A stretch of DNA of 64,000 nt from Chloroflexota bacterium (GCA_016235425.1 JACRLC010000033.1:1-64000); one strand, 5' to 3'. Counted from the first letter of the stretch, positions 1 through 64,000 are shown. Numbers and translations: made by a program. Notes: generated by a model not told the origin, from the letters alone.

Positions 1-400
1 TGTAAACGAGAATTTCTATACGCTATCTTTGTCGTTTCAACCGACACGAATGTCAGGACTTACGTGGCGGTACTTTTCCAATTTTTGTCAGGATTTAGCT
101 GTCGGTAAAATGTCAGCTATGTACTGTCGGTTCGGAGATAGGCAAATGTCACTTTTTTATCTGATGTTGCGAAGCCACGATAAAAGTTCCGGCTGTCACA
201 TCCTCGGTGGAGAAGACGTCGCGGGGAGTTTGAATCAAAAACAGGCAGTCGAATGAAGAGACCCAGAGTGAGGATTAGCTATCAGGATGTGAGAGACCTG
301 TCTTGTACGAATAGTTATTGCCAGGCCAGCAGTCAGCCGATGAGGCCAGAGTGCAGTGTGATTGTTCCAATGTGTTGGTAATATACTAGAAAAATATCAT
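1..400. other. Non-coding lead-in with repeated TGTCAG/TGTCGG words
   Basis: No convincing gene lies in the first 530 bases. The notable content is a run of short words of the form TGTCAG, TGTCGG or TGTCAC on the + strand, starting near 51, 86, 100, 111, 125 and 147. Multiple short sub-terminal repeats of this kind occur at the ends of IS21-like and some other transposons, so this may be an old transposon end cut by the window edge. Bases 180-400 show nothing recognisable. The transposon reading is inference only. Confidence 0.3.
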
Positions 401-405
401 AAATA

Positions 406-434
406 TTGACATTTTCTCCCCGCTTTGCTATAAT
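406..434 (+). promoter_or_regulatory. Sigma-70 type promoter of the suf operon
   Basis: TTGACA at 406-411 and TATAAT at 429-434 are separated by exactly 17 bases, a perfect consensus match. Transcription would start near 441, giving a leader of about 90 bases before sufC. The bases after the -10 (GCCCGCAA) recur after the -10 hexamer upstream of tRNA-His. Confidence 0.85.
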
Positions 435-445
435 GCCCGCAAATG

Positions 446-505
446 GACGGTAGACCGTAGACCAAGGACGAAAAGAGAGTAAGCCACGGTCTGCGGTCTG
501 TCGTT
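446..505 (+). repeat. Long inverted repeat in the sufC leader
   Basis: Arms at 446-463 and 488-505 can form an 18-pair RNA stem with four G.U wobbles and a 24-base loop. It lies between the promoter and the sufC ribosome site (AGGAG, 521-525). The arm wording (GGTCTGCGGTCTGTCG) resembles short repeats elsewhere in the window, for example near 48842, so it may be a dispersed repeat as well as a leader structure. Confidence 0.6.
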
Positions 506-532
506 TATCGTCTAAAATTCAGGAGTTACTGC

Positions 533-1309
533 ATGTCGCAACTAGTAATCAAGAACCTCCACGTGAGCATCGAAGATAAGGAAATCCTCAAAGGCCTCGA
601 CCTGACGGTGGAGCAGGGTAAGGTACACGCAATTATGGGGCCGAATGGGACGGGGAAGTCCACGCTCGCTTATACGTTGATGGGGCATCCCAATTACACC
701 GTCACCGCAGGCGAAGTTATTTTTAAGGGCCAGAATGTGCTCGACCTGGAACCGGACGAGCGCTCACGACTCGGTCTTTTCCTTGCTTTTCAATATCCCG
801 TCGCCATCCCCGGTGTGACGGTGGCGAATTTCCTGCGGACGGCGATCAATGCCCGCCGGCGCGCGGCGAATCCCGAAGACAAGGGTGTGCCGATCCCGGA
901 GTTTCGCAAGATGCTCAAGGAAAGGATGGACCTGCTGAAGATGGATCACAACTTTGCAGGCCGTTATCTCAACGACGGTTTCTCGGGCGGTGAGAAGAAA
1001 CGCGCCGAGATCCTCCAAATGGCGACCCTCACACCTGAGATCGCCATCCTCGACGAAACCGATTCAGGGCTCGACATTGATGCCCTGCGGATTGTCTCGG
1101 AAGGAGTCAACGCCCTGATGAACAAGGATATGGGCGTGCTGGTCATCACACACTACCAGCGGCTGCTGAACTACATCAAGCCGGATTACGTCCACGTGAT
1201 GCTGGATGGCCGCATCGTCGAATCGGGCGGGCCCGATTTGGCGCTCCATCTCGAAGATCAGGGATATGACTGGGTCCGCGAAAAGTACGACAGCGTGCCC
1301 GAAGGGTAG
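533..1309 (+). CDS. sufC: Fe-S cluster assembly ATPase SufC
   Basis: 258-residue ABC-type ATPase that powers the SufBCD scaffold, which assembles iron-sulfur clusters in the cytoplasm. Walker [10 protein letters not shown] is at residues 36-44, the signature [10 protein letters not shown] near 150, and Walker B ending [12 protein letters not shown] near 170. The variant signature with GGEKKR is typical of SufC rather than of importers. Length matches the family. The ATG at 533 follows AGGAG at 521-525. It is the first gene of the suf operon, 94 bases upstream of sufB, under the consensus promoter at 406-434. Confidence 0.97.
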
Positions 1310-1403
1310 AATCCGCCTCAGCCTGGACTCGGTTATTTAAACGGTAGCAGATGACAGGTCCCGCGTGAACCGGCTTGTCATCCGCAGAAATGATTGGTGA
1401 ATC

Positions 1404-2819
1404 ATGACCACGAATGAAGATGAGAAAATCCTTGAAGGTATAGGTCAATATAAATACGGGTTCCACGATCCTGAAGATAAGTATGTGTTCAAGTCGCAGA
1501 GGGGATTGAACCGGGAAGTGGTTGAAAACATTTCGCGCATGAAGGGCGAGCCTGAGTGGATGCTCGAGTTCCGACACAAGGCGCTTGACCATTTCCTGAA
1601 ACGCCCGATGCCGAACTGGGGGCCGACGTTGAAGGAGCTTGACCTCGATAATATTTACTACTACGTCAAGCCGACTGAGAAGAGCGAAAAATCGTGGGAC
1701 GACGTGCCCGACGATATCAAGCGCACGTTTGACAAGCTGGGCATCCCCGAAGCCGAACGCAAGTTTTTGGCCGGCGTGGGCGCGCAGTATGAATCGGAAA
1801 TGGTGTACCATTCCATCCAGGAACATCTCGAAAAACAGGGCGTGATCTTCCTTTCGATTGAGGACGGTTTGCGCCAGTATCCCGATTTGTTCCGCGAATA
1901 CTTTGGAACGGTCATTCCGATTGAAGACAATAAATTCGCCGCGTTGAACAGCGCGGTGTGGTCGGGCGGCTCGTTCGTGTACGTGCCGAAGAATGTGAAA
2001 GTGGATTTGCCCTTGCAGGCTTATTTCCGTTTGAACACGGCCAATGTCGGACAGTTCGAGCGCACACTTATTATCGTGGACGAAGGCGCGCAAATGCACT
2101 ACGTAGAGGGCTGCACGGCTCCCCAATACACCACCGACTCGTTCCACTCCGGCGTGATCGAGATCATCGTCAAGAAGGGCGCGCGCTCGCGTTACTCCAC
2201 GATTCAAAACTGGTCAACAAACGTCTACAACCTCGTGACCCAGCGCGCCAAGGTTTTTGCCGACGGCACGCACGAATGGATCGATAGCAATTTGGGCTCA
2301 AAGGTCACCATGAAATATCCCTCCTGCTACCTGATGGAACCGGGCGCACACGGCGAAATGCTTTCGATGGCTTTCGCGGGCCCTGGCCAAACTCAGGATG
2401 CAGGCGGCAAGATGTACCACTTTGCGCCGAATACCTCCAGCAAGGTCACGTCCAAGTCCATCAGCAAAGGCGGCGGACGCGCTTCGTTCCGCGGCCTGCT
2501 CAAAGTCCACAAGGGTGCGAAGGGTGTCAAATCCAACACAGTCTGCGACGCGCTCCTGCTCGACCCGCAATCCCGCTCCGACACATACCCCTACATCGAA
2601 ATTGACGAAGACGATGTCACCATCGGCCACGAGGCTTCCGTGAGTAAGGTTGGCGAAGAACAACTCTTCTACCTCATGTCCCGCGGCCTGAGTGAAGAGG
2701 AAGCCACCACCATGGTCGTCTCCGGCTTCATCGAACCGCTCGTCAAGGAACTGCCGATGGAATACGCCGTCGAAATGAACCGTCTGATTCAATTGCAGAT
2801 GGAAGGCTCGATAGGATAA
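1404..2819 (+). CDS. sufB: Fe-S cluster assembly scaffold protein SufB
   Basis: 471 residues, the usual SufB length. SufB forms the scaffold with SufD and SufC and receives persulfide sulfur from SufS via SufU. The N-terminal [20 protein letters not shown] and the C-terminal beta-helix core, including the stretch [20 protein letters not shown] and the ending [10 protein letters not shown], are clearly SufB. The cysteine in the segment [15 protein letters not shown] is retained in the core. The start ATG follows a GGTGA ribosome site. It lies between sufC and sufD in the expected order. Confidence 0.97.
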
Positions 2820-2824
2820 CCCTC

Positions 2825-2880
2825 CGCGCTGAGCGGACACTGAGCGCAAGTCGAAGTGGAAGTCGAAGCGCACTTACAAC
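2825..2880 (+). repeat. Dispersed repeat between sufB and sufD (copy 1)
   Basis: Begins CGCGCTGAGCGGA, continues with GAGCGCAAGT and ends with TCGAAGCGC and a GCAAC-like tail. A second, diverged copy lies at 4284-4340 after sufD in the same orientation. The words match the family seen inside trmH-like, mutS and rlmN genes (CTTCGAC...GCTCAG on the other strand). Confidence 0.65.
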
Positions 2881-2935
2881 GGCCCTTCGAGTTCAGACTA
2901 ACGCCCTCCACTCAGTGCGAACATGGATAATAACA

Positions 2936-4276
2936 ATGCAGGAAAAACCCAAAGTTACAGTTTCAAGAACAAGGCGGACAGAATCCACCGCAAAGGATTT
3001 TGTCTTCACCCAGGCAGATATCCTCGCCGCAGACGGGGTCATCGCCTCCTATCGGACCTCAGCCTGGGACGCGTTTAAAAAGCATTCCCTCCCCGACACA
3101 ACCCAGGAAGCCTGGCGCCGCACAGATATCCACAACCTCCCCGCCGATTTGTTCGTTTTGCCAAAAGCAAACGCGTATCTTGATTTACCCTCCGTGCCCG
3201 AAGATTTGCTCAAGCCCCTGGTCGCCGACCAGCATGGCGGACAAATCGTCCTTCTCCCCGGCGGCTCGATCATTGACCTCGATGAATCGCTCGCCAGGCA
3301 AGGCGTCATCTTCACGGACTTGAGGACCGCGCAGGAAAAATACCCCGAAATCGTTGCGAAGATTTTGGGACAGACGGTCAATGTGGAGGAAGGCAAGTTC
3401 GCCGCCTTGGCTGGCGCGCTTGCACAAAATGGCGTTGTGCTGTACGTTCCGAAAAACGTTCAAGTTGAACAGCCATTGCATTCCATTTTGTGGGGGCCTG
3501 GCGAGAACTTTGCTCACATCTCGCACCTGCTCGTGTTGATTGATGACGGCGCCTCTGCAACTTACGTTCACGAGTCCACCTCGCCGACCGAGTCCACCGA
3601 TGCCTTTCACGCAGGTATTGTCGAGATCAAGGTGGGGCAGGGCGCGAGTCTCAAATTTGTCGAATTGCAATCCTGGGGCAAAAATGTTTGGAACTTCTCC
3701 CACGAGCGCGCTCGTGTGGATCGCGGCGGCAACCTCGACTGGATCTTTGGCGCGATTGGTTCACGCCTCACAAAAAACTTCACCGAGTTGGATTTGGCTG
3801 GCGAAGGCGCGGTGGGACGCATGTCCGGTTTTTACTTCACAGACGGCAAACAGCACCTCGACCACGACACCCAGCAGAATCACCTCGCCCCGCACACCAC
3901 CAGCGACCTGCTCTTCAAAGGCGCGCTCAAAGGGAAAAGCCGCTCCGTTTGGCAGGGTATGATCTACGTCGCTCCCAAAGCGCAGAAAACTGACGGTTAT
4001 CAGGCAAACAGGAACCTGGTCCTGAGTGACGCGGCCCGGGCGGATTCGATCCCCGGCTTGGAAATCCTTGCGGATGATGTCCGCTGTACGCACGGCGCGA
4101 CTGTGGGCAAGTTGGAGCAGGAACCGCTGTTCTATCTCAAGTCCCGCGGCATTCCGCAAGCCGAAGCTGAGAAACTTGTCGTCGAAGGCTTCTTTGACCC
4201 GATCTTCCAGCGCATCCCGTTTGAAGGCGTCCGCGAACGTTTCCAACAGTATATTGCTGATAAAATGAGCGCCTAG
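2936..4276 (+). CDS. sufD: Fe-S cluster assembly protein SufD
   Basis: 446 residues from ATG 2936. SufD partners SufB and SufC in the scaffold complex. N-terminal helical part, then a right-handed beta-helix core and the C-terminal segment LADDVRCTHGATVGKLE, where the family's conserved histidine sits, followed by FYLKSRGIPQAEAEKLVVEGFF. A GTG at 2915 is also in frame, but it falls in repeat-derived sequence, so the ATG is preferred; neither has a strong ribosome site. It has low overall identity to SufB but shows the same C-terminal plan, as expected. It is flanked on both sides by copies of one repeat. Confidence 0.95.
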   Translation: MQEKPKVTVSRTRRTESTAKDFVFTQADILAADGVIASYRTSAWDAFKKHSLPDTTQEAWRRTDIHNLPADLFVLPKANAYLDLPSVPEDLLKPLVADQHGGQIVLLPGGSIIDLDESLARQGVIFTDLRTAQEKYPEIVAKILGQTVNVEEGKFAALAGALAQNGVVLYVPKNVQVEQPLHSILWGPGENFAHISHLLVLIDDGASATYVHESTSPTESTDAFHAGIVEIKVGQGASLKFVELQSWGKNVWNFSHERARVDRGGNLDWIFGAIGSRLTKNFTELDLAGEGAVGRMSGFYFTDGKQHLDHDTQQNHLAPHTTSDLLFKGALKGKSRSVWQGMIYVAPKAQKTDGYQANRNLVLSDAARADSIPGLEILADDVRCTHGATVGKLEQEPLFYLKSRGIPQAEAEKLVVEGFFDPIFQRIPFEGVRERFQQYIADKMSA

Positions 4277-4283
4277 ATTTACT

Positions 4284-4340
4284 CGCGCTGAGCGGAGGCC
4301 GAGCGCAAGTGGAGGCTGTAATCGAAGCGCCCATCGCAAC
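4284..4340 (+). repeat. Dispersed repeat after sufD (copy 2)
   Basis: Diverged direct copy of the element at 2825-2880: both start CGCGCTGAGCGGA, share GAGCGCAAGT and ATCGAAGCGC-type words, and have about the same length. The pair brackets sufD. Confidence 0.65.
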
Positions 4341-4364
4341 CAACCGTTTCAAAGGGAGACCATA

Positions 4365-4838
4365 TTGCACCCGAACGAACAAGTCATACGGAAATTCTAC
4401 GAAGCGTTTCATTCCCGCGATGCCGCAGGCATGAACGCCTGTTACCACCCAAACGTTGTTTTTACGGACCCTGCCTTTGGCAGACTGGAAGGCAGGCAGG
4501 CTTTTGCCATGTGGGCAATGTTGTGCTCGCGTGCAAAAGATTTGCAGGTTACCGCCGGGGATATCCGGGCAGATGAAAACACGGGCTCGGCGTATTGGGA
4601 AGCAAAATATTCATTCGGCCCGAAACGCAGGCCGGTGCATAACGTGGTGTCGGCGAATTTTGTTTTTCGGGACGGGAAGATCATCGAGCATACCGATTCC
4701 TTCAGCATGTGGAAATGGTCAGGCATGGCGATTGGATTGATCGGTATATTATTCGGCTGGACTTCATTTCTCAAGTCTGCCATTCAGAAAAGTGCAAACC
4801 GGCAGTTGAATGATTACATGCAGAGACAATCTGCGTGA
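4365..4838 (+). CDS. SnoaL-like / NTF2-like domain protein
   Basis: 157 residues starting at TTG 4365 after a GGGAG ribosome site. The N-terminal EQVIRKFYEAFHSRDAAGMNA, then ACYHPNVVFTDP and FGRLEGRQAFAMW are typical of the SnoaL/NTF2-like alpha+beta barrel. Members include small isomerases, hydrolases and binding proteins of unknown role. A hydrophobic stretch near residue 125 (MAIGLIGILFGW) may be a membrane helix, which is unusual for the fold and could be an added anchor. It sits within the suf operon, but nothing links it functionally to Fe-S assembly. Specific function unknown. Confidence 0.75.
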   Translation: MHPNEQVIRKFYEAFHSRDAAGMNACYHPNVVFTDPAFGRLEGRQAFAMWAMLCSRAKDLQVTAGDIRADENTGSAYWEAKYSFGPKRRPVHNVVSANFVFRDGKIIEHTDSFSMWKWSGMAIGLIGILFGWTSFLKSAIQKSANRQLNDYMQRQSA

Positions 4839-4906
4839 GTACGTTTGTAAAGCAAGGCTTGTGATGATGGATAGTAGCGTCACAACGTTTGCTGGAAGGA
4901 AGATGT

Positions 4907-5380
4907 ATGATGGCAGCGAAAACAGCCCCAAGAAAACGAAGCGCTTCTGCACCGGCTCGGAAGACGCCAACCAAAAAACAAGGACAATCTATGGCAACCC
5001 CTCGCATCAATCGAATTCCCCTCAAAATCACTGTGAAGGCTGAAGGGAAAGGTGAATCGAAACCCCCTCGCAACAGCCGCGCCAATTTGTTTGCCTACAT
5101 GAAGGCTCCCGGTGTGGAGCACGCCTTCGAAGTGGGCGACACTGTTGAAGTATATTGCGACCACGAAAAGAACAATGACCGAATCCGCGGCTGGATCAAA
5201 GGCATCGTTGTCCAGGTGGATAACAAAATGGTCGCGGTCCAGTTCCGCTCGAACGTATTTCTCACCGATGGCTGGATGGTGCCGGACCGCATTCTTTGGT
5301 ATCCGCTGAACTCCGAGCACATTCGTCCTGTGGCGGGCAAGAAATCTGCCAGGAAAGAAAAAGTCATTCCTGATTATTAA
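4907..5380 (+). CDS. Hypothetical basic protein with SH3/KOW-like core
   Basis: 157 residues from ATG 4907, chosen because GGAAGG lies 6 bases upstream; a TTG at 4889 is less likely. The first 50 residues are rich in Lys, Arg, Ala and Pro and look disordered. The rest (VGDTVEVYCDH... then RIRGWIKGIVVQVDNKMVAVQF) reads like a small beta-barrel of SH3, Tudor or KOW type, which often binds nucleic acid or protein. I do not recognise a named family. It lies inside the suf operon just ahead of sufS and has no visible catalytic motif. Confidence 0.7.
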   Translation: MMAAKTAPRKRSASAPARKTPTKKQGQSMATPRINRIPLKITVKAEGKGESKPPRNSRANLFAYMKAPGVEHAFEVGDTVEVYCDHEKNNDRIRGWIKGIVVQVDNKMVAVQFRSNVFLTDGWMVPDRILWYPLNSEHIRPVAGKKSARKEKVIPDY

Positions 5381-5391
5381 GGAGTACACAC

Positions 5392-5441
5392 GTAAACAAG
5401 TACACACTGGGTTACCCATCCTTCCTTGTTTACTTGTTTAC
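5392..5441. repeat. Inverted repeat upstream of sufS
   Basis: GTAAACAAGTA at 5392-5402 and TACTTGTTTAC at 5431-5441 form a perfect 11-base inverted repeat with a 28-base loop, just before the sufS start. It could be a dispersed repeat or a weak hairpin in the operon message. Confidence 0.6.
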
Positions 5442-5456
5442 CTGTCTACCATCCCC

Positions 5457-6683
5457 ATGACCCTCAACGTATCTCAAATCCGTTCCCAATTTCCCATCCT
5501 CCAGCGCGAGACCGCAAATGGTGTCCCGCTGGTTTATTTGGATTCCACGGCTACTTCACAGAAGCCTCTCGCCGTCATCGAAGCGATGAACGATTTCTAT
5601 CGCCGCTCGAATGCCAATATTCACCGCGGCGTGCATACACTGGCAGAGGAAGCCACCGCCTTGTATGAAGAAGCGCGCAAAAAGATCGCCAAGTTCGTCA
5701 ACGCGCCGGACGCGCGCCAGGTCATCTTCACGCGCAATACAACCGAGTCGATCAACCTCGTTGCATACACTTGGGCGCGCGCGAACCTCAAAGAAGGCGA
5801 TCTCGCCATTCTCACCGAGATGGAGCATCATTCCAACCTCGTTCCCTGGCACATCTTGCAAGCCGAACGCGGCATTCGACTCGAATTCATCCCGGTCAAA
5901 GATGACTTCACGCTCGACCTCGAAACCTATCGCTCGCTTCTGGACCAGGGCCCAAAGCTGGTCTCGTTTACACACATGTCCAACGTCCTCGGCACGATCA
6001 ACCCTGTGGATGAAATGATCCGCCTCGCGCACGACGTTGGGGCTGTTACCGTTATCGACGGAGCGCAATCCGTTCCGCATTTTTCCGTTGACGTGCAAGC
6101 CCTCGACGTGGACTTCCTCGCATTCTCTGCCCATAAAATGTGCGGACCGACAGGTATCGGCGCGCTCTATGGCAAGACAAGTCTGCTCGAAAAAATGCCA
6201 CCCTTCCTCGGCGGCGGCGACATGATCAAGGAAGTCAAGCTCCGCTCCTTCCGTGCAAATACCATCCCCGCGAAATTCGAAGCCGGGACTCCCGCGATTG
6301 CCGAGGCGGTGGGATTCGGCGCGGCCGCGGATTACCTGCTCTCGGTCGGGATGGACGCGATCGCAATACATGAACACCAGATCACGGAATACGCGCTGGA
6401 TCGGCTGGAAGAAATTCCCGGGGTAAAGTTATTCGGCCCAACTGCGGACAAAAAAGGCGGTGTCGCGGCCTTTTCGCTGGACGGAGTCCATCCGCACGAT
6501 GTCGCCCAAATCCTCGACCGCGATGGGGTGGCTGTGCGCGCTGGTCACCATTGCGCCCAGCCACTGCACGAGAAGTTCGGTCTGCCTGCAACCTCACGCG
6601 CAAGTTTTTACCTGTACAACACCAAAGGCGAAGTGGATAAATTAGTGGATGGAATCTACAAGGTGAAGAAATATTTCGCTTGA
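5457..6683 (+). CDS. sufS: Cysteine desulfurase SufS
   Basis: 408-residue PLP enzyme of the class V aminotransferase fold. It removes sulfur from L-cysteine as a persulfide for Fe-S assembly. The PLP lysine is in FSAHKMCGPTGIGALYG near residue 226, and the active-site cysteine is in RAGHHCAQPLH (Cys about 366). The short loop around this Cys is typical of type II desulfurases such as SufS, which need a SufU or SufE partner; sufU is two genes downstream. Length is normal. Confidence 0.97.
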   Translation: MTLNVSQIRSQFPILQRETANGVPLVYLDSTATSQKPLAVIEAMNDFYRRSNANIHRGVHTLAEEATALYEEARKKIAKFVNAPDARQVIFTRNTTESINLVAYTWARANLKEGDLAILTEMEHHSNLVPWHILQAERGIRLEFIPVKDDFTLDLETYRSLLDQGPKLVSFTHMSNVLGTINPVDEMIRLAHDVGAVTVIDGAQSVPHFSVDVQALDVDFLAFSAHKMCGPTGIGALYGKTSLLEKMPPFLGGGDMIKEVKLRSFRANTIPAKFEAGTPAIAEAVGFGAAADYLLSVGMDAIAIHEHQITEYALDRLEEIPGVKLFGPTADKKGGVAAFSLDGVHPHDVAQILDRDGVAVRAGHHCAQPLHEKFGLPATSRASFYLYNTKGEVDKLVDGIYKVKKYFA

Positions 6684-6695
6684 TGTGTGGCATGG

Positions 6696-7838
6696 ATGAA
6701 ACGAATCGAGTACATTGACCGCGCCAGGGCCATCGGAATGTTTTTGGTCTATTACGGGCATTTTGTGCAAAAGTTGATTCCGGGGTCGGGAAACCCGGCG
6801 TTCGATCAATGGAAGCTGATCTATTCCTTCCACATGCCGCTGTTTTTCTTCCTGGCCGGAATCTTCTGGAAACCGAATCCTTTGTTTGGTGAAGTTTTCA
6901 AGGAAAAACTGAAAACCCGCATCGTACCGTGGGTAACATTTTCGTTGATCTTGATTCCCTTGTGGCTCTGGCTGGACCCGGAAAAATTCCGCGAGCGGGC
7001 GTTAACCGCTTCGTATCTGGTGGGCAACCCGAAACTTAATATCGTTACCTGGTTTTTGGTATGCCTGTTCGTGGTTGAATTGCTGGCGGCTTTGCTGGCG
7101 AAATATTTCAAACTCGGTATATTTCGGATTGCCCTCTACTCGATCCTGTTTTTCCTCGTCGGCTATTATGGTTTTGTCCGCAACGGTGCGACAGTCAATG
7201 ACTTAATCGGTTTGCGCCCGGACATCTGGTACATTGACGATGCTTTTATCGCCATCCTGTTTTATTTCGCCGGATATTTGCTAAAAGACGCGCTGTTCAA
7301 ATTCGATAATCGTATTGGCTGGTTTATCAGCATTCCTGTGGCGCTGGTTATGGGATATGCTCTGTTGCAAACTTACGACTTGAATCAGGAGGATAAATTC
7401 TGGGGCGTTTTGATGATCTCATCGAAATACGGAAATCCCTATTATTTTCTTCTGACCGCTTTTATTGGGATATTTTTCATTCTGGCATTGAGCCGCTCGA
7501 TTGGATTGAATCTTTCGCCTTTGAATTTTGTCGGCCAGAACACGATCCTCTTCCTCGGCTTGAACGGACTGGGCCAGCACTTCATTGACCGGATCGTCGT
7601 CGAAGGCCTGAATTTGAGCGTAGAATCCCACTTGGAAGTGTTTCTGTATTCGGCGGGCTATGTGATAACCATGATGCTCCTGCTCGCTCCCATCGTCATT
7701 GGATTGAGAAAATGGTCTCCCGAACTTGTCGGCCTGCCGTGGGCGCCTTCATCCCTGCTCCCGCCGATCAACGAATGGCATGAGCGCAGTGTTGGCCGCC
7801 CGATCTCAGCCTTGTTGAAAAAACACGTAATAAACTGA
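6696..7838 (+). CDS. Acyltransferase family 3 membrane protein
   Basis: About 380 residues with roughly ten membrane segments. The N-terminal RIEYIDRARAIGMFLVYYGHFV and SFHMPLFFFLAGIFW are the hallmarks of the acyltransferase 3 family, which transfers acetyl, succinyl or similar groups to surface sugars and lipids. The conserved His in the first helix (YYGHF) is present. ATG 6696 is preferred over GTG 6687; neither has a clear ribosome site. It sits between sufS and sufU only 12 bases after sufS, so it is probably co-transcribed with the suf genes, although its expected role is in envelope modification. Confidence 0.85.
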   Translation: MKRIEYIDRARAIGMFLVYYGHFVQKLIPGSGNPAFDQWKLIYSFHMPLFFFLAGIFWKPNPLFGEVFKEKLKTRIVPWVTFSLILIPLWLWLDPEKFRERALTASYLVGNPKLNIVTWFLVCLFVVELLAALLAKYFKLGIFRIALYSILFFLVGYYGFVRNGATVNDLIGLRPDIWYIDDAFIAILFYFAGYLLKDALFKFDNRIGWFISIPVALVMGYALLQTYDLNQEDKFWGVLMISSKYGNPYYFLLTAFIGIFFILALSRSIGLNLSPLNFVGQNTILFLGLNGLGQHFIDRIVVEGLNLSVESHLEVFLYSAGYVITMMLLLAPIVIGLRKWSPELVGLPWAPSSLLPPINEWHERSVGRPISALLKKHVIN

Positions 7839-7851
7839 AATGGACTAACTT

Positions 7852-8247
7852 ATGGACGATCTCTATCGCGAAATCATCATTGAGCATTACAAGAACCCAT
7901 CCTATCGCGGGCATCTCGATCCGCACGATATTCAATTTGCCGACAACAACCCTCTTTGCGGCGACCACATTGAGATCACCTTGCAAGTGAGCGAGGATGG
8001 GAAGGTAAGCGACGCGCGCTTCGATGGTCACGGTTGCGCCATCTCGCAGGCCTCCGCGGATTTGTTGATCGAATCCATTATCGGTAAACCGCTGGATGAA
8101 GTAAAAGCCTTGAAAAAAGACCACATCCTCGAACTGCTCGGTATTGACCTTGGCCCTGTCCGCTTGAAATGCGCCTTGCTTTCACTCAAGGTTTTGAAAG
8201 CAGGGGTTTACGGCTTGGGTGAGGCCAGCGATGAATTGGTGGAGTAA
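7852..8247 (+). CDS. sufU: SUF sulfur-transfer protein SufU
   Basis: 131 residues. SufU takes the persulfide from SufS through a zinc site and passes it to the SufBCD scaffold. The three cysteines are visible in NPLCGDHIEI, GHGCAISQASADLL and RLKCALLSL, with the Asp after the first Cys (CGDH) that completes the zinc site. The C-terminus is short compared with NifU. The gene follows the acyltransferase by 13 bases and completes the SufS partner requirement. Confidence 0.96.
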   Translation: MDDLYREIIIEHYKNPSYRGHLDPHDIQFADNNPLCGDHIEITLQVSEDGKVSDARFDGHGCAISQASADLLIESIIGKPLDEVKALKKDHILELLGIDLGPVRLKCALLSLKVLKAGVYGLGEASDELVE

Positions 8248-8298
8248 CTGTCTGCGTGTAGCCGCTTAAGCAAATGATCTCTGTAAATTGGGAAACTA

Positions 8299-8646
8299 AT
8301 GTTCAATTACAACCAACTCGAAGAAACCAAAGTTGAATACGTTGAGATCGCGCCAGCCAGTGAACTGCCAAACGGGGAGCGGCTCTTCGTTGAAATCGCG
8401 GACAGGCCAATCGTGATCTTCAACATCGCCGGGCAGTTCTTTGCCATCGGCGATGTCTGCACCCACGATGACGGCCCGCTTGGCGATGGGGATTTGGAGG
8501 GCTTCAACATTGTCTGCCCGCGTCACGGTGCGGAATTTGATGTTAGAACGGGGAAAGTGATGCAAATGCCTGCGGTGGTGGATATTCCCGCTTACCCTGT
8601 GCAGGTACGCGATGGAAATTTATTTGTGGGACTTCCAAAGGAATAA
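8299..8646 (+). CDS. Rieske-type [2Fe-2S] ferredoxin
   Basis: 115 residues, one Rieske domain. The cluster ligands are in CTHDDGPLGDG (C-x-H) and CPRHGAEFDVRTG (C-x2-H), the pattern of soluble ferredoxins of the NirD/BphF type. It is the last gene of the suf operon, so it may serve as an electron donor for cluster assembly or be a client of it. Rieske ferredoxins are often found after suf genes. An intrinsic terminator follows directly. Confidence 0.93.
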   Translation: MFNYNQLEETKVEYVEIAPASELPNGERLFVEIADRPIVIFNIAGQFFAIGDVCTHDDGPLGDGDLEGFNIVCPRHGAEFDVRTGKVMQMPAVVDIPAYPVQVRDGNLFVGLPKE

Positions 8647-8650
8647 AATG

Positions 8651-8686
8651 AAACCGGACTGGCAATCACCACCAGTCCGGTTTTTT
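8651..8686 (+). terminator. Intrinsic terminator of the suf operon
   Basis: Twelve-base perfect arms, AAACCGGACTGG and its complement, with a 9-base loop and a run of six T at the end. Confidence 0.9.
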
Positions 8687-8687
8687 G

Positions 8688-9323
8688 TCAGCACGTCTCG
8701 AATTTTCCCACGATCCTCAAAATATCGAACCCCTCTGCAAATGGACATTCCGCTAGTGCCCCGTGGCGAACCATGATCGAGCGGGAGAGTTCCTTGTTGA
8801 AGTAATATCGGTCCCGATACGTTTCGTATTCAGACAGCGCTTCGATTTTCTTGTCCACATCCTCCTCGGTCACCTCGACGAGGAAATGGGGGAAAAAATC
8901 ATACGATGATCGGACAACGTCGAAGCCTAAAACCGTGATGCCGCGAAAGGCGCGCAGGGCCTCATCGGTCATGGTGTTGTGATCCTGGTGAATATCCTGT
9001 CTGCTGTGGACGAAGATAATGTCAGGCTTGAACTCCCTGCGAAGTCTGAGGAAATATTCAAGGATTTCCTGCCGTGCATCGGGAAAGACGCGTGTGGTGA
9101 ATGGCCCGAGCACAATGCTTTCTTTTTGAACACCCAGGATCGCCATGCTTTTGTAGTGTTCTTCCACGAGACGTGTGAGGTCCGGGTTTTTCTGGTTATC
9201 GGAAAGTGTGACGCACAATAATTCGCTGATGGGCGCGATGTGATGGATCAATGCGCCGCACCCCAACTCAATATCGTCGGGATGCGCGCCGAGGAAGAGA
9301 ACGCGTTTGCCGTAAAAAATCAT
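8688..9323 (-). CDS. PIG-L family deacetylase
   Basis: 211 residues. The zinc-site motif GAHPDDIELGCG near residue 13 and the downstream SRQDIHQDHNT identify the LmbE/PIG-L family, which removes N-acetyl groups from GlcNAc-containing substrates (for example in thiol, glycan or antibiotic synthesis). Length is normal. The substrate cannot be told from sequence. It is transcribed convergently to the suf operon and separated from the upstream methyltransferase by a palindromic repeat. Confidence 0.9.
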   Translation of the reverse strand: MIFYGKRVLFLGAHPDDIELGCGALIHHIAPISELLCVTLSDNQKNPDLTRLVEEHYKSMAILGVQKESIVLGPFTTRVFPDARQEILEYFLRLRREFKPDIIFVHSRQDIHQDHNTMTDEALRAFRGITVLGFDVVRSSYDFFPHFLVEVTEEDVDKKIEALSEYETYRDRYYFNKELSRSIMVRHGALAECPFAEGFDILRIVGKFETC

Positions 9324-9332
9324 GGTTGGTCT

Positions 9333-9448
9333 ATGTCATTGCGAGCGCAAGCCGCGAAGCAATCTCCCATTAAACGAGTAGATCCCATTGGGCAGCCATT
9401 CCGTTTAACCGGGGATCGCTTCGGGTAACGAGCGCCTTGCAATGACAT
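9333..9448. repeat. Palindromic REP/MITE-like element, copy 1
   Basis: Starts ATGTCATTGCGAGCG and ends with the inverted form (GCAATGACAT), with a second inner pair (GCGAAGCAATCTC / GATCGCTTCGGG). A shorter relative is at 10353-10438. The two bracket the methyltransferase gene. Confidence 0.75.
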
Positions 9449-9456
9449 GTCCTTTA

Positions 9457-10281
9457 TTATTTCGCAGCCAATATCCCGCCGACGACTTTTGTCATCACCA
9501 GCTTGCCGTCACGGTCGAACCATTTCTTTGCAACGGCTTCGATCTTGCCGATCAGGGCTTCGTATTCGTCCTTGCTGTTGAACATGGATGTCCATAGTTT
9601 GCGGTCTTCGCTCAACGATGCGCGCACGTAGTCAATGAACGGCGCGACTTCGGGGAAGGTGAGATGATTCTCGAATTTATGCAGTTCAGTCTTTGCGAAG
9701 ATTTTGTCAATGGTATCGAAGATGTCGCCCTTGAAACGGGAGGAGCCAGGCATGGGCGGGATGGTCAGGTTTGTGGCTTCCTTAATGATGTCGTAGAACA
9801 TCTGCTTGTTCTCAGGTAGTGGGCCTGAGACGAAAAGCCGTCCGCCGGGATTTCCCGACGCGGGGTCGGGACTTCGCAGCACCCGATGAGCCTCGCCAAA
9901 TGTAAAGTCCAGATTGGAGGCGTAGTAGATGGCGAATGCGCTTGTGCAAAGGTCAAAGGTGTTGTCTGCGAAATTGAACGGCTTGTTGAAGTCCAAAAAT
10001 TGAAAGTCAATATTTGCGCCGAGCTGTTTGTTTTTCGCGCGGGCTTTGTCGAGCAATTCTTCGGAAAAGTCGCCGCCCGTGATTTTTGCGCCACCTTTAG
10101 TATAATCGTTGAACAGGAAGCTAAGTTTGCCTGCGCCGCAGCCGACATCAAGGATATTCATGCCAGCCTGGGGCTTGAGCAAATCATTCGTCCAAACATC
10201 AATATTGGCTGATCCGTATTTCTCGTGGATGTCAATGCGGGTGAGCAGGTCTTTGCTGGTTTCCTGATAATTGATTTCCAT
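9457..10281 (-). CDS. Class I SAM-dependent methyltransferase
   Basis: 274 residues. Motif I is ILDVGCGAGKLSF near residue 38, followed by the acidic GGDFSEEL and the later DLCTSAFAIYYA. These bind S-adenosylmethionine; the acceptor is unknown. Residues about 135-143 (RSPDPASGN) interrupt the usual run RVL-PGGRLF. They are encoded by a small palindromic repeat, so the gene carries a 9-residue in-frame insertion. The ATG follows an AGGAG site. The gene stands alone between two REP-like elements. Confidence 0.88.
   Translation of the reverse strand: MEINYQETSKDLLTRIDIHEKYGSANIDVWTNDLLKPQAGMNILDVGCGAGKLSFLFNDYTKGGAKITGGDFSEELLDKARAKNKQLGANIDFQFLDFNKPFNFADNTFDLCTSAFAIYYASNLDFTFGEAHRVLRSPDPASGNPGGRLFVSGPLPENKQMFYDIIKEATNLTIPPMPGSSRFKGDIFDTIDKIFAKTELHKFENHLTFPEVAPFIDYVRASLSEDRKLWTSMFNSKDEYEALIGKIEAVAKKWFDRDGKLVMTKVVGGILAAK
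9851..9877. repeat. Small palindromic repeat inside the methyltransferase gene
   Basis: TCCCGAC at 9853-9859 and GTCGGGA at 9865-9871 form a perfect 7-base inverted repeat with a 5-base spacer. It encodes the extra residues RSPDPASGN. The word GAAGTCCC (minus strand) is shared with the tandem repeat at 51016-51065. Confidence 0.6.
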
Positions 10282-10352
10282 ACTGTCTCCTTTTTCTTTT
10301 GAGATTATACCAAAATCAAACTAAAATTCAACGACTGAATTTTGGAAGTAAA

Positions 10353-10438
10353 ATGTCATTGTGAGGAGGGTGTTTTTCCCGACGAAGCAATCCTCGTTTA
10401 ACAGGAGATTGCTTCGCAAAGACCGCTCGCAATGACAT
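10353..10438. repeat. Palindromic REP/MITE-like element, copy 2
   Basis: Starts ATGTCATTG and ends CTCGCAATGACAT, with an inner GAAGCAATC / GATTGCTTCG pair. It has the same plan as 9333-9448 and lies just ahead of hisS. Confidence 0.75.
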
Positions 10439-10456
10439 AAATCAATGGAGTTATTC

Positions 10457-11728
10457 ATGGCATCGAAAATACAATCTGTAAAAGGCACGCGCGAGTTTTA
10501 TCCCGAAGAAATGTTCCTGCGGAACTTTATCTATGAAAGAGTTCGCGCGGCTTCGCAGTCTTTCGGCTTTCAGGAATACGACGGGCCTTTCATCGAAACG
10601 ATTGATCTCTACGCGGCGAAATCCGGCGAGGAGCTTGTGAAGAAGCAGTCGTTCACCTTTCAAGACCGCGGGGGTGATTTCGTCACGCTTCGGCCCGAAC
10701 TTACGCCCAGCCTGGCGCGCATGGTCGCGGCCAAACAAGGTTCACTTACGTTTCCAGTCAGATGGTGGTCATTTGGCCCGTTCTGGCGTTACGAACAGCC
10801 ACAAAAAGGACGCTCGCGCGAATTCTTCCAGTGGAATATTGACATCCTGGGAGTGGACTCACCCGAAGCAGACGCAGAACTCATTGCAGTCGCGGCTGCC
10901 TTTCTGCGCTCGGTCGGGCTGGACCCTGCGCGGGCTGCCATTTTCGTGAATAATCGGCGTCTGATGGAGGCTGAATTCGACGCGCTGGGCATCTCCAAAG
11001 AGAAGCGCGTGGAAGTGTCAAATCTCGTTGACCGTCGGACCAAGATGAAACCCGAAGTTTGGGACGCGTATGCGCTTGAAATTGGGCTGGATCAAAAGCA
11101 ACTGGATGGTTTGAAAACCATCCTCGCGGATTTTGATTTGTGGAAGAAGAGCGAAGAACTCGTCCGGTTATTCAAGGCGCTCGATGCGTTGGGCGTGAAG
11201 GAGTACGTCAAATTTGATCCCAACATCATGCGCGGACTGCTTTACTACACCAGCACAGTCTTCGAAGCCTTTGAGTTGAGCGGATCATTGAAGCGCGCAA
11301 TTTTGGGCGGTGGGCGCTACGACAACCTGCTTGCAGATGTGGGCGGCGACCCATTGCCCGCGACCGGTTTTGCGATGGGTGACGTGGTCATCGGAATCAT
11401 CTTGCAGGAAAACGGACTCATCCCTGAGTTCAAACCATCGCCAGCCTCCGTGCTGGTTACTGTGTTCAATGAATCCTTGTTCCCGAAATCTTTTGCAATT
11501 GCGGCGGAATTGCGCCGCGTCGGAATCAACACGATGACCTATCCTGAACCTGCCAAACTGCCCAGGCAATTCAAATTCGCGGACAAGATGAAGATGAAGG
11601 TGGCTGTCACCATCGGGCCGGATGAAGCGGAAAAAGGTCAGGTGGCGGTAAAAAGCCTGGTCAACGGCGAGCAGGTTGTTATTCCAGAAAATGAGGCGGT
11701 GGACGTCATCCGCAAGATGCTTGGCTAG
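10457..11728 (+). CDS. hisS: Histidyl-tRNA synthetase
   Basis: 423 residues from ATG 10457. An in-frame ATG 12 bases earlier is less likely, because GGAG at 10447-10450 sits 6 bases before the chosen start. Class II synthetase motif 2 (FGPFWRYEQPQKGRSREFFQ), an ILGGGRYDNL motif and motif 3 (PATGFAMGDVVIGI) are present, with a C-terminal anticodon domain. Length is normal. The tRNA-His gene is 47 bases downstream, a suggestive pairing of enzyme and substrate. Confidence 0.96.
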   Translation: MASKIQSVKGTREFYPEEMFLRNFIYERVRAASQSFGFQEYDGPFIETIDLYAAKSGEELVKKQSFTFQDRGGDFVTLRPELTPSLARMVAAKQGSLTFPVRWWSFGPFWRYEQPQKGRSREFFQWNIDILGVDSPEADAELIAVAAAFLRSVGLDPARAAIFVNNRRLMEAEFDALGISKEKRVEVSNLVDRRTKMKPEVWDAYALEIGLDQKQLDGLKTILADFDLWKKSEELVRLFKALDALGVKEYVKFDPNIMRGLLYYTSTVFEAFELSGSLKRAILGGGRYDNLLADVGGDPLPATGFAMGDVVIGIILQENGLIPEFKPSPASVLVTVFNESLFPKSFAIAAELRRVGINTMTYPEPAKLPRQFKFADKMKMKVAVTIGPDEAEKGQVAVKSLVNGEQVVIPENEAVDVIRKMLG

Positions 11729-11755
11729 GAATTCCTTGCAAGGGAAATATTGTGG

Positions 11756-11761
11756 TAAAAT
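11756..11761 (+). promoter_or_regulatory. Candidate -10 element for tRNA-His
   Basis: TAAAAT 14 bases before the mature tRNA end, preceded by TG-rich sequence and followed by GCCCGCAA, the same words that follow the sufC -10. There is no good -35 at standard spacing, so the call is tentative. Confidence 0.45.
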
Positions 11762-11775
11762 TTTGCCCGCAAGAT

Positions 11776-11851
11776 GGAGCCTGTAGCTCAATGGCAGAGC
11801 GCCACACTGTGGATGTGGATGTTGTGGGTTCGAAACCCATCAGGCTCCCCA
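11776..11851 (+). tRNA. tRNA-His (anticodon GTG)
   Basis: Full cloverleaf. The acceptor GGAGCCTG includes the extra G-1 that marks tRNA-His, and it pairs with CAGGCTCC including C73. The anticodon stem CCACA/TGTGG holds the loop CTGTGGA with anticodon GTG. The T arm is GTGGGTTCGAAACCCAT, and the 3' CCA is encoded at 11849-11851. Confidence 0.97.
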
Positions 11852-11853
11852 AT

Positions 11854-11887
11854 AGACCCTAAAGGTTATAAAAGACCTTTAGGGTCT
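11854..11887 (+). terminator. Hairpin after tRNA-His; repeat of the GACCCTAAAGG family
   Basis: Perfect 13-base arms AGACCCTAAAGGT / ACCTTTAGGGTCT. The same arms recur at 48040-48072 after gpmA, so this is a dispersed hairpin that probably also works as a terminator, although no T-run follows. Confidence 0.6.
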
Positions 11888-11906
11888 CATAATGTAGGAC
11901 AATTCT

Positions 11907-13337
11907 ATGACACAAACCATCAATGTCCTTTTTCTGGCCGCAGAGGCCGAGCCTTTTGTGAAAGTCGGCGGGTTGGGCGATGTGGCCGGTTCCCTGCCGC
12001 GTGCGTTGCGTGCCCTGTCCTCTGATAAAGTCAAATTGGATGTGCGGCTGGTCCTGCCGCATCATCCAGTGATGCGGGCGGACGCCAAACCGCTGGGAAT
12101 CTTCTCGATTCCGCGCGGCGAGTCCGAGGTCCAGGTGGAGGCGTTTGAGTCTTCGCTGGATGGCATGCCTGTCTATTTCATCTCCGGCGAACCGATCCAG
12201 GCCAGCGGCTCAGTCTATTCGTCTGATCCAAAACTCGACGCGGAAAAATATTCGTTCTTCTCGCTGGCCGCGCTCGAATTGCCGCGTCAGATAAATTGGA
12301 CTCCGAACGTCGTCCACGCCAACGACTGGCACACCGCACTCGCCGCGTATGGCCTGCTGACGAAACGCTGGGAAGAGGGGACTCGCAAGATCGCATCCTT
12401 GGTTACCGTTCACAATTTACCTTTTCTTGGGCCGGATGTGAGCGCCATTTTGGAAAGTTACGGTGTGAAGCTCGCACAGACCGACCTGCCTGAATGGGCA
12501 CGCGTCATGCCCATGCCGTTGGGGCTTTGGGCCTCAGACGCGATTGTGGCCGTCTCGCCGACTTATGCCAATGAAATCCTGACTCCCGAATATAGCAGTG
12601 GGCTTGATGAATTTTTAAAATCACGGCGCGAAACGGTTCACGGAATTTTGAACGGCCTGGATACGGCTTCGTTCAATCCCGCCGAAGATAGCGCGTTGGG
12701 CGTGAACTTCGATATTGATTCGCTTGAGAAACGCGCGGAAAATAAAACGCTTTTGCAGGAGCGTCTGGGCTTTTCCGTTGAACCCGAAACACCACTGCTT
12801 GCGATAGTCTCGCGCATGGACCCGCAAAAGGGTGTGGACATTGCATTGCACGCGCTTAGGAATATGCGCCACTCCAGACTCAAATGGCAGGCGGTTATCC
12901 TCGGCACAGGCGACCCAAAGCTCGAGGAGACAGCGCTGAAATTACAAGCTGATAATCCCGACCGAGTGCGTGTGGAAACGCGTTACGATGCCGGGCTTGC
13001 CCGTCAGATTTACGCCGGTTCGGATATTTTCCTGATGCCTTCGCGCTACGAACCCTGCGGCCTCTCACAAATGATTGCCATGCGCTATGGCTGTGTGCCT
13101 GTCGTGCGGGCGGCAGGCGGCTTGAACGACACCGTCAAACACGGTGAGACCGGCTTTGTATTTGAAGAACCGAAGGCCAAGGCGCTGGCCGATGCCATCC
13201 GCGGCGCACTAAAGGATTTCCCCGACCACGACGTTTGGCAAAAAATCCAGCGCGCCGGCATGATGCAGGATTTCTCGTGGGCAAACTCCGCGCAAAAATA
13301 TCTTGAGCTTTACCAATCCCTGATAAAAAACCTATGA
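11907..13337 (+). CDS. glgA: Glycogen (starch) synthase, GT5
   Basis: 476 residues. It extends alpha-1,4-glucan chains from ADP-glucose. The N-terminal KVGGLGDVAGSLP is the nucleotide-sugar glycine loop, and HANDWHTAL and the C-terminal RYEPCGLSQMIAMRYG with the catalytic glutamate confirm family GT5. Length is normal. The stop overlaps the start of malQ by four bases, so the two are translationally coupled. Confidence 0.96.
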   Translation: MTQTINVLFLAAEAEPFVKVGGLGDVAGSLPRALRALSSDKVKLDVRLVLPHHPVMRADAKPLGIFSIPRGESEVQVEAFESSLDGMPVYFISGEPIQASGSVYSSDPKLDAEKYSFFSLAALELPRQINWTPNVVHANDWHTALAAYGLLTKRWEEGTRKIASLVTVHNLPFLGPDVSAILESYGVKLAQTDLPEWARVMPMPLGLWASDAIVAVSPTYANEILTPEYSSGLDEFLKSRRETVHGILNGLDTASFNPAEDSALGVNFDIDSLEKRAENKTLLQERLGFSVEPETPLLAIVSRMDPQKGVDIALHALRNMRHSRLKWQAVILGTGDPKLEETALKLQADNPDRVRVETRYDAGLARQIYAGSDIFLMPSRYEPCGLSQMIAMRYGCVPVVRAAGGLNDTVKHGETGFVFEEPKAKALADAIRGALKDFPDHDVWQKIQRAGMMQDFSWANSAQKYLELYQSLIKNL

Positions 13338-14839
13338 CCTTCAAACGTTCCTCCGGCATTCTTCTTCATCCCACCAGCCTTCCCGGCCCGCACGGCATTG
13401 GCGATCTCGGCCCGCAGGCTTTTCGTTTCCTCGATTGGCTTGCATCCACTGGCTGCAAGCTCTGGCAAATCCTGCCGCTCGGCCCTACAGGATACGGTGA
13501 TTCGCCCTACCAGTGTTTTTCGGCGTTCGCGGGCAATCCCTATTTGATTAGCCCGGACCTTCTTCTGTCCGATGGGCTTTTGACTCTGGATGACTTAACC
13601 AGCAAACCGGATTTTTCCGCCTCTCGCGTGGACTTTGGCCTGCTCATCCCGTGGAAGCTGAATCTCCTGCAAAAGGCATTTGACCGTTTTCAATCCAACT
13701 CTGAATCACTGCGCCAGTCATTTGATTCCTTCTGCGCCGAACAGGCCGCGTGGCTCGATGACTTTGCACTCTTTATGTCCTTGAAGGAATTTTACGGCGG
13801 CGGAGCGTGGAATGGCTGGCCCGAACCTGTGTGGCTGAGGAAGAAATCTGCATTGGACAAGGCCAGAAAAGAACTTGCGGAAAGTATTCAACGATATTCC
13901 TTTTACCAGTTCCTTTTCTTCAAGCAATGGAATACCTTGCGTATCTACGCAAAAGAGCGCAGCATACAGATCATTGGCGATATTCCCATTTTTGTTGCGT
14001 ATGACTCTGCGGATGTCTGGTCTCATCCTGAATTGTTTTTCCTGGATGAAGCAGGCAATCCCACCGTTGTCGCGGGCGTTCCGCCGGACGGTTTTTCTGC
14101 GACCGGTCAATTATGGGGAAACCCGCTGTATAACTGGGAAGTCCATAAAAGCAGTGACTATTCCTGGTGGCTGGAGCGCATCCGATTTACCTTGCGGTCC
14201 GTGGATTACCTCAGGCTCGACCATTTCCGCGGCTTCGCTGGATACTACGAAATCCCCGCCAGGAACTTGACCGCCGAACACGGACATTGGGTCCCTGGTC
14301 CCGGCACAGACTTCTTCAGCGCGATTGACAAGAATCTCGGCGACGGCCTCGTCACCCCGGGGACTGGCCTGCCAATCATTGCCGAAGACCTCGGCCTGAT
14401 CACTCCCGACGTGGTCGAAATGCGTGAAATGTTCAGCCTGCCGGGCATGAAGATCCTGCAATTTGGTTTCTCCGGTCCCGATAATCCCTTCCTGCCGCAC
14501 AATTACCCGGCCAATTGTGTCGCTTACACCGGCACGCACGATAACGACACGGCCCTGGGCTGGCTCGCCACAACCGACCAGAACGAACGCGAGTTCGCCC
14601 TCCGTTACCTCCGCGTGGATGGTCACGATTTTGCCTGGGACTTGATCCGCTCTGTATGGTCATCCGTCGCGATGATGTCCATTGCCCCGATGCAGGATAT
14701 GCTCAGCCTGGGAGGGGAAGCGCGCATGAACTACCCGAGTCGCTTGGGAGGAAACTGGGAATGGAGGATGGGGGATGCGGATATGAGCGAGTCGCTGGCG
14801 GGGAGGTTAAGGGAGTTGAATTACTTGTATAGCAGGTAA
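13334..14839 (+). CDS. malQ: 4-alpha-glucanotransferase (amylomaltase)
   Basis: 501 residues, family GH77. It transfers maltosyl and longer units between alpha-glucans. The start SSGILLHPTSLPGPHGIGDLG is diagnostic. Catalytic-region motifs are visible: LRLDHFRGF (nucleophile Asp), PIIAEDLGLITPDV (acid/base Glu) and YTGTHDND (second Asp). With glgA it forms a glycogen metabolism pair. An intrinsic terminator follows. Confidence 0.96.
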   Translation: MTFKRSSGILLHPTSLPGPHGIGDLGPQAFRFLDWLASTGCKLWQILPLGPTGYGDSPYQCFSAFAGNPYLISPDLLLSDGLLTLDDLTSKPDFSASRVDFGLLIPWKLNLLQKAFDRFQSNSESLRQSFDSFCAEQAAWLDDFALFMSLKEFYGGGAWNGWPEPVWLRKKSALDKARKELAESIQRYSFYQFLFFKQWNTLRIYAKERSIQIIGDIPIFVAYDSADVWSHPELFFLDEAGNPTVVAGVPPDGFSATGQLWGNPLYNWEVHKSSDYSWWLERIRFTLRSVDYLRLDHFRGFAGYYEIPARNLTAEHGHWVPGPGTDFFSAIDKNLGDGLVTPGTGLPIIAEDLGLITPDVVEMREMFSLPGMKILQFGFSGPDNPFLPHNYPANCVAYTGTHDNDTALGWLATTDQNEREFALRYLRVDGHDFAWDLIRSVWSSVAMMSIAPMQDMLSLGGEARMNYPSRLGGNWEWRMGDADMSESLAGRLRELNYLYSR

Positions 14840-14844
14840 AAGAG

Positions 14845-14870
14845 ATGACGCCTCTCCGGCGTCATTTTTG
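14845..14870. terminator. Terminator after malQ
   Basis: ATGACGCC and GGCGTCAT arms with a TCTCC loop, followed by a T-run on the + strand. It lies between two convergent genes. Confidence 0.8.
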
Positions 14871-14875
14871 TTTGT

Positions 14876-16030
14876 TCAATAGTTTTTCGGGCTTGAAGCA
14901 AAATATACCGCCATGAACCAAACAAAGAATGACGTCAACACGCTCCAGACATCGTGTTTCAGGGAGTAAGCCACAGTTACGAGAATGACAGCCAGAATAT
15001 CCACCCCTAATAAAAAGACTGCGGCTTTGAAGTCGCTCCATTGCTTCGAGAATTCGATGGCGATGTAAACAATTGGCACAATCAAAAGAATTTGGTCGTA
15101 TGCCCATGAATATGGCGCGATTATGAGGGCGGCGGGGATGATTGTCGCCAAAGCCGAAAAAGCATCCATGTTCTCCTTTTTTCCCAGGAAAAGATAAGAC
15201 TCCGTTGCCGCAATCCCAAGCGCGAGAATAATTGCTGTTGCGGTTTCCCAATCGCTATTTTTAGTAATTAAATCGGAAAATCCCCAAATAGTTGTGTTCA
15301 ATACGGAATACTTATTAATTAGTTGTCGTCCAATGAAAAGATAATCCATGACCCAGTTGATGTTTTCAATCAATCCTATGAGTAAAAGGGTAAAAGCGCC
15401 CAGAGTGATCCCTGCCATTGCCCGCCAGTTTTTTTGGACGAGAACCCATAATCCCATGAAGGCAAGTATAAAGACGCCAAATGATGGTTTGAGACAGACC
15501 CAGGATAAAATGAACCCGCCCCAAAGCCATTGTTCCCGCCGCGATAAATACAGGAACATAACGAGAAACAAAAGCAGATAAGAATCCAACTGTCCGCTGA
15601 AGATTATTGTATAGATGGGACGAAAAAGAAATACTGCTGTAAGCGCAATAAGTTCGAAGCGCGGACGACGATCCTTGTAGAAACCTAACAACAGGAGAAC
15701 CGAGAATAGTATTGAGCATTGGGCGAAAAAAATCCAGGCGACGTAAGCATCGGCAATGGGGAATAGACCAAGCGGGGTAAGTAGAACGGCCAGCGGCAGA
15801 GGATAATTAAACCATTCATCAAGACCGGGTCTTAATACATTCAGCGTCCACTCTTCCTGATCGTAAACATATTTGTCTTGAAGATTCATGCTTCCGGCCT
15901 GCCAATAGATTGCGAAGTCCATGCCGCTGGGGTTAAATCGTAAAGGCGCTTTAATGCTTGCGATCACGAAAAATGGGAGAGATAAAGCGGCAATGATGAT
16001 GAGCCGCAAAAATTTATGGTCTATTTGCAT
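14876..16030 (-). CDS. GT87-like polytopic membrane glycosyltransferase
   Basis: 384 residues, about ten membrane helices. A conserved Asp after the first helix (SGMDFAIYWQAG) and the loop FNYPLPLAVLLTPLG resemble the DUF2029/GT87 family, which uses polyprenyl-phosphate mannose in the membrane. The start has a GGAG site. The gene is more AT-rich than its neighbours, as are several other membrane proteins here. Substrate unknown. It is the last gene of a reverse-strand run with ybaK and eamA. Confidence 0.7.
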   Translation of the reverse strand: MQIDHKFLRLIIIAALSLPFFVIASIKAPLRFNPSGMDFAIYWQAGSMNLQDKYVYDQEEWTLNVLRPGLDEWFNYPLPLAVLLTPLGLFPIADAYVAWIFFAQCSILFSVLLLLGFYKDRRPRFELIALTAVFLFRPIYTIIFSGQLDSYLLLFLVMFLYLSRREQWLWGGFILSWVCLKPSFGVFILAFMGLWVLVQKNWRAMAGITLGAFTLLLIGLIENINWVMDYLFIGRQLINKYSVLNTTIWGFSDLITKNSDWETATAIILALGIAATESYLFLGKKENMDAFSALATIIPAALIIAPYSWAYDQILLIVPIVYIAIEFSKQWSDFKAAVFLLGVDILAVILVTVAYSLKHDVWSVLTSFFVWFMAVYFASSPKNY

Positions 16031-16053
16031 GATGTGCTCCGAAAAGAACCCCG

Positions 16054-16536
16054 CTAAATTGGCTTCTCCCTATCCGTCAAATTCACCACAATTGCCTTGC
16101 TGGCCCTCACCAAATCATTCGGAGTGATTATGATCTCGTCGCCCCATTGACCGGCGCCGACCCCCAGAATAGGTTCATTCATAAGCGATGCTTCGAGAAA
16201 GGTGCGAAAGCCTGCCGGTTGCCAGCAGAACGGCGGGATAGAGCCGATCACATAGCCTGTCGTTTCCTTCACTACCTCGGACGCGGCCATCTGGATGTTG
16301 CGCGAGCCAATTGCTTTTTTGAGATTTCCCGAAATGGCATTCTGATCGCCGCCGAGCATAACGAGTACGCGCTCGCCTGTGTCTACTTGAAAGATCAGGG
16401 TTTTCACAGCCTGTCTTTCGGAGAAGCCCAAAACGTGCGCCACGTTGGCCGCGCCTTTCTCTGTCTCTGGTGAAAAACTTCGTGTTTCGTAGGGAATGCC
16501 AAGCCCGTCGAGGAAAAGGTGGGGAGAAAGTTTCAT
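16054..16536 (-). CDS. YbaK/prolyl-tRNA editing domain protein
   Basis: 160 residues. The YbaK fold hydrolyses mischarged aminoacyl-tRNA. Visible family features are KTLIFQVDTGERVLVMLGGD, which holds the conserved Lys, TTGYVIGSIPPF and the C-terminal GAGQWGDEIIITPNDL. It is a free-standing editing domain with no synthetase fusion. Its start overlaps the stop of the EamA gene by four bases, so the two are co-translated. Confidence 0.88.
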   Translation of the reverse strand: MKLSPHLFLDGLGIPYETRSFSPETEKGAANVAHVLGFSERQAVKTLIFQVDTGERVLVMLGGDQNAISGNLKKAIGSRNIQMAASEVVKETTGYVIGSIPPFCWQPAGFRTFLEASLMNEPILGVGAGQWGDEIIITPNDLVRASKAIVVNLTDREKPI

Positions 16537-17459
16537 TTGTTTTGCCTCGATGCAAGATAGATGCCGGCCAGGATAAAAATACCGCCGGTGATTGTCGCCG
16601 CTCCGGGCGTTTCGCTCAAGATAAAAAATGCAAGGATGGCAGAGCCGATCGGTTCGCCAAGCGTCGTCACGGCCACAAACGCGGCGGACATATATTTCAG
16701 CGCCCAGTTGTATGTGGAATGTCCGATCAGTTGCGGGATGGCGGCCAGCAGGAAAATCCAGCCGTAGGTTTTTGGCGCAAACCCAAATGGCGAATCACCC
16801 GCGGCAAGCATGATGACGATCAACACAAGCGCGGCCATGCCATAGACGAGAAAAATATACGGCATAAGCGACATCTTCACCCGTAGTTTTCGCCCGATGA
16901 TGAGATACCCCGTCACCGCCCACGCGCCAGCCAACGCAAGGAAATTGCCCCACATGGCGCGCCCCTGCATGACATCTTCCAACGCCGGACATTCGATCCC
17001 GTTATCGAGGACACACGCATCCGACAAGCCGATAATTGTTCCCCCTATCAATGACAGTATCAACCCGACAATTGCCGCGCGTGAGAGCCGCTCGTTGAGA
17101 AGTAACGGCGAAAGCAGGGCCACCCAAAGCGGCCCTGTGCTGACAAATACAACCGAACTCGCCACGCTCGTATATTCAAGCGATGAAATCCATGTGGCGA
17201 AATGAACTGCGAGAAAGATCCCCGAAAACGCGCCGAGGAAGATTTCGCGCCGCGTGAGGTTACGCAATTCATCACGGTGGCGAGTCAACGCAACGGGGGC
17301 GATGAGCAGGACTGCGAAGGTCAACCTCAGCGCGGCGATGACGAGTGAGGGAGCTCCGTCAGTTTGCGCGAAACGGATAAATATTGAGGCGGTGGAGACT
17401 GCCAGTATTGCAATGAGCAGGCCGAAGGGAAGAATGAAGCGGGCGCGTTCGTCGGTCAT
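16533..17459 (-). CDS. EamA/DMT family transporter
   Basis: About 308 residues from the ATG at 17459; an upstream in-frame ATG at 17519 would add 20 hydrophilic residues and overlap the sodA promoter. There are ten predicted membrane helices in two EamA repeats. The first repeat has SIFIRFAQTDGAPSLVIAALR and the second GHSTYNWALKYMSAAFVAV, both typical of drug/metabolite exporters. The substrate cannot be told. It is divergent from sodA. Confidence 0.85.
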   Translation of the reverse strand: MTDERARFILPFGLLIAILAVSTASIFIRFAQTDGAPSLVIAALRLTFAVLLIAPVALTRHRDELRNLTRREIFLGAFSGIFLAVHFATWISSLEYTSVASSVVFVSTGPLWVALLSPLLLNERLSRAAIVGLILSLIGGTIIGLSDACVLDNGIECPALEDVMQGRAMWGNFLALAGAWAVTGYLIIGRKLRVKMSLMPYIFLVYGMAALVLIVIMLAAGDSPFGFAPKTYGWIFLLAAIPQLIGHSTYNWALKYMSAAFVAVTTLGEPIGSAILAFFILSETPGAATITGGIFILAGIYLASRQNK

Positions 17460-17504
17460 AATGCCCGCAAGTATAAACGAAGTGTAAGAGTTTGCGCCAC
17501 TTGC

Positions 17505-17533
17505 TTGACAGTCTGTCATTGAAAGTTTACAAT
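17505..17533 (+). promoter_or_regulatory. sodA promoter
   Basis: TTGACA at 17505-17510, a 17-base spacer and TACAAT at 17528-17533. Just downstream, 17537-17552 holds a small inverted repeat (TATGA...TCATA) with a GATAAT word, which could be a site for a Fur-like or other metal/redox regulator. Confidence 0.75.
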
Positions 17534-17590
17534 TTATATGATAATTCTCATAAAAATCTGTTTGTTTTATAGCTCATAAGGAGAGAACCC

Positions 17591-18196
17591 ATGGCTTTTG
17601 AACTTCCAAAACTGGCCTACGCGTATGACGCGCTGGAGCCGCACATTGATGCGCGCACGATGGAAATCCATCACACCAAGCATCACAATACCTACATTAC
17701 CAATTTGAATGCCGCGGTGGAGAAGACCCCTGAACTGGCGGGTAAATCGCTCGAGGATTTGTTGGGTAATTTGAATGCTGTGCCTGAAGGCGTTCGCATG
17801 GTTGTTCGCAATCATGGCGGCGGTACGTTTAACCACAATTTGTTCTGGGAAGTGATGGGGCCAAAAGCGGGCGGCGCGCCGAAAGGTGATCTCGCCAAGG
17901 CAATTGACGCGGCTTTTGGTTCGTTTGACGCGTTCAAGGAAGAATTCACCAAGTCAGCCAATGGCCGCTTTGGTTCGGGCTGGGCCTGGTTGGTGAAAAA
18001 GGGCAGTGGGCTGGCTGTGGTATCCACTGCGAATCAGGATAGCCCGCTTTCCGAAGGCCAGACCCCGATCTTGGGCATTGACGTTTGGGAACACGCGTAT
18101 TATCTCAATTACCAGAACCGCCGCGCGGATTACGTCAGCGCATGGTGGAATGTGGTGAATTGGGACGCGGTCGCGGGGCGTTTCGCGGCGAAGTAA
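17591..18196 (+). CDS. sodA: Superoxide dismutase (Fe/Mn type)
   Basis: 201 residues. It converts superoxide to peroxide and oxygen. The metal ligands are the His in [12 protein letters not shown], the His in TFNHNLFW, and the Asp and His in [11 protein letters not shown]. The length and the GSGWAWLV segment fit the family. Mn versus Fe use cannot be fixed by eye. The ATG follows AAGGAGAG. It has its own promoter and a strong downstream hairpin. Confidence 0.96.
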
Positions 18197-18212
18197 TTTT
18201 TTGGATTACGCA

Positions 18213-18251
18213 AAATAATCTGGCGGCAGTGGTACTGCCGCCAGATTATTT
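18213..18251 (+). terminator. Long perfect hairpin after sodA
   Basis: Arms of 18 bases (AAATAATCTGGCGGCAGT and its exact complement) around a GGT loop. It is probably the sodA terminator, although the 3' tail is only moderately T-rich. Confidence 0.75.
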
Positions 18252-18325
18252 AACAAAAGAAAGAACCCTGGTGATTACCCACAAGTCCGCATACGTCATT
18301 CAAAGCCTCAAAGCCAGAGCATTTT

Positions 18326-18392
18326 GCCGCGAATTTCACTAATTCACACGGATTTTTAAAACCAATTCGCGAAAATTCGTGGAATTCGCGGC
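18326..18392. repeat. Imperfect palindromic repeat before the ferredoxin gene
   Basis: GCCGCGAATTTCACTAATT at 18326-18344 pairs with AATTCGTGGAATTCGCGGC at 18374-18392 with few mismatches. It is a REP-like dispersed element; no gene covers it. Confidence 0.65.
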
Positions 18393-18462
18393 TGAGGTTT
18401 TGCTTTCTTCCCTGGAATTGGCGGGCAATTGGTCTTTCAATCCCCAAAAGGAGCGTCTATCC

Positions 18463-18876
18463 ATGACTCACATTATCACAAGTTTGTGCGTTCGAGACCG
18501 CGGTTGCATCGAAGTCTGCCCGGTGGAATGCATGGTTCCCGGCCAGCCCATCGCTGAATGGCCGTGGATTTACATTGATCCCGATACCTGCATTGACTGC
18601 GGCGCGTGCGTGCCTGAATGTCCGTTTGCGGCCATCTTCCCCGAAGATGAAGTCCCCGCGGCTTACACAGCCAAAGGCGGCGAATACATCAGCAAGGTGG
18701 GGCTTACCGGCCACTTTGAAGGAACCAACCACCACGGCCATCAGATTGTGCTCGAGACTACCAAACAACTTGCCGCAGGTGAAGTTGTTGACCTGACCGC
18801 CGACATCCAGCCCAACTACGATTTCTATAAATCGGGTCCCGGATACAACGCAAAAGACAGCGACAACGGCATGTAG
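18463..18876 (+). CDS. Ferredoxin with two Fe-S cluster motifs
   Basis: 137 residues from ATG 18463, preceded by AAAAGGAG; a longer frame upstream runs into the repeat and is rejected. The motif LCVRDRGCIEVCPVEC (C-x5-C-x3-C-x3-C) is followed by CIDCGACVPECPFAAIF (C-x2-C-x2-C-x3-C). The first motif is spaced like a 7Fe-type site, so one 3Fe or 4Fe and one 4Fe cluster are expected. The C-terminal 65 residues have no cysteines and look like a family-specific tail. It serves as an electron carrier; partner unknown. Confidence 0.9.
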   Translation: MTHIITSLCVRDRGCIEVCPVECMVPGQPIAEWPWIYIDPDTCIDCGACVPECPFAAIFPEDEVPAAYTAKGGEYISKVGLTGHFEGTNHHGHQIVLETTKQLAAGEVVDLTADIQPNYDFYKSGPGYNAKDSDNGM

Positions 18877-18887
18877 TTTTTCCGACG

Positions 18888-18917
18888 AAAAAAGCCAGGC
18901 ACACGCCTGGCTTTTTT
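18888..18917. terminator. Bidirectional terminator
   Basis: Perfect 13-base arms AAAAAAGCCAGGC / GCCTGGCTTTTTT with a 4-base loop between two convergent genes, giving a T-run on both strands. Confidence 0.92.
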
Positions 18918-18933
18918 GATTCGTCAAGTTGCC

Positions 18934-21354
18934 TTATTGGCTCAAGACCTCCCTTAATATCTGCGAGCCAATGGAGTTGGCGAGAAACCTGTTATCTTCC
19001 TCAAGAGTGACAACCAAAACCAACGGCGAACCTTGCCAGGCAGGGGGCGTACCCGCAAGAAACCACGTGACGTCTGAATCTTCGTCACCTGCCTGACCGA
19101 CATATCCCCAATATGTTTTGCCCTTTGCAATAAAGGACAATGCCGCCTCGTCCGCCGCCTCAGCCTGAATCGCCCCAATGGGCTGACTCAGCGCCGGAAG
19201 CACCACCCATCCCTGTTCCGGTGTGTTGACCGCCATCGCGATGCGCGGCGATGGAATGATGCCATGATCGCTCAATGCGGCGGACGCGAGCGCTACTTGC
19301 AACGGGCTGACGCGAATATCTTCCGGGTTTTCAGCCCCTGCGCCCAAGGAGACAGGCATGTTTATGGCGGGTGCTTGAAAAAAGCCAAGGCTCTTGTAAA
19401 AAGCAACCAGCTCAGCATTGTTTGGCTGTGCTTCCCCAAATTGCGCGAAGACCAGTGGAGTCAACGCAGAACCCAAGGGGTAGTGTCCTTGCGTGGCGCG
19501 ATTGATGAGCGGCGAATCAGGATTTTGCGAGAGAGAGCCGCCCTCTTCATCGAGTTTATTGGGATCGAAAGTGGGATGCGACGCCATCGCGAGTATCTCG
19601 CCTGTTTGGGCGTTCATCACCACGATGGAACCATGATGATCGCCCAGCAGGCCGTCTGCCAGGATTTGCAGATTGAGGTCAATGCTCAAGCGAACATCGA
19701 GGCCGGGCGGGGGAGTTCCATACAGCAAATGATCCCACCAGATCAGGCTGGATGGATTTCCTTTTAGGCCGCGTAGATATTCGTCAAGGCTGGCTTCCAA
19801 ACCGGCTTGTCCATAGACTGGGTGGGTATAACCGGTGACCGGTCCGAGTTCGGGGAATAAATATACGCGCGCGAAACTTCCGCTCTCGCCGCGTGTCACG
19901 TGGATTGGCTGGTTGTTTCTATCGAGCAGGCCGCCGCGCGGAACGTATCGGTCTGCGATGGCGCGGCGGGGATTGTCGGTACGGGTGAGGATGTCTGGTC
20001 CGCGCAGGATGGCCCACCAGGCCAGGGTAAGGGCCGCGGCGGCGATGCCAAGCCCTAACAGCCCGCCGAGAATTGTGTATGGTTGTGGGTTGGGCAGGGA
20101 AGCGGGTTCGATCTCGTGTTGTCCGCCGATCATCAGCAGGATCAAGAGAGCTATAAAAGAGGTCAGCAAAGATGAGCCGCCGTAGGAAACAAATGGCAGG
20201 GTCACGCCGGTGAGTGGCAGAAGGCGCAGGTTCCCGCCGATGATCAAAAGACTTTGGATGCCGAGATACGTTGTCACACCGGCGGCGAGGAAACGGCGGA
20301 ATCCATCCGGCGCGCGCAGGGACGCGATCAAACCTCGGGCGAGAATCAGCCAAATGAGCGCAAGCAGGCCGATGGTCCCGACAAGACCCGTTTCTTCCGC
20401 AATGGCGGCAAAGATAAAATCGGAAATTGCCACCGGCACGAGTCCGGGATTGCCAAGTCCGGGTCCGCGCCCGGAAATCCCACCATTGGCAACTGCCAGC
20501 AGGGATTGGACGATCTGGTAGGATTCACCGACCGGATCAGCCCAGGGATCGAGCCAGCCATCCACGCGGATCCGAATGATGTCAATTGAAAGATAGCCGA
20601 TGAACAGTGCCAATGCCAGCGCGCCCGCCGTGACGAGCAGAACGCGGCGGCGGCCTGTGACCAGGTAAAGTATGACAGTGTAAAGCAAAATAAAAATGGA
20701 GGCTGTGCCCAGGTCGCGTTGGACGAACAGAAGCAGAAGTGCCAATCCCGTGACGAAGACCGTGGGAATGAGCAGTGGAAAAAAACGCAGGCGAATTGGG
20801 ATGCGGTCGGCGAGATAGGCGGCGAGATATATAACGAGCAATAACTTAAGCGGTTCGGATGGCTGGAAGTAAACTCCGCAACATCCCAACCATAAGCGCG
20901 GACCGATGCCGCTGGGATTTGTTCCGAAGATCAATGTGAACGCGGTGAGGACCAGGCCGCTGGTTAGTAAAAGATATTTGTAGCGGCGAAGAAATGCAAG
21001 ATTTTGGGGAAGCCGCAGGCCCGCGACAAATACTGCAATGCTCACCGACAACCAAATTCCCTGGCGCAAACCAAAGGTTGAGTCCAGCCGCCAGATTGTC
21101 ATCAACCCCCAGCCGCTGAGCAATGCCGCAGCCGGGAAGAGATGCGGATCGCGGTCGGGAAGGTATTGTGCCGTTGCCCAATGGGCAATGACGATCAGGC
21201 CCAGCCACATCGCAAAACCCACCCAGTGCGAGAGGCGGTAGTCCACATCCCATGAACGTTCACGGACTGCGGGGGAAAATGTGAGGATGATGGAGTAAAT
21301 AAAGAGAAAGGCCGCCGCCCAGCGCAGGAGACGGCTTTGAATTAAGTTTTGCAT
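18934..21354 (-). CDS. FtsW/RodA-type SEDS protein fused to a degenerate penicillin-binding domain
   Basis: 806 residues. Residues 1-430 are a SEDS glycan polymerase with about ten helices, FQPSEPLKLLLVIYLAAYLAD and SDFIFAAIAEETGLVG, the latter holding the conserved Asp. Residues 450-806 match a class B PBP: DRNNQPI, LEASLDEYLRG, VVMNAQTGEILAMASHPTFDPN and a transpeptidase-like core. The catalytic box reads YPLGSALTP: Ser about 629 is kept but the SxxK lysine is Thr. Where KTG is expected, near residue 751, the text is VGQAGDED. The transpeptidase part therefore looks inactive and may only activate or anchor the polymerase. A GAGGAT ribosome site precedes the ATG. It belongs to a cluster with FhaA/FhaB-like genes. 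Confidence 0.88.
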   Translation of the reverse strand: MQNLIQSRLLRWAAAFLFIYSIILTFSPAVRERSWDVDYRLSHWVGFAMWLGLIVIAHWATAQYLPDRDPHLFPAAALLSGWGLMTIWRLDSTFGLRQGIWLSVSIAVFVAGLRLPQNLAFLRRYKYLLLTSGLVLTAFTLIFGTNPSGIGPRLWLGCCGVYFQPSEPLKLLLVIYLAAYLADRIPIRLRFFPLLIPTVFVTGLALLLLFVQRDLGTASIFILLYTVILYLVTGRRRVLLVTAGALALALFIGYLSIDIIRIRVDGWLDPWADPVGESYQIVQSLLAVANGGISGRGPGLGNPGLVPVAISDFIFAAIAEETGLVGTIGLLALIWLILARGLIASLRAPDGFRRFLAAGVTTYLGIQSLLIIGGNLRLLPLTGVTLPFVSYGGSSLLTSFIALLILLMIGGQHEIEPASLPNPQPYTILGGLLGLGIAAAALTLAWWAILRGPDILTRTDNPRRAIADRYVPRGGLLDRNNQPIHVTRGESGSFARVYLFPELGPVTGYTHPVYGQAGLEASLDEYLRGLKGNPSSLIWWDHLLYGTPPPGLDVRLSIDLNLQILADGLLGDHHGSIVVMNAQTGEILAMASHPTFDPNKLDEEGGSLSQNPDSPLINRATQGHYPLGSALTPLVFAQFGEAQPNNAELVAFYKSLGFFQAPAINMPVSLGAGAENPEDIRVSPLQVALASAALSDHGIIPSPRIAMAVNTPEQGWVVLPALSQPIGAIQAEAADEAALSFIAKGKTYWGYVGQAGDEDSDVTWFLAGTPPAWQGSPLVLVVTLEEDNRFLANSIGSQILREVLSQ

Positions 21355-21388
21355 GGATCCTCAAAGACCTTTCTATGAGTGGGCAAAC

Positions 21389-22780
21389 TTATTCCAGCCA
21401 ACATGCCGGGGCTTGTCCCTTTTCAAGATCTGAGGCGCAGAAGCCGCGGAGAAATTGCAGGTCGGTCCAATCCCAGTCGCGGTAAGTTGCTCCGTCTGGA
21501 TAGGTGATGGGGTAACCATTCCATAAAAATGGATATATGCTTGTTGAACAGCGAAAGTGGATCAATGTACTGATGACAACGAGCGTCGTGAAAGTAATTT
21601 TCCAGCCATTCCTGGAAAAAATCTCTCCTGATCGTTGAAATACCGGGATCATGAAGAAAATCATGTAGGGGATGATGTCCGTGAAATATCGCGGACCAAT
21701 AGACCAACCGCCGTCCCAGTCGGCGAATAGTGAAATGATCAGCCAGTGACCGATAATTATGGCGAGAATATATGATTCTGTGACGCGAAAAGTAAAGGCG
21801 CCGTTTTTTGCAGAAAGAATTATGCCATAAATGCTGAAGATAAAAATAGGGGTAAAAACAAATAGCCCGCGCGCCGGGCTAATCATCGTCCCTGCCAGTG
21901 CCTCGAGAAATCTTTGTGCGGTTGTTGGTTTCTCGAATAGTTGAAAGGAGTAAGGCGGCAGGAGCGCGCCATAGAGTGTCCAATTAAAAATTATAAATGG
22001 AACAGCCACCAAGCCTGCGCCGATAAGATATCGGATAAAATATTTTTTGTGGTTGATTAGGACATACAGGCTTGTAAAAATCACTGCAAGGCTGTTGTTG
22101 GGACGTATGACGTATGAAATTGCGATGAAAAAACCGGCATATTGGATTGCGCCCTCTTTTTTTTGAGCCAAAACCATCAGGTAGAGGGCACATGACAGAA
22201 ATAACACAGAAGGGCCGTGTTGCCACAACGCACGGCTTGCCGTTGACCACATGGAGGTCGAAAGAGCAAAAATTAAAGCAAGAACGACTGCATGTTTTCG
22301 ACTGAGATAATGGGATGCCAGCAAATAAATTGGAATAATGCCAAGAGCCGAGAGAATGGATGCAATAAACTTTTCCAGCCGCCCGGTGAAATCGTCCGGC
22401 TTGTGCTCTGCAAGGTAGGTATAAAGGTCTGTGGAGTTCCTTAATGAATAAAACTGGTTTGCGGTCCAGACGAAAGGAGTTGCCAGAAATGACACTGCAA
22501 TCGGGTAGTAGTAGTATAAATGCCCTTTGGCGGGAACAATGCGAATATCGTCCTCCACGTCTATCAGATGTTCGTATTCATCCAGGTCAGTATTCCCTTC
22601 CTGAAGGATGCTTGCGGATACGTATAAGCTCCACAGCGAATCGGTAACTGTTACGACAGGACTGAGCCAGTAAATCCCCAGGATGAATAAAAATAAGATC
22701 GCTGTTATGCTTGGGGTTGAGGGCTCGGCCGGGACAATTGCTTTTGTTCTTTCGGTTTGGAGATCAAGCCTCGAATCCAT
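21389..22780 (-). CDS. Polytopic membrane protein, GT-C/GT39-like
   Basis: 463 residues, about ten membrane helices. After the first helix comes VTVTDSLWSLYVSASI, then a large loop with HLYYYYPIAVSF and later SISPARGLFVFTP-like text (MISPARGLFVFTPIF). This layout resembles lipid-linked sugar glycosyltransferases of the GT-C fold, but I cannot assign a family with certainty. The C-terminus WDWTDLQFLRGF is unusual and may be exposed outside. It is AT-rich relative to the flanking mtnP and SEDS genes and sits between them with only 2 bases after mtnP. Confidence 0.65.
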   Translation of the reverse strand: MDSRLDLQTERTKAIVPAEPSTPSITAILFLFILGIYWLSPVVTVTDSLWSLYVSASILQEGNTDLDEYEHLIDVEDDIRIVPAKGHLYYYYPIAVSFLATPFVWTANQFYSLRNSTDLYTYLAEHKPDDFTGRLEKFIASILSALGIIPIYLLASHYLSRKHAVVLALIFALSTSMWSTASRALWQHGPSVLFLSCALYLMVLAQKKEGAIQYAGFFIAISYVIRPNNSLAVIFTSLYVLINHKKYFIRYLIGAGLVAVPFIIFNWTLYGALLPPYSFQLFEKPTTAQRFLEALAGTMISPARGLFVFTPIFIFSIYGIILSAKNGAFTFRVTESYILAIIIGHWLIISLFADWDGGWSIGPRYFTDIIPYMIFFMIPVFQRSGEIFSRNGWKITFTTLVVISTLIHFRCSTSIYPFLWNGYPITYPDGATYRDWDWTDLQFLRGFCASDLEKGQAPACWLE

Positions 22781-22782
22781 TT

Positions 22783-23652
22783 TTATGCTTTGTAGTATTT
22801 ACCAACCAGCAGATCAAGTTTTTGGCGAGTGTGTGCGGGAACGACCTGGGGGTTCGTGATCAACGCGGTGGCAAGCGCGTGGCCGCAGTCACAATTACGT
22901 TCAGGTTTGAGTTCGCGGGCGAGGAGGCGAATGGCTTCCTGGGCGAATTCCGTGTTTTTGTTCAGCGTCTGGATGACCATTTCGACCGTCACAGGCGCTT
23001 CGCTTACGTGCCATACGTCGTAATCGGTGACGTGTGCCATCACTGCATAACAGATCTCGGCTTCGCGGGCGAGAAAGGCCTCGGGCGAAGCGGTCATCCC
23101 GATAATGGACATGTTCCAGGAGCGGAATGTGTGTGACTCGGCTTTTGTCGAAAAGCGCGGCCCTTCAATGGTGATGAATGTGCCGCCGCGGTGGGTCATC
23201 GCGCCGGTTGAGCGAATTGCGGATTCAAGCTGGCTCGAAAGATGTTCGCAAAATGGATCGGCCACACTCACGTGCGCCACCAAACCTTCGCCAAAAAATG
23301 TGCGGTTGCGGCCTTTGGTGTAATCAAAAAGCTGGTCGGGAATGACGATGTGTCCGGGTTCGTATTCCTCCCGGAGTGAGCCGCACGCGCTGACGCTGAT
23401 AATGTGCTCCACGCCAAGCGATTTCAAAGCATAGATGTTTGCGCGATAAGGCACTTCGCTCGGTGTGATGTGATGTCCAATCCCGTGACGCGCCAGAAAA
23501 GCGATGCGGCATCCTTCAAGTGTGCCGATCACAATCGGTGCGCTTGGCTTGCCGAAGGGGGTGTCAATGACATGCTCCTTCGCGTCTTTCAAACCAGACA
23601 TGCCATACAACCCTGATCCACCGATGATGGCAAGTGAAACAGTTTCGCTCAT
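22783..23652 (-). CDS. mtnP: S-methyl-5'-thioadenosine phosphorylase
   Basis: 289 residues from ATG 23652, chosen for its AAGGA site and four-base overlap with the FhaB-like gene. It cleaves methylthioadenosine to adenine and methylthioribose-1-phosphate in methionine salvage. Family signs are IIGGSGLYGM at the N-terminus, GTLEGCRIAFLARHGIGH for phosphate, and the active-site region TFITIEGPRFSTKAES. The NIIGMTASPEAFLAREAEICYA-type segment with Met-Thr fits MTA rather than purine nucleoside phosphorylase. It is an odd guest in a cell-wall cluster. Confidence 0.93.
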   Translation of the reverse strand: MSETVSLAIIGGSGLYGMSGLKDAKEHVIDTPFGKPSAPIVIGTLEGCRIAFLARHGIGHHITPSEVPYRANIYALKSLGVEHIISVSACGSLREEYEPGHIVIPDQLFDYTKGRNRTFFGEGLVAHVSVADPFCEHLSSQLESAIRSTGAMTHRGGTFITIEGPRFSTKAESHTFRSWNMSIIGMTASPEAFLAREAEICYAVMAHVTDYDVWHVSEAPVTVEMVIQTLNKNTEFAQEAIRLLARELKPERNCDCGHALATALITNPQVVPAHTRQKLDLLVGKYYKA

Positions 23653-24119
23653 GATTCCTTCTCCAATCGTTGCGTTGGTGATACTAGTGCGTCTGCCGTA
23701 ATGCTGATCGATAAGCGGGTTTTTCCGCATTGGATTTCATCGCCGGATGTGATTACGGTTGGCATGGTGACGGTCAATTTGTTCAAGAGGGTTCCGTTTT
23801 TGGATGCAAGATCCGAAAGCCACCATTGGCCGTGATGGTAGGTTAACTGCGCGTGGCGCGTCGATACCGTTTCATCGGTCATTGGAATATCGCAGGCGGG
23901 ATCGCGTCCCATCGTGATTTCGGGTTGTGAGAAATACCGCATCACCGGCACAGCGCGTCCATGTCGAATGGAGAGGCTGATGCCCGGAACGCGGCGGTTG
24001 GCAAGTGCATGTCCCTGTCTTTGCACTTCGCGCCACAGAATAAAAATGGCCCAGCCTAAAAACCCGTATAGCGCCAGGGCCAGGATCAGGCGTAAAGCCA
24101 ATACAATCAGGCCGCTCAT
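23649..24119 (-). CDS. FHA-domain membrane protein, FhaB-like
   Basis: 156 residues: one N-terminal membrane helix (LIVLALRLILALALYGFLGWAI is about 22 long), then a short linker and an FHA domain with GRDPACDIPMTDETVSTRHAQL and SDLASKNGTLLN. FHA domains bind phosphothreonine. The layout, helix then FHA, and its pairing with a DUF3662-FHA gene match FhaB/FipA of the actinobacterial pknB operon. It overlaps both neighbours by four bases. No Ser/Thr kinase is in the window, so the phosphorylated partner is unknown. Confidence 0.85.
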   Translation of the reverse strand: MSGLIVLALRLILALALYGFLGWAIFILWREVQRQGHALANRRVPGISLSIRHGRAVPVMRYFSQPEITMGRDPACDIPMTDETVSTRHAQLTYHHGQWWLSDLASKNGTLLNKLTVTMPTVITSGDEIQCGKTRLSISITADALVSPTQRLEKES

Positions 24120-24934
24120 TTTTTCTTGAGTTTGGCCGTGGAACGCTCTTTCAGTACCGCAGTGGGGCGTTCTGCACCGGCGTTCTGAAGGGGTCCTGTC
24201 TCTTTCAAATCTGGTCTTGGAGGCGGATTATCCTGGCCGAAGATCAGCGCGACCCCGGCAAGTGAAATCACATCCCCAGGGTAAAGCACGCTTTGGCTGG
24301 TGCGTTGGGCGTTCACAAATGTCCCACCGGTGGAATTTAAATCAAAAACGACGAAACGGCCCTTGATGCAACGCAGCTGCGCATGATTGCGCGAGACGCG
24401 GGGATCATCGATCACCAATTGATTGTCGAGTCGGCGGCCAATGTTTACTACGGCCTCGGTTAGTGGGAATACTTTCACGCCTTCGATGATCAGGAAGGCG
24501 TTTTCTGGAATCTTGCCGGGTTCGTCCAGGCTTCCGGTGTCCAATGGAGTTGCTTTCGTATCGGCCATAGGTTCTACTCTGTGAGATGCCACAATGTTCG
24601 CGTCGGTTTGGGAAATAGTTTCGTCTGTGGCGATGGTGATCGTTGGCGCAGTAGCAAATTGAAGTCCGGCTTCCTGCCCCGCCTTGTTGATTGAATGTAA
24701 AAGTGTTTCGAGCAGATGTCCCTCCTGCCAGCGGCCTGCGGAATTTGGGTGAACGATCAAAGTGTAAACATTTGGCGCTACTAAAGAACCGTCATCAAGC
24801 GTGGTGATGTTGAATTGAATGGCCGCCGCCAGCTTTTGAATGACGATGTCTTCCACTTTTTTGCCGGGGAGCGCGCTCATCAAATCGATTTCAATGAGAG
24901 TTTGCAAGCGCGCTTCAAGTTCTTTTAGGTTCAT
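24116..24934 (-). CDS. DUF3662 plus FHA protein, FhaA-like
   Basis: 272 residues. The N-terminal 110 residues fit DUF3662, with EDIVIQKLAAAIQF and VAPNVYTLIVHPNSA. A linker is followed by an FHA domain near 160-230: NIGRRLDNQLVIDDPRVSRNHAQL and FDLNSTGGTFVN, with the Arg, Ser and Asn-type positions that bind phosphothreonine. It resembles FhaA, which in mycobacteria regulates peptidoglycan synthesis. It is the first gene of a tight run FhaA-FhaB-mtnP-membrane protein-SEDS/PBP, which suggests co-regulation of wall growth. Confidence 0.85.
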   Translation of the reverse strand: MNLKELEARLQTLIEIDLMSALPGKKVEDIVIQKLAAAIQFNITTLDDGSLVAPNVYTLIVHPNSAGRWQEGHLLETLLHSINKAGQEAGLQFATAPTITIATDETISQTDANIVASHRVEPMADTKATPLDTGSLDEPGKIPENAFLIIEGVKVFPLTEAVVNIGRRLDNQLVIDDPRVSRNHAQLRCIKGRFVVFDLNSTGGTFVNAQRTSQSVLYPGDVISLAGVALIFGQDNPPPRPDLKETGPLQNAGAERPTAVLKERSTAKLKKK

Positions 24935-25019
24935 TTTCTACAGTAAGCCAGTACTTTGGAACATTATAGAGTGTAGGCGTTTTTTATGCAAGTCTGCTAC
25001 TTGAGGCGGAACTATTAAG

Positions 25020-25045
25020 AAAAACCGGCTGAATTGACAGCCGGT
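25020..25045 (-). terminator. Terminator of the zinc-ribbon gene
   Basis: ACCGGCT / AGCCGGT stem with an 8-base loop. On the minus strand it is followed by a T-rich tail. It lies 9 bases beyond the stop. Confidence 0.75.
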
Positions 25046-25053
25046 AAAGGTCC

Positions 25054-25638
25054 CTACAGGGTTTGTCCACAATTTGGGCATTTTTTTTCATTTTTCTTGA
25101 TGACAAATCCGCATTTTGGGCAACTACCAGGATGAATATTTCCCAGCGGCGCGCCACATGCGATGCAGGATGGCTCACCCAGCGGATTAGCCGAGCCGCA
25201 ATATTCACACATTAGTCGGTTGAGACGATCAGAAAGCTCGGCAGATGCGCCTGCCGCCCGCGCGGCCTGCCCGATGACCATCCAAATGCGCTCACTTAAT
25301 TGCAGGTTTTCAATATCTTGTGCAATATCATCGAGGCGGCCCAGCAGGCTGAATGGGTTTCGCAGCGCGGCCAATGCGCTCACACCCAAGCTTGCCGCCA
25401 CACCCAGCCATGCCTGCTGTCCAAGCTCCACCATGACACCGTCTTCCACGGCTTGAATCGTCACGGTAAGCGCCGTCTGCCCGCCGGACATCGCGCCCTG
25501 ATGCGTCCCCACCTGCACGACCATCTTCTCGCTTCTGCCAAGCGTTTGCGCCCGAAGGTTTCCCTGATTGAACTCAGCCAGCAGTGCCTGCGCGATGTCC
25601 ACCGGCTTGAGTGATCCATGAAAAATTTGTCTCTCCAT
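25054..25638 (-). CDS. Zinc-ribbon protein with hydrophobic middle
   Basis: 194 residues from the ATG giving MERQIFHGS; a further in-frame ATG at 25707 would run through the divergent promoter. Two zinc-ribbon-like halves at the C-terminus are seen: CEYCGSANPLGEPSCIACG and CPKCGFVIKKNEKKCPNCG, each two CxxC pairs. The N-terminal half has a DUF-like fold with VDIAQALLAEFNQGNL, which I do not recognise. The middle WLGVAASLGVSALAAL may touch the membrane. It is divergent from the SH3b pair and could be functionally linked to it. Function unknown. Confidence 0.7.
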   Translation of the reverse strand: MERQIFHGSLKPVDIAQALLAEFNQGNLRAQTLGRSEKMVVQVGTHQGAMSGGQTALTVTIQAVEDGVMVELGQQAWLGVAASLGVSALAALRNPFSLLGRLDDIAQDIENLQLSERIWMVIGQAARAAGASAELSDRLNRLMCEYCGSANPLGEPSCIACGAPLGNIHPGSCPKCGFVIKKNEKKCPNCGQTL

Positions 25639-25647
25639 GATTTCGAT

Positions 25648-25653
25648 TATAAT
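25648..25653 (+). promoter_or_regulatory. Candidate -10 element of the SH3b gene pair
   Basis: TATAAT in the 48-base divergent gap. The hexamer upstream (TTTGTC) is a weak -35 with a 16-base spacer. Confidence 0.4.
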
Positions 25654-25686
25654 CGCCTTTGCGATTCTCCTAAAGTGTAATACGAC

Positions 25687-26310
25687 ATGAAGCGATTCCG
25701 GTTTCAACCCACTCTTTTGACTCTACTCATCGCGGCTGTTCTCGGGTGGGCGTTTAGCGCGTCCTCCTTGACCGTTGTCCTGGCTCAAGAACCGACGGCG
25801 ACTCCCACCGTTGGGATTTCCCAACCGTCCGGTATGTTTATTACCGTCATCACCGACGAGGCTCAAATCAACGTGAGAATGGGGCCGGGTTCGGCAGTTT
25901 ACCCGATCGTTGGACAACTTCTGCGCGGCGCTACGGCTACCGCATTTGGCAGGTCTCCGGGCGGGGACTGGATTCAAATCGAATATCCAGGTGCGCCGAA
26001 CAATAAGGGCTGGGTCTATTCACCGTTGGTTCAAGTATCTCCGGGCACGTTGCAGATCGTTGAACCGCCTCCCACGCCTCCCCAGCCGCCTACTTCAACC
26101 ATTGACCCAACTCTCGCGGCCCAGTTCAACGTTCTTCCCACATCTACGCGTTTGCCCACCTTTACTCCTGCTCCCGCGCGTACCATGCCCGTTTACACCG
26201 ACCTGCCCACTATTCAGTCAAAGAGTCCCGTGCCGCTGGCCGCGATTATTGTTTCATTGGTGCTTATTGGCCTGGCGGGGCTCTTGTTTTCACTCTTTCT
26301 TCGCCGGTAA
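25687..26310 (+). CDS. Exported SH3b-domain protein with C-terminal anchor (copy 1)
   Basis: 207 residues. It has an N-terminal signal helix (TLLTLLIAAVLGWAF), then an SH3b domain near 45-115 with AQINVRMGPGSAVYPIVGQL and GDWIQIEYPG. A long Pro/Thr-rich linker follows, then a C-terminal membrane helix (AAIIVSLVLIGLAGLLFSLF) and RR. Bacterial SH3 domains commonly bind cell-wall peptides. A paralogue lies 32 bases downstream, so the gene was duplicated in tandem. Confidence 0.85.
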   Translation: MKRFRFQPTLLTLLIAAVLGWAFSASSLTVVLAQEPTATPTVGISQPSGMFITVITDEAQINVRMGPGSAVYPIVGQLLRGATATAFGRSPGGDWIQIEYPGAPNNKGWVYSPLVQVSPGTLQIVEPPPTPPQPPTSTIDPTLAAQFNVLPTSTRLPTFTPAPARTMPVYTDLPTIQSKSPVPLAAIIVSLVLIGLAGLLFSLFLRR

Positions 26311-26342
26311 TCTGCGCCGGATTTTGATTCACAACATAAACT

Positions 26343-26960
26343 ATGATTCGCTGGATAAGATTATCAAGTATTGTATTGGCTTTATTGGGCGGGTTGGCTC
26401 TTGCATTGTATTCCCCTGTTCGGTCAACTGTCCTGGCGCAACAGCCCACCGGGTCAATTCCTACGGTTACAGGCACACCGTCGGGAGCCATTGTTGCAGT
26501 TTACCTGGACCTTACTCAGATCAATGTTTATTCCGGGCCGAGCACGTATCTTTATCCGCCGATAGGAATATTATTGGCTGGGCAGGAGGCGCCGGCATAC
26601 GGTAAATCCGAGGATGCAAACTGGATACAGATTTATTACCCCGGTGTACCAGACTCACGTGCCTGGGTGTATGCGCCCTATGTTGCGATCAAGAAAAATG
26701 GGGATCTACCCATTCTAAAATCGCCTCCTACACCAACTCCGGCATCCACCCCAACGATCAATCCCACACTTGCCGCGGCGTTTATTGCTCCGGCGACATC
26801 TACCCGCCTGCCAACCTTCACCGCGCCCGCACCGCTGAACGCCCTCACGTATGCCGACCAGATTTCCAACACTAACCGCATACCGATGGGATTGCTCATA
26901 TTTGGCTTCAGTTTTATCGGCGCGCTTGGGGCCTTGATATCGTTCCTGCGCGGGCGATAG
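26343..26960 (+). CDS. Exported SH3b-domain protein with C-terminal anchor (copy 2)
   Basis: 205 residues with the same plan as the gene before it: signal helix, SH3b domain (TQINVYSGPSTYLYPPIGIL), Pro/Thr linker repeating INPTLAAAF and TSTRLPTFT phrases, and a C-terminal helix (MGLLIFGFSFIGALGAL). Sequence identity is highest in the SH3b and linker. It is probably held in the cytoplasmic membrane with the SH3b domain outside. A bidirectional terminator follows. Confidence 0.85.
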   Translation: MIRWIRLSSIVLALLGGLALALYSPVRSTVLAQQPTGSIPTVTGTPSGAIVAVYLDLTQINVYSGPSTYLYPPIGILLAGQEAPAYGKSEDANWIQIYYPGVPDSRAWVYAPYVAIKKNGDLPILKSPPTPTPASTPTINPTLAAAFIAPATSTRLPTFTAPAPLNALTYADQISNTNRIPMGLLIFGFSFIGALGALISFLRGR

Positions 26961-26970
26961 ATCAAGAATC

Positions 26971-27000
26971 AAAAAATGACCGGGCGCCCGGCCATTTTTT
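26971..27000. terminator. Bidirectional terminator
   Basis: Near-perfect palindrome, AAAAAATGaCCGGGC and its complement, with A- and T-runs at its ends. It lies between convergent genes. Confidence 0.9.
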
Positions 27001-27015
27001 CTTTTACAGATCAAG

Positions 27016-27396
27016 TTAGTTATTGCAGGAGCACGAGCCGCCGCAGGCGCATCCACCTTCGCCGTGTTCGTGGCTGTGACTTTGGGCATTCGGGCTGTTA
27101 ACTGCGAAGCCCTGCCCGTGTTGCGGATCGTTTACGAAATCAATCGTCGCGCCGCGCAAGTAATCAATGGAAACATCGTCCACGACAACTTTGACGCCGT
27201 TGGCATCAAAGGTCTGGTCGTTTTCGCGGAAATTGTTGTCGAGAGCCATGCCGAAGTTCACGCTGCAACATCCGCCTCCGGCAACGTATACTCGCAGGGC
27301 ATACCCGTCAAGTTTGCGCTCGGTGAGAATGTTTTGAACAGCCTGTGTGGCGGCTGGAGTAAGAGCAATTGTTTGAATGTCCAAATCTTGTAACAT
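27016..27396 (-). CDS. HesB/IscA/ErpA-family Fe-S carrier
   Basis: 126 residues. A-type carriers hold an Fe-S cluster and hand it to apo-proteins. The first cysteine site is GGGCCSVNFGMALD and the C-terminal one GGCACGGSCSCNN. The C-terminal tail is extended and richer in Cys and Gly than standard ErpA (usually C-G-C), which may alter cluster binding. The ATG has an AAGGAG site. It has its own promoter with a palindrome on the -10. It stands apart from the suf operon but belongs functionally to it. Confidence 0.88.
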   Translation of the reverse strand: MLQDLDIQTIALTPAATQAVQNILTERKLDGYALRVYVAGGGCCSVNFGMALDNNFRENDQTFDANGVKVVVDDVSIDYLRGATIDFVNDPQHGQGFAVNSPNAQSHSHEHGEGGCACGGSCSCNN

Positions 27397-27425
27397 TAGA
27401 GTCTCCTTAATTGGTGGAGCAGAAT

Positions 27426-27462
27426 TTTGATAGATATTATCAAATTAGGAGACGGATGTCAA
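27426..27462 (-). promoter_or_regulatory. Promoter and candidate operator of the IscA-type gene
   Basis: On the minus strand TTGACA (27457-27462) is followed after 17 bases by TAATAT (27434-27439). A perfect inverted repeat TTTGATA-5-TATCAAA (27426-27444) overlaps the -10, an ideal place for a repressor such as a Fur- or Rrf2-type protein. The regulator's identity is inference. Confidence 0.7.
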
Positions 27463-27489
27463 CGTTAAAGGGGTGAGCGTCCGTTTTTC

Positions 27490-27518
27490 TTGACACAATG
27501 TCTTTGCGCCTGTAAAAT
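27490..27518 (+). promoter_or_regulatory. hppA promoter
   Basis: TTGACA at 27490-27495, a 17-base spacer and TAAAAT at 27513-27518 with an extended TG at 27511-27512. Confidence 0.8.
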
Positions 27519-27578
27519 CCCCCTGCAATAAAGGCGTAAGCCTATATTTTTTATCCCTTCGGGAGGAGTTACCCAAAC

Positions 27579-29927
27579 ATGTATGCTATGCAAGGACTTC
27601 AATCTTTTGAGATAGCCGCGATTTGGGCCGTTTTTGGCGTTGCCATCCTCGGCCTTTTGTATGCGGTCTTTCTCCGCTCCCAGATCCTGCGTGAAGACAA
27701 AGGCACGGAAAAAATGCAGGAAGTCTGGAACGCGATCAAAGATGGCGCGGATGCATATCTTCGCAAGCAATTTCGCTCCATTGTGCCATTGATCATTGTT
27801 CTTACATTTGCACTTTTCTTCTCAGTCTACATCGTGCCCCCGTCACCCGAAGCACTCGAACGCTTCGAAGGCGTTGATCCAAATACTGTGCGTCTGTGGA
27901 TCGGCATTGCTCGCGCTCTCGCTTTTGTAATGGGCGCGGGCTTTTCTTTGACGGTTGGTCAGATCGGTATGCGCATGGCTGTGGAAGGCAACGTGCGCGT
28001 GGCCGCGGCATCCAAGAGATCCTTCGGTGATGCACTCCGCATCGCTTACCGCGCTGGCACCATCACCGGTATGCTTACCGATGGTCTCGGTCTGCTTGGC
28101 GGCACCGTCATCTTTATCATCCTTGGTATTGCCGCACCGGATGCTTTGCTTGGCTTTGGTTTCGGAGGCACACTGCTCGCGTTGTTCATGCGTGTGGGCG
28201 GCGGCATCTTCACCAAGGCGGCAGACGTCGGCGCTGACCTGGTCGGTAAAGTGGAGGCAGGCATCCCGGAGGATGACCCGAGAAATCCTGCTGTGATCGC
28301 GGACCTCGTAGGCGATAACGTCGGCGACTGCGCTGGTATGGCCGCGGATATCTTCGAGTCCTACGAAGTTACGATCGTTTCCGGACTTATTCTTGGTCTG
28401 GCCCTCTGGCACATTACCGGCCGCCTTGAGTGGATCATCTTTCCGCTTATGGTGCGCGGTATCGGCGTGCTTTCGTCCATCATCGGCACGTATTTCGTCA
28501 GAGGCGGGACGGGCAAAAGTGGCAACGCGATGGCGGCGATCTTTAGCGGTTTCCTGACCTCGGCTGTGATCTCTGCCGCGTTGTTCTTTGGCGCTGGTTA
28601 TTTGTACCTGAACAACGATGCCATGAATGCATTGGGTGGCTGGTGGCGCTTGCCGACGGCTGTGGGCGTCGGTGTTTTGCTTGCGATTGTGATCGACCGC
28701 CTGACCGAATACTTTACCGGCACACACGCGTCTCCAGTTAACGAAATCAAGAAGGCCGCAGACACAGGTCCTGCGACCCTCATTCTTAACGGCATTTCCG
28801 TTGGCTTTGAATCCTCCGTATGGTCGGTGCTCGTGATCGCGTTGACCATTATTGCATCCATCTTCATCTTTGGCACCATCCCAGGTGTGGAAGGCGTGGA
28901 TCGGGCGACATTCATCTTGTACGGCGTCGCGATGACCGGTATCGGTATGCTCACACTCACCGGCAACAACGTCGCCATGGACTCCTTTGGCCCGATCTCG
29001 GATAATGCCAACGGCATTGGCGAAATGGCCTGGTCCGGCAAAACCGATAAGGCAACAAAAGATGCCCAGCAGATCATGGCCGATCTCGATGCAGTTGGTA
29101 ATACTACAAAAGCCATTACCAAAGGTGTGGCGATTGGGTCCGCGGTCATCGCGGCGGTTTCGCTCTTTGGCTCGTTCCTGGTGGATGTCTCTCGAGCGCA
29201 GACCAGTCTCGGGGTCCCGCCTGAATCGTTGATCTCCGCCATTGGCATCCGCGTAGACATTCCCCAGGTATTCGTCGGTATGTTGATCGGCGGCGCCTTG
29301 CCGTGGCTGTTCTCTTCCTTTGCAATTCAAGCAGTTGCCCGCGCGGCTTCGTTGATCGTGATGGAGGTCCGCCGCCAGTTCAAGTTGGGCGTGTTGGATG
29401 GAAAGGTGAAGCCGGATTACAAGCAGGCAGTTGACATTTCCACGACTGCCGCGCAGAAGGAGTTGGTTTCACTCGCGTTGCTCGGCATTGTGACCCCGAT
29501 CGTAGTTGGCCTGCTCTTGCAAGTTGAGGCGCTGGGTGGTTTCCTGGCAGGCATCATCGTCTCCGGTCAGTTGCTGGCGGTGTTTTTGAATAACTCCGGC
29601 GGCGCGTGGGATAATGCCAAGAAACTTATCGAAGACGAACCCAGGGATCCCAAGAAAAACCTGGGCAAAGGCTCCGAGCGTCACAAGGCTGGCGTGGTGG
29701 GTGATACGGTCGGCGATCCGTTCAAGGACACGGCTGGTCCCGCTCTCAACCCGATGATCAAGGTTGTGAATCTCGTGTCAGTAATCATTGCTCCAATCGT
29801 GGTGCAATATGCCGGAGCGAATGGCGGCACCCGGATTGTTGTGTGGGTGGTTGGCGTGCTGTTGTTGGGGCTGTTGGCCTGGGCGGTGATCCGCTCAAAG
29901 GCGCCGGCAGAAAGTCTCAAGTCGTAA
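27579..29927 (+). CDS. hppA: K+-independent H+-translocating membrane pyrophosphatase
   Basis: 782 residues, about 16 helices. It couples pyrophosphate hydrolysis to proton pumping. The PPi site is in DVGADLVGKVEAGIPEDDPRN and DNVGDCAGMAADIFE. The segment GNTTKAITKG has Lys and Thr at the positions that separate K+-independent proton pumps (Lys/Thr) from K+-dependent ones (Ala-type), so a K+-independent H+ pump is expected. The C-terminal GDTVGDPFKDTAGPALNP is also diagnostic. GGAGGAG precedes the ATG. A hairpin terminator follows. Confidence 0.96.
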   Translation: MYAMQGLQSFEIAAIWAVFGVAILGLLYAVFLRSQILREDKGTEKMQEVWNAIKDGADAYLRKQFRSIVPLIIVLTFALFFSVYIVPPSPEALERFEGVDPNTVRLWIGIARALAFVMGAGFSLTVGQIGMRMAVEGNVRVAAASKRSFGDALRIAYRAGTITGMLTDGLGLLGGTVIFIILGIAAPDALLGFGFGGTLLALFMRVGGGIFTKAADVGADLVGKVEAGIPEDDPRNPAVIADLVGDNVGDCAGMAADIFESYEVTIVSGLILGLALWHITGRLEWIIFPLMVRGIGVLSSIIGTYFVRGGTGKSGNAMAAIFSGFLTSAVISAALFFGAGYLYLNNDAMNALGGWWRLPTAVGVGVLLAIVIDRLTEYFTGTHASPVNEIKKAADTGPATLILNGISVGFESSVWSVLVIALTIIASIFIFGTIPGVEGVDRATFILYGVAMTGIGMLTLTGNNVAMDSFGPISDNANGIGEMAWSGKTDKATKDAQQIMADLDAVGNTTKAITKGVAIGSAVIAAVSLFGSFLVDVSRAQTSLGVPPESLISAIGIRVDIPQVFVGMLIGGALPWLFSSFAIQAVARAASLIVMEVRRQFKLGVLDGKVKPDYKQAVDISTTAAQKELVSLALLGIVTPIVVGLLLQVEALGGFLAGIIVSGQLLAVFLNNSGGAWDNAKKLIEDEPRDPKKNLGKGSERHKAGVVGDTVGDPFKDTAGPALNPMIKVVNLVSVIIAPIVVQYAGANGGTRIVVWVVGVLLLGLLAWAVIRSKAPAESLKS

Positions 29928-29945
29928 TAAGCTCATGTATTTACT

Positions 29946-29980
29946 GGAAAGGCTTCTGGAGAAAATCCAGAAGCCTTTCC
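29946..29980 (+). terminator. Hairpin after hppA
   Basis: GGAAAGGCTTCTGGA and its complement form a perfect 15-base stem with a 5-base loop. The tail lacks a T-run, so efficiency is uncertain. Confidence 0.7.
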
Positions 29981-29994
29981 TGATAAAGTAGTAA

Positions 29995-31566
29995 ATGGTC
30001 AATATATCTACAGTTAGAAGAATTGCTTTTGTTTATCTGTTAATTCCATTTCTTTTGTTTGCTGTAGGCTGGCTGAATACAATCACTGCAAGTCTGGTGT
30101 GTTTGCTGGTCTTCATGGCAATGATTTCTGCCTGGCAGTCTGAGAGTTGGGGGAAGTTATTTTTTACGAGGAGTGATCTTTTGGGGATGATTATTATCTT
30201 GGGGGTGTGGATATATTTGTCCGGAGTTGGAGGCTACACATTTCAAAATTGGGACCATCATAGCCGTAATGCTGTTTTTAGAGACTTGTTGGATTATTCC
30301 TGGCCGGTTGTTTATCATTTCCAGCCGAGTCAGACGATTGCATATGGGATTTCATCTGATCTTTTGATGTCTTATTATTTTGGTTTTTGGCTGCCATCGG
30401 CCTTGCTTGGAAAATTTTTGGGGTGGGGAGCGGCGAATTTCTTTCTATACCTTTGGACTACTTTGGGTCTGTTGTTGTCGGTTATATTAACCGCTTCGAA
30501 ATTAAAAATTTCTCTAACAAAGACAACTTTGTTACTTATCTTTTTTAGCGGCATGGATATTCTCGGTGTTCTATTGCTCCAAAATGCGCCAGAGTATTCC
30601 TACCCGCATTTGTGGCCCCCAATACAGCATTTGGAATGGTGGGCCGGCTCTTTACAGTATTCATCTTTTACCACCGACCTTTTCTGGACATATAACCAGT
30701 TTGTGCCCGCCTTATTAATCATGTCGTTGTTTGTTACTTCTCCCGACAGTAAAAGCGCGATATTTTTGGGAGGAATTTGTTTTTTCTTCGCCCCATTCCC
30801 AGCCTTGGGAGTTGCCCCTTTCCTGGCGGGTGGCATTCTCCATGAAGTTATTTCCTTCCTTCGTGAAAAGCGGGAACCAGAGTCTCCCATGATTTGGATG
30901 ACCCGGATTGCCAGTTTTGAAAACCTGGCAGGGCTTGTCATCGGCGGTTTGTCACTTCTCTTTTTTTCAACGAATCTGGCCGCTCAATCCAGGAGTTTTG
31001 GATTGCCTGCAATGGCGGCGATTTACGTTTTTTTTCTCTTATTTGAAGGCGGGCTGATATGGTTGTTATTATTGCCCTCGTATAAAAAAGACTGGATGTG
31101 GTACCTGGCCGGGGTTATTCTCGTGTTGGCGCCCTGGTTTAAAATTGGCGATAGCTGGGATTTTATGATGCGTACAACTATATCCTCGCTTTATGTTCTC
31201 CTGCTGGGTATTGTTCGTTTTTTGGAAAACCGGAAAATTTCCGCCACCCACTTGACTTTAATATTGTTTCTTTTCTTTGGCGCCTTTACTCCTGTTTATG
31301 AAATGACTCGTTCGATTAGCAGAACAATTCATTACTATGAAATTCCTCACCTCTCTCTTTTTGAGTTCGATTCGTATTTCGAAGAGCCTCGGATTACGGG
31401 TTATCCGTTTGTGCCGGAGCTGGACCATATCAATACTCTTGCCGCTGACGACTGGTTTAGCTTGTCCATTCCACGCGGCGACGGATGGGAGACCAAAGTC
31501 GGTAATTTGTTCAATTCCAGTTTCCGTTTCTTGTGGAAGGAAAACCTCGTCTACAATGACTCTTAA
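29995..31566 (+). CDS. Polytopic membrane protein of unknown function
   Basis: 523 residues with about eleven to twelve membrane helices. A large loop after the third helix reads FQNWDHHSRNAVFRDLLDYS and WPVVYHFQP, which is also the style of bacterial GT-C membrane enzymes of unknown specificity. I recognise no named family. The gene is AT-rich and low in the GC-rich codons that its neighbours hppA and mutS favour, suggesting transfer or relaxed codon selection. It stands alone, with no ribosome site better than a weak purine run. Confidence 0.65.
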   Translation: MVNISTVRRIAFVYLLIPFLLFAVGWLNTITASLVCLLVFMAMISAWQSESWGKLFFTRSDLLGMIIILGVWIYLSGVGGYTFQNWDHHSRNAVFRDLLDYSWPVVYHFQPSQTIAYGISSDLLMSYYFGFWLPSALLGKFLGWGAANFFLYLWTTLGLLLSVILTASKLKISLTKTTLLLIFFSGMDILGVLLLQNAPEYSYPHLWPPIQHLEWWAGSLQYSSFTTDLFWTYNQFVPALLIMSLFVTSPDSKSAIFLGGICFFFAPFPALGVAPFLAGGILHEVISFLREKREPESPMIWMTRIASFENLAGLVIGGLSLLFFSTNLAAQSRSFGLPAMAAIYVFFLLFEGGLIWLLLLPSYKKDWMWYLAGVILVLAPWFKIGDSWDFMMRTTISSLYVLLLGIVRFLENRKISATHLTLILFLFFGAFTPVYEMTRSISRTIHYYEIPHLSLFEFDSYFEEPRITGYPFVPELDHINTLAADDWFSLSIPRGDGWETKVGNLFNSSFRFLWKENLVYNDS

Positions 31567-31656
31567 GCGTATTATCACATAATTCCTGTGAGAATCACCA
31601 TAAGCAAAAATTGTCTCATTTTCAAGGTGTTGCTCAAATTCGTGTAAAATCTAACC

Positions 31657-34236
31657 ATGTCCAACGACGACGTCACTCCCATTCGCCAGCAATATCTCGA
31701 TATCAAACGGGATTACCCGAATGCCATACTCTTTTTTCGCCTCGGTGATTTTTACGAAACTTTCGATGAAGACGCCGAGATCACCGCGCGCGAACTCGAT
31801 ATCGTTCTGACGTCCCGCCCGGTTGGCAAAGGCGTGCGCGCACCGCTGGCGGGCATTCCATATCATGCGGTTGAAAATTATCTCGCCCGCCTCATCGAAA
31901 AAGGATACCACGTCGCGATTTGCGAACAGGTCGGCGACCAGCCCGCGAAGGGGATTTTCCCGCGCAAAGTGGTCCGCGTGGTCACTCCCGGCACGATCAT
32001 CGAACCGGGACTCCTGCCCGGGGATTCAAACAACTATCTAGCCTCGGTCATTCTTGACCTGAATACTGCTTCCGTTTCATACGCAGATATCACCACTGGA
32101 GAATTCGCCGTTACCGAACTCCCAATCGAAGCCCTGCGCGCAGAATTGACGCGGCTCCACCCGGCGGAAATCATTTATCCAGATAATCTCTCCCTCACTG
32201 CTTCGACGGGCTCAGCACAGCGTCCTGCCCCTCTCCCGGATGGAGATGGACTTGGGCATCTCACGAAATATCCCGCGTGGCGATTCGAACCTGGCAAATG
32301 TGAAGAGACTTTGCTCTCACATTTCAAAGCCGCCGCGCTGGACGGTTTCGGACTCAAAGGAAGAAGCCTTGCCATTCGAGCTGCAGGTGCGATCATCCAA
32401 TACATCAAAGAGACCCAACCCGATTCGCTCAACCTGCTCACAGGCCTGCGCTCTTATAGCTTGAGCGAATTCATGACCCTCGACGCGTCCACGCGCAGGA
32501 ATTTGGAGTTGGACGAAACCCTGCGCGGCGAGCGCAAAGGATCGTTACTCGGCACGCTCGACCACACTGTCACGCCGATGGGCAAACGCATGATGCACCA
32601 GTGGGTCAGCCAGCCATTGCTCAACGTGGACAAAATCAAGGCGCGGCAGGACGGCGTGCAATTTTTCTTCGAGCGCGGCATGGATCGCGCCGAACTGCGC
32701 GCCGCGCTCAAACCGCTCGCCGATTTGGAACGCCTGACAAACAGAATCATCGCAGGCCACGCCCAGCCGCGCGATTTGGTCGCTTTGCGGGAAACGCTCG
32801 GACGCATCCCTGAAATTCAGAGCATTTTGAGCAAGGCAAAATCCCCAACAAAGCTCAATCCCTGCGCGGAAGAATTAAATCTCCTGCAAGCCGCAATTGA
32901 CGACGACCCTCCCGCGACACTGCAGAACATCGGCATCATTCGACCCGGCTATTCGCAGGAACTGGACTCAGTCATCGAAGCGTCAAAGCACGCGCGCGAT
33001 TGGATCGCCAATCTCGAATCCGTGGAGCGCGAAAAGACGGGCATCAAAACCCTGAAAGTCGGCTACAACAAGGTCTTCGGCTATTACATCGAAATCTCAC
33101 GCGGCGCGGCGGACAAAGCGCCCGAAAATTACATCCGCAAACAGACGCTGGTCAATGCAGAGCGATTCATCACGCCTGAGATGAAGGAATACGAAACGCT
33201 CGTGTTGAATGCTGAGGAACGCATTCGCGAGATCGAGGTGCGGCTGTTCAAGGAAGTCTGCGCGACGATGGCAAAGTCCGCGCATACATTGCTGGAGACT
33301 GCACGGATGCTGGCTGAACTCGACGTGCTCTCTGCTTTGGCGGAGGCGTCTGCTCTCGGAGGCTATAACAGGCCCGAGGTCCATGAAGGAAGCGAAATGG
33401 AAATCCGCGAGGGGCGGCACCCTGTCGTTGAGCAGAGCCTGCACGGGGAACGGTATATCCCCAACGATGTCATCTACGAAAAAGGTGAAATTGTCCGCGT
33501 GATTACGGGGCCGAACATGTCCGGAAAATCTACGTACCTGCGGCAGACCGCGCTGATCGTGCTGATGGCACAGATGGGTTCGTTCGTGCCCGCAGATTCG
33601 GCGAAGATCGGGCTTGTAGACCGCATCTTCACCCGCATTGGCGCACAGGACGAAATCCACGCAGGTCAGTCCACGTTTATGGTGGAAATGATCGAAGCCG
33701 CGAACATTTTGCATCACGCGACGCCGCGCAGTCTGTTGATCCTGGATGAAATCGGCCGCGGCACAAGCACGTATGACGGCGTGTCCATCGCGTGGGGCAT
33801 GATCGAGTACATCCACAACCACCCGCACCTGCGGGCAAAAACTTTATTTGCCACGCACTACCACGAATTGACTCAGCTTGCTGATTTACTGCCTGGCGTG
33901 AGGAACTACAACGTGGCCGTCACCGAAGCGGACAACAAAGTGGTGTTCCTTCACAAAATTATCACAGGCGGTGCGGATAAATCGTACGGCATCCACGTCG
34001 CACAACTGGCGGGACTCCCCGCACCCGTGGTCGCGCGCGCCAACGAGATCATGGACGAATTGGAAAAAACATCGGGGCGCGCGGTGAAGATCAACCCGCA
34101 TGCCGCGCAACAAGCCGCGCTGTTCCCTGAGACCAGTCCATTGCTGGATGAGCTGGGAGAGCTGGATGTCAATTCACTCTCCCCCATTGAGGCGTTGAAT
34201 AAGTTATTTGAATGGAAGAAGAAGTTTACGAAGTAG
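31657..34236 (+). CDS. mutS: DNA mismatch repair protein MutS
   Basis: 859 residues. Domain I has the mismatch-reading F-x-E in RLGDFYETF near residue 32. The ATPase domain has Walker A GPNMSGKSTYLRQ near 617 and Walker B LLILDEIGRGTSTYDG near 697. The connector domain around residues 180-205 (LTASTGSAQRPAPLPDGDG) is unusual and is encoded by repeat-derived DNA, so it is probably an insertion in a surface loop. Otherwise it is a full MutS1. TAAAAT lies 12 bases before the ATG, so the message may have a very short leader. Confidence 0.96.
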   Translation: MSNDDVTPIRQQYLDIKRDYPNAILFFRLGDFYETFDEDAEITARELDIVLTSRPVGKGVRAPLAGIPYHAVENYLARLIEKGYHVAICEQVGDQPAKGIFPRKVVRVVTPGTIIEPGLLPGDSNNYLASVILDLNTASVSYADITTGEFAVTELPIEALRAELTRLHPAEIIYPDNLSLTASTGSAQRPAPLPDGDGLGHLTKYPAWRFEPGKCEETLLSHFKAAALDGFGLKGRSLAIRAAGAIIQYIKETQPDSLNLLTGLRSYSLSEFMTLDASTRRNLELDETLRGERKGSLLGTLDHTVTPMGKRMMHQWVSQPLLNVDKIKARQDGVQFFFERGMDRAELRAALKPLADLERLTNRIIAGHAQPRDLVALRETLGRIPEIQSILSKAKSPTKLNPCAEELNLLQAAIDDDPPATLQNIGIIRPGYSQELDSVIEASKHARDWIANLESVEREKTGIKTLKVGYNKVFGYYIEISRGAADKAPENYIRKQTLVNAERFITPEMKEYETLVLNAEERIREIEVRLFKEVCATMAKSAHTLLETARMLAELDVLSALAEASALGGYNRPEVHEGSEMEIREGRHPVVEQSLHGERYIPNDVIYEKGEIVRVITGPNMSGKSTYLRQTALIVLMAQMGSFVPADSAKIGLVDRIFTRIGAQDEIHAGQSTFMVEMIEAANILHHATPRSLLILDEIGRGTSTYDGVSIAWGMIEYIHNHPHLRAKTLFATHYHELTQLADLLPGVRNYNVAVTEADNKVVFLHKIITGGADKSYGIHVAQLAGLPAPVVARANEIMDELEKTSGRAVKINPHAAQQAALFPETSPLLDELGELDVNSLSPIEALNKLFEWKKKFTK
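32193..32255 (+). repeat. Repeat-derived insertion inside mutS
   Basis: CTTCGACGGGCTCAGCACAG at 32201-32220, followed by CCCCTCTCC-type words to about 32250. Both are members of dispersed repeat families seen elsewhere in the window. It is translated in frame. Confidence 0.6.
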
Positions 34237-34266
34237 CGGCCTCCATTACGCGTTTGAAGGAAGTAT

Positions 34267-36042
34267 ATGAAATTCTCGCAAATTAAAAATCTTCTTCCCA
34301 TTTTGTGGGGAGGATCGGCTCTGTTCTTACTGGCAATTCTCGGCTTATGGGCGGTTGGGGGCGCGGTCTCGACAAGAGAAATCAGTCCATCAAAAATCAT
34401 CCAACTCAAGTCGGAGGCATCCGATCCTTCAACCGGGTTTTACCGCCTGCCTGATATGGGGATCAAGCCCCTGCTTTATGGCGGCCTGGTCTCACCGGCT
34501 CAGGTTTTCATTTTGGAAGATCATAAGCCCTTACAGGCGGCCTTCTGTAGTTTAGACCAATTCCTGAAAGACACCGGGAACTGTTATTCCATCCATTCCG
34601 GACGCATCTATTTTTCTTCATCGGATCATTCCCCGCTTCGTACTGCCGGGAAACTCTATGAAATCGCGTGGCGCTGGAAGCCGGGACCGGGACTGCTCAT
34701 CGCCAGCATGGGATTATTTATTCTTATGACGGCTGTAATACAGAGACTAAACCCAGGCGCACCGTGGTTTCTGCCCCAGGCCGCTCAATGGGTCACTTCC
34801 ATTCCGAATGAAGCATGGATCGTCGCCGGGTTCCTGGTTTCATACGTCACTTTTTCGTTTTTGCCGATCTTCCTGAACACAAGAGGCGAAATGATTCAAA
34901 ACCTGATGAATGTTCCGACCATCCATCTCGTCGGCCGTGACCACTTTGAAATTGTGACTGACATGAGCAGGGCCTTCCTAACCGATGAGCCAAGATTCGT
35001 TTTTAAAGGGCCATATCCGCCTTTCACCATTCTTTTCCACATGCTTTTTGTCCCCCTCAACCCGGTGGAATCGTTCAGGCTTATCGCGTTCATGAACCTG
35101 GCCGCTTTCGTTCTGGCCACCCTCATTCTCCCGCTGTTATTCAATCCCTCCAGGAAATGGCACAGCCTGCTTCTGTTCTTCTTTTTTACAGGTTTGTTTT
35201 CCTATGGTTTCCAGTTCGAAATTGAACGCGGACAATTCAACCTGATCGCGGTTTTTCTCGCCCTGGCCTCGATATGGATATTCCATCGCGCCCCAAAACT
35301 GCGCTGGGTAGGCTATATTCTGTTTACAATGTCGGTGCAATTAAAGATCTATCCGTTGATATTTATCGTGAATCTAATTGACGATTGGAGAGATTGGAAG
35401 AGCATCCTTAAACGATTCGGCCTGATTGGAGCGCTCAACGTTGCGGCTTTGTTCGTTTTAGGACCCGGTAGTCTGCTCCAGTTTATTGGAAACGTTACAC
35501 ACTTTACAACAGCGATAACCGTCTGGATTGCCAACCATTCGACAGCATCATTCGTCAGCCTGTTGATTTCAAACCTGCCGGAAACCGTGCCCGCAATAGA
35601 CCCATCGCCCATTCAGGCCTTTCTCATCCTCATTGTATTCGCTTGTTTGTTCCTCATCGGTTATCAGGCTTATGCAAGGGACCATCGCGGCCTTAATCCC
35701 GCGCTTCTGCTAGGGTGCGCGGCAACGGCCCAATTGATCCCATCCATCAGCTTCGACTATACCCTCTCCATATTGCCCATCGTTCTGGCCGTAGTATTTT
35801 CAGGAACGCACAAAATCAAGCCCGGAATAATCTCCTGTCTCTTAATTTTCATCCTAAGCACAGCCTATAGCGTCACACTATTTTCATTTGAACAGAAATC
35901 CATTGTTGCCGAGTCGCTGTTCATCAGCCCGATCATGAACATCACTCTCTCCAGCAGTTTTCCGCCTTTGTTCGTCCTGATGCTTTCTGCCGCGGGGCTT
36001 GGTTTTCTTCAGCAGAACGCCGATACCGAACAGGCTGAATAA
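34267..36042 (+). CDS. GT87-like polytopic membrane protein
   Basis: 591 residues, about eleven helices. An N-terminal helix is followed by a loop of about 110 residues, then the membrane core with FKGPYPPFTILFHMLFVPL, the YPP pattern of the DUF2029/GT87 mannosyltransferases, and FEIERGQFNLIAVFLALAS, where this family has a G-Q/N motif. A catalytic Asp is expected in the first large loop. It probably transfers a sugar from a polyprenyl-phosphate donor. It follows mutS by 30 bases, but the expected role is in envelope glycans. Confidence 0.75.
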   Translation: MKFSQIKNLLPILWGGSALFLLAILGLWAVGGAVSTREISPSKIIQLKSEASDPSTGFYRLPDMGIKPLLYGGLVSPAQVFILEDHKPLQAAFCSLDQFLKDTGNCYSIHSGRIYFSSSDHSPLRTAGKLYEIAWRWKPGPGLLIASMGLFILMTAVIQRLNPGAPWFLPQAAQWVTSIPNEAWIVAGFLVSYVTFSFLPIFLNTRGEMIQNLMNVPTIHLVGRDHFEIVTDMSRAFLTDEPRFVFKGPYPPFTILFHMLFVPLNPVESFRLIAFMNLAAFVLATLILPLLFNPSRKWHSLLLFFFFTGLFSYGFQFEIERGQFNLIAVFLALASIWIFHRAPKLRWVGYILFTMSVQLKIYPLIFIVNLIDDWRDWKSILKRFGLIGALNVAALFVLGPGSLLQFIGNVTHFTTAITVWIANHSTASFVSLLISNLPETVPAIDPSPIQAFLILIVFACLFLIGYQAYARDHRGLNPALLLGCAATAQLIPSISFDYTLSILPIVLAVVFSGTHKIKPGIISCLLIFILSTAYSVTLFSFEQKSIVAESLFISPIMNITLSSSFPPLFVLMLSAAGLGFLQQNADTEQAE

Positions 36043-36088
36043 GCGCCAGGAATCTTGTACATCTCCTGCCTTGAACAATCAAAGAGCT

Positions 36089-36094
36089 TATAAT
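36089..36094 (+). promoter_or_regulatory. Candidate -10 element before rfbF
   Basis: A perfect TATAAT 36 bases before the rfbF start. No good -35 lies at the standard distance. Confidence 0.4.
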
Positions 36095-36129
36095 TCCAAA
36101 ATCCGATCATCAAGGGAAAAAAGAGACTT

Positions 36130-36897
36130 ATGAAAGTTGGCATCCTGGCAGGCGGACTGGGAACCCGCCTCTCCGAAGAAACGACGATCAAACCCAAGCC
36201 GATGGTGGAGGTGGGCGGAAAGCCCATGCTCTGGCACATCATGAATATTTACGCGGCCTACGGCTATAAGGAATTCGTGGTGGCGCTCGGCTACAAGGGC
36301 GAACTCGTTAAAGATTATTTCCTGAACTATCGCCATCACGCCCGCAGTCTTACCGTGGACCTGGCGTCCGGTTCCGTTTCGATCCACGAAGGCGACCACG
36401 AGGATTGGATCATCCACCTGCTCGACACTGGGACGGAGACCAACACAGGCGGACGCGTCAAGCGTGTGGCTGAGTTCATCGGGAACGAGCAGTTCATGCT
36501 GACTTACGGGGACGGCGTGTGCAACGTGAACATCCCCGCGCTGATCGAATTCCACAAAAAGCAAAAGACGCTGGTCACCCTCACCGCTGTCCGCCCTCCG
36601 GCGCGCTTCGGCCAAATGGTGATCGAAGATAACCGGGTTATCCAATTCAAGGAGAAACCGCAGATCGGCGAAGGCTGGATCAATGGCGGCTTCTTCGTGC
36701 TGGAACCCGGCATTGTGAACTATATCGAAGGCGACCACACTGCCTGGGAATTTGAATCGCTCGAGCAGTTGGCCGCTGAAGGACAGGTCAGCGCGTACCA
36801 GCACGAACAATTCTGGCAGTGCATGGACACGCTGCGCGACGTGCATTTGCTCGATAAGTTATGGCAGGAAGGGAGGGCTCCGTGGAAAACCTGGTAA
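36130..36897 (+). CDS. rfbF: Glucose-1-phosphate cytidylyltransferase
   Basis: 255 residues. It makes CDP-glucose, the start of the CDP-dideoxysugar branch of O-antigen synthesis. The nucleotidyltransferase loop is [22 protein letters not shown], with LRSRR-less [15 protein letters not shown] and the downstream [17 protein letters not shown] (metal Asp in GDG). Length matches RfbF. The following rfbG is only a 5' fragment, so CDP-glucose has no dehydratase encoded here. It ends inside the rfbG start. Confidence 0.95.
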
Positions 36898-37079
36898 ACC
36901 GCGCTTTCTGGCAGGACCGCCCTACCTTCGTCACTGGCGGGACAGGTCTGGTTGGCTCGTGGCTCATGCGACGTTTAACGGAAGCAGGCGCGGACGTAGT
37001 CTGCCTCGTTCGCGATTGGGTCCCGCAAAAGAGTCCCCGAAAACCTTCACGATATCATCACAGTCGTTGGCGCATGTAG
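36882..37079 (+). pseudogene. Truncated CDP-glucose 4,6-dehydratase (rfbG remnant)
   Basis: The GTG at 36882, overlapping the end of rfbF, opens a frame whose first 48 or so residues match the RfbG start: [20 protein letters not shown] is the NAD-binding Rossmann glycine loop, then [17 protein letters not shown]. After about residue 49 (near 37029) the text changes to unrelated Arg/Ser-rich sequence and stops at 37079; normal RfbG is about 360 residues. Everything after the first beta-alpha unit has been lost, presumably by a deletion that joined it to the next gene. Confidence 0.85.
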
Positions 37080-37129
37080 ATAACATCGCTATAGCCCTAT
37101 CTCTTTCATACGCCTCCCCTCCGCAAAAA

Positions 37130-39217
37130 ATGCCGGCAAATTTCACTTTACAGGATATCTTTGGAGCGCTGTTCGCATTTGCGTTATTCCCGTTGACCTT
37201 GCTCTTTCCAGGTTATGTAATCGGCTGGGCGTTGGACTTGTTTGACTTCAAGCGTCGTTCGGGGGTGGCGCAGATTGGAACCGGGCTTATTCTCTCCTTC
37301 GCAGTCAGTCCCATCATTCTTTACCTGACATCCAGTTTGATATCCATCAGCTTCACAATATTGACCCTGTTTCTTTTCGCACTCACAAGCGCCGTCATTT
37401 TCACGAAAACAAAATTGCATTTCAAAGGAAATAACTTCACGCACGATCTTCATTTGGCAGTATGGGTCGGCGCTTTGTGGGTGCTCTTCGTCATCCTTTC
37501 CCTTGTCGATATTCAATGGAAAAATCAACTTTATTACAGCGTCGTTTCCTTTGACCAATCTACAAGAGTTTCAATTGTCGATGCCATGACGAGAACGGGT
37601 ATCCCGCCCATCAACCCGGGCTATTACCCAGGCAAGCCTGTTCAACTTACGTTTTTATATTTTTTTTGGTACATCCTATGCAGTGTAATAGATGTAATCG
37701 GCAGATCCTGGGTGGATGCCCGAACGGCACTTATCGCCAGCAGTGCCTGGTGCGGACTAGGGTTGATGTCCGCAATTGCACTCTACCTCCGTTTACGAAA
37801 GCCAAATGCAGGACACAAATGGAAATCGGCCTGGATCGGAATCGGGCTTTTATCTGTCAGTGGCTTGGATATAATTCCCGTCGCTCTCCTTATGGTGGCG
37901 GCAAGAAGTTTTTTCGCCGATATCGAGAATTGGAATGCGCAAATTACGGCCTGGGCAGGGTCGATTTTATGGGTCCCACATCACATCGCGGCTATGATTG
38001 CATGCCTTATTGCGATCATGCTCATTCAATATGGCCGGGGAAAATCATTTTCTCGTCAGCTTTCTAATTCGATCATTGCAGGGCTGGCATTTGCCTCTGC
38101 TCTGGGACTTTCGGTTTGGGTTACGCTTATCTTTGTCGTTTTTTGGGGGTTTTGGTTTATCGCATTACTTCTTCAGAAGGCAGAGCGCAAATTAATCGCG
38201 GCGATGGTCTTTACCGGGTTGACTGCACTAATATTATCCTACCCATTCCTGGTCGGACTGTTCCAGGGTAGTGGTTCGGGAATGAGTCAATTCCCAATCG
38301 CCTTTGAGGTCCGTCCCTTTCTTCTATTGGGAGCCTTTCTAAAAACATGGCCGCAAATTTGGCGTACCATCGCAATGCTCGCCATTTTACCAATTAACTA
38401 CCTGCTCGAACTTGGGTTTTATTTCATTGTCGGCATTTTTTGGTTCAAATTGAACAGGAAAGAAATCCAGCGATCCAATCCCTTCCATCTTGCGGAGGTT
38501 CTGCTTCTTGCAATTGTTTTCGTTTTCGGCTCTTTCATACGTTCTACATTGATCGCAAACAATGACTTCGGCTGGCGAGCATGGCTCCCCGGACAATTTA
38601 TCCTGCTCGTTTGGAGCGTAGACGTGCTGGAAACACTCGTCTTCAATACGCCCGGATCCGTGGAAACCGCCTGGCCAGTCAAGTTCAGTGAAGTCGCAAA
38701 AGTCAGGAGAATTTTGTTGACGCTGGCCATGGTCGGGATTCTGACTTCGGCGGTCGACATTTTACTGCTGCGATTCGCCTGGCCCTTAAACACGGAGCCA
38801 GACAAAGGCCAAAGTACCTATTCAGCCCGCCTCGCGTTCGAGTATTTACGAGACCAAATTCCCGCAGATGCCATCACACAAAACAATCCGATCACATACG
38901 TAGACCGTCCCAGCGGATTATATGGCACGCATCAAATGGTAATTGCCGACCGCACAGCTTACGGCGTTTCACCCGAACAATTTTCTGCCCTTGTTGATGA
39001 GGTGGGCGTTATATTCTTGAATGAAAATATTGCGAGCTGGCAATCTATTGACCAAAAGTGTCAACAACTCAAAATCGACGTTCTTATTTTTAAAGATACA
39101 GATCCAATCTGGAAAAGATTTGAATTGCTAAAAGAGCAAAGAGAGCCTCTCTATTCCAATGAGCATTATGCCATTTTTGCCTGCGGAAAATTTACACAAC
39201 ACGAGAAGATTCGGTAA
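37130..39217 (+). CDS. Large polytopic membrane protein of unknown function
   Basis: 695 residues from ATG 37130; the frame is open upstream, but those codons are the shifted reading of rfbF and rfbG. About fourteen helices, beginning LFAFALFPLTLLFPGYVIGW. A soluble C-terminal region of about 150 residues holds FEYLRDQIPADAITQNN, reminiscent of GT-C family enzymes with an outside domain. No ribosome site is seen. The stop codon TAA (39215-39217) lies inside the left terminal repeat of the insertion sequence that follows, so the IS trimmed or reset the C-terminus. Name unknown. Confidence 0.65.
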   Translation: MPANFTLQDIFGALFAFALFPLTLLFPGYVIGWALDLFDFKRRSGVAQIGTGLILSFAVSPIILYLTSSLISISFTILTLFLFALTSAVIFTKTKLHFKGNNFTHDLHLAVWVGALWVLFVILSLVDIQWKNQLYYSVVSFDQSTRVSIVDAMTRTGIPPINPGYYPGKPVQLTFLYFFWYILCSVIDVIGRSWVDARTALIASSAWCGLGLMSAIALYLRLRKPNAGHKWKSAWIGIGLLSVSGLDIIPVALLMVAARSFFADIENWNAQITAWAGSILWVPHHIAAMIACLIAIMLIQYGRGKSFSRQLSNSIIAGLAFASALGLSVWVTLIFVVFWGFWFIALLLQKAERKLIAAMVFTGLTALILSYPFLVGLFQGSGSGMSQFPIAFEVRPFLLLGAFLKTWPQIWRTIAMLAILPINYLLELGFYFIVGIFWFKLNRKEIQRSNPFHLAEVLLLAIVFVFGSFIRSTLIANNDFGWRAWLPGQFILLVWSVDVLETLVFNTPGSVETAWPVKFSEVAKVRRILLTLAMVGILTSAVDILLLRFAWPLNTEPDKGQSTYSARLAFEYLRDQIPADAITQNNPITYVDRPSGLYGTHQMVIADRTAYGVSPEQFSALVDEVGVIFLNENIASWQSIDQKCQQLKIDVLIFKDTDPIWKRFELLKEQREPLYSNEHYAIFACGKFTQHEKIR

Positions 39218-39218
39218 T

Positions 39219-39866
39219 TCAAGCGGGCATGTGGATGGCAAGGACGCGCAAGCGTGAACCAGCCAGTTCAGGGCGTTGGTAGCGATGGGCCGTGAGAGCG
39301 ACGCCTAAGATGACCCTGTAGACCAAAGCCGTATGTTGGTAGGCGGCCGTCAGCCCTTTCCAGCGAGCGGCTTCCAATCCGAAATAGCGTTTGGCCCAAG
39401 CGAAGTGTCGTTCGATCACGGTGCGGAACTTCAGATGAAAGCGCCATTGGCGGATGAAAGGCAAAGTGGCCAGCGCCTTCTTGCCTTGTTTGCGTAGGTT
39501 GTAATCAATCACAAAGCCTGCCTGCAAGACTGTGTGGATATAGTTCAGGAGCGGATAGCTGAAGTAGGCGGCATCGGCTCGCACAATCGCTATGGGGAAA
39601 CCAAAGCAGACCACTGCCAAAGACAAGAGCGGAATAGCCAAGGGGCTGTCATGACGGTTGGCAGGCGTGACCAGGAACATGATCGGCAATTCAGACCAAC
39701 GACAAAGCAGCGTGTGAACCTTGCAGCCCCAAGTGGAGCCTTTCCAGGGCTTTGGAAAACTCCAAGCCGCATCGGCATCTCCATGATACCAGGCGCGTTG
39801 GGTCGTGGAATCCAAGATAACATCTACTCCGTGAATGCTCTTCATGCGTGCCAATTGCCAGACCAT
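39219..39866 (-). CDS. Transposase, DDE catalytic part (second frame)
   Basis: 215 residues of the IS5-family DDE transposase. Catalytic-region motifs are DSTTQRAWYHGD near the start, IVRADAAYFSYP in the middle and RTVIERHFAWAKRYFGLE, the Y-(2)-R-(3)-E-type signature, near the end. Upstream of its ATG the frame stays open and reads FWFFFLGMVW, continuous with family sequence. It is therefore probably expressed as a fusion with the first frame by a -1 shift at a run of five T near 39883. Confidence 0.88.
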   Translation of the reverse strand: MVWQLARMKSIHGVDVILDSTTQRAWYHGDADAAWSFPKPWKGSTWGCKVHTLLCRWSELPIMFLVTPANRHDSPLAIPLLSLAVVCFGFPIAIVRADAAYFSYPLLNYIHTVLQAGFVIDYNLRKQGKKALATLPFIRQWRFHLKFRTVIERHFAWAKRYFGLEAARWKGLTAAYQHTALVYRVILGVALTAHRYQRPELAGSRLRVLAIHMPA

Positions 39867-40270
39867 GCCCAGAAAGAAAAACCAGAACGGCCAGGGGCCC
39901 AGCGCTTGACGACGTTCCCAATATTGGCCGATGCTGACCAGGCGCCCCTCTGCAAGGCCCGCGCCGCTTCGGGATGGGTGCGGAAGTAATCCACCGTCAT
40001 CTCATAACCCATTTGCCAGGCCGCTTGAATGAACGCCATCATCAGGATACTGTTCTCTCCATATCTTATCTTTGGTCCACGCCGCGCTGGGTCTGGCAGT
40101 CGTCGGGTCAGAGTTTGGCTGACCCGTATCGCCCATGCGGCTGTCGTCATGGCATGGGTGGTCTGCAAAAACTCTGTTGGCGTAATCCACAACCGCAAAA
40201 TGCCCAAGTCAACTTCAGGCGGCACAAATGGGCTGCTATCAATGATCGAAAGTGCTGTGCAATCTGGCAT
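39842..40270 (-). CDS. Transposase, N-terminal part (first frame)
   Basis: 142 residues with a helical N-terminal DNA-binding region (WAIRVSQTLTRRLPDPARRGPKIRY), typical of IS427-group elements. It overlaps the catalytic frame by 25 bases in a different frame. The last 18 or so residues (RSGFSFWAWSGNWHA) are the unshifted reading and do not look like family sequence. A programmed shift or a disabling mutation are both possible; the U-rich slip site favours the former. Confidence 0.8.
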   Translation of the reverse strand: MPDCTALSIIDSSPFVPPEVDLGILRLWITPTEFLQTTHAMTTAAWAIRVSQTLTRRLPDPARRGPKIRYGENSILMMAFIQAAWQMGYEMTVDYFRTHPEAARALQRGAWSASANIGNVVKRWAPGRSGFSFWAWSGNWHA

Positions 40271-40436
40271 AAGGCCTCTGTTGGTAAGTAGTGGTTCGGA
40301 TAACCTATTCTACTCACTGGCAGGGGCCCTTCTTACTCAAAATTAATTACCGAATCCTCTCATGGTATGAAACCAAAATTGACAGGGAGTGCCCCGGACG
40401 ATATAATCCCCAGCGCCCCATAAATGAGACCTTCTG

Positions 40437-40988
40437 ATGCAAAAATCAATAAACTTCCGCAACAGGCTCCCTGAGTTCCCGCAAATAGTACCTGTGTTTG
40501 CCGTTATTTCCTTTGTGGTCTTTGGATGGACCACATTTCGGTTTGCTCAAAAACTTCCCAGTTGGCTGAATTACCTGCGAATGGATGAGATTGTTTCCAT
40601 TTATGCCTATACAGTTCTTACCAACTTTGTTGAGAGCATTATTGCGATACTGCTCCTATTGGGGCTGGTTTTTATCCTGCCGAGGCGATTCTTTCTGGAC
40701 CGATTTGTTGCCAGCGGCGCATTGATCTCATTTCTTGGGATCGGCTATCTGATTTATCTTGCGCTGATTTCCGGTGAGAGTAAATCCTCCCAATTTCCGC
40801 TGGAGGTATTTTATTGGTTTCCGATTATTGCTGTGATTATTCTTCTGATTGGTCTTGCCCTGCCTCTGGTTCACCCGGTACGCAAATTCTTCGAGATGCT
40901 GTCAGATCGTTTTACAGTTTTCCTGTATCTACAGATTCCCCTTGGCATATTAGGGGCGATCATAGTTCTGGCTAATAATTTATTTTAG
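40437..40988 (+). CDS. Four-helix membrane protein (copy A)
   Basis: 183 residues with four membrane helices and short loops. The sequence begins with a cytoplasmic segment, then IVPVFAVISFVVFGWTTFRF, LPSWLNYLRMDEIVSIYAY and a helix around FVESIIAILLLLGLVFILP. A clear paralogue is encoded at 45176-45712, and each copy stands just upstream of a sulfatase-like gene. That suggests a membrane partner or substrate-feeding subunit for that enzyme. No named family is recognised. Confidence 0.75.
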   Translation: MQKSINFRNRLPEFPQIVPVFAVISFVVFGWTTFRFAQKLPSWLNYLRMDEIVSIYAYTVLTNFVESIIAILLLLGLVFILPRRFFLDRFVASGALISFLGIGYLIYLALISGESKSSQFPLEVFYWFPIIAVIILLIGLALPLVHPVRKFFEMLSDRFTVFLYLQIPLGILGAIIVLANNLF

Positions 40989-40996
40989 GAAACGAC

Positions 40997-42526
40997 ATGC
41001 CTTCGCCCAGCCGCCGTGATTTTTTGAAGATAGCCGCAGTGACATCTGCGTCCCTGGCTCTTTCCCGATATCTTCCGTGGAAACAACCGTCTCATTCGCT
41101 TGAAGGATCGTCCGACCGCAATGTGATCATCCTTGTATTCGACGCGATGAGCGCACGCCATCTCTCGGTCTACGGGTATCCAAGAAAAACGACCCCGAAT
41201 TTCGAGAGGTTTGCCGGGCGTGCGAATGTTTATCATGCTCATTACTCTCCGGGCAATTACACCGTTCCCGGCGTTTCTTCGCTTTTGACGGGTCTGCATC
41301 CGTGGACGCATCGCGCCGTCAACCTATCTGGTTTGGTGGCGCGCGATCTTGCGGATAGAAATATTTTCGAACGACTGGACGCCCGATATCATCGGTTTGC
41401 GTTTTCGCAGAATGTTTGGGCAACGAATATTTTGACGCAGTTCGAGAATGGAATAGATGAATTTCTGCCATCCAGTGCATTTTCACAGTTTTCAATGGTT
41501 GCAAGCGAAGCCTTTCCGAACGATCCGCGCAGTGCCCATCAGGCTTACGATGATTTTATGTTTGATTTCATCGATTCTCCTGCGTCGCTCGGGTTTGGTT
41601 TGGCGGAGCGGTTTTATTTTGAACAAAAAAAGAAGAGGATGTTCGAGCGCAAATATCCGAGAGGGATTCCGCAGCCGCGCAACTATCCGCTTGTTTATAA
41701 GCTGGATCAGGTTTTTGACGGGATCATCGAAACACTTGAAACACTCGAACAGCCCTTTTTTGCTTATATTCACGTTTTTTCTCCTCACGCCCCGTATCGA
41801 GCGCGCCGTGATTTTGTAGGCATTTTTGACAATGGTTGGAATCCAACGCCAAAACCGGAGCACGTTTTCTCGGAAGGAGAGACGGAGGAAACCGTCCAGA
41901 AAAACCGGATTTGGTACGACGAATATATTGCGAACGTGGACGATGAATTTGGGCGATTATTGGATTCGCTTGAAAAAAGCGGAGTGCTGGGAAAAAGCTA
42001 TTTGATGGTTACATCGGATCACGGCGAATTGATCGAAAGAGGTGTAAAAGGACACGTAACGCCGTTGATGTATGAGCCGCTCGTCAATATCCCTCTTCTA
42101 GTATCTACGCCAGGACAGGTGGAAGGGAAGCAGATTCATACGCCAACCAGCAGTGTGGACATTTTGCCCACCATACTCAAAGCTGCCGGGCACGAAATCC
42201 CCACCTGGGTGGAGGGACAATTATTGCCGGAGTTTGGCTCCACAACCGCGGAAGACCGTCCGATCTACATGATGGATGCAAAATCGGGTTCATCGTTCGG
42301 TAAATTTTCCACGGCTACCTTTGCGATGCGAAAGGGAAAATACAAGATCATCCTGTATCGCGGTTATAAAGCCTATGAGGAAGATGCTTTTGAAGTTTAT
42401 AATCTGGAGAACGACCCGGAAGAACTGGACGATTTGGTTTTGAAAAACGATCCGGTTGTAGTTGAATTAAAGAGCGAGCTTCTGAAGAAGTTCGACGAAG
42501 TAAACAAAGCTCATGTCAGTGCTTGA
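40997..42526 (+). CDS. Tat-exported sulfatase-like enzyme (copy A)
   Basis: 509 residues. A twin-arginine signal SRRDFLKIAAVTSASLALS sends it outside. The AlkP-superfamily core has the metal Asp in ILVFDAMSARHLSVYGYPR and SDHGELIERGVKGH for the second metal set. Where true sulfatases have C-x-P-S-R before LLTG, this protein has TVPGVSSLLTG: Thr replaces the formylglycine Cys and the catalytic Arg is missing. It is therefore more likely a phospho- or phosphoester-transferase or hydrolase with a Thr nucleophile, like LtaS or EptA, than a sulfatase. It is paralogous to 45720-47252. Confidence 0.85.
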   Translation: MPSPSRRDFLKIAAVTSASLALSRYLPWKQPSHSLEGSSDRNVIILVFDAMSARHLSVYGYPRKTTPNFERFAGRANVYHAHYSPGNYTVPGVSSLLTGLHPWTHRAVNLSGLVARDLADRNIFERLDARYHRFAFSQNVWATNILTQFENGIDEFLPSSAFSQFSMVASEAFPNDPRSAHQAYDDFMFDFIDSPASLGFGLAERFYFEQKKKRMFERKYPRGIPQPRNYPLVYKLDQVFDGIIETLETLEQPFFAYIHVFSPHAPYRARRDFVGIFDNGWNPTPKPEHVFSEGETEETVQKNRIWYDEYIANVDDEFGRLLDSLEKSGVLGKSYLMVTSDHGELIERGVKGHVTPLMYEPLVNIPLLVSTPGQVEGKQIHTPTSSVDILPTILKAAGHEIPTWVEGQLLPEFGSTTAEDRPIYMMDAKSGSSFGKFSTATFAMRKGKYKIILYRGYKAYEEDAFEVYNLENDPEELDDLVLKNDPVVVELKSELLKKFDEVNKAHVSA

Positions 42527-42577
42527 TCCAATATTCCTGACATTAGATTTTTCCCTATGATATGAAAGGAGTGTATC

Positions 42578-42742
42578 GTGTATATTGACCCCAATACTGG
42601 CGGCGTTATCTTTCAGGTGCTTGCCGCCTTCCTCGCAGTTTTTTCCGGTGTATTGCTTGCCTTCTCTTCAAGAATTCGCGCAGGCATTGCCAAACTTCGC
42701 CGCCGCGGCCGCAATGAAGAAAAGGAGCAAGATAAAGAATAA
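42578..42742 (+). CDS. Small membrane protein, YIDP-type
   Basis: 54 residues from GTG 42578, 7 bases after AGGAG at 42566-42570. The protein starts VYIDPNTGGVIFQVLAAF, has one helix (FLAVFSGVLLAFS) and ends with a basic, charged tail (RLRR-like KLRRRGRNEEKEQ). The stop overlaps the next gene's ATG (TAATG), so the two are coupled. Similar YIDPxTG mini-proteins are known beside envelope polysaccharide and phosphatase genes, but their function is unknown to me. Confidence 0.75.
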   Translation: MYIDPNTGGVIFQVLAAFLAVFSGVLLAFSSRIRAGIAKLRRRGRNEEKEQDKE

Positions 42743-44571
42743 TGCGTAGTGTGCTTGTAGGATTTGATTCGTTCGACCCTTCCACCTACGAATCATTGGC
42801 AAATAAAAACGAATTGCCTAACCTGACTGCGCTGGCGGGCAAGTCAGGTTATTCGCGTTTAAAGGTGTGCGCGCCTCCGCAAACCGAAGTTTCGTGGACG
42901 AGCATTGCAACCGGTTCCGATCCCGGCACGCATGGCATTTTTGATTTTGTCCATCGCGACCCGGCCACGTACGTTCCGTACGTTTCGATACTTCCCACAA
43001 AACAAAGCGCGGTGGGTGAGCAGTTCATCCCGCCTTATACTGCCAAAACGATTTTCTCCGAAGCCGCAGACATGGGTTATCCGGCCATTGCCTTATGGTG
43101 GCCCGCGCTGTTTCCCGCGCGGCTCGATATGCCAATCTCCACCATTCCCGGTTTGGGCACGCCCGATGTGCGCGGCCAGCTTGGAGTGGGAACCTACGCA
43201 ACATCCGACCCTGCAGAAAAGAAAGAAAAAACGCGAGTCGCCGTTCTGAAGGAAACGTCAAAGGGGAAGTATGCTGGCGCGCTCGATGGCCCGATGACGA
43301 AAACTCGCGAAGGGCTTCAACCCGCCAAGCTGGATTTCTCACTTGATATCTTGAACGACGCCCAGGCCACGCTTCGCATCGGGACCGTTGAACTGCCTCT
43401 GAAATGCGGACAGTGGAGTCCCATCTTTGAGATCAAGTTCAAGCTCGGTTTGCTTTTCAATGTCACTGCCATTACCAAGGTGATCCTCACGCAAATACGC
43501 GGCAAAGTCGGTTTATATTTCCTGCCTTTGCAAATCCATCCCCTGCATTCAACCTGGCATTACGGCGCGCCGAAATCCTTCATCAAAGATTCGTGGACAA
43601 ACGGCGGCCCTTTCCTTACCCTCGGCTGGCCGCAGGATACCACTGCGCTGGAGGAAGACTGCATCACGGATGAGCAATTTCTCGGCCTGTGCGATTCCAT
43701 TTTTGAATCCAGGAAGAAGGTTTTTTATTATCATCTCTCGAACATGAAAGAGGGTGTGCTGGCAGGTGTCTTCGATTGCCTCGACCGCGTCCAGCACATG
43801 TTCCTGCGCGACCGCGAAGATATCGTCCATGATTGGTATCGCAGGCTCGATGGCTTTGTCGGTGAAGCGCGCGGGAAAATGTCATCGCTTGGCATGGACA
43901 AGGCGCGCTTTCTCGTCATGTCTGATCACGGCTTCAAAAATTTCGGCCACAAAGTGCATCTTAATCGCTGGCTTGCAGGGAATAATTATCTTTCGTTTTC
44001 GAGCAATGGCGGCGAAGATGGACTGCAAAACGTCAATTGGGCCGAGACCTCCGCTTATGCCCTGGGCTTGAACAGCATTTATTTGAACGTCAAAGGACGC
44101 GAAGGCAAAGGACGCGTGACCGCTGAACAGGTCGAGCCTTTGCTGGCTGAGATCAAAACAAAACTCTTGGATTTGCGCGGCCCTGGCGGAAAGAACGCTG
44201 TCAGTTCGGTCTTGTTCAAACACGAAGCATTTTCCGGCCCCTATCTCCGTCTCGGCCCGGACCTGGTGGTTGGCTATGCCCCAAATTACCGCGCCTCCTC
44301 CGAGACCGGTCTCGGCAAAGCGCCGCAAACGACGCTTGAAGTCAACACCGATCATTGGGGCGCTGATCACTGTATTGACGCGGAAGCAGTTCCCGGGGTC
44401 CTGTTTGCGAACCGTGATGTCGCCAACATACCGGAAGTTTCCTTCCGCGACATTCCGTTGTTGATGATCGGAAAGCATCTCGACCAGTCCTATCTCAAGC
44501 CTCCCTCGGAGCAAAACCGGCAGGGACAGGAAAACATCGAAGAGCGGTTAAAAGGACTTGGCTACCTGTAA
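42742..44571 (+). CDS. AlkP-superfamily phosphohydrolase, COG3379-type
   Basis: 609 residues. The start SVLVGFDSFDPSTYE and the segment PPQTEVSWTSIATGSDPGTHG show a metal Asp and a Thr or Ser nucleophile of type I phosphodiesterase/nucleotide pyrophosphatase enzymes. FLVMSDHGFKNFGHKVHLNRWL gives the second metal site, and a late NTDHWGADH completes it. No signal peptide is visible, so it may be cytoplasmic. It is translationally coupled to the 54-residue protein before it and abuts the sulfotransferase gene. Confidence 0.88.
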   Translation: MRSVLVGFDSFDPSTYESLANKNELPNLTALAGKSGYSRLKVCAPPQTEVSWTSIATGSDPGTHGIFDFVHRDPATYVPYVSILPTKQSAVGEQFIPPYTAKTIFSEAADMGYPAIALWWPALFPARLDMPISTIPGLGTPDVRGQLGVGTYATSDPAEKKEKTRVAVLKETSKGKYAGALDGPMTKTREGLQPAKLDFSLDILNDAQATLRIGTVELPLKCGQWSPIFEIKFKLGLLFNVTAITKVILTQIRGKVGLYFLPLQIHPLHSTWHYGAPKSFIKDSWTNGGPFLTLGWPQDTTALEEDCITDEQFLGLCDSIFESRKKVFYYHLSNMKEGVLAGVFDCLDRVQHMFLRDREDIVHDWYRRLDGFVGEARGKMSSLGMDKARFLVMSDHGFKNFGHKVHLNRWLAGNNYLSFSSNGGEDGLQNVNWAETSAYALGLNSIYLNVKGREGKGRVTAEQVEPLLAEIKTKLLDLRGPGGKNAVSSVLFKHEAFSGPYLRLGPDLVVGYAPNYRASSETGLGKAPQTTLEVNTDHWGADHCIDAEAVPGVLFANRDVANIPEVSFRDIPLLMIGKHLDQSYLKPPSEQNRQGQENIEERLKGLGYL

Positions 44572-45192
44572 ATGTTCAAGAAATTATTTTCACGCGTCGA
44601 ACCTGTCGTTGTCAAACCCGTTGTCATTGTTTCGGGACTTCCGCGCTCCGGCACATCCATGATGATGAAAATGCTGGCGGAGGGCGGGCTGGATACCGTT
44701 ACCGATTCCCTGCGCCAGGCGGACGAGGATAACCCCAACGGTTATTTCGAAATCGAATTGAGCAAGTCTCTCAAGGATGGCGGGAAAAAATGGCTGGACA
44801 ATGCCCAGGGTAAGGCTGTTAAAGTCATTTCCTATTTGCTCGAATTTTTGCCCGAGCATTTGAATTACGATATCATTTTCATGGAACGCGAGATCCATGA
44901 AATCCTGGCGTCTCAGAAAAAGATGTTGCAGAGGCGAAACGAAACGTCCATTATCACAGACGCCCAAATGGAAATGCAATTCCGCGAACATCTGCGTGCG
45001 GTAAAGTATTGGGCGGCTCGCAAGCCCAATATGCGTGTGCTGTACGTCAAATATGATGAGATGGTGAACGATCCTGGGATGTTGTGTACCTCCGTTGCAG
45101 AGTTTTTGGGGTTGTCTCTGGATACTTCTGCGATGCAGGCTGTTCCCAACCGGTCCCTTTACCGAAATCGTTCAAATGAAAAGTCTTCTTAA
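44572..45192 (+). CDS. Sulfotransferase family protein
   Basis: 206 residues. The PAPS-binding P-loop is VSGLPRSGTSMMMKMLAEGG, and a later YVKYDEMVNDPG matches the 3'-phosphate-binding region. A short family member, it is probably cytosolic or membrane-associated and uses PAPS to sulfate a small molecule or lipid-linked sugar. It follows the COG3379 gene with no gap and overlaps the next gene by 17 bases, so it is clearly in the same operon. A sulfate-adding enzyme next to sulfatase-like ones is notable, but these lack the sulfatase active site. Confidence 0.85.
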   Translation: MFKKLFSRVEPVVVKPVVIVSGLPRSGTSMMMKMLAEGGLDTVTDSLRQADEDNPNGYFEIELSKSLKDGGKKWLDNAQGKAVKVISYLLEFLPEHLNYDIIFMEREIHEILASQKKMLQRRNETSIITDAQMEMQFREHLRAVKYWAARKPNMRVLYVKYDEMVNDPGMLCTSVAEFLGLSLDTSAMQAVPNRSLYRNRSNEKSS

Positions 45193-45712
45193 TCGGTTTC
45201 CCCGCGTTCAGGAAATCATACCTGTTTTTGCCGTGATTGTCTTCATGGTATACGCATGGTCAATCATCTCGTTCTTATGGGTTTTACCGTCCTGGCTGAA
45301 TTTTATGACACCAGCCGAAATCGCCTCCGGCTTTTGTTATGTGTTGACTTTATGTCTTGTCGAAAGCCTGTCATTCCTGTTGCTCCTTTTGGCTTTGTGT
45401 TTTATTTTGCCCTCGATAATCTTGAAGAATGAGTTCATTGTGCGCGGCTCCGCCTTGACGGTGTCTGTTCTTGGATCGCTCATGCTGTATTTCCGTTCCC
45501 ATCCATTTTTCGCACAACTCAATAACTCGCTCTATTCCTTCCTGCTCGCCGCTTTGTTTGTGGCAATACTGGCCGCTTTCCTTTCCACCGCGATTCGGGG
45601 ACTTCGCCGGTTTATGAATTGGATCTCGGATCGCCTGATCGTTTTCCTTTATGTGTTGCTGCCGTTGACGCTCCTTTCGATAGTGGTCATTGTGATCCGC
45701 AACGTGGTTTGA
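45176..45712 (+). CDS. Four-helix membrane protein (copy B)
   Basis: 178 residues from the ATG at 45176. Paralogue of the gene at 40437: VQEIIPVFAVIVFMVYAWSI parallels IVPVFAVISFVVFGWTTF, and VLPSWLNFMTPAEIASGF parallels LPSWLNYLRMDEIVSIY. Four helices are predicted. It overlaps the sulfotransferase end and precedes the second sulfatase-like gene by 7 bases. The repeated pairing with that enzyme suggests a functional partner. Function unknown. Confidence 0.75.
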   Translation: MKSLLNRFPRVQEIIPVFAVIVFMVYAWSIISFLWVLPSWLNFMTPAEIASGFCYVLTLCLVESLSFLLLLLALCFILPSIILKNEFIVRGSALTVSVLGSLMLYFRSHPFFAQLNNSLYSFLLAALFVAILAAFLSTAIRGLRRFMNWISDRLIVFLYVLLPLTLLSIVVIVIRNVV

Positions 45713-45719
45713 GTATATT

Positions 45720-47252
45720 ATGGCATCCATTAGCAGGCGAGATTTTCTTAAGACCGCCTTGTCTCTTTCGGCTGGAGCGACTCTTTTCCCGCTTTTGTCT
45801 TCCATTCGAGACTCCGTTCGTAAGGCGGATGGCAAGCCGAATATTATCATTATGGTATTCGACGCCATGACGGCCAGAAACCTATCGCTTTATGGCTATC
45901 CAAGGAAGACCACTCCCAACCTGGAAAGGCTTGCGCAACGCGCCACGGTCTATCATTCCCACTATTCAGCCGGCAATTTTACAACTCCCGGAACTGCATC
46001 CATGCTGACAGGAACATATCCCTGGACGCATCGGGCGATTAACATTGAGGGGATGGTTGCCCGGAAATTGGCCGATAATAATCTTTTCAGCTATTTGCAG
46101 GATGACTATTATTGCACTGTTTTTACCCAAAACTTTTTAGCCGAAGTGCTATTGGATCAGTTTGCGGGAAGCGTTGACCGTCATCTTGTCATGTCGTCGT
46201 TTAGAGATAAACCTTATCGGGCGGCTTTGAGCAGTCATTTTCCAAATGACCCAATCGTTGCTCTTCAAGCGCTGGACGAGTTGATGCTGGGATATGACCG
46301 TTCTCCGGCATCCCTGGTCTTTGGCTTCATCGACAGAATCTATGGCGCGAAGGCAAGGCAGAGTGGTGGTCAGCCTGCCGGGGAATATCCCTATGGCTTG
46401 CCGGATAATTATTTCTCCACTTTTCTAAATGAAGCAGTCTACGCCGGCGTTCTGGATGAGATTCGCTCCCTGGCCGATGGTTCGGCTCCATTTTTGGGAT
46501 ATTTCCATTTATGGTCTCCTCATTGGCCGTTTGCCCCCAGAAAAGAGTTTGTGAACACACTGCCGGAAATCCAACTGCCTGAGAAACCTGTTCATAAATT
46601 GTCGGAAAACGATCTGAGGAAGACCAGACTCAAAGCGCGCCGGAAGGCATACGATGAATATTTATTGGAAGTGGACTTCGAAATCGGCAGACTGGTTGAT
46701 GCTCTTGAGAGCGATGGAATCCTTCAAAATAGTTACCTCATCCTGACCTCGGATCACGGCGAGGTATTCGAGCGGGGAGAGTGGGGACATGGCTACAAGC
46801 TCCTGTATGACCCGGTGATTCATATTCCATTGCTTGTTATGGCGCCTGGTCAGCAAAACCGGCAGGATATTTATGCAACAACGAGTAACATTGACATTGT
46901 GCCCACACTCCTGCGCATTGCCGGTAAACAACCCCCCAATAAAATAGAGGGTAGAATTCTTCCGGGCTTTGGCGGAACGGATGACCCTGAACGAAGTATT
47001 TTTTCACTCGAAGCGAAAGAGAATTCGTCGTTTGGCCCGCTAAAGAAAGCTACCGTCTCGATGACAAAGGGAGATCATAAATTGATCTATTATTTGGGCT
47101 ATGAAAAATACCCGGATGGTTTTGAACTTTACAACTTGCGCGAAGATGGCGATGAAATGAACGATATATTTCAGCGGGACGCCAAAACCGCCGCCCGCAT
47201 GAAGGAAGAATTGCTCGACCAGCTTGCTGACAAAAATAATTCCATTCGATAG
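45720..47252 (+). CDS. Tat-exported sulfatase-like enzyme (copy B)
   Basis: 510 residues. Tat signal SRRDFLKTALSLSAGATLF. Core motifs IIMVFDAMTARNLSLYGYPR, FTTPGTASMLTGTYPWTHR and TSDHGEVFERGEWGHG are closely parallel to copy A. Again Thr stands at the sulfatase Cys position and no Arg follows, so it is not a formylglycine sulfatase. Compared with copy A the middle domain is diverged (RQSGGQPAGEYPYGLPDN), suggesting different substrates. It is the last gene of the duplicated cassette, 12 bases before gpmA. Confidence 0.85.
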   Translation: MASISRRDFLKTALSLSAGATLFPLLSSIRDSVRKADGKPNIIIMVFDAMTARNLSLYGYPRKTTPNLERLAQRATVYHSHYSAGNFTTPGTASMLTGTYPWTHRAINIEGMVARKLADNNLFSYLQDDYYCTVFTQNFLAEVLLDQFAGSVDRHLVMSSFRDKPYRAALSSHFPNDPIVALQALDELMLGYDRSPASLVFGFIDRIYGAKARQSGGQPAGEYPYGLPDNYFSTFLNEAVYAGVLDEIRSLADGSAPFLGYFHLWSPHWPFAPRKEFVNTLPEIQLPEKPVHKLSENDLRKTRLKARRKAYDEYLLEVDFEIGRLVDALESDGILQNSYLILTSDHGEVFERGEWGHGYKLLYDPVIHIPLLVMAPGQQNRQDIYATTSNIDIVPTLLRIAGKQPPNKIEGRILPGFGGTDDPERSIFSLEAKENSSFGPLKKATVSMTKGDHKLIYYLGYEKYPDGFELYNLREDGDEMNDIFQRDAKTAARMKEELLDQLADKNNSIR

Positions 47253-47264
47253 AGGCAAACAACC

Positions 47265-48011
47265 ATGTATAAACTTGTTCTCGTCCGTCACGGACAAAGC
47301 ACCTGGAATCTCGAAAACCGTTTCACTGGCTGGACGGATGTCGGCCTGACCGATCAGGGAAGGGCTGAAGCGCTCGCAGCAGGAAAATTACTTAGGGAGG
47401 GCGGTTACGTTTTCGACGTGGCACTCACGTCCGTTTTGCGGCGCGCCATTCAAACGCTTTGGATCGTCTTGCAGGAAATGAATCTCGAGTGGATCCCCGT
47501 CACCAACGCCTGGCAGCTCAACGAACGTCACTACGGCGCATTGCAGGGCTTGAACAAATCGGAGATGGCTGACAAATACGGCGAAGCACAGGTGAAGATT
47601 TGGCGGCGCAGTTACGATGTTCCGCCTCCCGCTTTGGAATTGACGGATGAGCGCCACCCGAAATTTGATCCGCGCTACGCCTCCCTCTCGACCGAGGAAC
47701 TGCCAGCCACCGAGTCGCTCAAGATTACCCTTGAGAGGGTTCTCCCTTACTGGCACTCGACGATTGTCCCCACGATTAAATCAGGCAGGCGCGTGTTGAT
47801 CGCCGCGCACGGGAACAGCATTCGCGTGTTGGTCAAATACCTGGATAACATTTCCGATGCCGAAATTCCTGAACTCAATATTCCCACAGGCGTCCCGCTC
47901 GTCTACGAACTGGACGGAGACCTGAAGCCCATCACCCATTACTATCTCGGCGATGCGGAAGAGGTTGCCAGAAAAGCCGCGGCGGTGGCAAGCCAGGGTA
48001 AGGCAAAGTAG
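47265..48011 (+). CDS. gpmA: Phosphoglycerate mutase, 2,3-BPG-dependent
   Basis: 248 residues, the family length. It interconverts 3- and 2-phosphoglycerate. The phospho-His is His9 in [23 protein letters not shown] follows, the catalytic [12 protein letters not shown] is in the middle and the second His is in [10 protein letters not shown] near residue 182. It follows the sulfatase-like gene closely and may be read from the same message, although it belongs to glycolysis. A repeat-type hairpin follows. Confidence 0.95.
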
Positions 48012-48013
48012 CC

Positions 48014-48072
48014 CAGTAATCAGTGAACAGTAATCAGTCAGACCCTAAAGGTTTTCCAAACCTTTAGGGTCT
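48014..48072 (+). repeat. Repeat-type hairpin after gpmA
   Basis: CAGTAATCAGTGAACAGTAA-type short repeats, then perfect 15-base arms AGACCCTAAAGGTTT (48040-48054) and its complement (48058-48072) around TCC. The arms are the same as at 11854-11887. It may end gpmA transcription. Confidence 0.7.
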
Positions 48073-48090
48073 TTGAGTTAGAATCAGCCC

Positions 48091-51000
48091 ATGTCCCTAC
48101 ACCCTGATTTCATCTCCGAACTCGGCAAGCGTTTCGCAGGCGACATCCGCCTCGACGTTGCCTCCCGCGCCCTCTACAGCACCGACGCCTCGATATACCA
48201 GATCGAGCCGCTGGGTGTTGCCATCCCGAAAACGCAGGATGACCTTCAAGCCGCAGTGGAACTTGCCGCGAAATACAAAGTGCCGATTTTGCCGCGTGGC
48301 GCGGGATCATCGCTGGGTGGGCAGGCGATTGGTGAAGCCCTGATTTTGGACTGCTCACGCTGGCTGGATTCCATTATCGAAATTGACCCTGAATCCCATA
48401 CAGCGACCGTTGAACCGGGTGTCGTTCTTTCCGCCCTGAATCGTGCTTCCGCTAAATTTGGCCTGATGTTCGGCCCCGACCCTGCCTCCGCTGAACGCGC
48501 CACGATGGGCGGTGTGATCGGCAACAACGCGACCGGTGCGCATTCCATCCTATACGGCATGTCAGCTGACCATTTGGTTTCGGCGGATGTGATTATGGCA
48601 GATGGGAGTCTGGCACAATTTGGAGAACAGAGACTAGAGACTAGTGAGCAGATGGCAAGTGACAATTCTCTATTCTTTGCTCTCTACTCGACTGTAATTG
48701 AAATTCGCGAAAAATATGCAGGGGCCATTAAACAAAATTATCCAAAATCGTGGCGCAATTCGGCTGGCTATCGTTTGAATTATCTTCTTCCGTGGTCGCC
48801 ATCTGTTCCTTCGCGATGGGATGCGAATAATTATGGGTTGTTTTCCACGGTCTATCGTCCACAGTCCACGGTCAATTTGGCGAGTTTGCTTGCAGGCTCC
48901 GAAGGGACTCTTGCCGTCATGCGCCGCGCGACGGTGAATCTTGTTCCCAAACCGAAACACACAATTTTGGGTGTGCTTGCGTACAACAGCATCCCCGAAG
49001 CCTGTGACGACGTGCCGCGCTTGCTCGAGTTCAGCCCAAGCGCAATTGAGTTGATCCCGCAAATGATCATCCGCCTGGCGCGCGGCGTCCCTGCCTACGC
49101 GCGTCAAATGGGATGGATGGTCGGCGACCCTGCCGCGGTGCTGGTCGTTGAATTTAGCGGGGACAGGCCCGAGGTCCTGAAAGAGGCGGTGCGGAAGATC
49201 GGTGAAGTGCTCGTCGTCGCGGAATCCACAGAAGAGCAGGCGCGAGTCTGGAACGTCCGCAAAATGGGACTGGGCATTCTCGATTCGCGTCCACAGGCCG
49301 ACAGGCCCGCCGCGTTCATCGAAGATTGCGCCATCCCTGTTGAGAATTTGGCGGAGTTCATTCGTGAGGTTGAAAAAATTCTTGCCGCGCATAACACCGT
49401 GGGCGGGATTTACGCGCACGCCTCGGCGGGCTGTTTGCACATTCGGCCGATTTTGGATTTGCGGAGCGGCGAGGGTGTGCGCGCTTTGCGAAGCATCGGC
49501 GGGCAGGTGCTTGCTTTGACGATGCGGCTTGGCGGCTCGATGAGCAGTGAGCACGGCGACGGGATTGTGGCGGGGGAGTGGATCGAAAAAACGTATGGCG
49601 CGCAAGTGACCGAAGCCATGCGCCAGTTGAAACGCGCGGCCGACCCGCATAATTTGCTCAACCCAAACAAAATGTTCGATGCGCCGCCAATGGACACGCG
49701 CCTGCGTTACGGCGAAGATTTCCGCGTTCAGCCGTGGAAGCCCGCGATTGATTTTTCGCGCAACGGCGGATTGGTTACTGCAATCGAGCAATGTAACGGA
49801 CAGGGAGTCTGTCGAAAAGACACCGGCGTGATGTGCCCGTCGTTTCAGGCGACGCGCGAAGAAATGCACTCCACGCGCGGCCGGGCAAATCTTTTGCGCG
49901 CATTGATTTCCCAGCGCGCTGAATTCATAAATGATAAATCTGAAATCGAAGACGCCGTTGCCGACGCGCTCGACCTCTGCCTCGCCTGCAAGGGATGCAA
50001 AGCCGAATGCCCCAGCGGCGTGGACATGGCGAAGCTGAAGTCCGCCTTCCAGGCGGAATATTACAAGAAGTATCGCCGTCCGTTGCGGGATTATTTGTTT
50101 GGATATTTTCATGTGGCTGCGGGTTTGCTTGCGCCGATTGCGCCCATCTCGAATTCCCTGTTGCAGAATCCGTTGATGAAATCCATCGCGGCGCGCGTGA
50201 CGGAAATCACGCCAAATCGTCCGTTCCCCAAATTTACGAGCGAGCGCGCAAAACCGAACGCGCTCTTTTTGGACTCAAAAATCTCCAGATTTTTGAACGC
50301 CGAAGGTCAGGAGACTTTCGATGCCATGAAAGCCGTAATTTTCCTGCGTGACCCATTCTCACGATATATCGAACCGGAAGTGGAGCAGGCCGCATTCGAT
50401 ATTTTGAACACCCTGGGATTTGAAGTCATCGTCCTGCCGGTGGTGAGCGCGGGCGCGGCCTTGCTCTCGAAGGGATTTTTGGATCAGGCGCGCCGACACG
50501 CAGAACGTGTGCTGAATGCCCTGAAAAAAAATGACCCCGATGGCTCCATGCCGGTGGTCGGACTTGAACCTCCGGAAATCTACTCGCTCAAAAATGATTA
50601 CCTCGACCTGCTTCCTGAATGCGCAGACGAAATCGGGAAACGCTCAGAAAACGTCTGGTTGCTGGAAGAATTCCTGATCCGCTCCAAGTCATTTACCAGC
50701 CTGCGTGTAGCCATTAAAGATAATTCCCCTCTCCCCTTAAGAGAGGGGACAGGAGTGAAGGAACGAGTTGTCTTTCACCCACACTGCCACCAGCGCGCCG
50801 AAGGCCCCGCAAACGACGGCCTTCCCAACGGCGTCGCCGCGACGATGGAGATGCTTCGCGTCTGCGGTTACGAAGTTGAGTTAATCGATTCTGGTTGCTG
50901 CGGCATGGCCGGGACATTCGGCTACGAAGCCGAGCACTACGAACTTTCACAGAAAATAGGGGAGTTGAAACTCTTTCCTTACATCCGCCAATTACAAATT

Positions 51001-51189
51001 ACCAATCCCCAATCGTCAATCGCGAAGTCCCCGAAGGGGGTCAATCGCGAAGTCCCCGAAGGGGGTAAATCGCAAATCACTGCCACTGGCGCGGCCTGCC
51101 GTCTCCAAATCGAGCAGGGGACAGGCGTGCAGGCGGAGCATCCAATCGTGCTTGCCGCGCGGGTTATTCGCTCGAAGTTGATAGCGTAA
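48091..51189 (+). CDS. FAD-linked oxidase fused to Fe-S/CCG domains, GlcD-GlcF-like
   Basis: 1032 residues. The N-terminal FAD-binding-4 domain has LPRGAGSSLGGQAIG and MGGVIGNNATGAHS. An FAD-oxidase C domain follows up to about residue 540. Cys motifs are near 570 (NGQGVCRKDTGVMCPS), LACKGCKAECPSG near 635 and the CCG domain with HPHCHQRA and DSGCCGMAG. This is the membrane-peripheral D-lactate/glycolate-type dehydrogenase arrangement. Four stretches, near residues 176-193, 250-262, 880-892 and 967-1000, are repeat-derived in-frame insertions that lengthen it beyond the usual 940-990 residues. Its exact hydroxyacid substrate is not fixed. Confidence 0.88.
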   Translation: MSLHPDFISELGKRFAGDIRLDVASRALYSTDASIYQIEPLGVAIPKTQDDLQAAVELAAKYKVPILPRGAGSSLGGQAIGEALILDCSRWLDSIIEIDPESHTATVEPGVVLSALNRASAKFGLMFGPDPASAERATMGGVIGNNATGAHSILYGMSADHLVSADVIMADGSLAQFGEQRLETSEQMASDNSLFFALYSTVIEIREKYAGAIKQNYPKSWRNSAGYRLNYLLPWSPSVPSRWDANNYGLFSTVYRPQSTVNLASLLAGSEGTLAVMRRATVNLVPKPKHTILGVLAYNSIPEACDDVPRLLEFSPSAIELIPQMIIRLARGVPAYARQMGWMVGDPAAVLVVEFSGDRPEVLKEAVRKIGEVLVVAESTEEQARVWNVRKMGLGILDSRPQADRPAAFIEDCAIPVENLAEFIREVEKILAAHNTVGGIYAHASAGCLHIRPILDLRSGEGVRALRSIGGQVLALTMRLGGSMSSEHGDGIVAGEWIEKTYGAQVTEAMRQLKRAADPHNLLNPNKMFDAPPMDTRLRYGEDFRVQPWKPAIDFSRNGGLVTAIEQCNGQGVCRKDTGVMCPSFQATREEMHSTRGRANLLRALISQRAEFINDKSEIEDAVADALDLCLACKGCKAECPSGVDMAKLKSAFQAEYYKKYRRPLRDYLFGYFHVAAGLLAPIAPISNSLLQNPLMKSIAARVTEITPNRPFPKFTSERAKPNALFLDSKISRFLNAEGQETFDAMKAVIFLRDPFSRYIEPEVEQAAFDILNTLGFEVIVLPVVSAGAALLSKGFLDQARRHAERVLNALKKNDPDGSMPVVGLEPPEIYSLKNDYLDLLPECADEIGKRSENVWLLEEFLIRSKSFTSLRVAIKDNSPLPLREGTGVKERVVFHPHCHQRAEGPANDGLPNGVAATMEMLRVCGYEVELIDSGCCGMAGTFGYEAEHYELSQKIGELKLFPYIRQLQITNPQSSIAKSPKGVNREVPEGGKSQITATGAACRLQIEQGTGVQAEHPIVLAARVIRSKLIA
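48617..48670 (+). repeat. In-frame repeat 1 in the oxidoreductase gene
   Basis: Iterations of AGAGACTAGAGACTAGTGAGC and GCAAGTGACAATTCTC-type words. It encodes QRLETSEQMASDNSLF. The style matches the short-period repeat at 48014-48040. Confidence 0.5.
48842..48876 (+). repeat. In-frame repeat 2 in the oxidoreductase gene
   Basis: CCACGGTCTATCGTCCACAG followed by TCCACGGTCAAT. It is related to the suf leader words (GGTCTGCGGTCTGTCG). It encodes STVYRPQSTV. Confidence 0.55.
50728..50765 (+). repeat. In-frame repeat 3 in the oxidoreductase gene
   Basis: CCCCTCTCCCCTTAAGAGAG and GGGACAGGAGTGA, an inverted CCCTCTCC/GGAGAGGG-type element like the one in rlmN. It encodes SPLPLREGTGVKE. Confidence 0.6.
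51016..51065 (+). repeat. Tandem 25-base repeat in the oxidoreductase gene
   Basis: Two identical 25-base units (51016-51040 and 51041-51065) whose core is CGCGAAGTCCCCGAAGGGGG. As 25 is not a multiple of three, the units are read in different frames (AKSPKG then REVPEGG). The following base change restores the frame before the conserved ATGAACRLQIEQ. Confidence 0.85.
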
Positions 51190-51799
51190 ACGCCGCAATC
51201 GAAAACGCAACTGCCACGTTGAATGACTTCTTCCTTCCCCACATGGGGATGAAGATAATCTCGTCGCACATCTCCAGCAATTCCGGGTCAACGCCGGTCA
51301 CTTCGTTGCCGGCAATGAGCAGTACTTCCTGAGTGGAGCGGAGCGCAGTCGAAGGATGGTGGATTGAAACCGCACGCGCATCATCCTCCAGTGCAAATAA
51401 TTGATAACCTTTTGATTTCAATTTCCTCGCGGCGACGATGGCATTCTTGTGATACGTCCAGCTCACAGTTTTTTCCGAACCAAGCGATGTCTTCGCCACC
51501 GATTCGTTTTCAGGCGTGGGCGTGATGCCGCACAGGTGAAGATGACTTAATCCGAATCCATCCGCCGAGCGAAAAATTGACCCGACGTTCCATGCCGAGC
51601 GGATGTTATCGAGTAACCCTTCAAGCCGAAAAGACGGAGGCGGGTAGACAGTCTCAACTTCGTGCGCGATGCGACGCGTCAAAACCACCTCGGTATCGCC
51701 CAAACAGGATGGACAACGAGTCCCAAATGGATGCCCCTCGGTGAGTGGATAGCGCAGTCCGCAGTTTGGACATTGGTGAATTTCGTAGGATGTAGTCAT
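51164..51799 (-). CDS. TrmH/SpoU-family RNA methyltransferase with zinc ribbon
   Basis: 211 residues. The N-terminal HQCPNCGLRYPLTEGHPFGT and CPSCL form a zinc ribbon. A SPOUT domain follows: NIRSAWNVGSIFRSADGFGL, LAIAGNEVTGVDPELLE-type text (LLIAGNEVTGVDPELL) and the knot end FIPMWGRKKSFNVAVA. It methylates an RNA 2'-hydroxyl; the target is unknown. Residues HPSTALRSTQE, just before the GNE motif, are repeat-encoded. It overlaps the oxidoreductase tail to tail by 26 bases. TATAAT on the minus strand at 51806-51811 lies 6 bases before the ATG, suggesting a leaderless message. Confidence 0.88.
   Translation of the reverse strand: MTTSYEIHQCPNCGLRYPLTEGHPFGTRCPSCLGDTEVVLTRRIAHEVETVYPPPSFRLEGLLDNIRSAWNVGSIFRSADGFGLSHLHLCGITPTPENESVAKTSLGSEKTVSWTYHKNAIVAARKLKSKGYQLFALEDDARAVSIHHPSTALRSTQEVLLIAGNEVTGVDPELLEMCDEIIFIPMWGRKKSFNVAVAFSIAAFTLSTSSE
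51328..51355 (-). repeat. Repeat-derived insertion inside the TrmH-like gene
   Basis: On the minus strand CTTCGACTGCGCTCCGCTCC then ACTCAGG, a member of the CTTCGAC...CTCAG family. It encodes PSTALRSTQ. Confidence 0.6.
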
Positions 51800-51846
51800 T
51801 GCTCGATTATATTCGCCGCGGTTTATATCGTGTAAAATGAGACCAC

Positions 51847-54800
51847 ATGTCCAAACAGATGCGAAAACTCGTCCCCAACCTCATCCTTGAAAAATACCGC
51901 GCCGGAGAAATGCGCGGTTCGTTGCAGGCCGCAGGGTTGTTCGTTGACCTCTCCGGTTTTTCCAGAATGGCCGACGCGCTCGCCCGCCACGGTCATCACG
52001 GCGCGGAGACGCTCACCGAAGTGATGCGCCTCATCTTCGAGCCATTGGTCAGCGCGGTCTACTCGCAGGACGGGTTTGTGGTGGGATATGCCGGGGACGC
52101 GTTCATTGCCATTTTCCCCGCGCGCCCAGCCCAAAGTCCCGCGGCGATGCGATGCTTGTCTGCCGCGTCAGTCATGCAGGCGCACGTCAAATCAAACGCT
52201 GAGATTCAAACCCGCTTTGGCAGTTTTCCCATTTCCATCAAAGTCGGCCTGGGCGACGGCGAAACCACGTGGCAGATGTTCACATCCGAAGATCGGACGC
52301 GTGCCACGTTTTGCATCCGCGGCGAATGTGTGCGGAACGCGGTAAAGGCGGAGGAACACGCGCATCCCGGGCAAATCATCGCGCACGAAAGATTTTTTGA
52401 GACGATAAGAAACGCCGTGGCCCCGCACGTTTCACTGTCTGGGAAAGAGACGTGCAGGGTCACCGCCGCGCGCGTGGATGACTGTTACCAACTCCTGGAC
52501 ATTGATTCCGTTTTACCGGCGCCTCGCCTCATTTCCGACCCTGAACCTGACCCCGCCATCATTCGCATTTTCGCCCCGGAACAGATTCTGCGGCTGCCCA
52601 TCGTCGGGGAGTTTCGACAGGTGGTGAACCTGTTCATTGACATTCCCGCCGGCATCTCCGATGAAGAGCTGATGGCGCCGTTCATGAAAACAGTCTATGC
52701 CCTGCAGAAACGCTACGGCGGATATTTCCTGCGCCCCGAACTTGGAGACAAGGGATTTAACCTGCTCATGTTCTGGGGCGCACCGACCGCCCACGAGACC
52801 GACATCGTGCGCGCCATCAATTTCATGCTGGAGCTTGTCGAGCGCACCAAGCTGGATTATCGCGCCGGGCTGACGTATCGCACCGCGTATTCGGGCTTCA
52901 TGGGCGTGGACTTGCGCGAGGACTACACCGCCTACGGCTGGGGAGTCAACCTTGCGGCGCGGCTCATGGAACATTCGGGCCGCAACGAAATCTGGATGGA
53001 TGAGGAAATTGCCCGCCGCGCCGAAAAATATTTTGAAATAAACCCGCGCGGGGAGTTCAATTTCAAAGGCTTTGAACATAAACTGAAAGCGTATGTTCTG
53101 GTTGGGCGCAAGGCTGTTTCTGAAACGGTGTACATGGGTGAACTGGTTGGCCGGCGCGCCGAATTGGAAATTTTGCATTCCTTTATCGAGCCATTGCGGG
53201 AGGGAAAGTTCGCCGGGGCGATGGTTGTGCAAGGCGACGCGGGTATCGGAAAAAGCCGTCTCCTGCACACGTTTCAAACGAGCGTGGAATCGCCTGTGGG
53301 ATGGGTAGTGGGCCAAAGCGACGAAATCCTGCGCCAGTCATTCAGTCCCTTCCGAAACTGGCTGGAGAAGCGCTTCGGCTTCGAACAGGGCCAGAGCAAC
53401 GAAACCAACCTGAATTCATTGATGACCCGTTTGCAGAAGTTGATTGAAGCCACGCCCGATCCCGACCTGGCCGCGGAACTGACGCGCACGAGTTCAGTGC
53501 TTGCCGCGCTGTTGAATCTCACGCAGGAAAATTCCCTCTACCAGCAATTGGACGCTAAAGGCCGCTACGAAAATACGCTGATCGCATTGAGCGCCCTGCT
53601 TCGCGCCGAAAGCCTGCAAAAGCCGTTGATTTTGTTCATCGAAGATTTGCACTGGCTCGATGACGATACGCGCGCTTTCCTTTCGTATCTTGTACGTACC
53701 GTGCTTGCGGAGCCGGGCAAAACCTATCCGCTCGCCATCATCGGCACGCAACGCCCGGATGCCAAACCCCTGGATATTGGCAACGAAGCCTATCAATTTC
53801 AAGTCAAGCTCGGCGCGCTGACCTCCAGCGACCTCTCCCAAATTGCGGAAAACATTCTCGGTCATCCCGTCCGCGTGGAACTGCTGGAGCTTCTGTTCCA
53901 ACGAAGCGACGGCAACCCGTTCTTCGCCGAACAAATTTTGCACTACCTCGTGGATAACAACCTGCTGTTTCTCGGCGCAGACGGTTTCTTTGAAACCAAA
54001 AGCGATACCGCGGACGCCCTGCCCACAGACGTGAATGCCCTGCTTATCGCCCGTCTCGACAGCCTCGCCGAGGACGTGCGCGAAACCGTCCAAACCGCCT
54101 CGGTGCTGGGACGTGAGTTCGAGGTCCGCCTGCTGGCCGAAATGCTCCGCGGCGACCAGAACATCACCGAAAAAGTGGCCGACGCCGAAAAGCACGGCAT
54201 CTGGGTCGCGCTGGATGAAATTCAGTACATCTTCCGTCACGCCCTCCTGCGCGACGCGGCGTATTCCATGCAATTGCTGGCAAGGCAGATACAACTTCAC
54301 GAGATCGCCCTGACTGCAATGGAAACACTCTATGCCGCTGAACTGGAAAATCATTATGGCGAATTGGCTTTTCATGCTGAACGTACTCAGTTGACGGAAA
54401 AAGCTATCCAATATCTTACCCTGGCTGGAAAGCAGGCGGCTGGTCGCTATCAAAATGCAATAGCGGTAGATTATTTCACGCGCGCGCTTGCGCTTGTGCC
54501 CGATGCTGATTTGCAAACTCAATACGACTTAATCTACGAGCGTGCAGTTGTTTATCAGAACACGTCAAACCGCTCTTTGCAATTGCAGGATATTGGTGCC
54601 CTCGACGGATTTTCAGCAAAACTCCAGGATCCGATAAAAACAGCAAAGGCGATGTATCTTCGCTCTTATTATCTCGTTACCATGGGAGATCATGCCGGGG
54701 GATACGAAATCTCCAAACAAGTAATTGACCAGTCTTTGAAATTTGGAGATGATGAAACGGCTCTTGATGCTTACAGTATCATGGGTAGTTCTCTGTGGCG

Positions 54801-55821
54801 AATGTCTCGTCTTGAAGAAGCTATGCGGATAGTTGAGGATGGTTTGTTGCTTGCTCATCAATTGGGTAAGCATGCTGTTGAAAGCAAGCTGCTTAGTGGC
54901 ATGGGGTTGATCGCGCTTGAACAGGGAGAACACGCTCTTGCACTAGAGAGTTTCCAGGAAGCGCTCAAAATCGCACGTGAATTGAAAAACAGGCGGCTCG
55001 AATCGGCGGCTTTGAGAAATCTTTCCCTTGCTGTAGTGGCTGTACATGGAGATTATTCCTCCGCCCGAGAGTGTTATTTGCAGGCGTATGTTATTGATCA
55101 CGAAAGTGGCGACCGATATGCCGAAGGCGGCATTTTGGGGAATATTGGATGGCTGGCCAGTTTAAGCGGAGACTTTTTTTCTGCGCGAAAGTACTTGGAG
55201 CAGGCTTTGATTATTAATCGCGAAGTTGGCTCCTTGTATCAGGAATTGACCGGATTGATCAATTTAAGCTCGCTACTATGCATGATGGGAGACGCGACGC
55301 TCGCATTGAAATATGCCAGCGACGGGTATGAGATTTGTCAAAAAACTCATGATCGCTCTGGCGAAGGCTGGGTTTTCTTGAATATGGGGCACGCTTATTT
55401 GCTGATGGGGAAACTGGATGAAGCCGTGAAATCTTATGAGCGGTGCAGGGTCATACGCGAAGAACTAAATCAGCCCAATCTGGCGGCGGAAGCGATCGCT
55501 GGCCTTGTTCAAATTGCTTTGCAAACAGACAATTTGCCAACGATGTGGACCTGGTCTGAAAAAATATATTCCCAAATAGAAAATGGCAATACGTTTGCGG
55601 GTGCAGACGATCCTCTGCGTGTTTATTATGCCTGTTATCAGGCCTTTGAAAAAATTCGAGACCCGCGCTTCAAATTTGTGTTGCGGAAGGCATTGCAACT
55701 ACTAGAAGCACAGGTCTCAAAACTTCAGAATGAAACGGAACGCCGGATGTACATTGAGAATGTCCCTTGGCGATATGCAATTTTTCACACAGGACAGGCA
55801 CTCAAAATCTCTAGTGATTAG
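51847..55821 (+). CDS. Tandem class III nucleotidyl cyclase, AAA/NACHT-like ATPase and TPR protein
   Basis: 1324 residues, like mammalian soluble adenylyl cyclase in plan. C1 (about 30-165) has the metal Asp pair in GLFVDLSGFSRMA and GYAGDAFIAIFP. C2 (about 255-400) has LFIDIPAGISDEE and WGVNLAARLMEHSG. The ATPase (about 440-800) has Walker A GDAGIGKSRLL near residue 464 and Walker B LFIEDLHWLDDD. TPR-like repeats from about 830 to 1290 include ALAYLQEAL-style helices (SFQEALKIARELKN). From about 54360 the DNA becomes markedly more AT-rich and changes codon style. TAAAAT lies 9 bases before the ATG. Confidence 0.85.
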   Translation: MSKQMRKLVPNLILEKYRAGEMRGSLQAAGLFVDLSGFSRMADALARHGHHGAETLTEVMRLIFEPLVSAVYSQDGFVVGYAGDAFIAIFPARPAQSPAAMRCLSAASVMQAHVKSNAEIQTRFGSFPISIKVGLGDGETTWQMFTSEDRTRATFCIRGECVRNAVKAEEHAHPGQIIAHERFFETIRNAVAPHVSLSGKETCRVTAARVDDCYQLLDIDSVLPAPRLISDPEPDPAIIRIFAPEQILRLPIVGEFRQVVNLFIDIPAGISDEELMAPFMKTVYALQKRYGGYFLRPELGDKGFNLLMFWGAPTAHETDIVRAINFMLELVERTKLDYRAGLTYRTAYSGFMGVDLREDYTAYGWGVNLAARLMEHSGRNEIWMDEEIARRAEKYFEINPRGEFNFKGFEHKLKAYVLVGRKAVSETVYMGELVGRRAELEILHSFIEPLREGKFAGAMVVQGDAGIGKSRLLHTFQTSVESPVGWVVGQSDEILRQSFSPFRNWLEKRFGFEQGQSNETNLNSLMTRLQKLIEATPDPDLAAELTRTSSVLAALLNLTQENSLYQQLDAKGRYENTLIALSALLRAESLQKPLILFIEDLHWLDDDTRAFLSYLVRTVLAEPGKTYPLAIIGTQRPDAKPLDIGNEAYQFQVKLGALTSSDLSQIAENILGHPVRVELLELLFQRSDGNPFFAEQILHYLVDNNLLFLGADGFFETKSDTADALPTDVNALLIARLDSLAEDVRETVQTASVLGREFEVRLLAEMLRGDQNITEKVADAEKHGIWVALDEIQYIFRHALLRDAAYSMQLLARQIQLHEIALTAMETLYAAELENHYGELAFHAERTQLTEKAIQYLTLAGKQAAGRYQNAIAVDYFTRALALVPDADLQTQYDLIYERAVVYQNTSNRSLQLQDIGALDGFSAKLQDPIKTAKAMYLRSYYLVTMGDHAGGYEISKQVIDQSLKFGDDETALDAYSIMGSSLWRMSRLEEAMRIVEDGLLLAHQLGKHAVESKLLSGMGLIALEQGEHALALESFQEALKIARELKNRRLESAALRNLSLAVVAVHGDYSSARECYLQAYVIDHESGDRYAEGGILGNIGWLASLSGDFFSARKYLEQALIINREVGSLYQELTGLINLSSLLCMMGDATLALKYASDGYEICQKTHDRSGEGWVFLNMGHAYLLMGKLDEAVKSYERCRVIREELNQPNLAAEAIAGLVQIALQTDNLPTMWTWSEKIYSQIENGNTFAGADDPLRVYYACYQAFEKIRDPRFKFVLRKALQLLEAQVSKLQNETERRMYIENVPWRYAIFHTGQALKISSD

Positions 55822-55823
55822 AC

Positions 55824-56222
55824 TTACGGCCAAGCACCGGAGCCAGGATCACCCACGTTCAACTTGACTCGACCGTTTTTCCTTAGCTCATCGGTAGCAT
55901 CGTGGAGTCCCCCATCGTAATAGAAAAAGAGCATCTTTCCTTCTTCCAAACTTACTGTGATGTAATACTCCACATTAGCATACCCGTTCTTCTTCCCATC
56001 CTTCTTGTTGTACACACTGAAATTTGCAAACCAATTGATTGGCTGTCCTTGCCAGGTGGGAAGCGGAGTTGGGAGTTTATCGAAAACATCATTGTCTGTC
56101 TTTTCCTCCACGATGTGAGTGTCGGTGTCGCCTGAATTGACGAACTCGAGGGTCAGGTCGCGGTTGTCTTTTCCTTTGATCTTGAATTTCCCATTGACCG
56201 GTGTAACATCTTTCTTTGCCAT
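55824..56222 (-). CDS. Hypothetical small protein
   Basis: 132 residues with a good AGGAGG site before the ATG at 56222. The acidic, beta-rich text includes KFKIKGKDNRDLTLEFVNSG and ANVEYYITVSLEEGKMLFFYY. No signal peptide and no known motif is seen. It is tail to tail with the cyclase gene, 2 bases apart. A TATAAT-like -10 on the minus strand is at 56263-56268. I do not recognise the family. Confidence 0.7.
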   Translation of the reverse strand: MAKKDVTPVNGKFKIKGKDNRDLTLEFVNSGDTDTHIVEEKTDNDVFDKLPTPLPTWQGQPINWFANFSVYNKKDGKKNGYANVEYYITVSLEEGKMLFFYYDGGLHDATDELRKNGRVKLNVGDPGSGAWP

Positions 56223-56286
56223 TCTAGCCTCCTGTTTGGAATGAAAATAACGACCGTTTGCATTATAGCCCTGAAAGCCTTTCCTG

Positions 56287-56862
56287 ATGCGTTACATTAT
56301 CATAAACAAACCCCACGGCGTCCTCTCGCAATTCACCGACGAAGGCACCGGCCATCCCACACTCAAGCAATTCGTTGACGTGCCGAACGTCTACGCGGCG
56401 GGCCGCCTCGACCGTGATAGCGAAGGTCTGTTGTTGCTTACAGACGACGGCGCGCTGATCAAGAAATTAACCGACCCGCAACACCACATCGAAAAAACAT
56501 ACTGGGTTTTGGTGGAGGGGATTCCGACTCAAGAGGCTTTGACCCAACTCTCAAGCGGAATCCAGCTCAAGGGATATTTGACCCGCCCCGCGCATGTCCG
56601 CCTCATTCCGCCCCCGAACCTGCCGCCGCGGCCCAAGCCTGTCACACCCCACGGCCCCACCGTGTGGATCGAGATCAAACTGCGCGAAGGAAAGAAGCGT
56701 CAGATCCGCCACATGACCGCCGCCGTGGGATTGTTCACACTGCGGTTGGTTCGGGTTGCAATTGGCGATATTCAACTGGGTGATTTGCCTGTTGGAAAAT
56801 GGCGTGAGCTGACACCTACTGAAGCTAAACGGTTAAAAAAAATAAGGCGCAGTATTTTCTAG
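56287..56862 (+). CDS. rluE: 23S rRNA pseudouridine synthase, RluE-type
   Basis: 191 residues, without an S4 domain, as in RluE. The start YIIINKPHGVLSQFTDEG is the RluE family phrase. The catalytic Asp is in VYAAGRLDRDSEGLLLLTDDG (Asp near residue 40), and the C-terminal KEGKKRQIRHMTAAVG is the RNA-grip. It makes one pseudouridine in 23S rRNA. Single gene with no operon partner. Confidence 0.93.
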   Translation: MRYIIINKPHGVLSQFTDEGTGHPTLKQFVDVPNVYAAGRLDRDSEGLLLLTDDGALIKKLTDPQHHIEKTYWVLVEGIPTQEALTQLSSGIQLKGYLTRPAHVRLIPPPNLPPRPKPVTPHGPTVWIEIKLREGKKRQIRHMTAAVGLFTLRLVRVAIGDIQLGDLPVGKWRELTPTEAKRLKKIRRSIF

Positions 56863-56902
56863 CCACCCGACACTTTTAGATCAGTTGCTAGTGAACAGCA
56901 GT

Positions 56903-56941
56903 AAAAAAAAGTTTGTCCAGCAGTTCAACTGCTGGACAAAC
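56903..56941 (-). terminator. Terminator of the Agl23-NHL gene
   Basis: On the minus strand a 15-base perfect stem (GTTTGTCCAGCAGTT arms around a single base) is followed by eight T (A-run 56903-56910 on +). Confidence 0.9.
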
Positions 56942-56966
56942 CAAAAGGGAGAAGGCGGGGGTGAGG

Positions 56967-59900
56967 CTATGGCAATGTAAATCTCAGAACACGGTTATAC
57001 AAACCGTCCGTTACCCACACATGACCATCGGGATCGACCGCGATACCGGAGGCAAGCCCGAAGGCCGTGTTCCCATCGGCGAGATCGCCCCAGACACGCA
57101 CGAGCTGTCCGTCCACGTCAAATTCCATCACGCGATAACCTTCGGGGTCGGTGATAAACACGTGACCCGCATCATTTACCGCGATAAATGGCTTGTTCTC
57201 CAGCGATTGACCGAACCAGCCATACACGTCCCATTGTTTGGCGGGGATATATTGCGTGCCGTCGGCTGAGGGGAAGAACGTCTGCACGCGCTGGTTCCAC
57301 GTATCGGTGACGTAGACCATGCCTTCCTTATCAACTGCGACGCCGACCGGCTCGTCGAATTGACCGTTGTCGAGGCCTGCCGAGCCAAACTGCGCGATGA
57401 AGTTCCCGTCCGCATCAAACACGACGATGCGCTTGTTTCCGGTATCAGTGACATATACCCGCCCCTGGGAATCGACTGCGATACCGCGCGGCCCGTAGAA
57501 TGCATCCGGCGTTTCACCCTGGCCGAAGAAGCCCCATTGCTTGATGAACTTCCCGGTGGCGGTAAATTTTTGAACGCGGTGATTCCACGTGTCTGTTACA
57601 TAGACCGAGCCGTCCGGTCCCACCGCGACGCCCCAGGGCTCGTTGAATGTTCCGGGATCCGCGGGAGAGGAGACGCCGTCTGCGAAGGAACCCCATTCCT
57701 GCAGGAGTTTTCCGTCAACATCCAGGTGAACGATGCGATGATTGCGCGAGTCGGCCGCGTAGAATGTTCCATTCGATGCAAAGGCCAGCGAGCGCGGCGC
57801 GTTCAGGTTGACAGGGTTTTGTTCCTGTGCAGCATCGAGGACCACATCCGCGGCTAACGCGATCACCTTACCTTCCGTGGGGTCCACCACATCTTCCACC
57901 TCGCTTGGTCCAACGCCGTAATTCCAAATTTGCGAAGCCACATCCTTGCGGATATAGAGCCGCATTTGATCGGCTGGCTGCCAGGTTGTGAGTGTAAGGT
58001 CGCCGCGCCCCGTGGCCTGCGCGTAGAGTGTGTAATCGCGGTTCATCCAAATCTGGATGATGCCGGCGCGCACGTTCGGGTCGGTGAATGCGGAACAGAA
58101 GCGGGAATAATCCTTTGACTTGAAAAGTTTGAAGAAGCCAAGCAGACCCTTGCAGGAATAGTTCGGGTCGAAAGGCATGCCCGGATCGCGCTCGGTGACC
58201 ACGTTAAAGTAATCCTGCATCGGCCACCACATGCGGATATAGTCAATGCGATAATAGCCCGGTCCGAGCGCAGGTTCGATCTTGTCGAAGTTCTTCTGGT
58301 CAACGATGACCACCGTGGAATCGCGCAAGGAGCGCGTGGGCTGGTCGAAGGAACGCTGGTCGGTGAAATCGCGCAGATACCAGACGAACGGCCACGAGAC
58401 GCCCGTATCCGGCGCGCTGGCATCGTAGGCAAGCGCCACCCCCATGCCGCCCGTGGTGCGCTCGGAAATTTCCTGCGCCTGCGAGATCACTTCTTTAATT
58501 CCGGTCGCGCCATGTGCATAGACGAGGAATTCCGTGGGCTGGTCGTAGGTGATGTACGAAGCGCGGAACGCGGCGCGCGCGGTGAGAACTGCCAGAAGCG
58601 CGAAGAAGGTCAGCGTGAAGACGTGGCGTACATGGTTTCCACCCCAATCACGCAGGAGGTAGGTTACGGAAAAGGCGCTGATGACCGCCACAATTGCGGG
58701 AAGCAGGAACGCGCTGGTTGCCTGCAATTGCACGAGTTCCTTGCCCTGGAACGGCGGATTGGGTCCCGTCAGCGCAAGCAGGACGCCCATGATGCTGGTG
58801 ATGAAGATGGCAGTGGTTGCAAGGACGAGCGGAGCGCGGCGCTCGCACAATCCCTGCCAGTCTGTGGTTTCAACGATATGTCCCAGTGCCCAGCCGGTGA
58901 TCAGGATCATCGGCCATGCCATGTGATAGGTCAGCCAGGGCATGCGTTCGCCTGCCAGCGACAGGGCGATGATGATTGTAAAGCTCCACCAGGTGAGCAA
59001 GCTGAACGTGTTGGGGAAATTGGCTTCCTCGGTGGCCTGTTCCTCTGCGATCTCTTCGGCAGGGATGAGACCTTCGCTGCCTTCTGTTTCTTTCGATGTT
59101 TCCAGGCGTGCAGGTTTGATTCTGCGGCGCAGCCCAAGAATGAGCGCAAGGAAAAGTCCCAGCGCGGGCAGGAATTCGTAGACCGGGATTTGGATGAGAA
59201 TGTAGTAGTACCACGGCTGACTGCCGCGCTCCACACCTTGCTGGACGATCCAGTAACCAAGCGAGCCGATACTCCCGGTGAAGAAACCGTCGCTGTTGGT
59301 GAAGACGGTTGTGAAGAAAATGGTATACGGAACCCAGAAGACCAGTGCGACCTTCCACCACAACTCCTTGTTCCAGATCAAGCCGGCAATCGCGGAGACA
59401 ATGAACATGGCAACGAGGAACCCGCCGATGACCCAGATGGACTTCGGGTCGGATAACATGTTTTGCACTTCCGCAGCTTCAGCGGGGATGGACACGTGCA
59501 ACCATCGCTCCAGCCATTTGACCGGGAAGGGCGATAACATCGGCAGGACGATCATGCCGGTGAGCATCAGCAGGTCAAATGAGCGTTCGGAGCGGATGCC
59601 GCCCCACGTGTAGCCGCGGATGAGGAAAAATGCCGCGGCGATGATGGCAAGGATTCCCGCCAGGGCGATGACGGATGTCGGTGAAATGGAACCAGCTTCG
59701 GGCGGGGCAAGAGGCGATTCTGTCGAAAGGGGATCGGCTGGGGCCGCGGTTTCGGCTCCAGTCAACGTGCCCTGGTCGCGGGTGTAGAGTCCGTATCCCG
59801 CAGCCGCGCCGACGAGAAGGATCGCAACCCCCAGCGCGATGATGAAGGGGCGATAGTCGCTTGCGCGGCCCTGCCACGGGCGGCGCGTGACCTGCGCGAT

Positions 59901-60509
59901 GAAGTAGATCACGAAAAAGAGCAAAGCCTGTGCGGCGTAAATGAAGGCAGTCTCCTTCGTCAGGAAATGCAGGAGCATTGCGGCCGCGAACATGTAAATA
60001 TATTTTTTGCCGCCCGCTTCGAGATGGCGCAAAATGGCGTACAGCATGATCACACCTGCAAGCCCGGTGTAGGATTCGTTGCGGACGTAGCGCGAGTAAT
60101 AAAGCATGTACGGCGAAATGACCATCAGAAAGCCTGCGATCAACGCGCCCCATTTGCCGAGGTAGCGCCGCCAGTACCAGACCATCCAAATGGTTGCGAT
60201 GCCGGCCAGGGCGGCGGGAATTCTCGAAGTGAAGTCGCTTGCGCCGAAGAGGAAATACGAAAGCGCGATCATGTGGAATTGCAAAGGCCCGTGCATCATG
60301 GGCGAGTGTTCGTAGCCCTGGCCGCGATAGAGTAGCCACGAAAAATAGGTGTGCAGGCTTTCGTCGTGACTCATGACGCGCGTGCCGAGATCGTAAAAAC
60401 GCGTGACGATTGCCAGCAGGATGACTGCGGCAAAGATCACGATTTCATTTGTAATGGAGGGAAGGGCGGGGTGGATGGGTCGTTCGAGCCAGTTGCGTTT
60501 TTGTTCCAT
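56967..60509 (-). CDS. TIGR03663/Agl23-like membrane glycosyltransferase with NHL repeats
   Basis: 1180 residues. Residues 1-650 are a GT39-like polytopic part of about 13 helices with catalytic-region SHDESLHTYFSW after the first helix, and HSPMMHGPLQFHMIAL. A soluble domain follows (650-890). Then, from about 905, come six NHL propeller blades, each of the form EPWGVAVGPDGSVYVTDTWN, ending with the sequence RVLRFTLP. The NHL propeller would lie outside and may bind or position the glycan target. This fused form is typical of Chloroflexota. Substrate unknown. A -35/-10 pair and a strong terminator flank it. Confidence 0.88.
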   Translation of the reverse strand: MEQKRNWLERPIHPALPSITNEIVIFAAVILLAIVTRFYDLGTRVMSHDESLHTYFSWLLYRGQGYEHSPMMHGPLQFHMIALSYFLFGASDFTSRIPAALAGIATIWMVWYWRRYLGKWGALIAGFLMVISPYMLYYSRYVRNESYTGLAGVIMLYAILRHLEAGGKKYIYMFAAAMLLHFLTKETAFIYAAQALLFFVIYFIAQVTRRPWQGRASDYRPFIIALGVAILLVGAAAGYGLYTRDQGTLTGAETAAPADPLSTESPLAPPEAGSISPTSVIALAGILAIIAAAFFLIRGYTWGGIRSERSFDLLMLTGMIVLPMLSPFPVKWLERWLHVSIPAEAAEVQNMLSDPKSIWVIGGFLVAMFIVSAIAGLIWNKELWWKVALVFWVPYTIFFTTVFTNSDGFFTGSIGSLGYWIVQQGVERGSQPWYYYILIQIPVYEFLPALGLFLALILGLRRRIKPARLETSKETEGSEGLIPAEEIAEEQATEEANFPNTFSLLTWWSFTIIIALSLAGERMPWLTYHMAWPMILITGWALGHIVETTDWQGLCERRAPLVLATTAIFITSIMGVLLALTGPNPPFQGKELVQLQATSAFLLPAIVAVISAFSVTYLLRDWGGNHVRHVFTLTFFALLAVLTARAAFRASYITYDQPTEFLVYAHGATGIKEVISQAQEISERTTGGMGVALAYDASAPDTGVSWPFVWYLRDFTDQRSFDQPTRSLRDSTVVIVDQKNFDKIEPALGPGYYRIDYIRMWWPMQDYFNVVTERDPGMPFDPNYSCKGLLGFFKLFKSKDYSRFCSAFTDPNVRAGIIQIWMNRDYTLYAQATGRGDLTLTTWQPADQMRLYIRKDVASQIWNYGVGPSEVEDVVDPTEGKVIALAADVVLDAAQEQNPVNLNAPRSLAFASNGTFYAADSRNHRIVHLDVDGKLLQEWGSFADGVSSPADPGTFNEPWGVAVGPDGSVYVTDTWNHRVQKFTATGKFIKQWGFFGQGETPDAFYGPRGIAVDSQGRVYVTDTGNKRIVVFDADGNFIAQFGSAGLDNGQFDEPVGVAVDKEGMVYVTDTWNQRVQTFFPSADGTQYIPAKQWDVYGWFGQSLENKPFIAVNDAGHVFITDPEGYRVMEFDVDGQLVRVWGDLADGNTAFGLASGIAVDPDGHVWVTDGLYNRVLRFTLP

Positions 60510-60548
60510 TTGTTTTCACCGTAAGTTTTTATTCTCAAAAGTTGACTG

Positions 60549-60577
60549 ACTATACTTCATGAAAGATGTTCTGACAA
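60549..60577 (-). promoter_or_regulatory. Promoter of the Agl23-NHL gene
   Basis: On the minus strand TTGTCA (60572-60577), 17 bases, then TATAGT (60549-60554). Confidence 0.6.
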
Positions 60578-60591
60578 GTTCGCTTGTAGAA

Positions 60592-60655
60592 AGGTGACAG
60601 TCACTTTTGCGAAGCACCCCGAAGTGAAACGGAGGGGGCGAAGTGACTGTCACCT
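60592..60655. repeat. Long inverted repeat between the Agl23 and anti-sigma genes
   Basis: AGGTGACAGTCACTT at 60592-60606 and its perfect complement AAGTGACTGTCACCT at 60641-60655 around a 34-base loop. It lies just beyond the stop of the anti-sigma gene and may act as a terminator. Each arm is itself near-palindromic (GTGACAGTCAC). Confidence 0.75.
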
Positions 60656-60665
60656 GCTTATGTTT

Positions 60666-61343
60666 TTATCCGGGAGTGTAAGTAATCGCTTCGATTTGCG
60701 GAGTAATGGTGATGGTGTTCGTGGGGACATTAGTTGTGCCCGTTGGCGTGAAATTGCAGAGCGGTATTTTCAACTCCATGGATAGTTTTACAACTTCTGT
60801 TTCCATGTTGTTTAATTTCATGATGTCTTCTTCTGTTACCGAGAATTGATGAGCAATGCTTTCCAGCGTGTCATTTTTCTGTACCTGATAAGAGACAAAA
60901 CTGCAACCTTGAAACAAAATGTGTGTGACCGTTTGCTGGATGGAAGGGGTTGGGACGGGCGGCGCGCTGGTTGGCAGATTTGGGGAGATTGCCAGGCTGG
61001 ATAAGGAAATTTGCCAAAGACCGATCACAGTGACGATGAGGGCAAGCGCCATCGCTATTATGCGCGTAGGCACTAAGTTGACCATGTTCCCAATCTTCCG
61101 TGATTTCCCTTTAGCTTGATTGCTCACTAACCCGATGGACAATGGGGCAGGGGCAAGATTCCACCGGCTTTGCATAACACGGCGCAAAATGGCTTCCAGT
61201 TCGCTAAGTTCGGAGGCGTAGGCAATGCACTCGCTACATTCAAGGAGATGCGCGTCGAGCAACTTTCGTTGTTCGGCTAGCAGTGTTTTATCCGCTTTCT
61301 GTTGGATAAGCTCGCGGGCTTGTGCGTGTGTTAATTGGGTCAC
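60666..61343 (-). CDS. Zinc-finger anti-sigma factor with extracytoplasmic LysM domain
   Basis: 225 residues. The N-terminal anti-sigma zinc finger is His32-x3-Cys36-x2-Cys39 (AHLLECSEC). A single membrane helix near 95-112 (MALALIVTVIGLWQISL) is followed by an external linker and a LysM domain near 153-195 (YQVQKNDTLESIAHQFSVTE). LysM binds peptidoglycan or chitin sugars, so this factor could release its sigma partner in response to wall state. It starts 3 bases after the sigma stop. LysM as the sensing domain is uncommon for anti-sigma factors. Confidence 0.88.
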   Translation of the reverse strand: MTQLTHAQARELIQQKADKTLLAEQRKLLDAHLLECSECIAYASELSELEAILRRVMQSRWNLAPAPLSIGLVSNQAKGKSRKIGNMVNLVPTRIIAMALALIVTVIGLWQISLSSLAISPNLPTSAPPVPTPSIQQTVTHILFQGCSFVSYQVQKNDTLESIAHQFSVTEEDIMKLNNMETEVVKLSMELKIPLCNFTPTGTTNVPTNTITITPQIEAITYTPG

Positions 61344-61346
61344 AGG

Positions 61347-61904
61347 TTATTCTCCGTGTAACAGTGACAGTGCGGTTCTTAATCGTTCACGGGCGATGTG
61401 CAGGCGTGAATGAACGGTTCCTTCGCTGATCGAAAGGATTTCCGAAATCTCCGCAATGGACAACTCATGAAAGTAGCGGAGAATGACAACCATCCGATGC
61501 CGTTCATCCAATTTGTTCAGCGACCTCCATAGCGCGGCTTCCTTCTCGTTTTGGATAACCACGTCCTCCGGCAAAGACGGCTTTTGCGTCTCAACCTGGA
61601 AAACAGATGTCAGCGTTGTCCTTAATCGCTCCAGGATCTTCCGCTTTCGCAAATGGCTTCGGCTGACGTTTAGCGCAATTTTATAAAGCCACGCCTTGAA
61701 GGACGACCTGTCCTCGTAGGCTCGCAAAGATTTCAGTGCGGAAATGAAAGTCTCCTGAGTCGCCTCGCTGGCCTCAACCGGATCGTTGACGATGGAAAGC
61801 GCCAGCTTGAACACGCCCGCCTCGTACTGGCGGACAAGCATTTCGATTGCACGTTGATCTCCTTCCATGCAATCCGAAATGAGCGATGCTTCAGTGATGT
61901 TCAT
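61347..61904 (-). CDS. ECF-type RNA polymerase sigma factor
   Basis: 185 residues from ATG 61904, though in-frame starts at 61946 (ATG) and 61973 (TTG) are possible. Region 2 has AIEMLVRQYEAGVFKLAL and SFKAWLYKIALNVSRSHLRK, region 4 RHRMVVILRYFHELSIAEIS and EGTVHSRLHIARERL. Regions 1.1 and 3 are absent, as in ECF factors. Paired with the anti-sigma gene directly downstream. The target promoters are not identifiable here. Confidence 0.93.
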   Translation of the reverse strand: MNITEASLISDCMEGDQRAIEMLVRQYEAGVFKLALSIVNDPVEASEATQETFISALKSLRAYEDRSSFKAWLYKIALNVSRSHLRKRKILERLRTTLTSVFQVETQKPSLPEDVVIQNEKEAALWRSLNKLDERHRMVVILRYFHELSIAEISEILSISEGTVHSRLHIARERLRTALSLLHGE

Positions 61905-61983
61905 GCTTTCTGAATCATTAACGCTTGTCAGGTTGAAAACCTTCATGGGAATTTCGATACTTCGTGTAGCCAATTAACCACAA

Positions 61984-63132
61984 TCATTTTTTGAAACTAT
62001 TTTCCCCAGAAGAAACAACACCTGCCAATTGACCGCATCCCGCCTGAATATCCACTCCCCGACGCATACGAATCGTGCATGGGACCCCGGCCTGCTCCAG
62101 CGATTCTTTGAATTGCGCAGCCCTTTCACGGGACGTCGCCTGGCCGGAGTATCCTGTGGTGGGGTTGAGGGGGATGGCGTTCACGTGGATCATTCCGCGC
62201 TGAGCGTAGTCGAAGCGGGTGAATAGCCGCGCGGCGAGTTTCCTCGCAACCTCGGGCGTGTCGTTGACTCCGTTGATCAGCGCCCATTCAAAGGTCACGC
62301 GGCGATGCGTTTTTTCGACGTAGTATTTGCACGCCTCGATCACTTCGTCAATCCTGTAGCGCTTGTTGACCGGCATGATCGCGAGACGTTCGCTGTCCTC
62401 CGCGGCGTGGAGGGAGATAGCTAAATTCACCTGCCGCTGTTCATCCGCGAAGCGCTTGATCTGCGGGACGAGCCCGACGGTTGAAATCGTAAACCGACGC
62501 GCTCCGAAGTTGTAGCCGTCGGAGTCGTTGAGCCGGTCAATGGCGGCCATCGTGTTCTCGTAGTTGTGGAAGGGTTCGCCCATGCCCATCAAAACGACGT
62601 TCGTGACGTTCTGATTCTCTTCCTTCAACATGCGCGCGTAGTAAATGACCTGCGCCACGATCTCGCCGCTCGTGAGGTGACGCTTGAATCCCATCTGTCC
62701 CGTCGCGCAGAAGACACAGCCCATCGCGCAACCGGCCTGCGTGGAAATGCAGAGCGTGCGGCGATCTTTAGCCCCTCTCCCGCCGGGAGCCCCACTGGGG
62801 TGCTTCGCGAAGGGGTTGGGGTGAGGGCCATCCGCAGAATCGCCGTAGCGCATGAGCACGGCTTCGATGACCTGCCCATCATGGAGCTCGAACAGGGTCT
62901 TGCGCGTTTGTTTATCGGATGAATCGAGGTAGAGCTTCGGCTTGAGAGGCGAGAAGTTGAGATTCTCCGCCAGCTTGTCGCGCAGTGATTTCGGTAAATT
63001 GGTAAATTGATCGGGTGAGGTGTAGAGATGCTGGTACAGTCCCTGCCAGATTTGTTTTGCGCGGTAGGCGGGTTCGTCCCAGCCTTTGAGAATGGACGTG
63101 AGGGTCGGGAGGTCTAAATCGCAGATGAGCAT
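61984..63132 (-). CDS. rlmN: Dual-specificity 23S rRNA/tRNA A2503 methyltransferase RlmN
   Basis: 382 residues, radical SAM enzyme. The cluster cysteines are in GCAMGCVFCATG and the methylated Cys is in DIQAGCGQLAG near the C-terminus. GMGEPFHNYENTMAAI is the SAM/glycine region. Two parts are repeat-derived additions: residues about 96-121 (DGPHPNPFAKHPSGAPGGRG) and about 303-312 (RFDYAQRGM). Both sit between conserved blocks, so the enzyme probably tolerates them as loops. Gene is head of the sigma/anti-sigma run, 10 bases upstream of the latter's longest frame. Confidence 0.95.
   Translation of the reverse strand: MLICDLDLPTLTSILKGWDEPAYRAKQIWQGLYQHLYTSPDQFTNLPKSLRDKLAENLNFSPLKPKLYLDSSDKQTRKTLFELHDGQVIEAVLMRYGDSADGPHPNPFAKHPSGAPGGRGAKDRRTLCISTQAGCAMGCVFCATGQMGFKRHLTSGEIVAQVIYYARMLKEENQNVTNVVLMGMGEPFHNYENTMAAIDRLNDSDGYNFGARRFTISTVGLVPQIKRFADEQRQVNLAISLHAAEDSERLAIMPVNKRYRIDEVIEACKYYVEKTHRRVTFEWALINGVNDTPEVARKLAARLFTRFDYAQRGMIHVNAIPLNPTTGYSGQATSRERAAQFKESLEQAGVPCTIRMRRGVDIQAGCGQLAGVVSSGENSFKK
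62196..62224 (-). repeat. In-frame repeat 2 in rlmN
   Basis: On the minus strand CGCTTCGACTACGCTCAGCG, the clearest CTTCGACTACGCTCAG unit in the window. It encodes RFDYAQRG. Confidence 0.65.
62771..62829 (-). repeat. In-frame repeat 1 in rlmN
   Basis: CCCTCACCCCAACCCCTTCG at one side and GGGAGAGGGGC at the other (minus strand), with an inner CACCCCAGTGGGG palindrome. It encodes HPNPFAKHPSGAPGGRG. Confidence 0.7.
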
Positions 63133-63165
63133 GGGGAGTATGATACCAGACTGGCGCGTTCCAGT

Positions 63166-63951
63166 TTATCCTATCAATGAGGCTAAATCGTCCGCAATCA
63201 AATCCATCTGCGGCCTCCACGCTTCCGCCTGCTCCCGCGTCGAGACCCCGCTCAACACCAACGCGGTGGGACATCCCACGGCCTGGCCTGCGGCGATGTC
63301 CGTTTCGAGGCGGTCGCCAACGATGAGCGTCTCTTCTTTCTTCGCGCCGAGCCGTTCGAGCGCGAGTTCCATCATGAACGGACGCGGCTTGCCCGCCACG
63401 ATCGGGTCAACGCCGGTTGCGGTGGTGATGACCGAAATCCACGCGCCCGACCCGGGGATTTCCCCGCGCGGGGTGGGGAAGGTTCTGTCGGTGTTGGTTG
63501 TGTAGAAAGGAATGCCGGCGCGGACGAGCAGCGTCGCTTCGGCGATCTTTTCAAAATTGACCCCGCGGTCAATGCCCATGACGACGGCTTGGGCCTGCGC
63601 GGCGGTTTCCACCGGAAGGATTTCGAATCCGCGTTCCTCCAGCGCCAGCCGGATTCCGTCCTCGCCGATCATGAATATCTTCGTGCTGGGTGCATATTTT
63701 TGCGCGAGCATGAAGGCGATGCCCATGGCCGAAGTGACCACCTGCCACGGTTCGATCTCCACGCCAAGCTCGGCCAGCTTCTGGCAATACTCTTCGGGTG
63801 TTTTCGTCCCGTTGTTGGTGGCAAAGGCAAATTTCAGTCCGCGTTCCTTGATGCGCGCAAAAATGGAGGGCAGGTCGCCGATCGGCGCGTCGGAGCGCCA
63901 GATCACGCCGTCCATGTCAAGGATGAGTGCTTTGATGTTTGAAGGAAGCAT
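63166..63951 (-). CDS. HAD-IIA family sugar/nucleotide phosphatase, NagD-like
   Basis: 261 residues. Motif I LILDMDGVIWRSD near residue 10 gives the nucleophile Asp, motif II FATNNGTKTPEEY supplies Thr/Asn, and the late IVGDRLETDIAAG is motif IV. The cap lies between the second and third motifs, as in class IIA (NagD/AraL). Dephosphorylates a small phosphosugar or nucleotide; specificity unknown. It stands 33 bases upstream of rlmN on the same strand. Confidence 0.9.
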   Translation of the reverse strand: MLPSNIKALILDMDGVIWRSDAPIGDLPSIFARIKERGLKFAFATNNGTKTPEEYCQKLAELGVEIEPWQVVTSAMGIAFMLAQKYAPSTKIFMIGEDGIRLALEERGFEILPVETAAQAQAVVMGIDRGVNFEKIAEATLLVRAGIPFYTTNTDRTFPTPRGEIPGSGAWISVITTATGVDPIVAGKPRPFMMELALERLGAKKEETLIVGDRLETDIAAGQAVGCPTALVLSGVSTREQAEAWRPQMDLIADDLASLIG

Positions 63952-63963
63952 TGAACTTGAATC

Positions 63964-64000
63964 TCATTTCTCGAATTTCTTGAAAAGGTATTTGAGCACG
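63964..64000 (-). CDS. Possible 3' end of a further reverse-strand gene
   Basis: The last bases read VLKYLFKKFEK and a TGA stop on the minus strand, 12 bases before the HAD gene start. It is too short to confirm, but a gene end at this spacing would fit the reverse-strand run. Confidence 0.3.
   Translation of the reverse strand, partial: VLKYLFKKFEK

Follow-up and report, generated by a model that had tools for sequence, protein, structure and literature searches.

Gene pairs encoding a five-helix membrane protein and a Tat-exported, threonine-centred AlkP-superfamily enzyme, with a sulfotransferase module, in a group of Chloroflexota

Gene content of the locus

The window (the whole stretch of 64,000 nucleotides that was analysed) is part of contig C9 of a 5.0 Mb draft genome, the nearest named relatives of which are Chloroflexi MAGs, and which is probably close to the Anaerolineales. 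Seven open reading frames lie on its plus strand in the order A1-B1-C-D-E-A2-B2, with neighbours overlapping or at most about 50 bases apart, so that the close packing on one strand reported by a first-pass annotation of the sequence is borne out:

A1, 40437-40988, plus strand: five-TM membrane protein, predicted to be the stand-alone membrane domain of a B enzyme
B1, 40997-42526, plus strand: Tat-exported enzyme of the AlkP/sulfatase fold, with Thr89 replacing the formylglycine Cys (PF00884, TAT signal)
C, 42578-42742, plus strand: 54-aa single-TM protein with a YIDPNTGG N-terminus and a basic C-terminus
D, 42742-44571, plus strand: cytosolic type I phosphodiesterase/AlkP-like enzyme, COG3379-type (PF01663)
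E, 44572-45192, plus strand: PAPS-type sulfotransferase, 206 aa (PF13469, PF00685)
A2, 45176-45712 (ATG at 45176), plus strand: second five-TM protein, which aligns with the A family and whose first 17 bases are shared with the end of E
B2, 45720-47252, plus strand: second Tat-exported, Thr-centred enzyme of the AlkP/sulfatase fold, from a different clade than B1

On the 5' side of this cassette are a split transposase, a large membrane protein, a sugar nucleotidyltransferase (36130-36897) and a GT87 glycosyltransferase; on the 3' side are phosphoglycerate mutase (gpmA), an FAD/FeS dehydrogenase and a TrmH-like gene (flanking genes with no Pfam call were named from their translations). The transposase frame is in two overlapping pieces on the minus strand (39219-39866 and 39842-40270), directly 5' of A1, where it separates the glycan genes from the cassette, and is probably a frameshifted insertion sequence. 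A short frame 3' of the sugar nucleotidyltransferase (36861-37079) resembles the start of an NAD-dependent epimerase/dehydratase and appears truncated.

The Tat-exported enzymes

Both B proteins belong to PF00884 (B1, E 8e-42, 144 bits; B2, E 4e-42, 145 bits; cut-off 25) and carry a Tat signal according to TIGR01409 (19.9 and 17.9 bits; cut-off 16.7). The twin Arg of this signal is invariant among 54 aligned B proteins, as are Asp49, Thr89, His264, Asp341, His342 and His353. The position of the formylglycine Cys is occupied by Thr in all 54 homologues, and that of the CxPxR Arg by Thr in 51 and Val in three, which extends to all the aligned homologues what the first-pass annotation had noticed in the two enzymes of the window. 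B1 has no cysteines and B2 has one (residue 132); a Cys-based site elsewhere in the enzymes was looked for, and there is none. Identification of B as a formylglycine sulfatase (S1) is ruled out by the universal Thr, the missing CxPxR Arg and the lack of Cys in B1. At the level of sequence, there is good support for the earlier suggestion of Thr-centred, phospho-type chemistry by which B would act on exported substrates.

The best sequence matches of B come from the choline sulfatase/PehA branch of PF00884 (choline sulfatase, arylsulfatase and PehA, all far under the curated cut-offs), but B differs from this branch in the replacement of the Cys and the CxPxR Arg (54 of 54), in having partner A, and in its export by the Tat pathway. 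Scores against the curated LtaS and EptA families are in the tens of bits (cut-offs 500-970), and against the NCBIfam YejM family 28-32 bits (cut-off 825); a profile comparison matched B to E. coli EptA with 93% probability over 157 columns. The catalytic pattern of LtaS consists of Thr300, Glu255, Asp475 and His476, a Thr with Asp/Glu and Asp-His metal ligands that is found likewise in EptA, and a Thr-centred pattern is reported for YejM too (PMC7576196). B shares with these phosphoglycerol and phosphoethanolamine transferases (LtaS, EptA/MCR) the Thr nucleophile, the corresponding ligands (Thr89, Asp49, Asp341 and His342) and a predicted site on the outer membrane face, but their membrane domain is fused to the catalytic domain, and B is nearer in sequence to choline sulfatase and PehA. 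An AF2 model of B built from four sequences (pLDDT 43) was too poor for inspection of the active site.

The membrane protein family

A represents an orphan family of 44 members, outside every Pfam and NCBIfam family searched, within the alignment of which A2 is 31% identical to A1. Homologues are present in ten of 400 genomes of the phylum, with one marginal fragment match in addition, and are almost confined to the window's own taxonomic family. The AF2 model of A (four-sequence alignment; pLDDT 84) has five helices (residues 14-46, 49-80, 90-114, 128-144 and 146-182); the first-pass annotation was correct in placing next to this protein a Tat-exported, sulfatase-like enzyme, but had counted four helices. 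The distribution of charges together with the model helices suggests that the N-terminus is inside and the C-terminus outside. The last helix ends in a nearly invariant Arg (41 of 44).

The top three structural matches of the A model are three separate structures of the YejM/PbgA membrane domain (7t6d, Z 8.7 over 161 residues; 6v8q, Z 8.1; 6xlp, Z 7.0), with an alignment that is near end to end (A 3-183 with YejM 5-194; rmsd 5.5 Å), whereas unrelated structures have Z of 5.0 and lower. The membrane domain of PbgA was described as a previously unseen fold (PMC7018646), and YejM loses about 97% of its activity when its five helices are removed (PMC7576196). All of these A-YejM scores fall below 13, a level under which helical bundles may match simply because both consist of packed helices, and comparison of the sequences of A and the membrane domain of YejM detected no similarity; the likeness of the modelled A to this domain is therefore taken as a strong hint, not proof. 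The hint is strengthened by the fact that the sole well-matched fold is the membrane half of a Thr-centred AlkP protein, and A adjoins a gene for such an enzyme. The membrane domains of EptA and LtaS are absent among the structural matches of A, which is neutral as evidence either way. A was also considered as a sequence homologue of YejM or of the membrane part of the fused enzymes described below, but profile comparison with the latter gave no match either, and the idea was dropped for lack of signal.

Pairing and mobility of A and B

Full-length B homologues with 34-60% identity are encoded by approximately 20 of 101 sampled related genomes, often in multiple copies. A and B are adjacent at 49 of 50 loci, A being first in nearly all, with a spacing that is usually 2-30 bases or a 4-base overlap. 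A search with A alone gave the same picture, B being adjacent in 28 of 29 true matches, with the one exception lying close to the end of a contig. Distances among A proteins correlate with those among their partner B proteins (r 0.79, against 0.63 for the best of 2000 within-genome partner swaps), a correlation for which joint inheritance alone may account. These observations show that A and B move and diverge together; the correlation alone is not proof of physical contact.

B1 and B2 are approximately 45% identical and are placed in different clades of the B tree, each of which also occurs singly in other genomes. Recent tandem duplication of the cassette is rejected by this tree, and the window thus contains two old paralogous pairs around one C-D-E core; the cassette had been called duplicated, which is right in that two A-B pairs flank C-D-E but not as to the age of the copies.

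The sulfotransferase and phosphodiesterase module

The other genes are of the kinds first proposed, a 54-residue membrane protein, a COG3379-type enzyme and a sulfotransferase. C, which like A has no family assignment, has a single hydrophobic segment (residues 10-28) followed by a basic tail, and its homologues adjoin D, directly before it, at 16 loci; it is probably an inner-face anchor. D is a PF01663 protein (E 2e-27; 97.1 bits, cut-off 23) without an export signal, and a nine-member alignment (70% mean column identity) displays an AlkP-type pattern of metal residues, with Thr/Ser48 at the nucleophile position. It resembles type I phosphodiesterases (NPP, COG3379-type) in passing the gathering score and in these metal residues, but has an extra insert, the C-terminal tail ERLKGLGYL and a tiny membrane partner, C. 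A tail of the form ERLxGLGYL is shared by the C-terminus of D (44542-44571), a 205-aa neighbour of a D-like protein mentioned below, and other AlkP-type proteins of these clusters.

E exceeds the gathering scores of two families of PAPS sulfotransferases (PF13469, E 8e-13, 49.6 bits, cut-off 27; PF00685, E 1.5e-9, 38.1 bits, cut-off 22) and has the 5'-phosphosulfate loop, in which SGLPRSGTSMMM is invariant, as is SGLPRSGTS in an eight-member alignment. It differs from known members in being short (206 aa), in its conserved LYRNR-type tail, and in its pairing with AlkP-type enzymes. An APS kinase domain is encoded on another contig of the window's own genome (C46, E 4e-58); since 90 of the 101 genomes have a match over the cut-off, the presence of E relative to that of APS kinase is uninformative.

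C, D and E recur together across many genera, E being located 3' of D at varying spacing, frequently with A-B in between. A-B also occurs without C-D-E (L037, L038, L054, L183 and L185), and C-D-E at loci where no A-B adjoins it (L175, L176 and L177), so that, of the neighbour conservation expected for a single cassette, the A-B pairing and the recurrence of C-D-E stood, but A-B and C-D-E are separable modules. Across the 101 genomes, which are related and hence not independent, B and E nevertheless show strong co-occurrence: 18 have both, two have B only, six have E only and 75 have neither. The neighbourhood of mutS, gpmA and a glcD-like gene recurs around the cluster in many genera; at other chromosomal sites (with lepA and a nucleotide-sugar epimerase, with rpoC, or with sat-cysC), A is kept with B and C with D. 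In some relatives, A-B is flanked by PAPS synthase (sat-cysC), a second sulfotransferase and a Gfo/Idh oxidoreductase. In distant Chloroflexota, E homologues are mostly far from any AlkP gene.

A locus with fused enzymes

Three genomes (L166-L168) have a paralogous locus at which E, a small protein (C') and a PF01663 protein (D') precede two fused enzymes of approximately 610-630 aa (the frames of L167 are longer), each with five membrane segments and an AlkP domain that has Thr at the nucleophile position in an SSWT motif. This arrangement shows that a membrane-plus-AlkP enzyme occupies the slot filled elsewhere by A-B. No open reading frame was found to match both the A and the B models in a search for a fused form of the pair itself. 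The full order at these loci is E, C', D', a 205-aa protein with a GLGYI tail, the two fused enzymes, a Tat-exported 670-aa protein and a PMT-like glycosyltransferase.

Interpretation

In this group of Chloroflexota, the gene set probably serves to attach phosphate-type and sulfate groups to exported sugars or lipids. The best overall explanation, to which we give a probability of about 0.5, is that A-B is a two-gene version of the YejM/PbgA, LtaS and EptA architecture, accompanied by C-D-E on the inner face of the membrane. The fold match of A, the Thr-centred AlkP domain of YejM and the fused paralogous locus together point to a two-gene version of this architecture, and the A-B loci of relatives that include PAPS synthase and extra sulfotransferases assign the system to the decoration of envelope glycans or lipids. 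Gene order, conservation, the Tat signal, the Thr site and the linkage to PAPS synthase in relatives are read from sequence, and the resemblance of A to the YejM membrane domain is seen in the model only. The headgroup remodelling of a lipid or glycan that was originally proposed fits a neighbourhood of glycosyltransferases, nucleotide-sugar genes and PAPS synthase, although the substrate is unproven.

According to this explanation, A would keep the substrate, a lipid or a molecule linked to one, in the cytoplasmic membrane, and B, having folded in the cytoplasm and been exported by the Tat pathway, would dock on A. The metal-activated Thr89 would attack a phosphodiester, either in the headgroup of a lipid or in a glycan linked to a lipid, forming a phospho-Thr intermediate from which the phospho group may pass to water or to an acceptor in the envelope, whether glycan or lipid. 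Inside the cell, E would use PAPS to sulfate the same precursor, if the two modules share a substrate, and D, presumably held at the membrane by C, may cleave or trim a phosphodiester either in this precursor or in a by-product. Like YejM/PbgA/LapC, the pair has a catalytic Thr, an AlkP fold, a putative envelope function and, in A, a predicted fold similar to the membrane domain, but YejM is one fused protein where here there are two genes, and B has a Tat signal. Counted against the explanation are the lack of a sequence signal between A and YejM or the membrane part of the fused enzymes, the Z scores under 13 with an rmsd of 5.5 Å, the closer relationship of B to sulfatases and PehA, the separability of the modules, the possibility that the partner correlation reflects joint inheritance, the distance of E from AlkP genes in distant relatives, and the poor model of B. 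A fuller version, in which A-B is a naturally split, Tat-exported, interfacial enzyme that has expanded into families of paralogues within one lineage of Chloroflexota and that builds, with C-D and E, an envelope molecule bearing both sulfate and phospho headgroups, is put forward tentatively.

The strongest rival, which we consider unlikely, sees B as a phosphodiesterase or phosphatase secreted to scavenge phosphate or to trim headgroups that have been released, with A as an anchor, chaperone or permease-like helper and E unrelated. Such a role would suit the best matches of B, which are to models of hydrolases (PehA, arylsulfatase), the frequent occurrence of A-B without C-D-E, and the hydrolysis of substrates that is retained by the soluble AlkP domains of EptA and LtaS (PMC7576196), but it would not account for the strict pairing and partner conservation of A and B, the co-occurrence of B with E or the linkage to PAPS synthase and sulfotransferase, and the neighbours are glycan genes rather than genes of phosphate uptake. 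Distinctly less probable is a formylglycine-independent sulfatase activity by which B removes or moves the sulfate added by E, making the cassette a system of sulfation-desulfation editing: B is a PF00884 protein with sulfatases as its nearest relatives in sequence and a genetic link to PAPS synthase and sulfotransferases, but Thr is not convertible to formylglycine, the CxPxR Arg is gone from all 54 B proteins, and we know of no Thr-centred sulfatase. Least probable is a vertically inherited cluster of unrelated functions, together by chance beside mutS and gpmA, as the same neighbourhood in many genera might indicate, because A-B and C-D-E keep their pairings at the lepA-epimerase, rpoC and sat-cysC sites as well.

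Each of the enzyme folds is already known. A split, Tat-exported form with a five-helix partner, its expansion into paralogues and its tie to a sulfotransferase are absent from the curated families and literature searched, which also contained nothing specific on COG3379 proteins with sulfotransferases or on sulfation in Anaerolineae. Lipids of the outer surface, teichoic acids and sensitivity to polymyxin are under the control of YejM, LtaS and EptA, enzymes in which the way that the membrane half feeds the catalytic half is unsettled. If the two-gene version of their architecture is real, it would be a natural one with many partner pairs, so that co-variation could be used to map the interface, and exchanged partners to test it, and it would point to an undescribed decoration of the envelope with sulfate and phosphate in Chloroflexota, the surface chemistry of which is poorly known.

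Other arrangements

At three loci (L045, L046 and L047), a single A gene is accompanied by several tandem B genes, which suggests that one A may serve several B catalytic proteins. In a more distant relative (L205:6891-10640), PAPS synthase (sat-cysC), an E homologue and a 332-aa D-like protein with a GLGYL tail are encoded in a row, E being between the other two, and this trio is a minimal version of the sulfotransferase-phosphodiesterase pair. On plasmids, no E homologues were found, and those of D were limited to weak haloarchaeal matches, of which one adjoins glycosyltransferases, sulfatases and a gene of the PAPS reductase family, and another is in an unrelated setting. At two further loci (L169:7715-9916 and L211:7012-9280), which come from a different taxonomic family within the same order, the E homologue adjoins a Thr-centred protein of the sulfatase fold (GQWTIPSHASLFSG) that has no obvious signal peptide.
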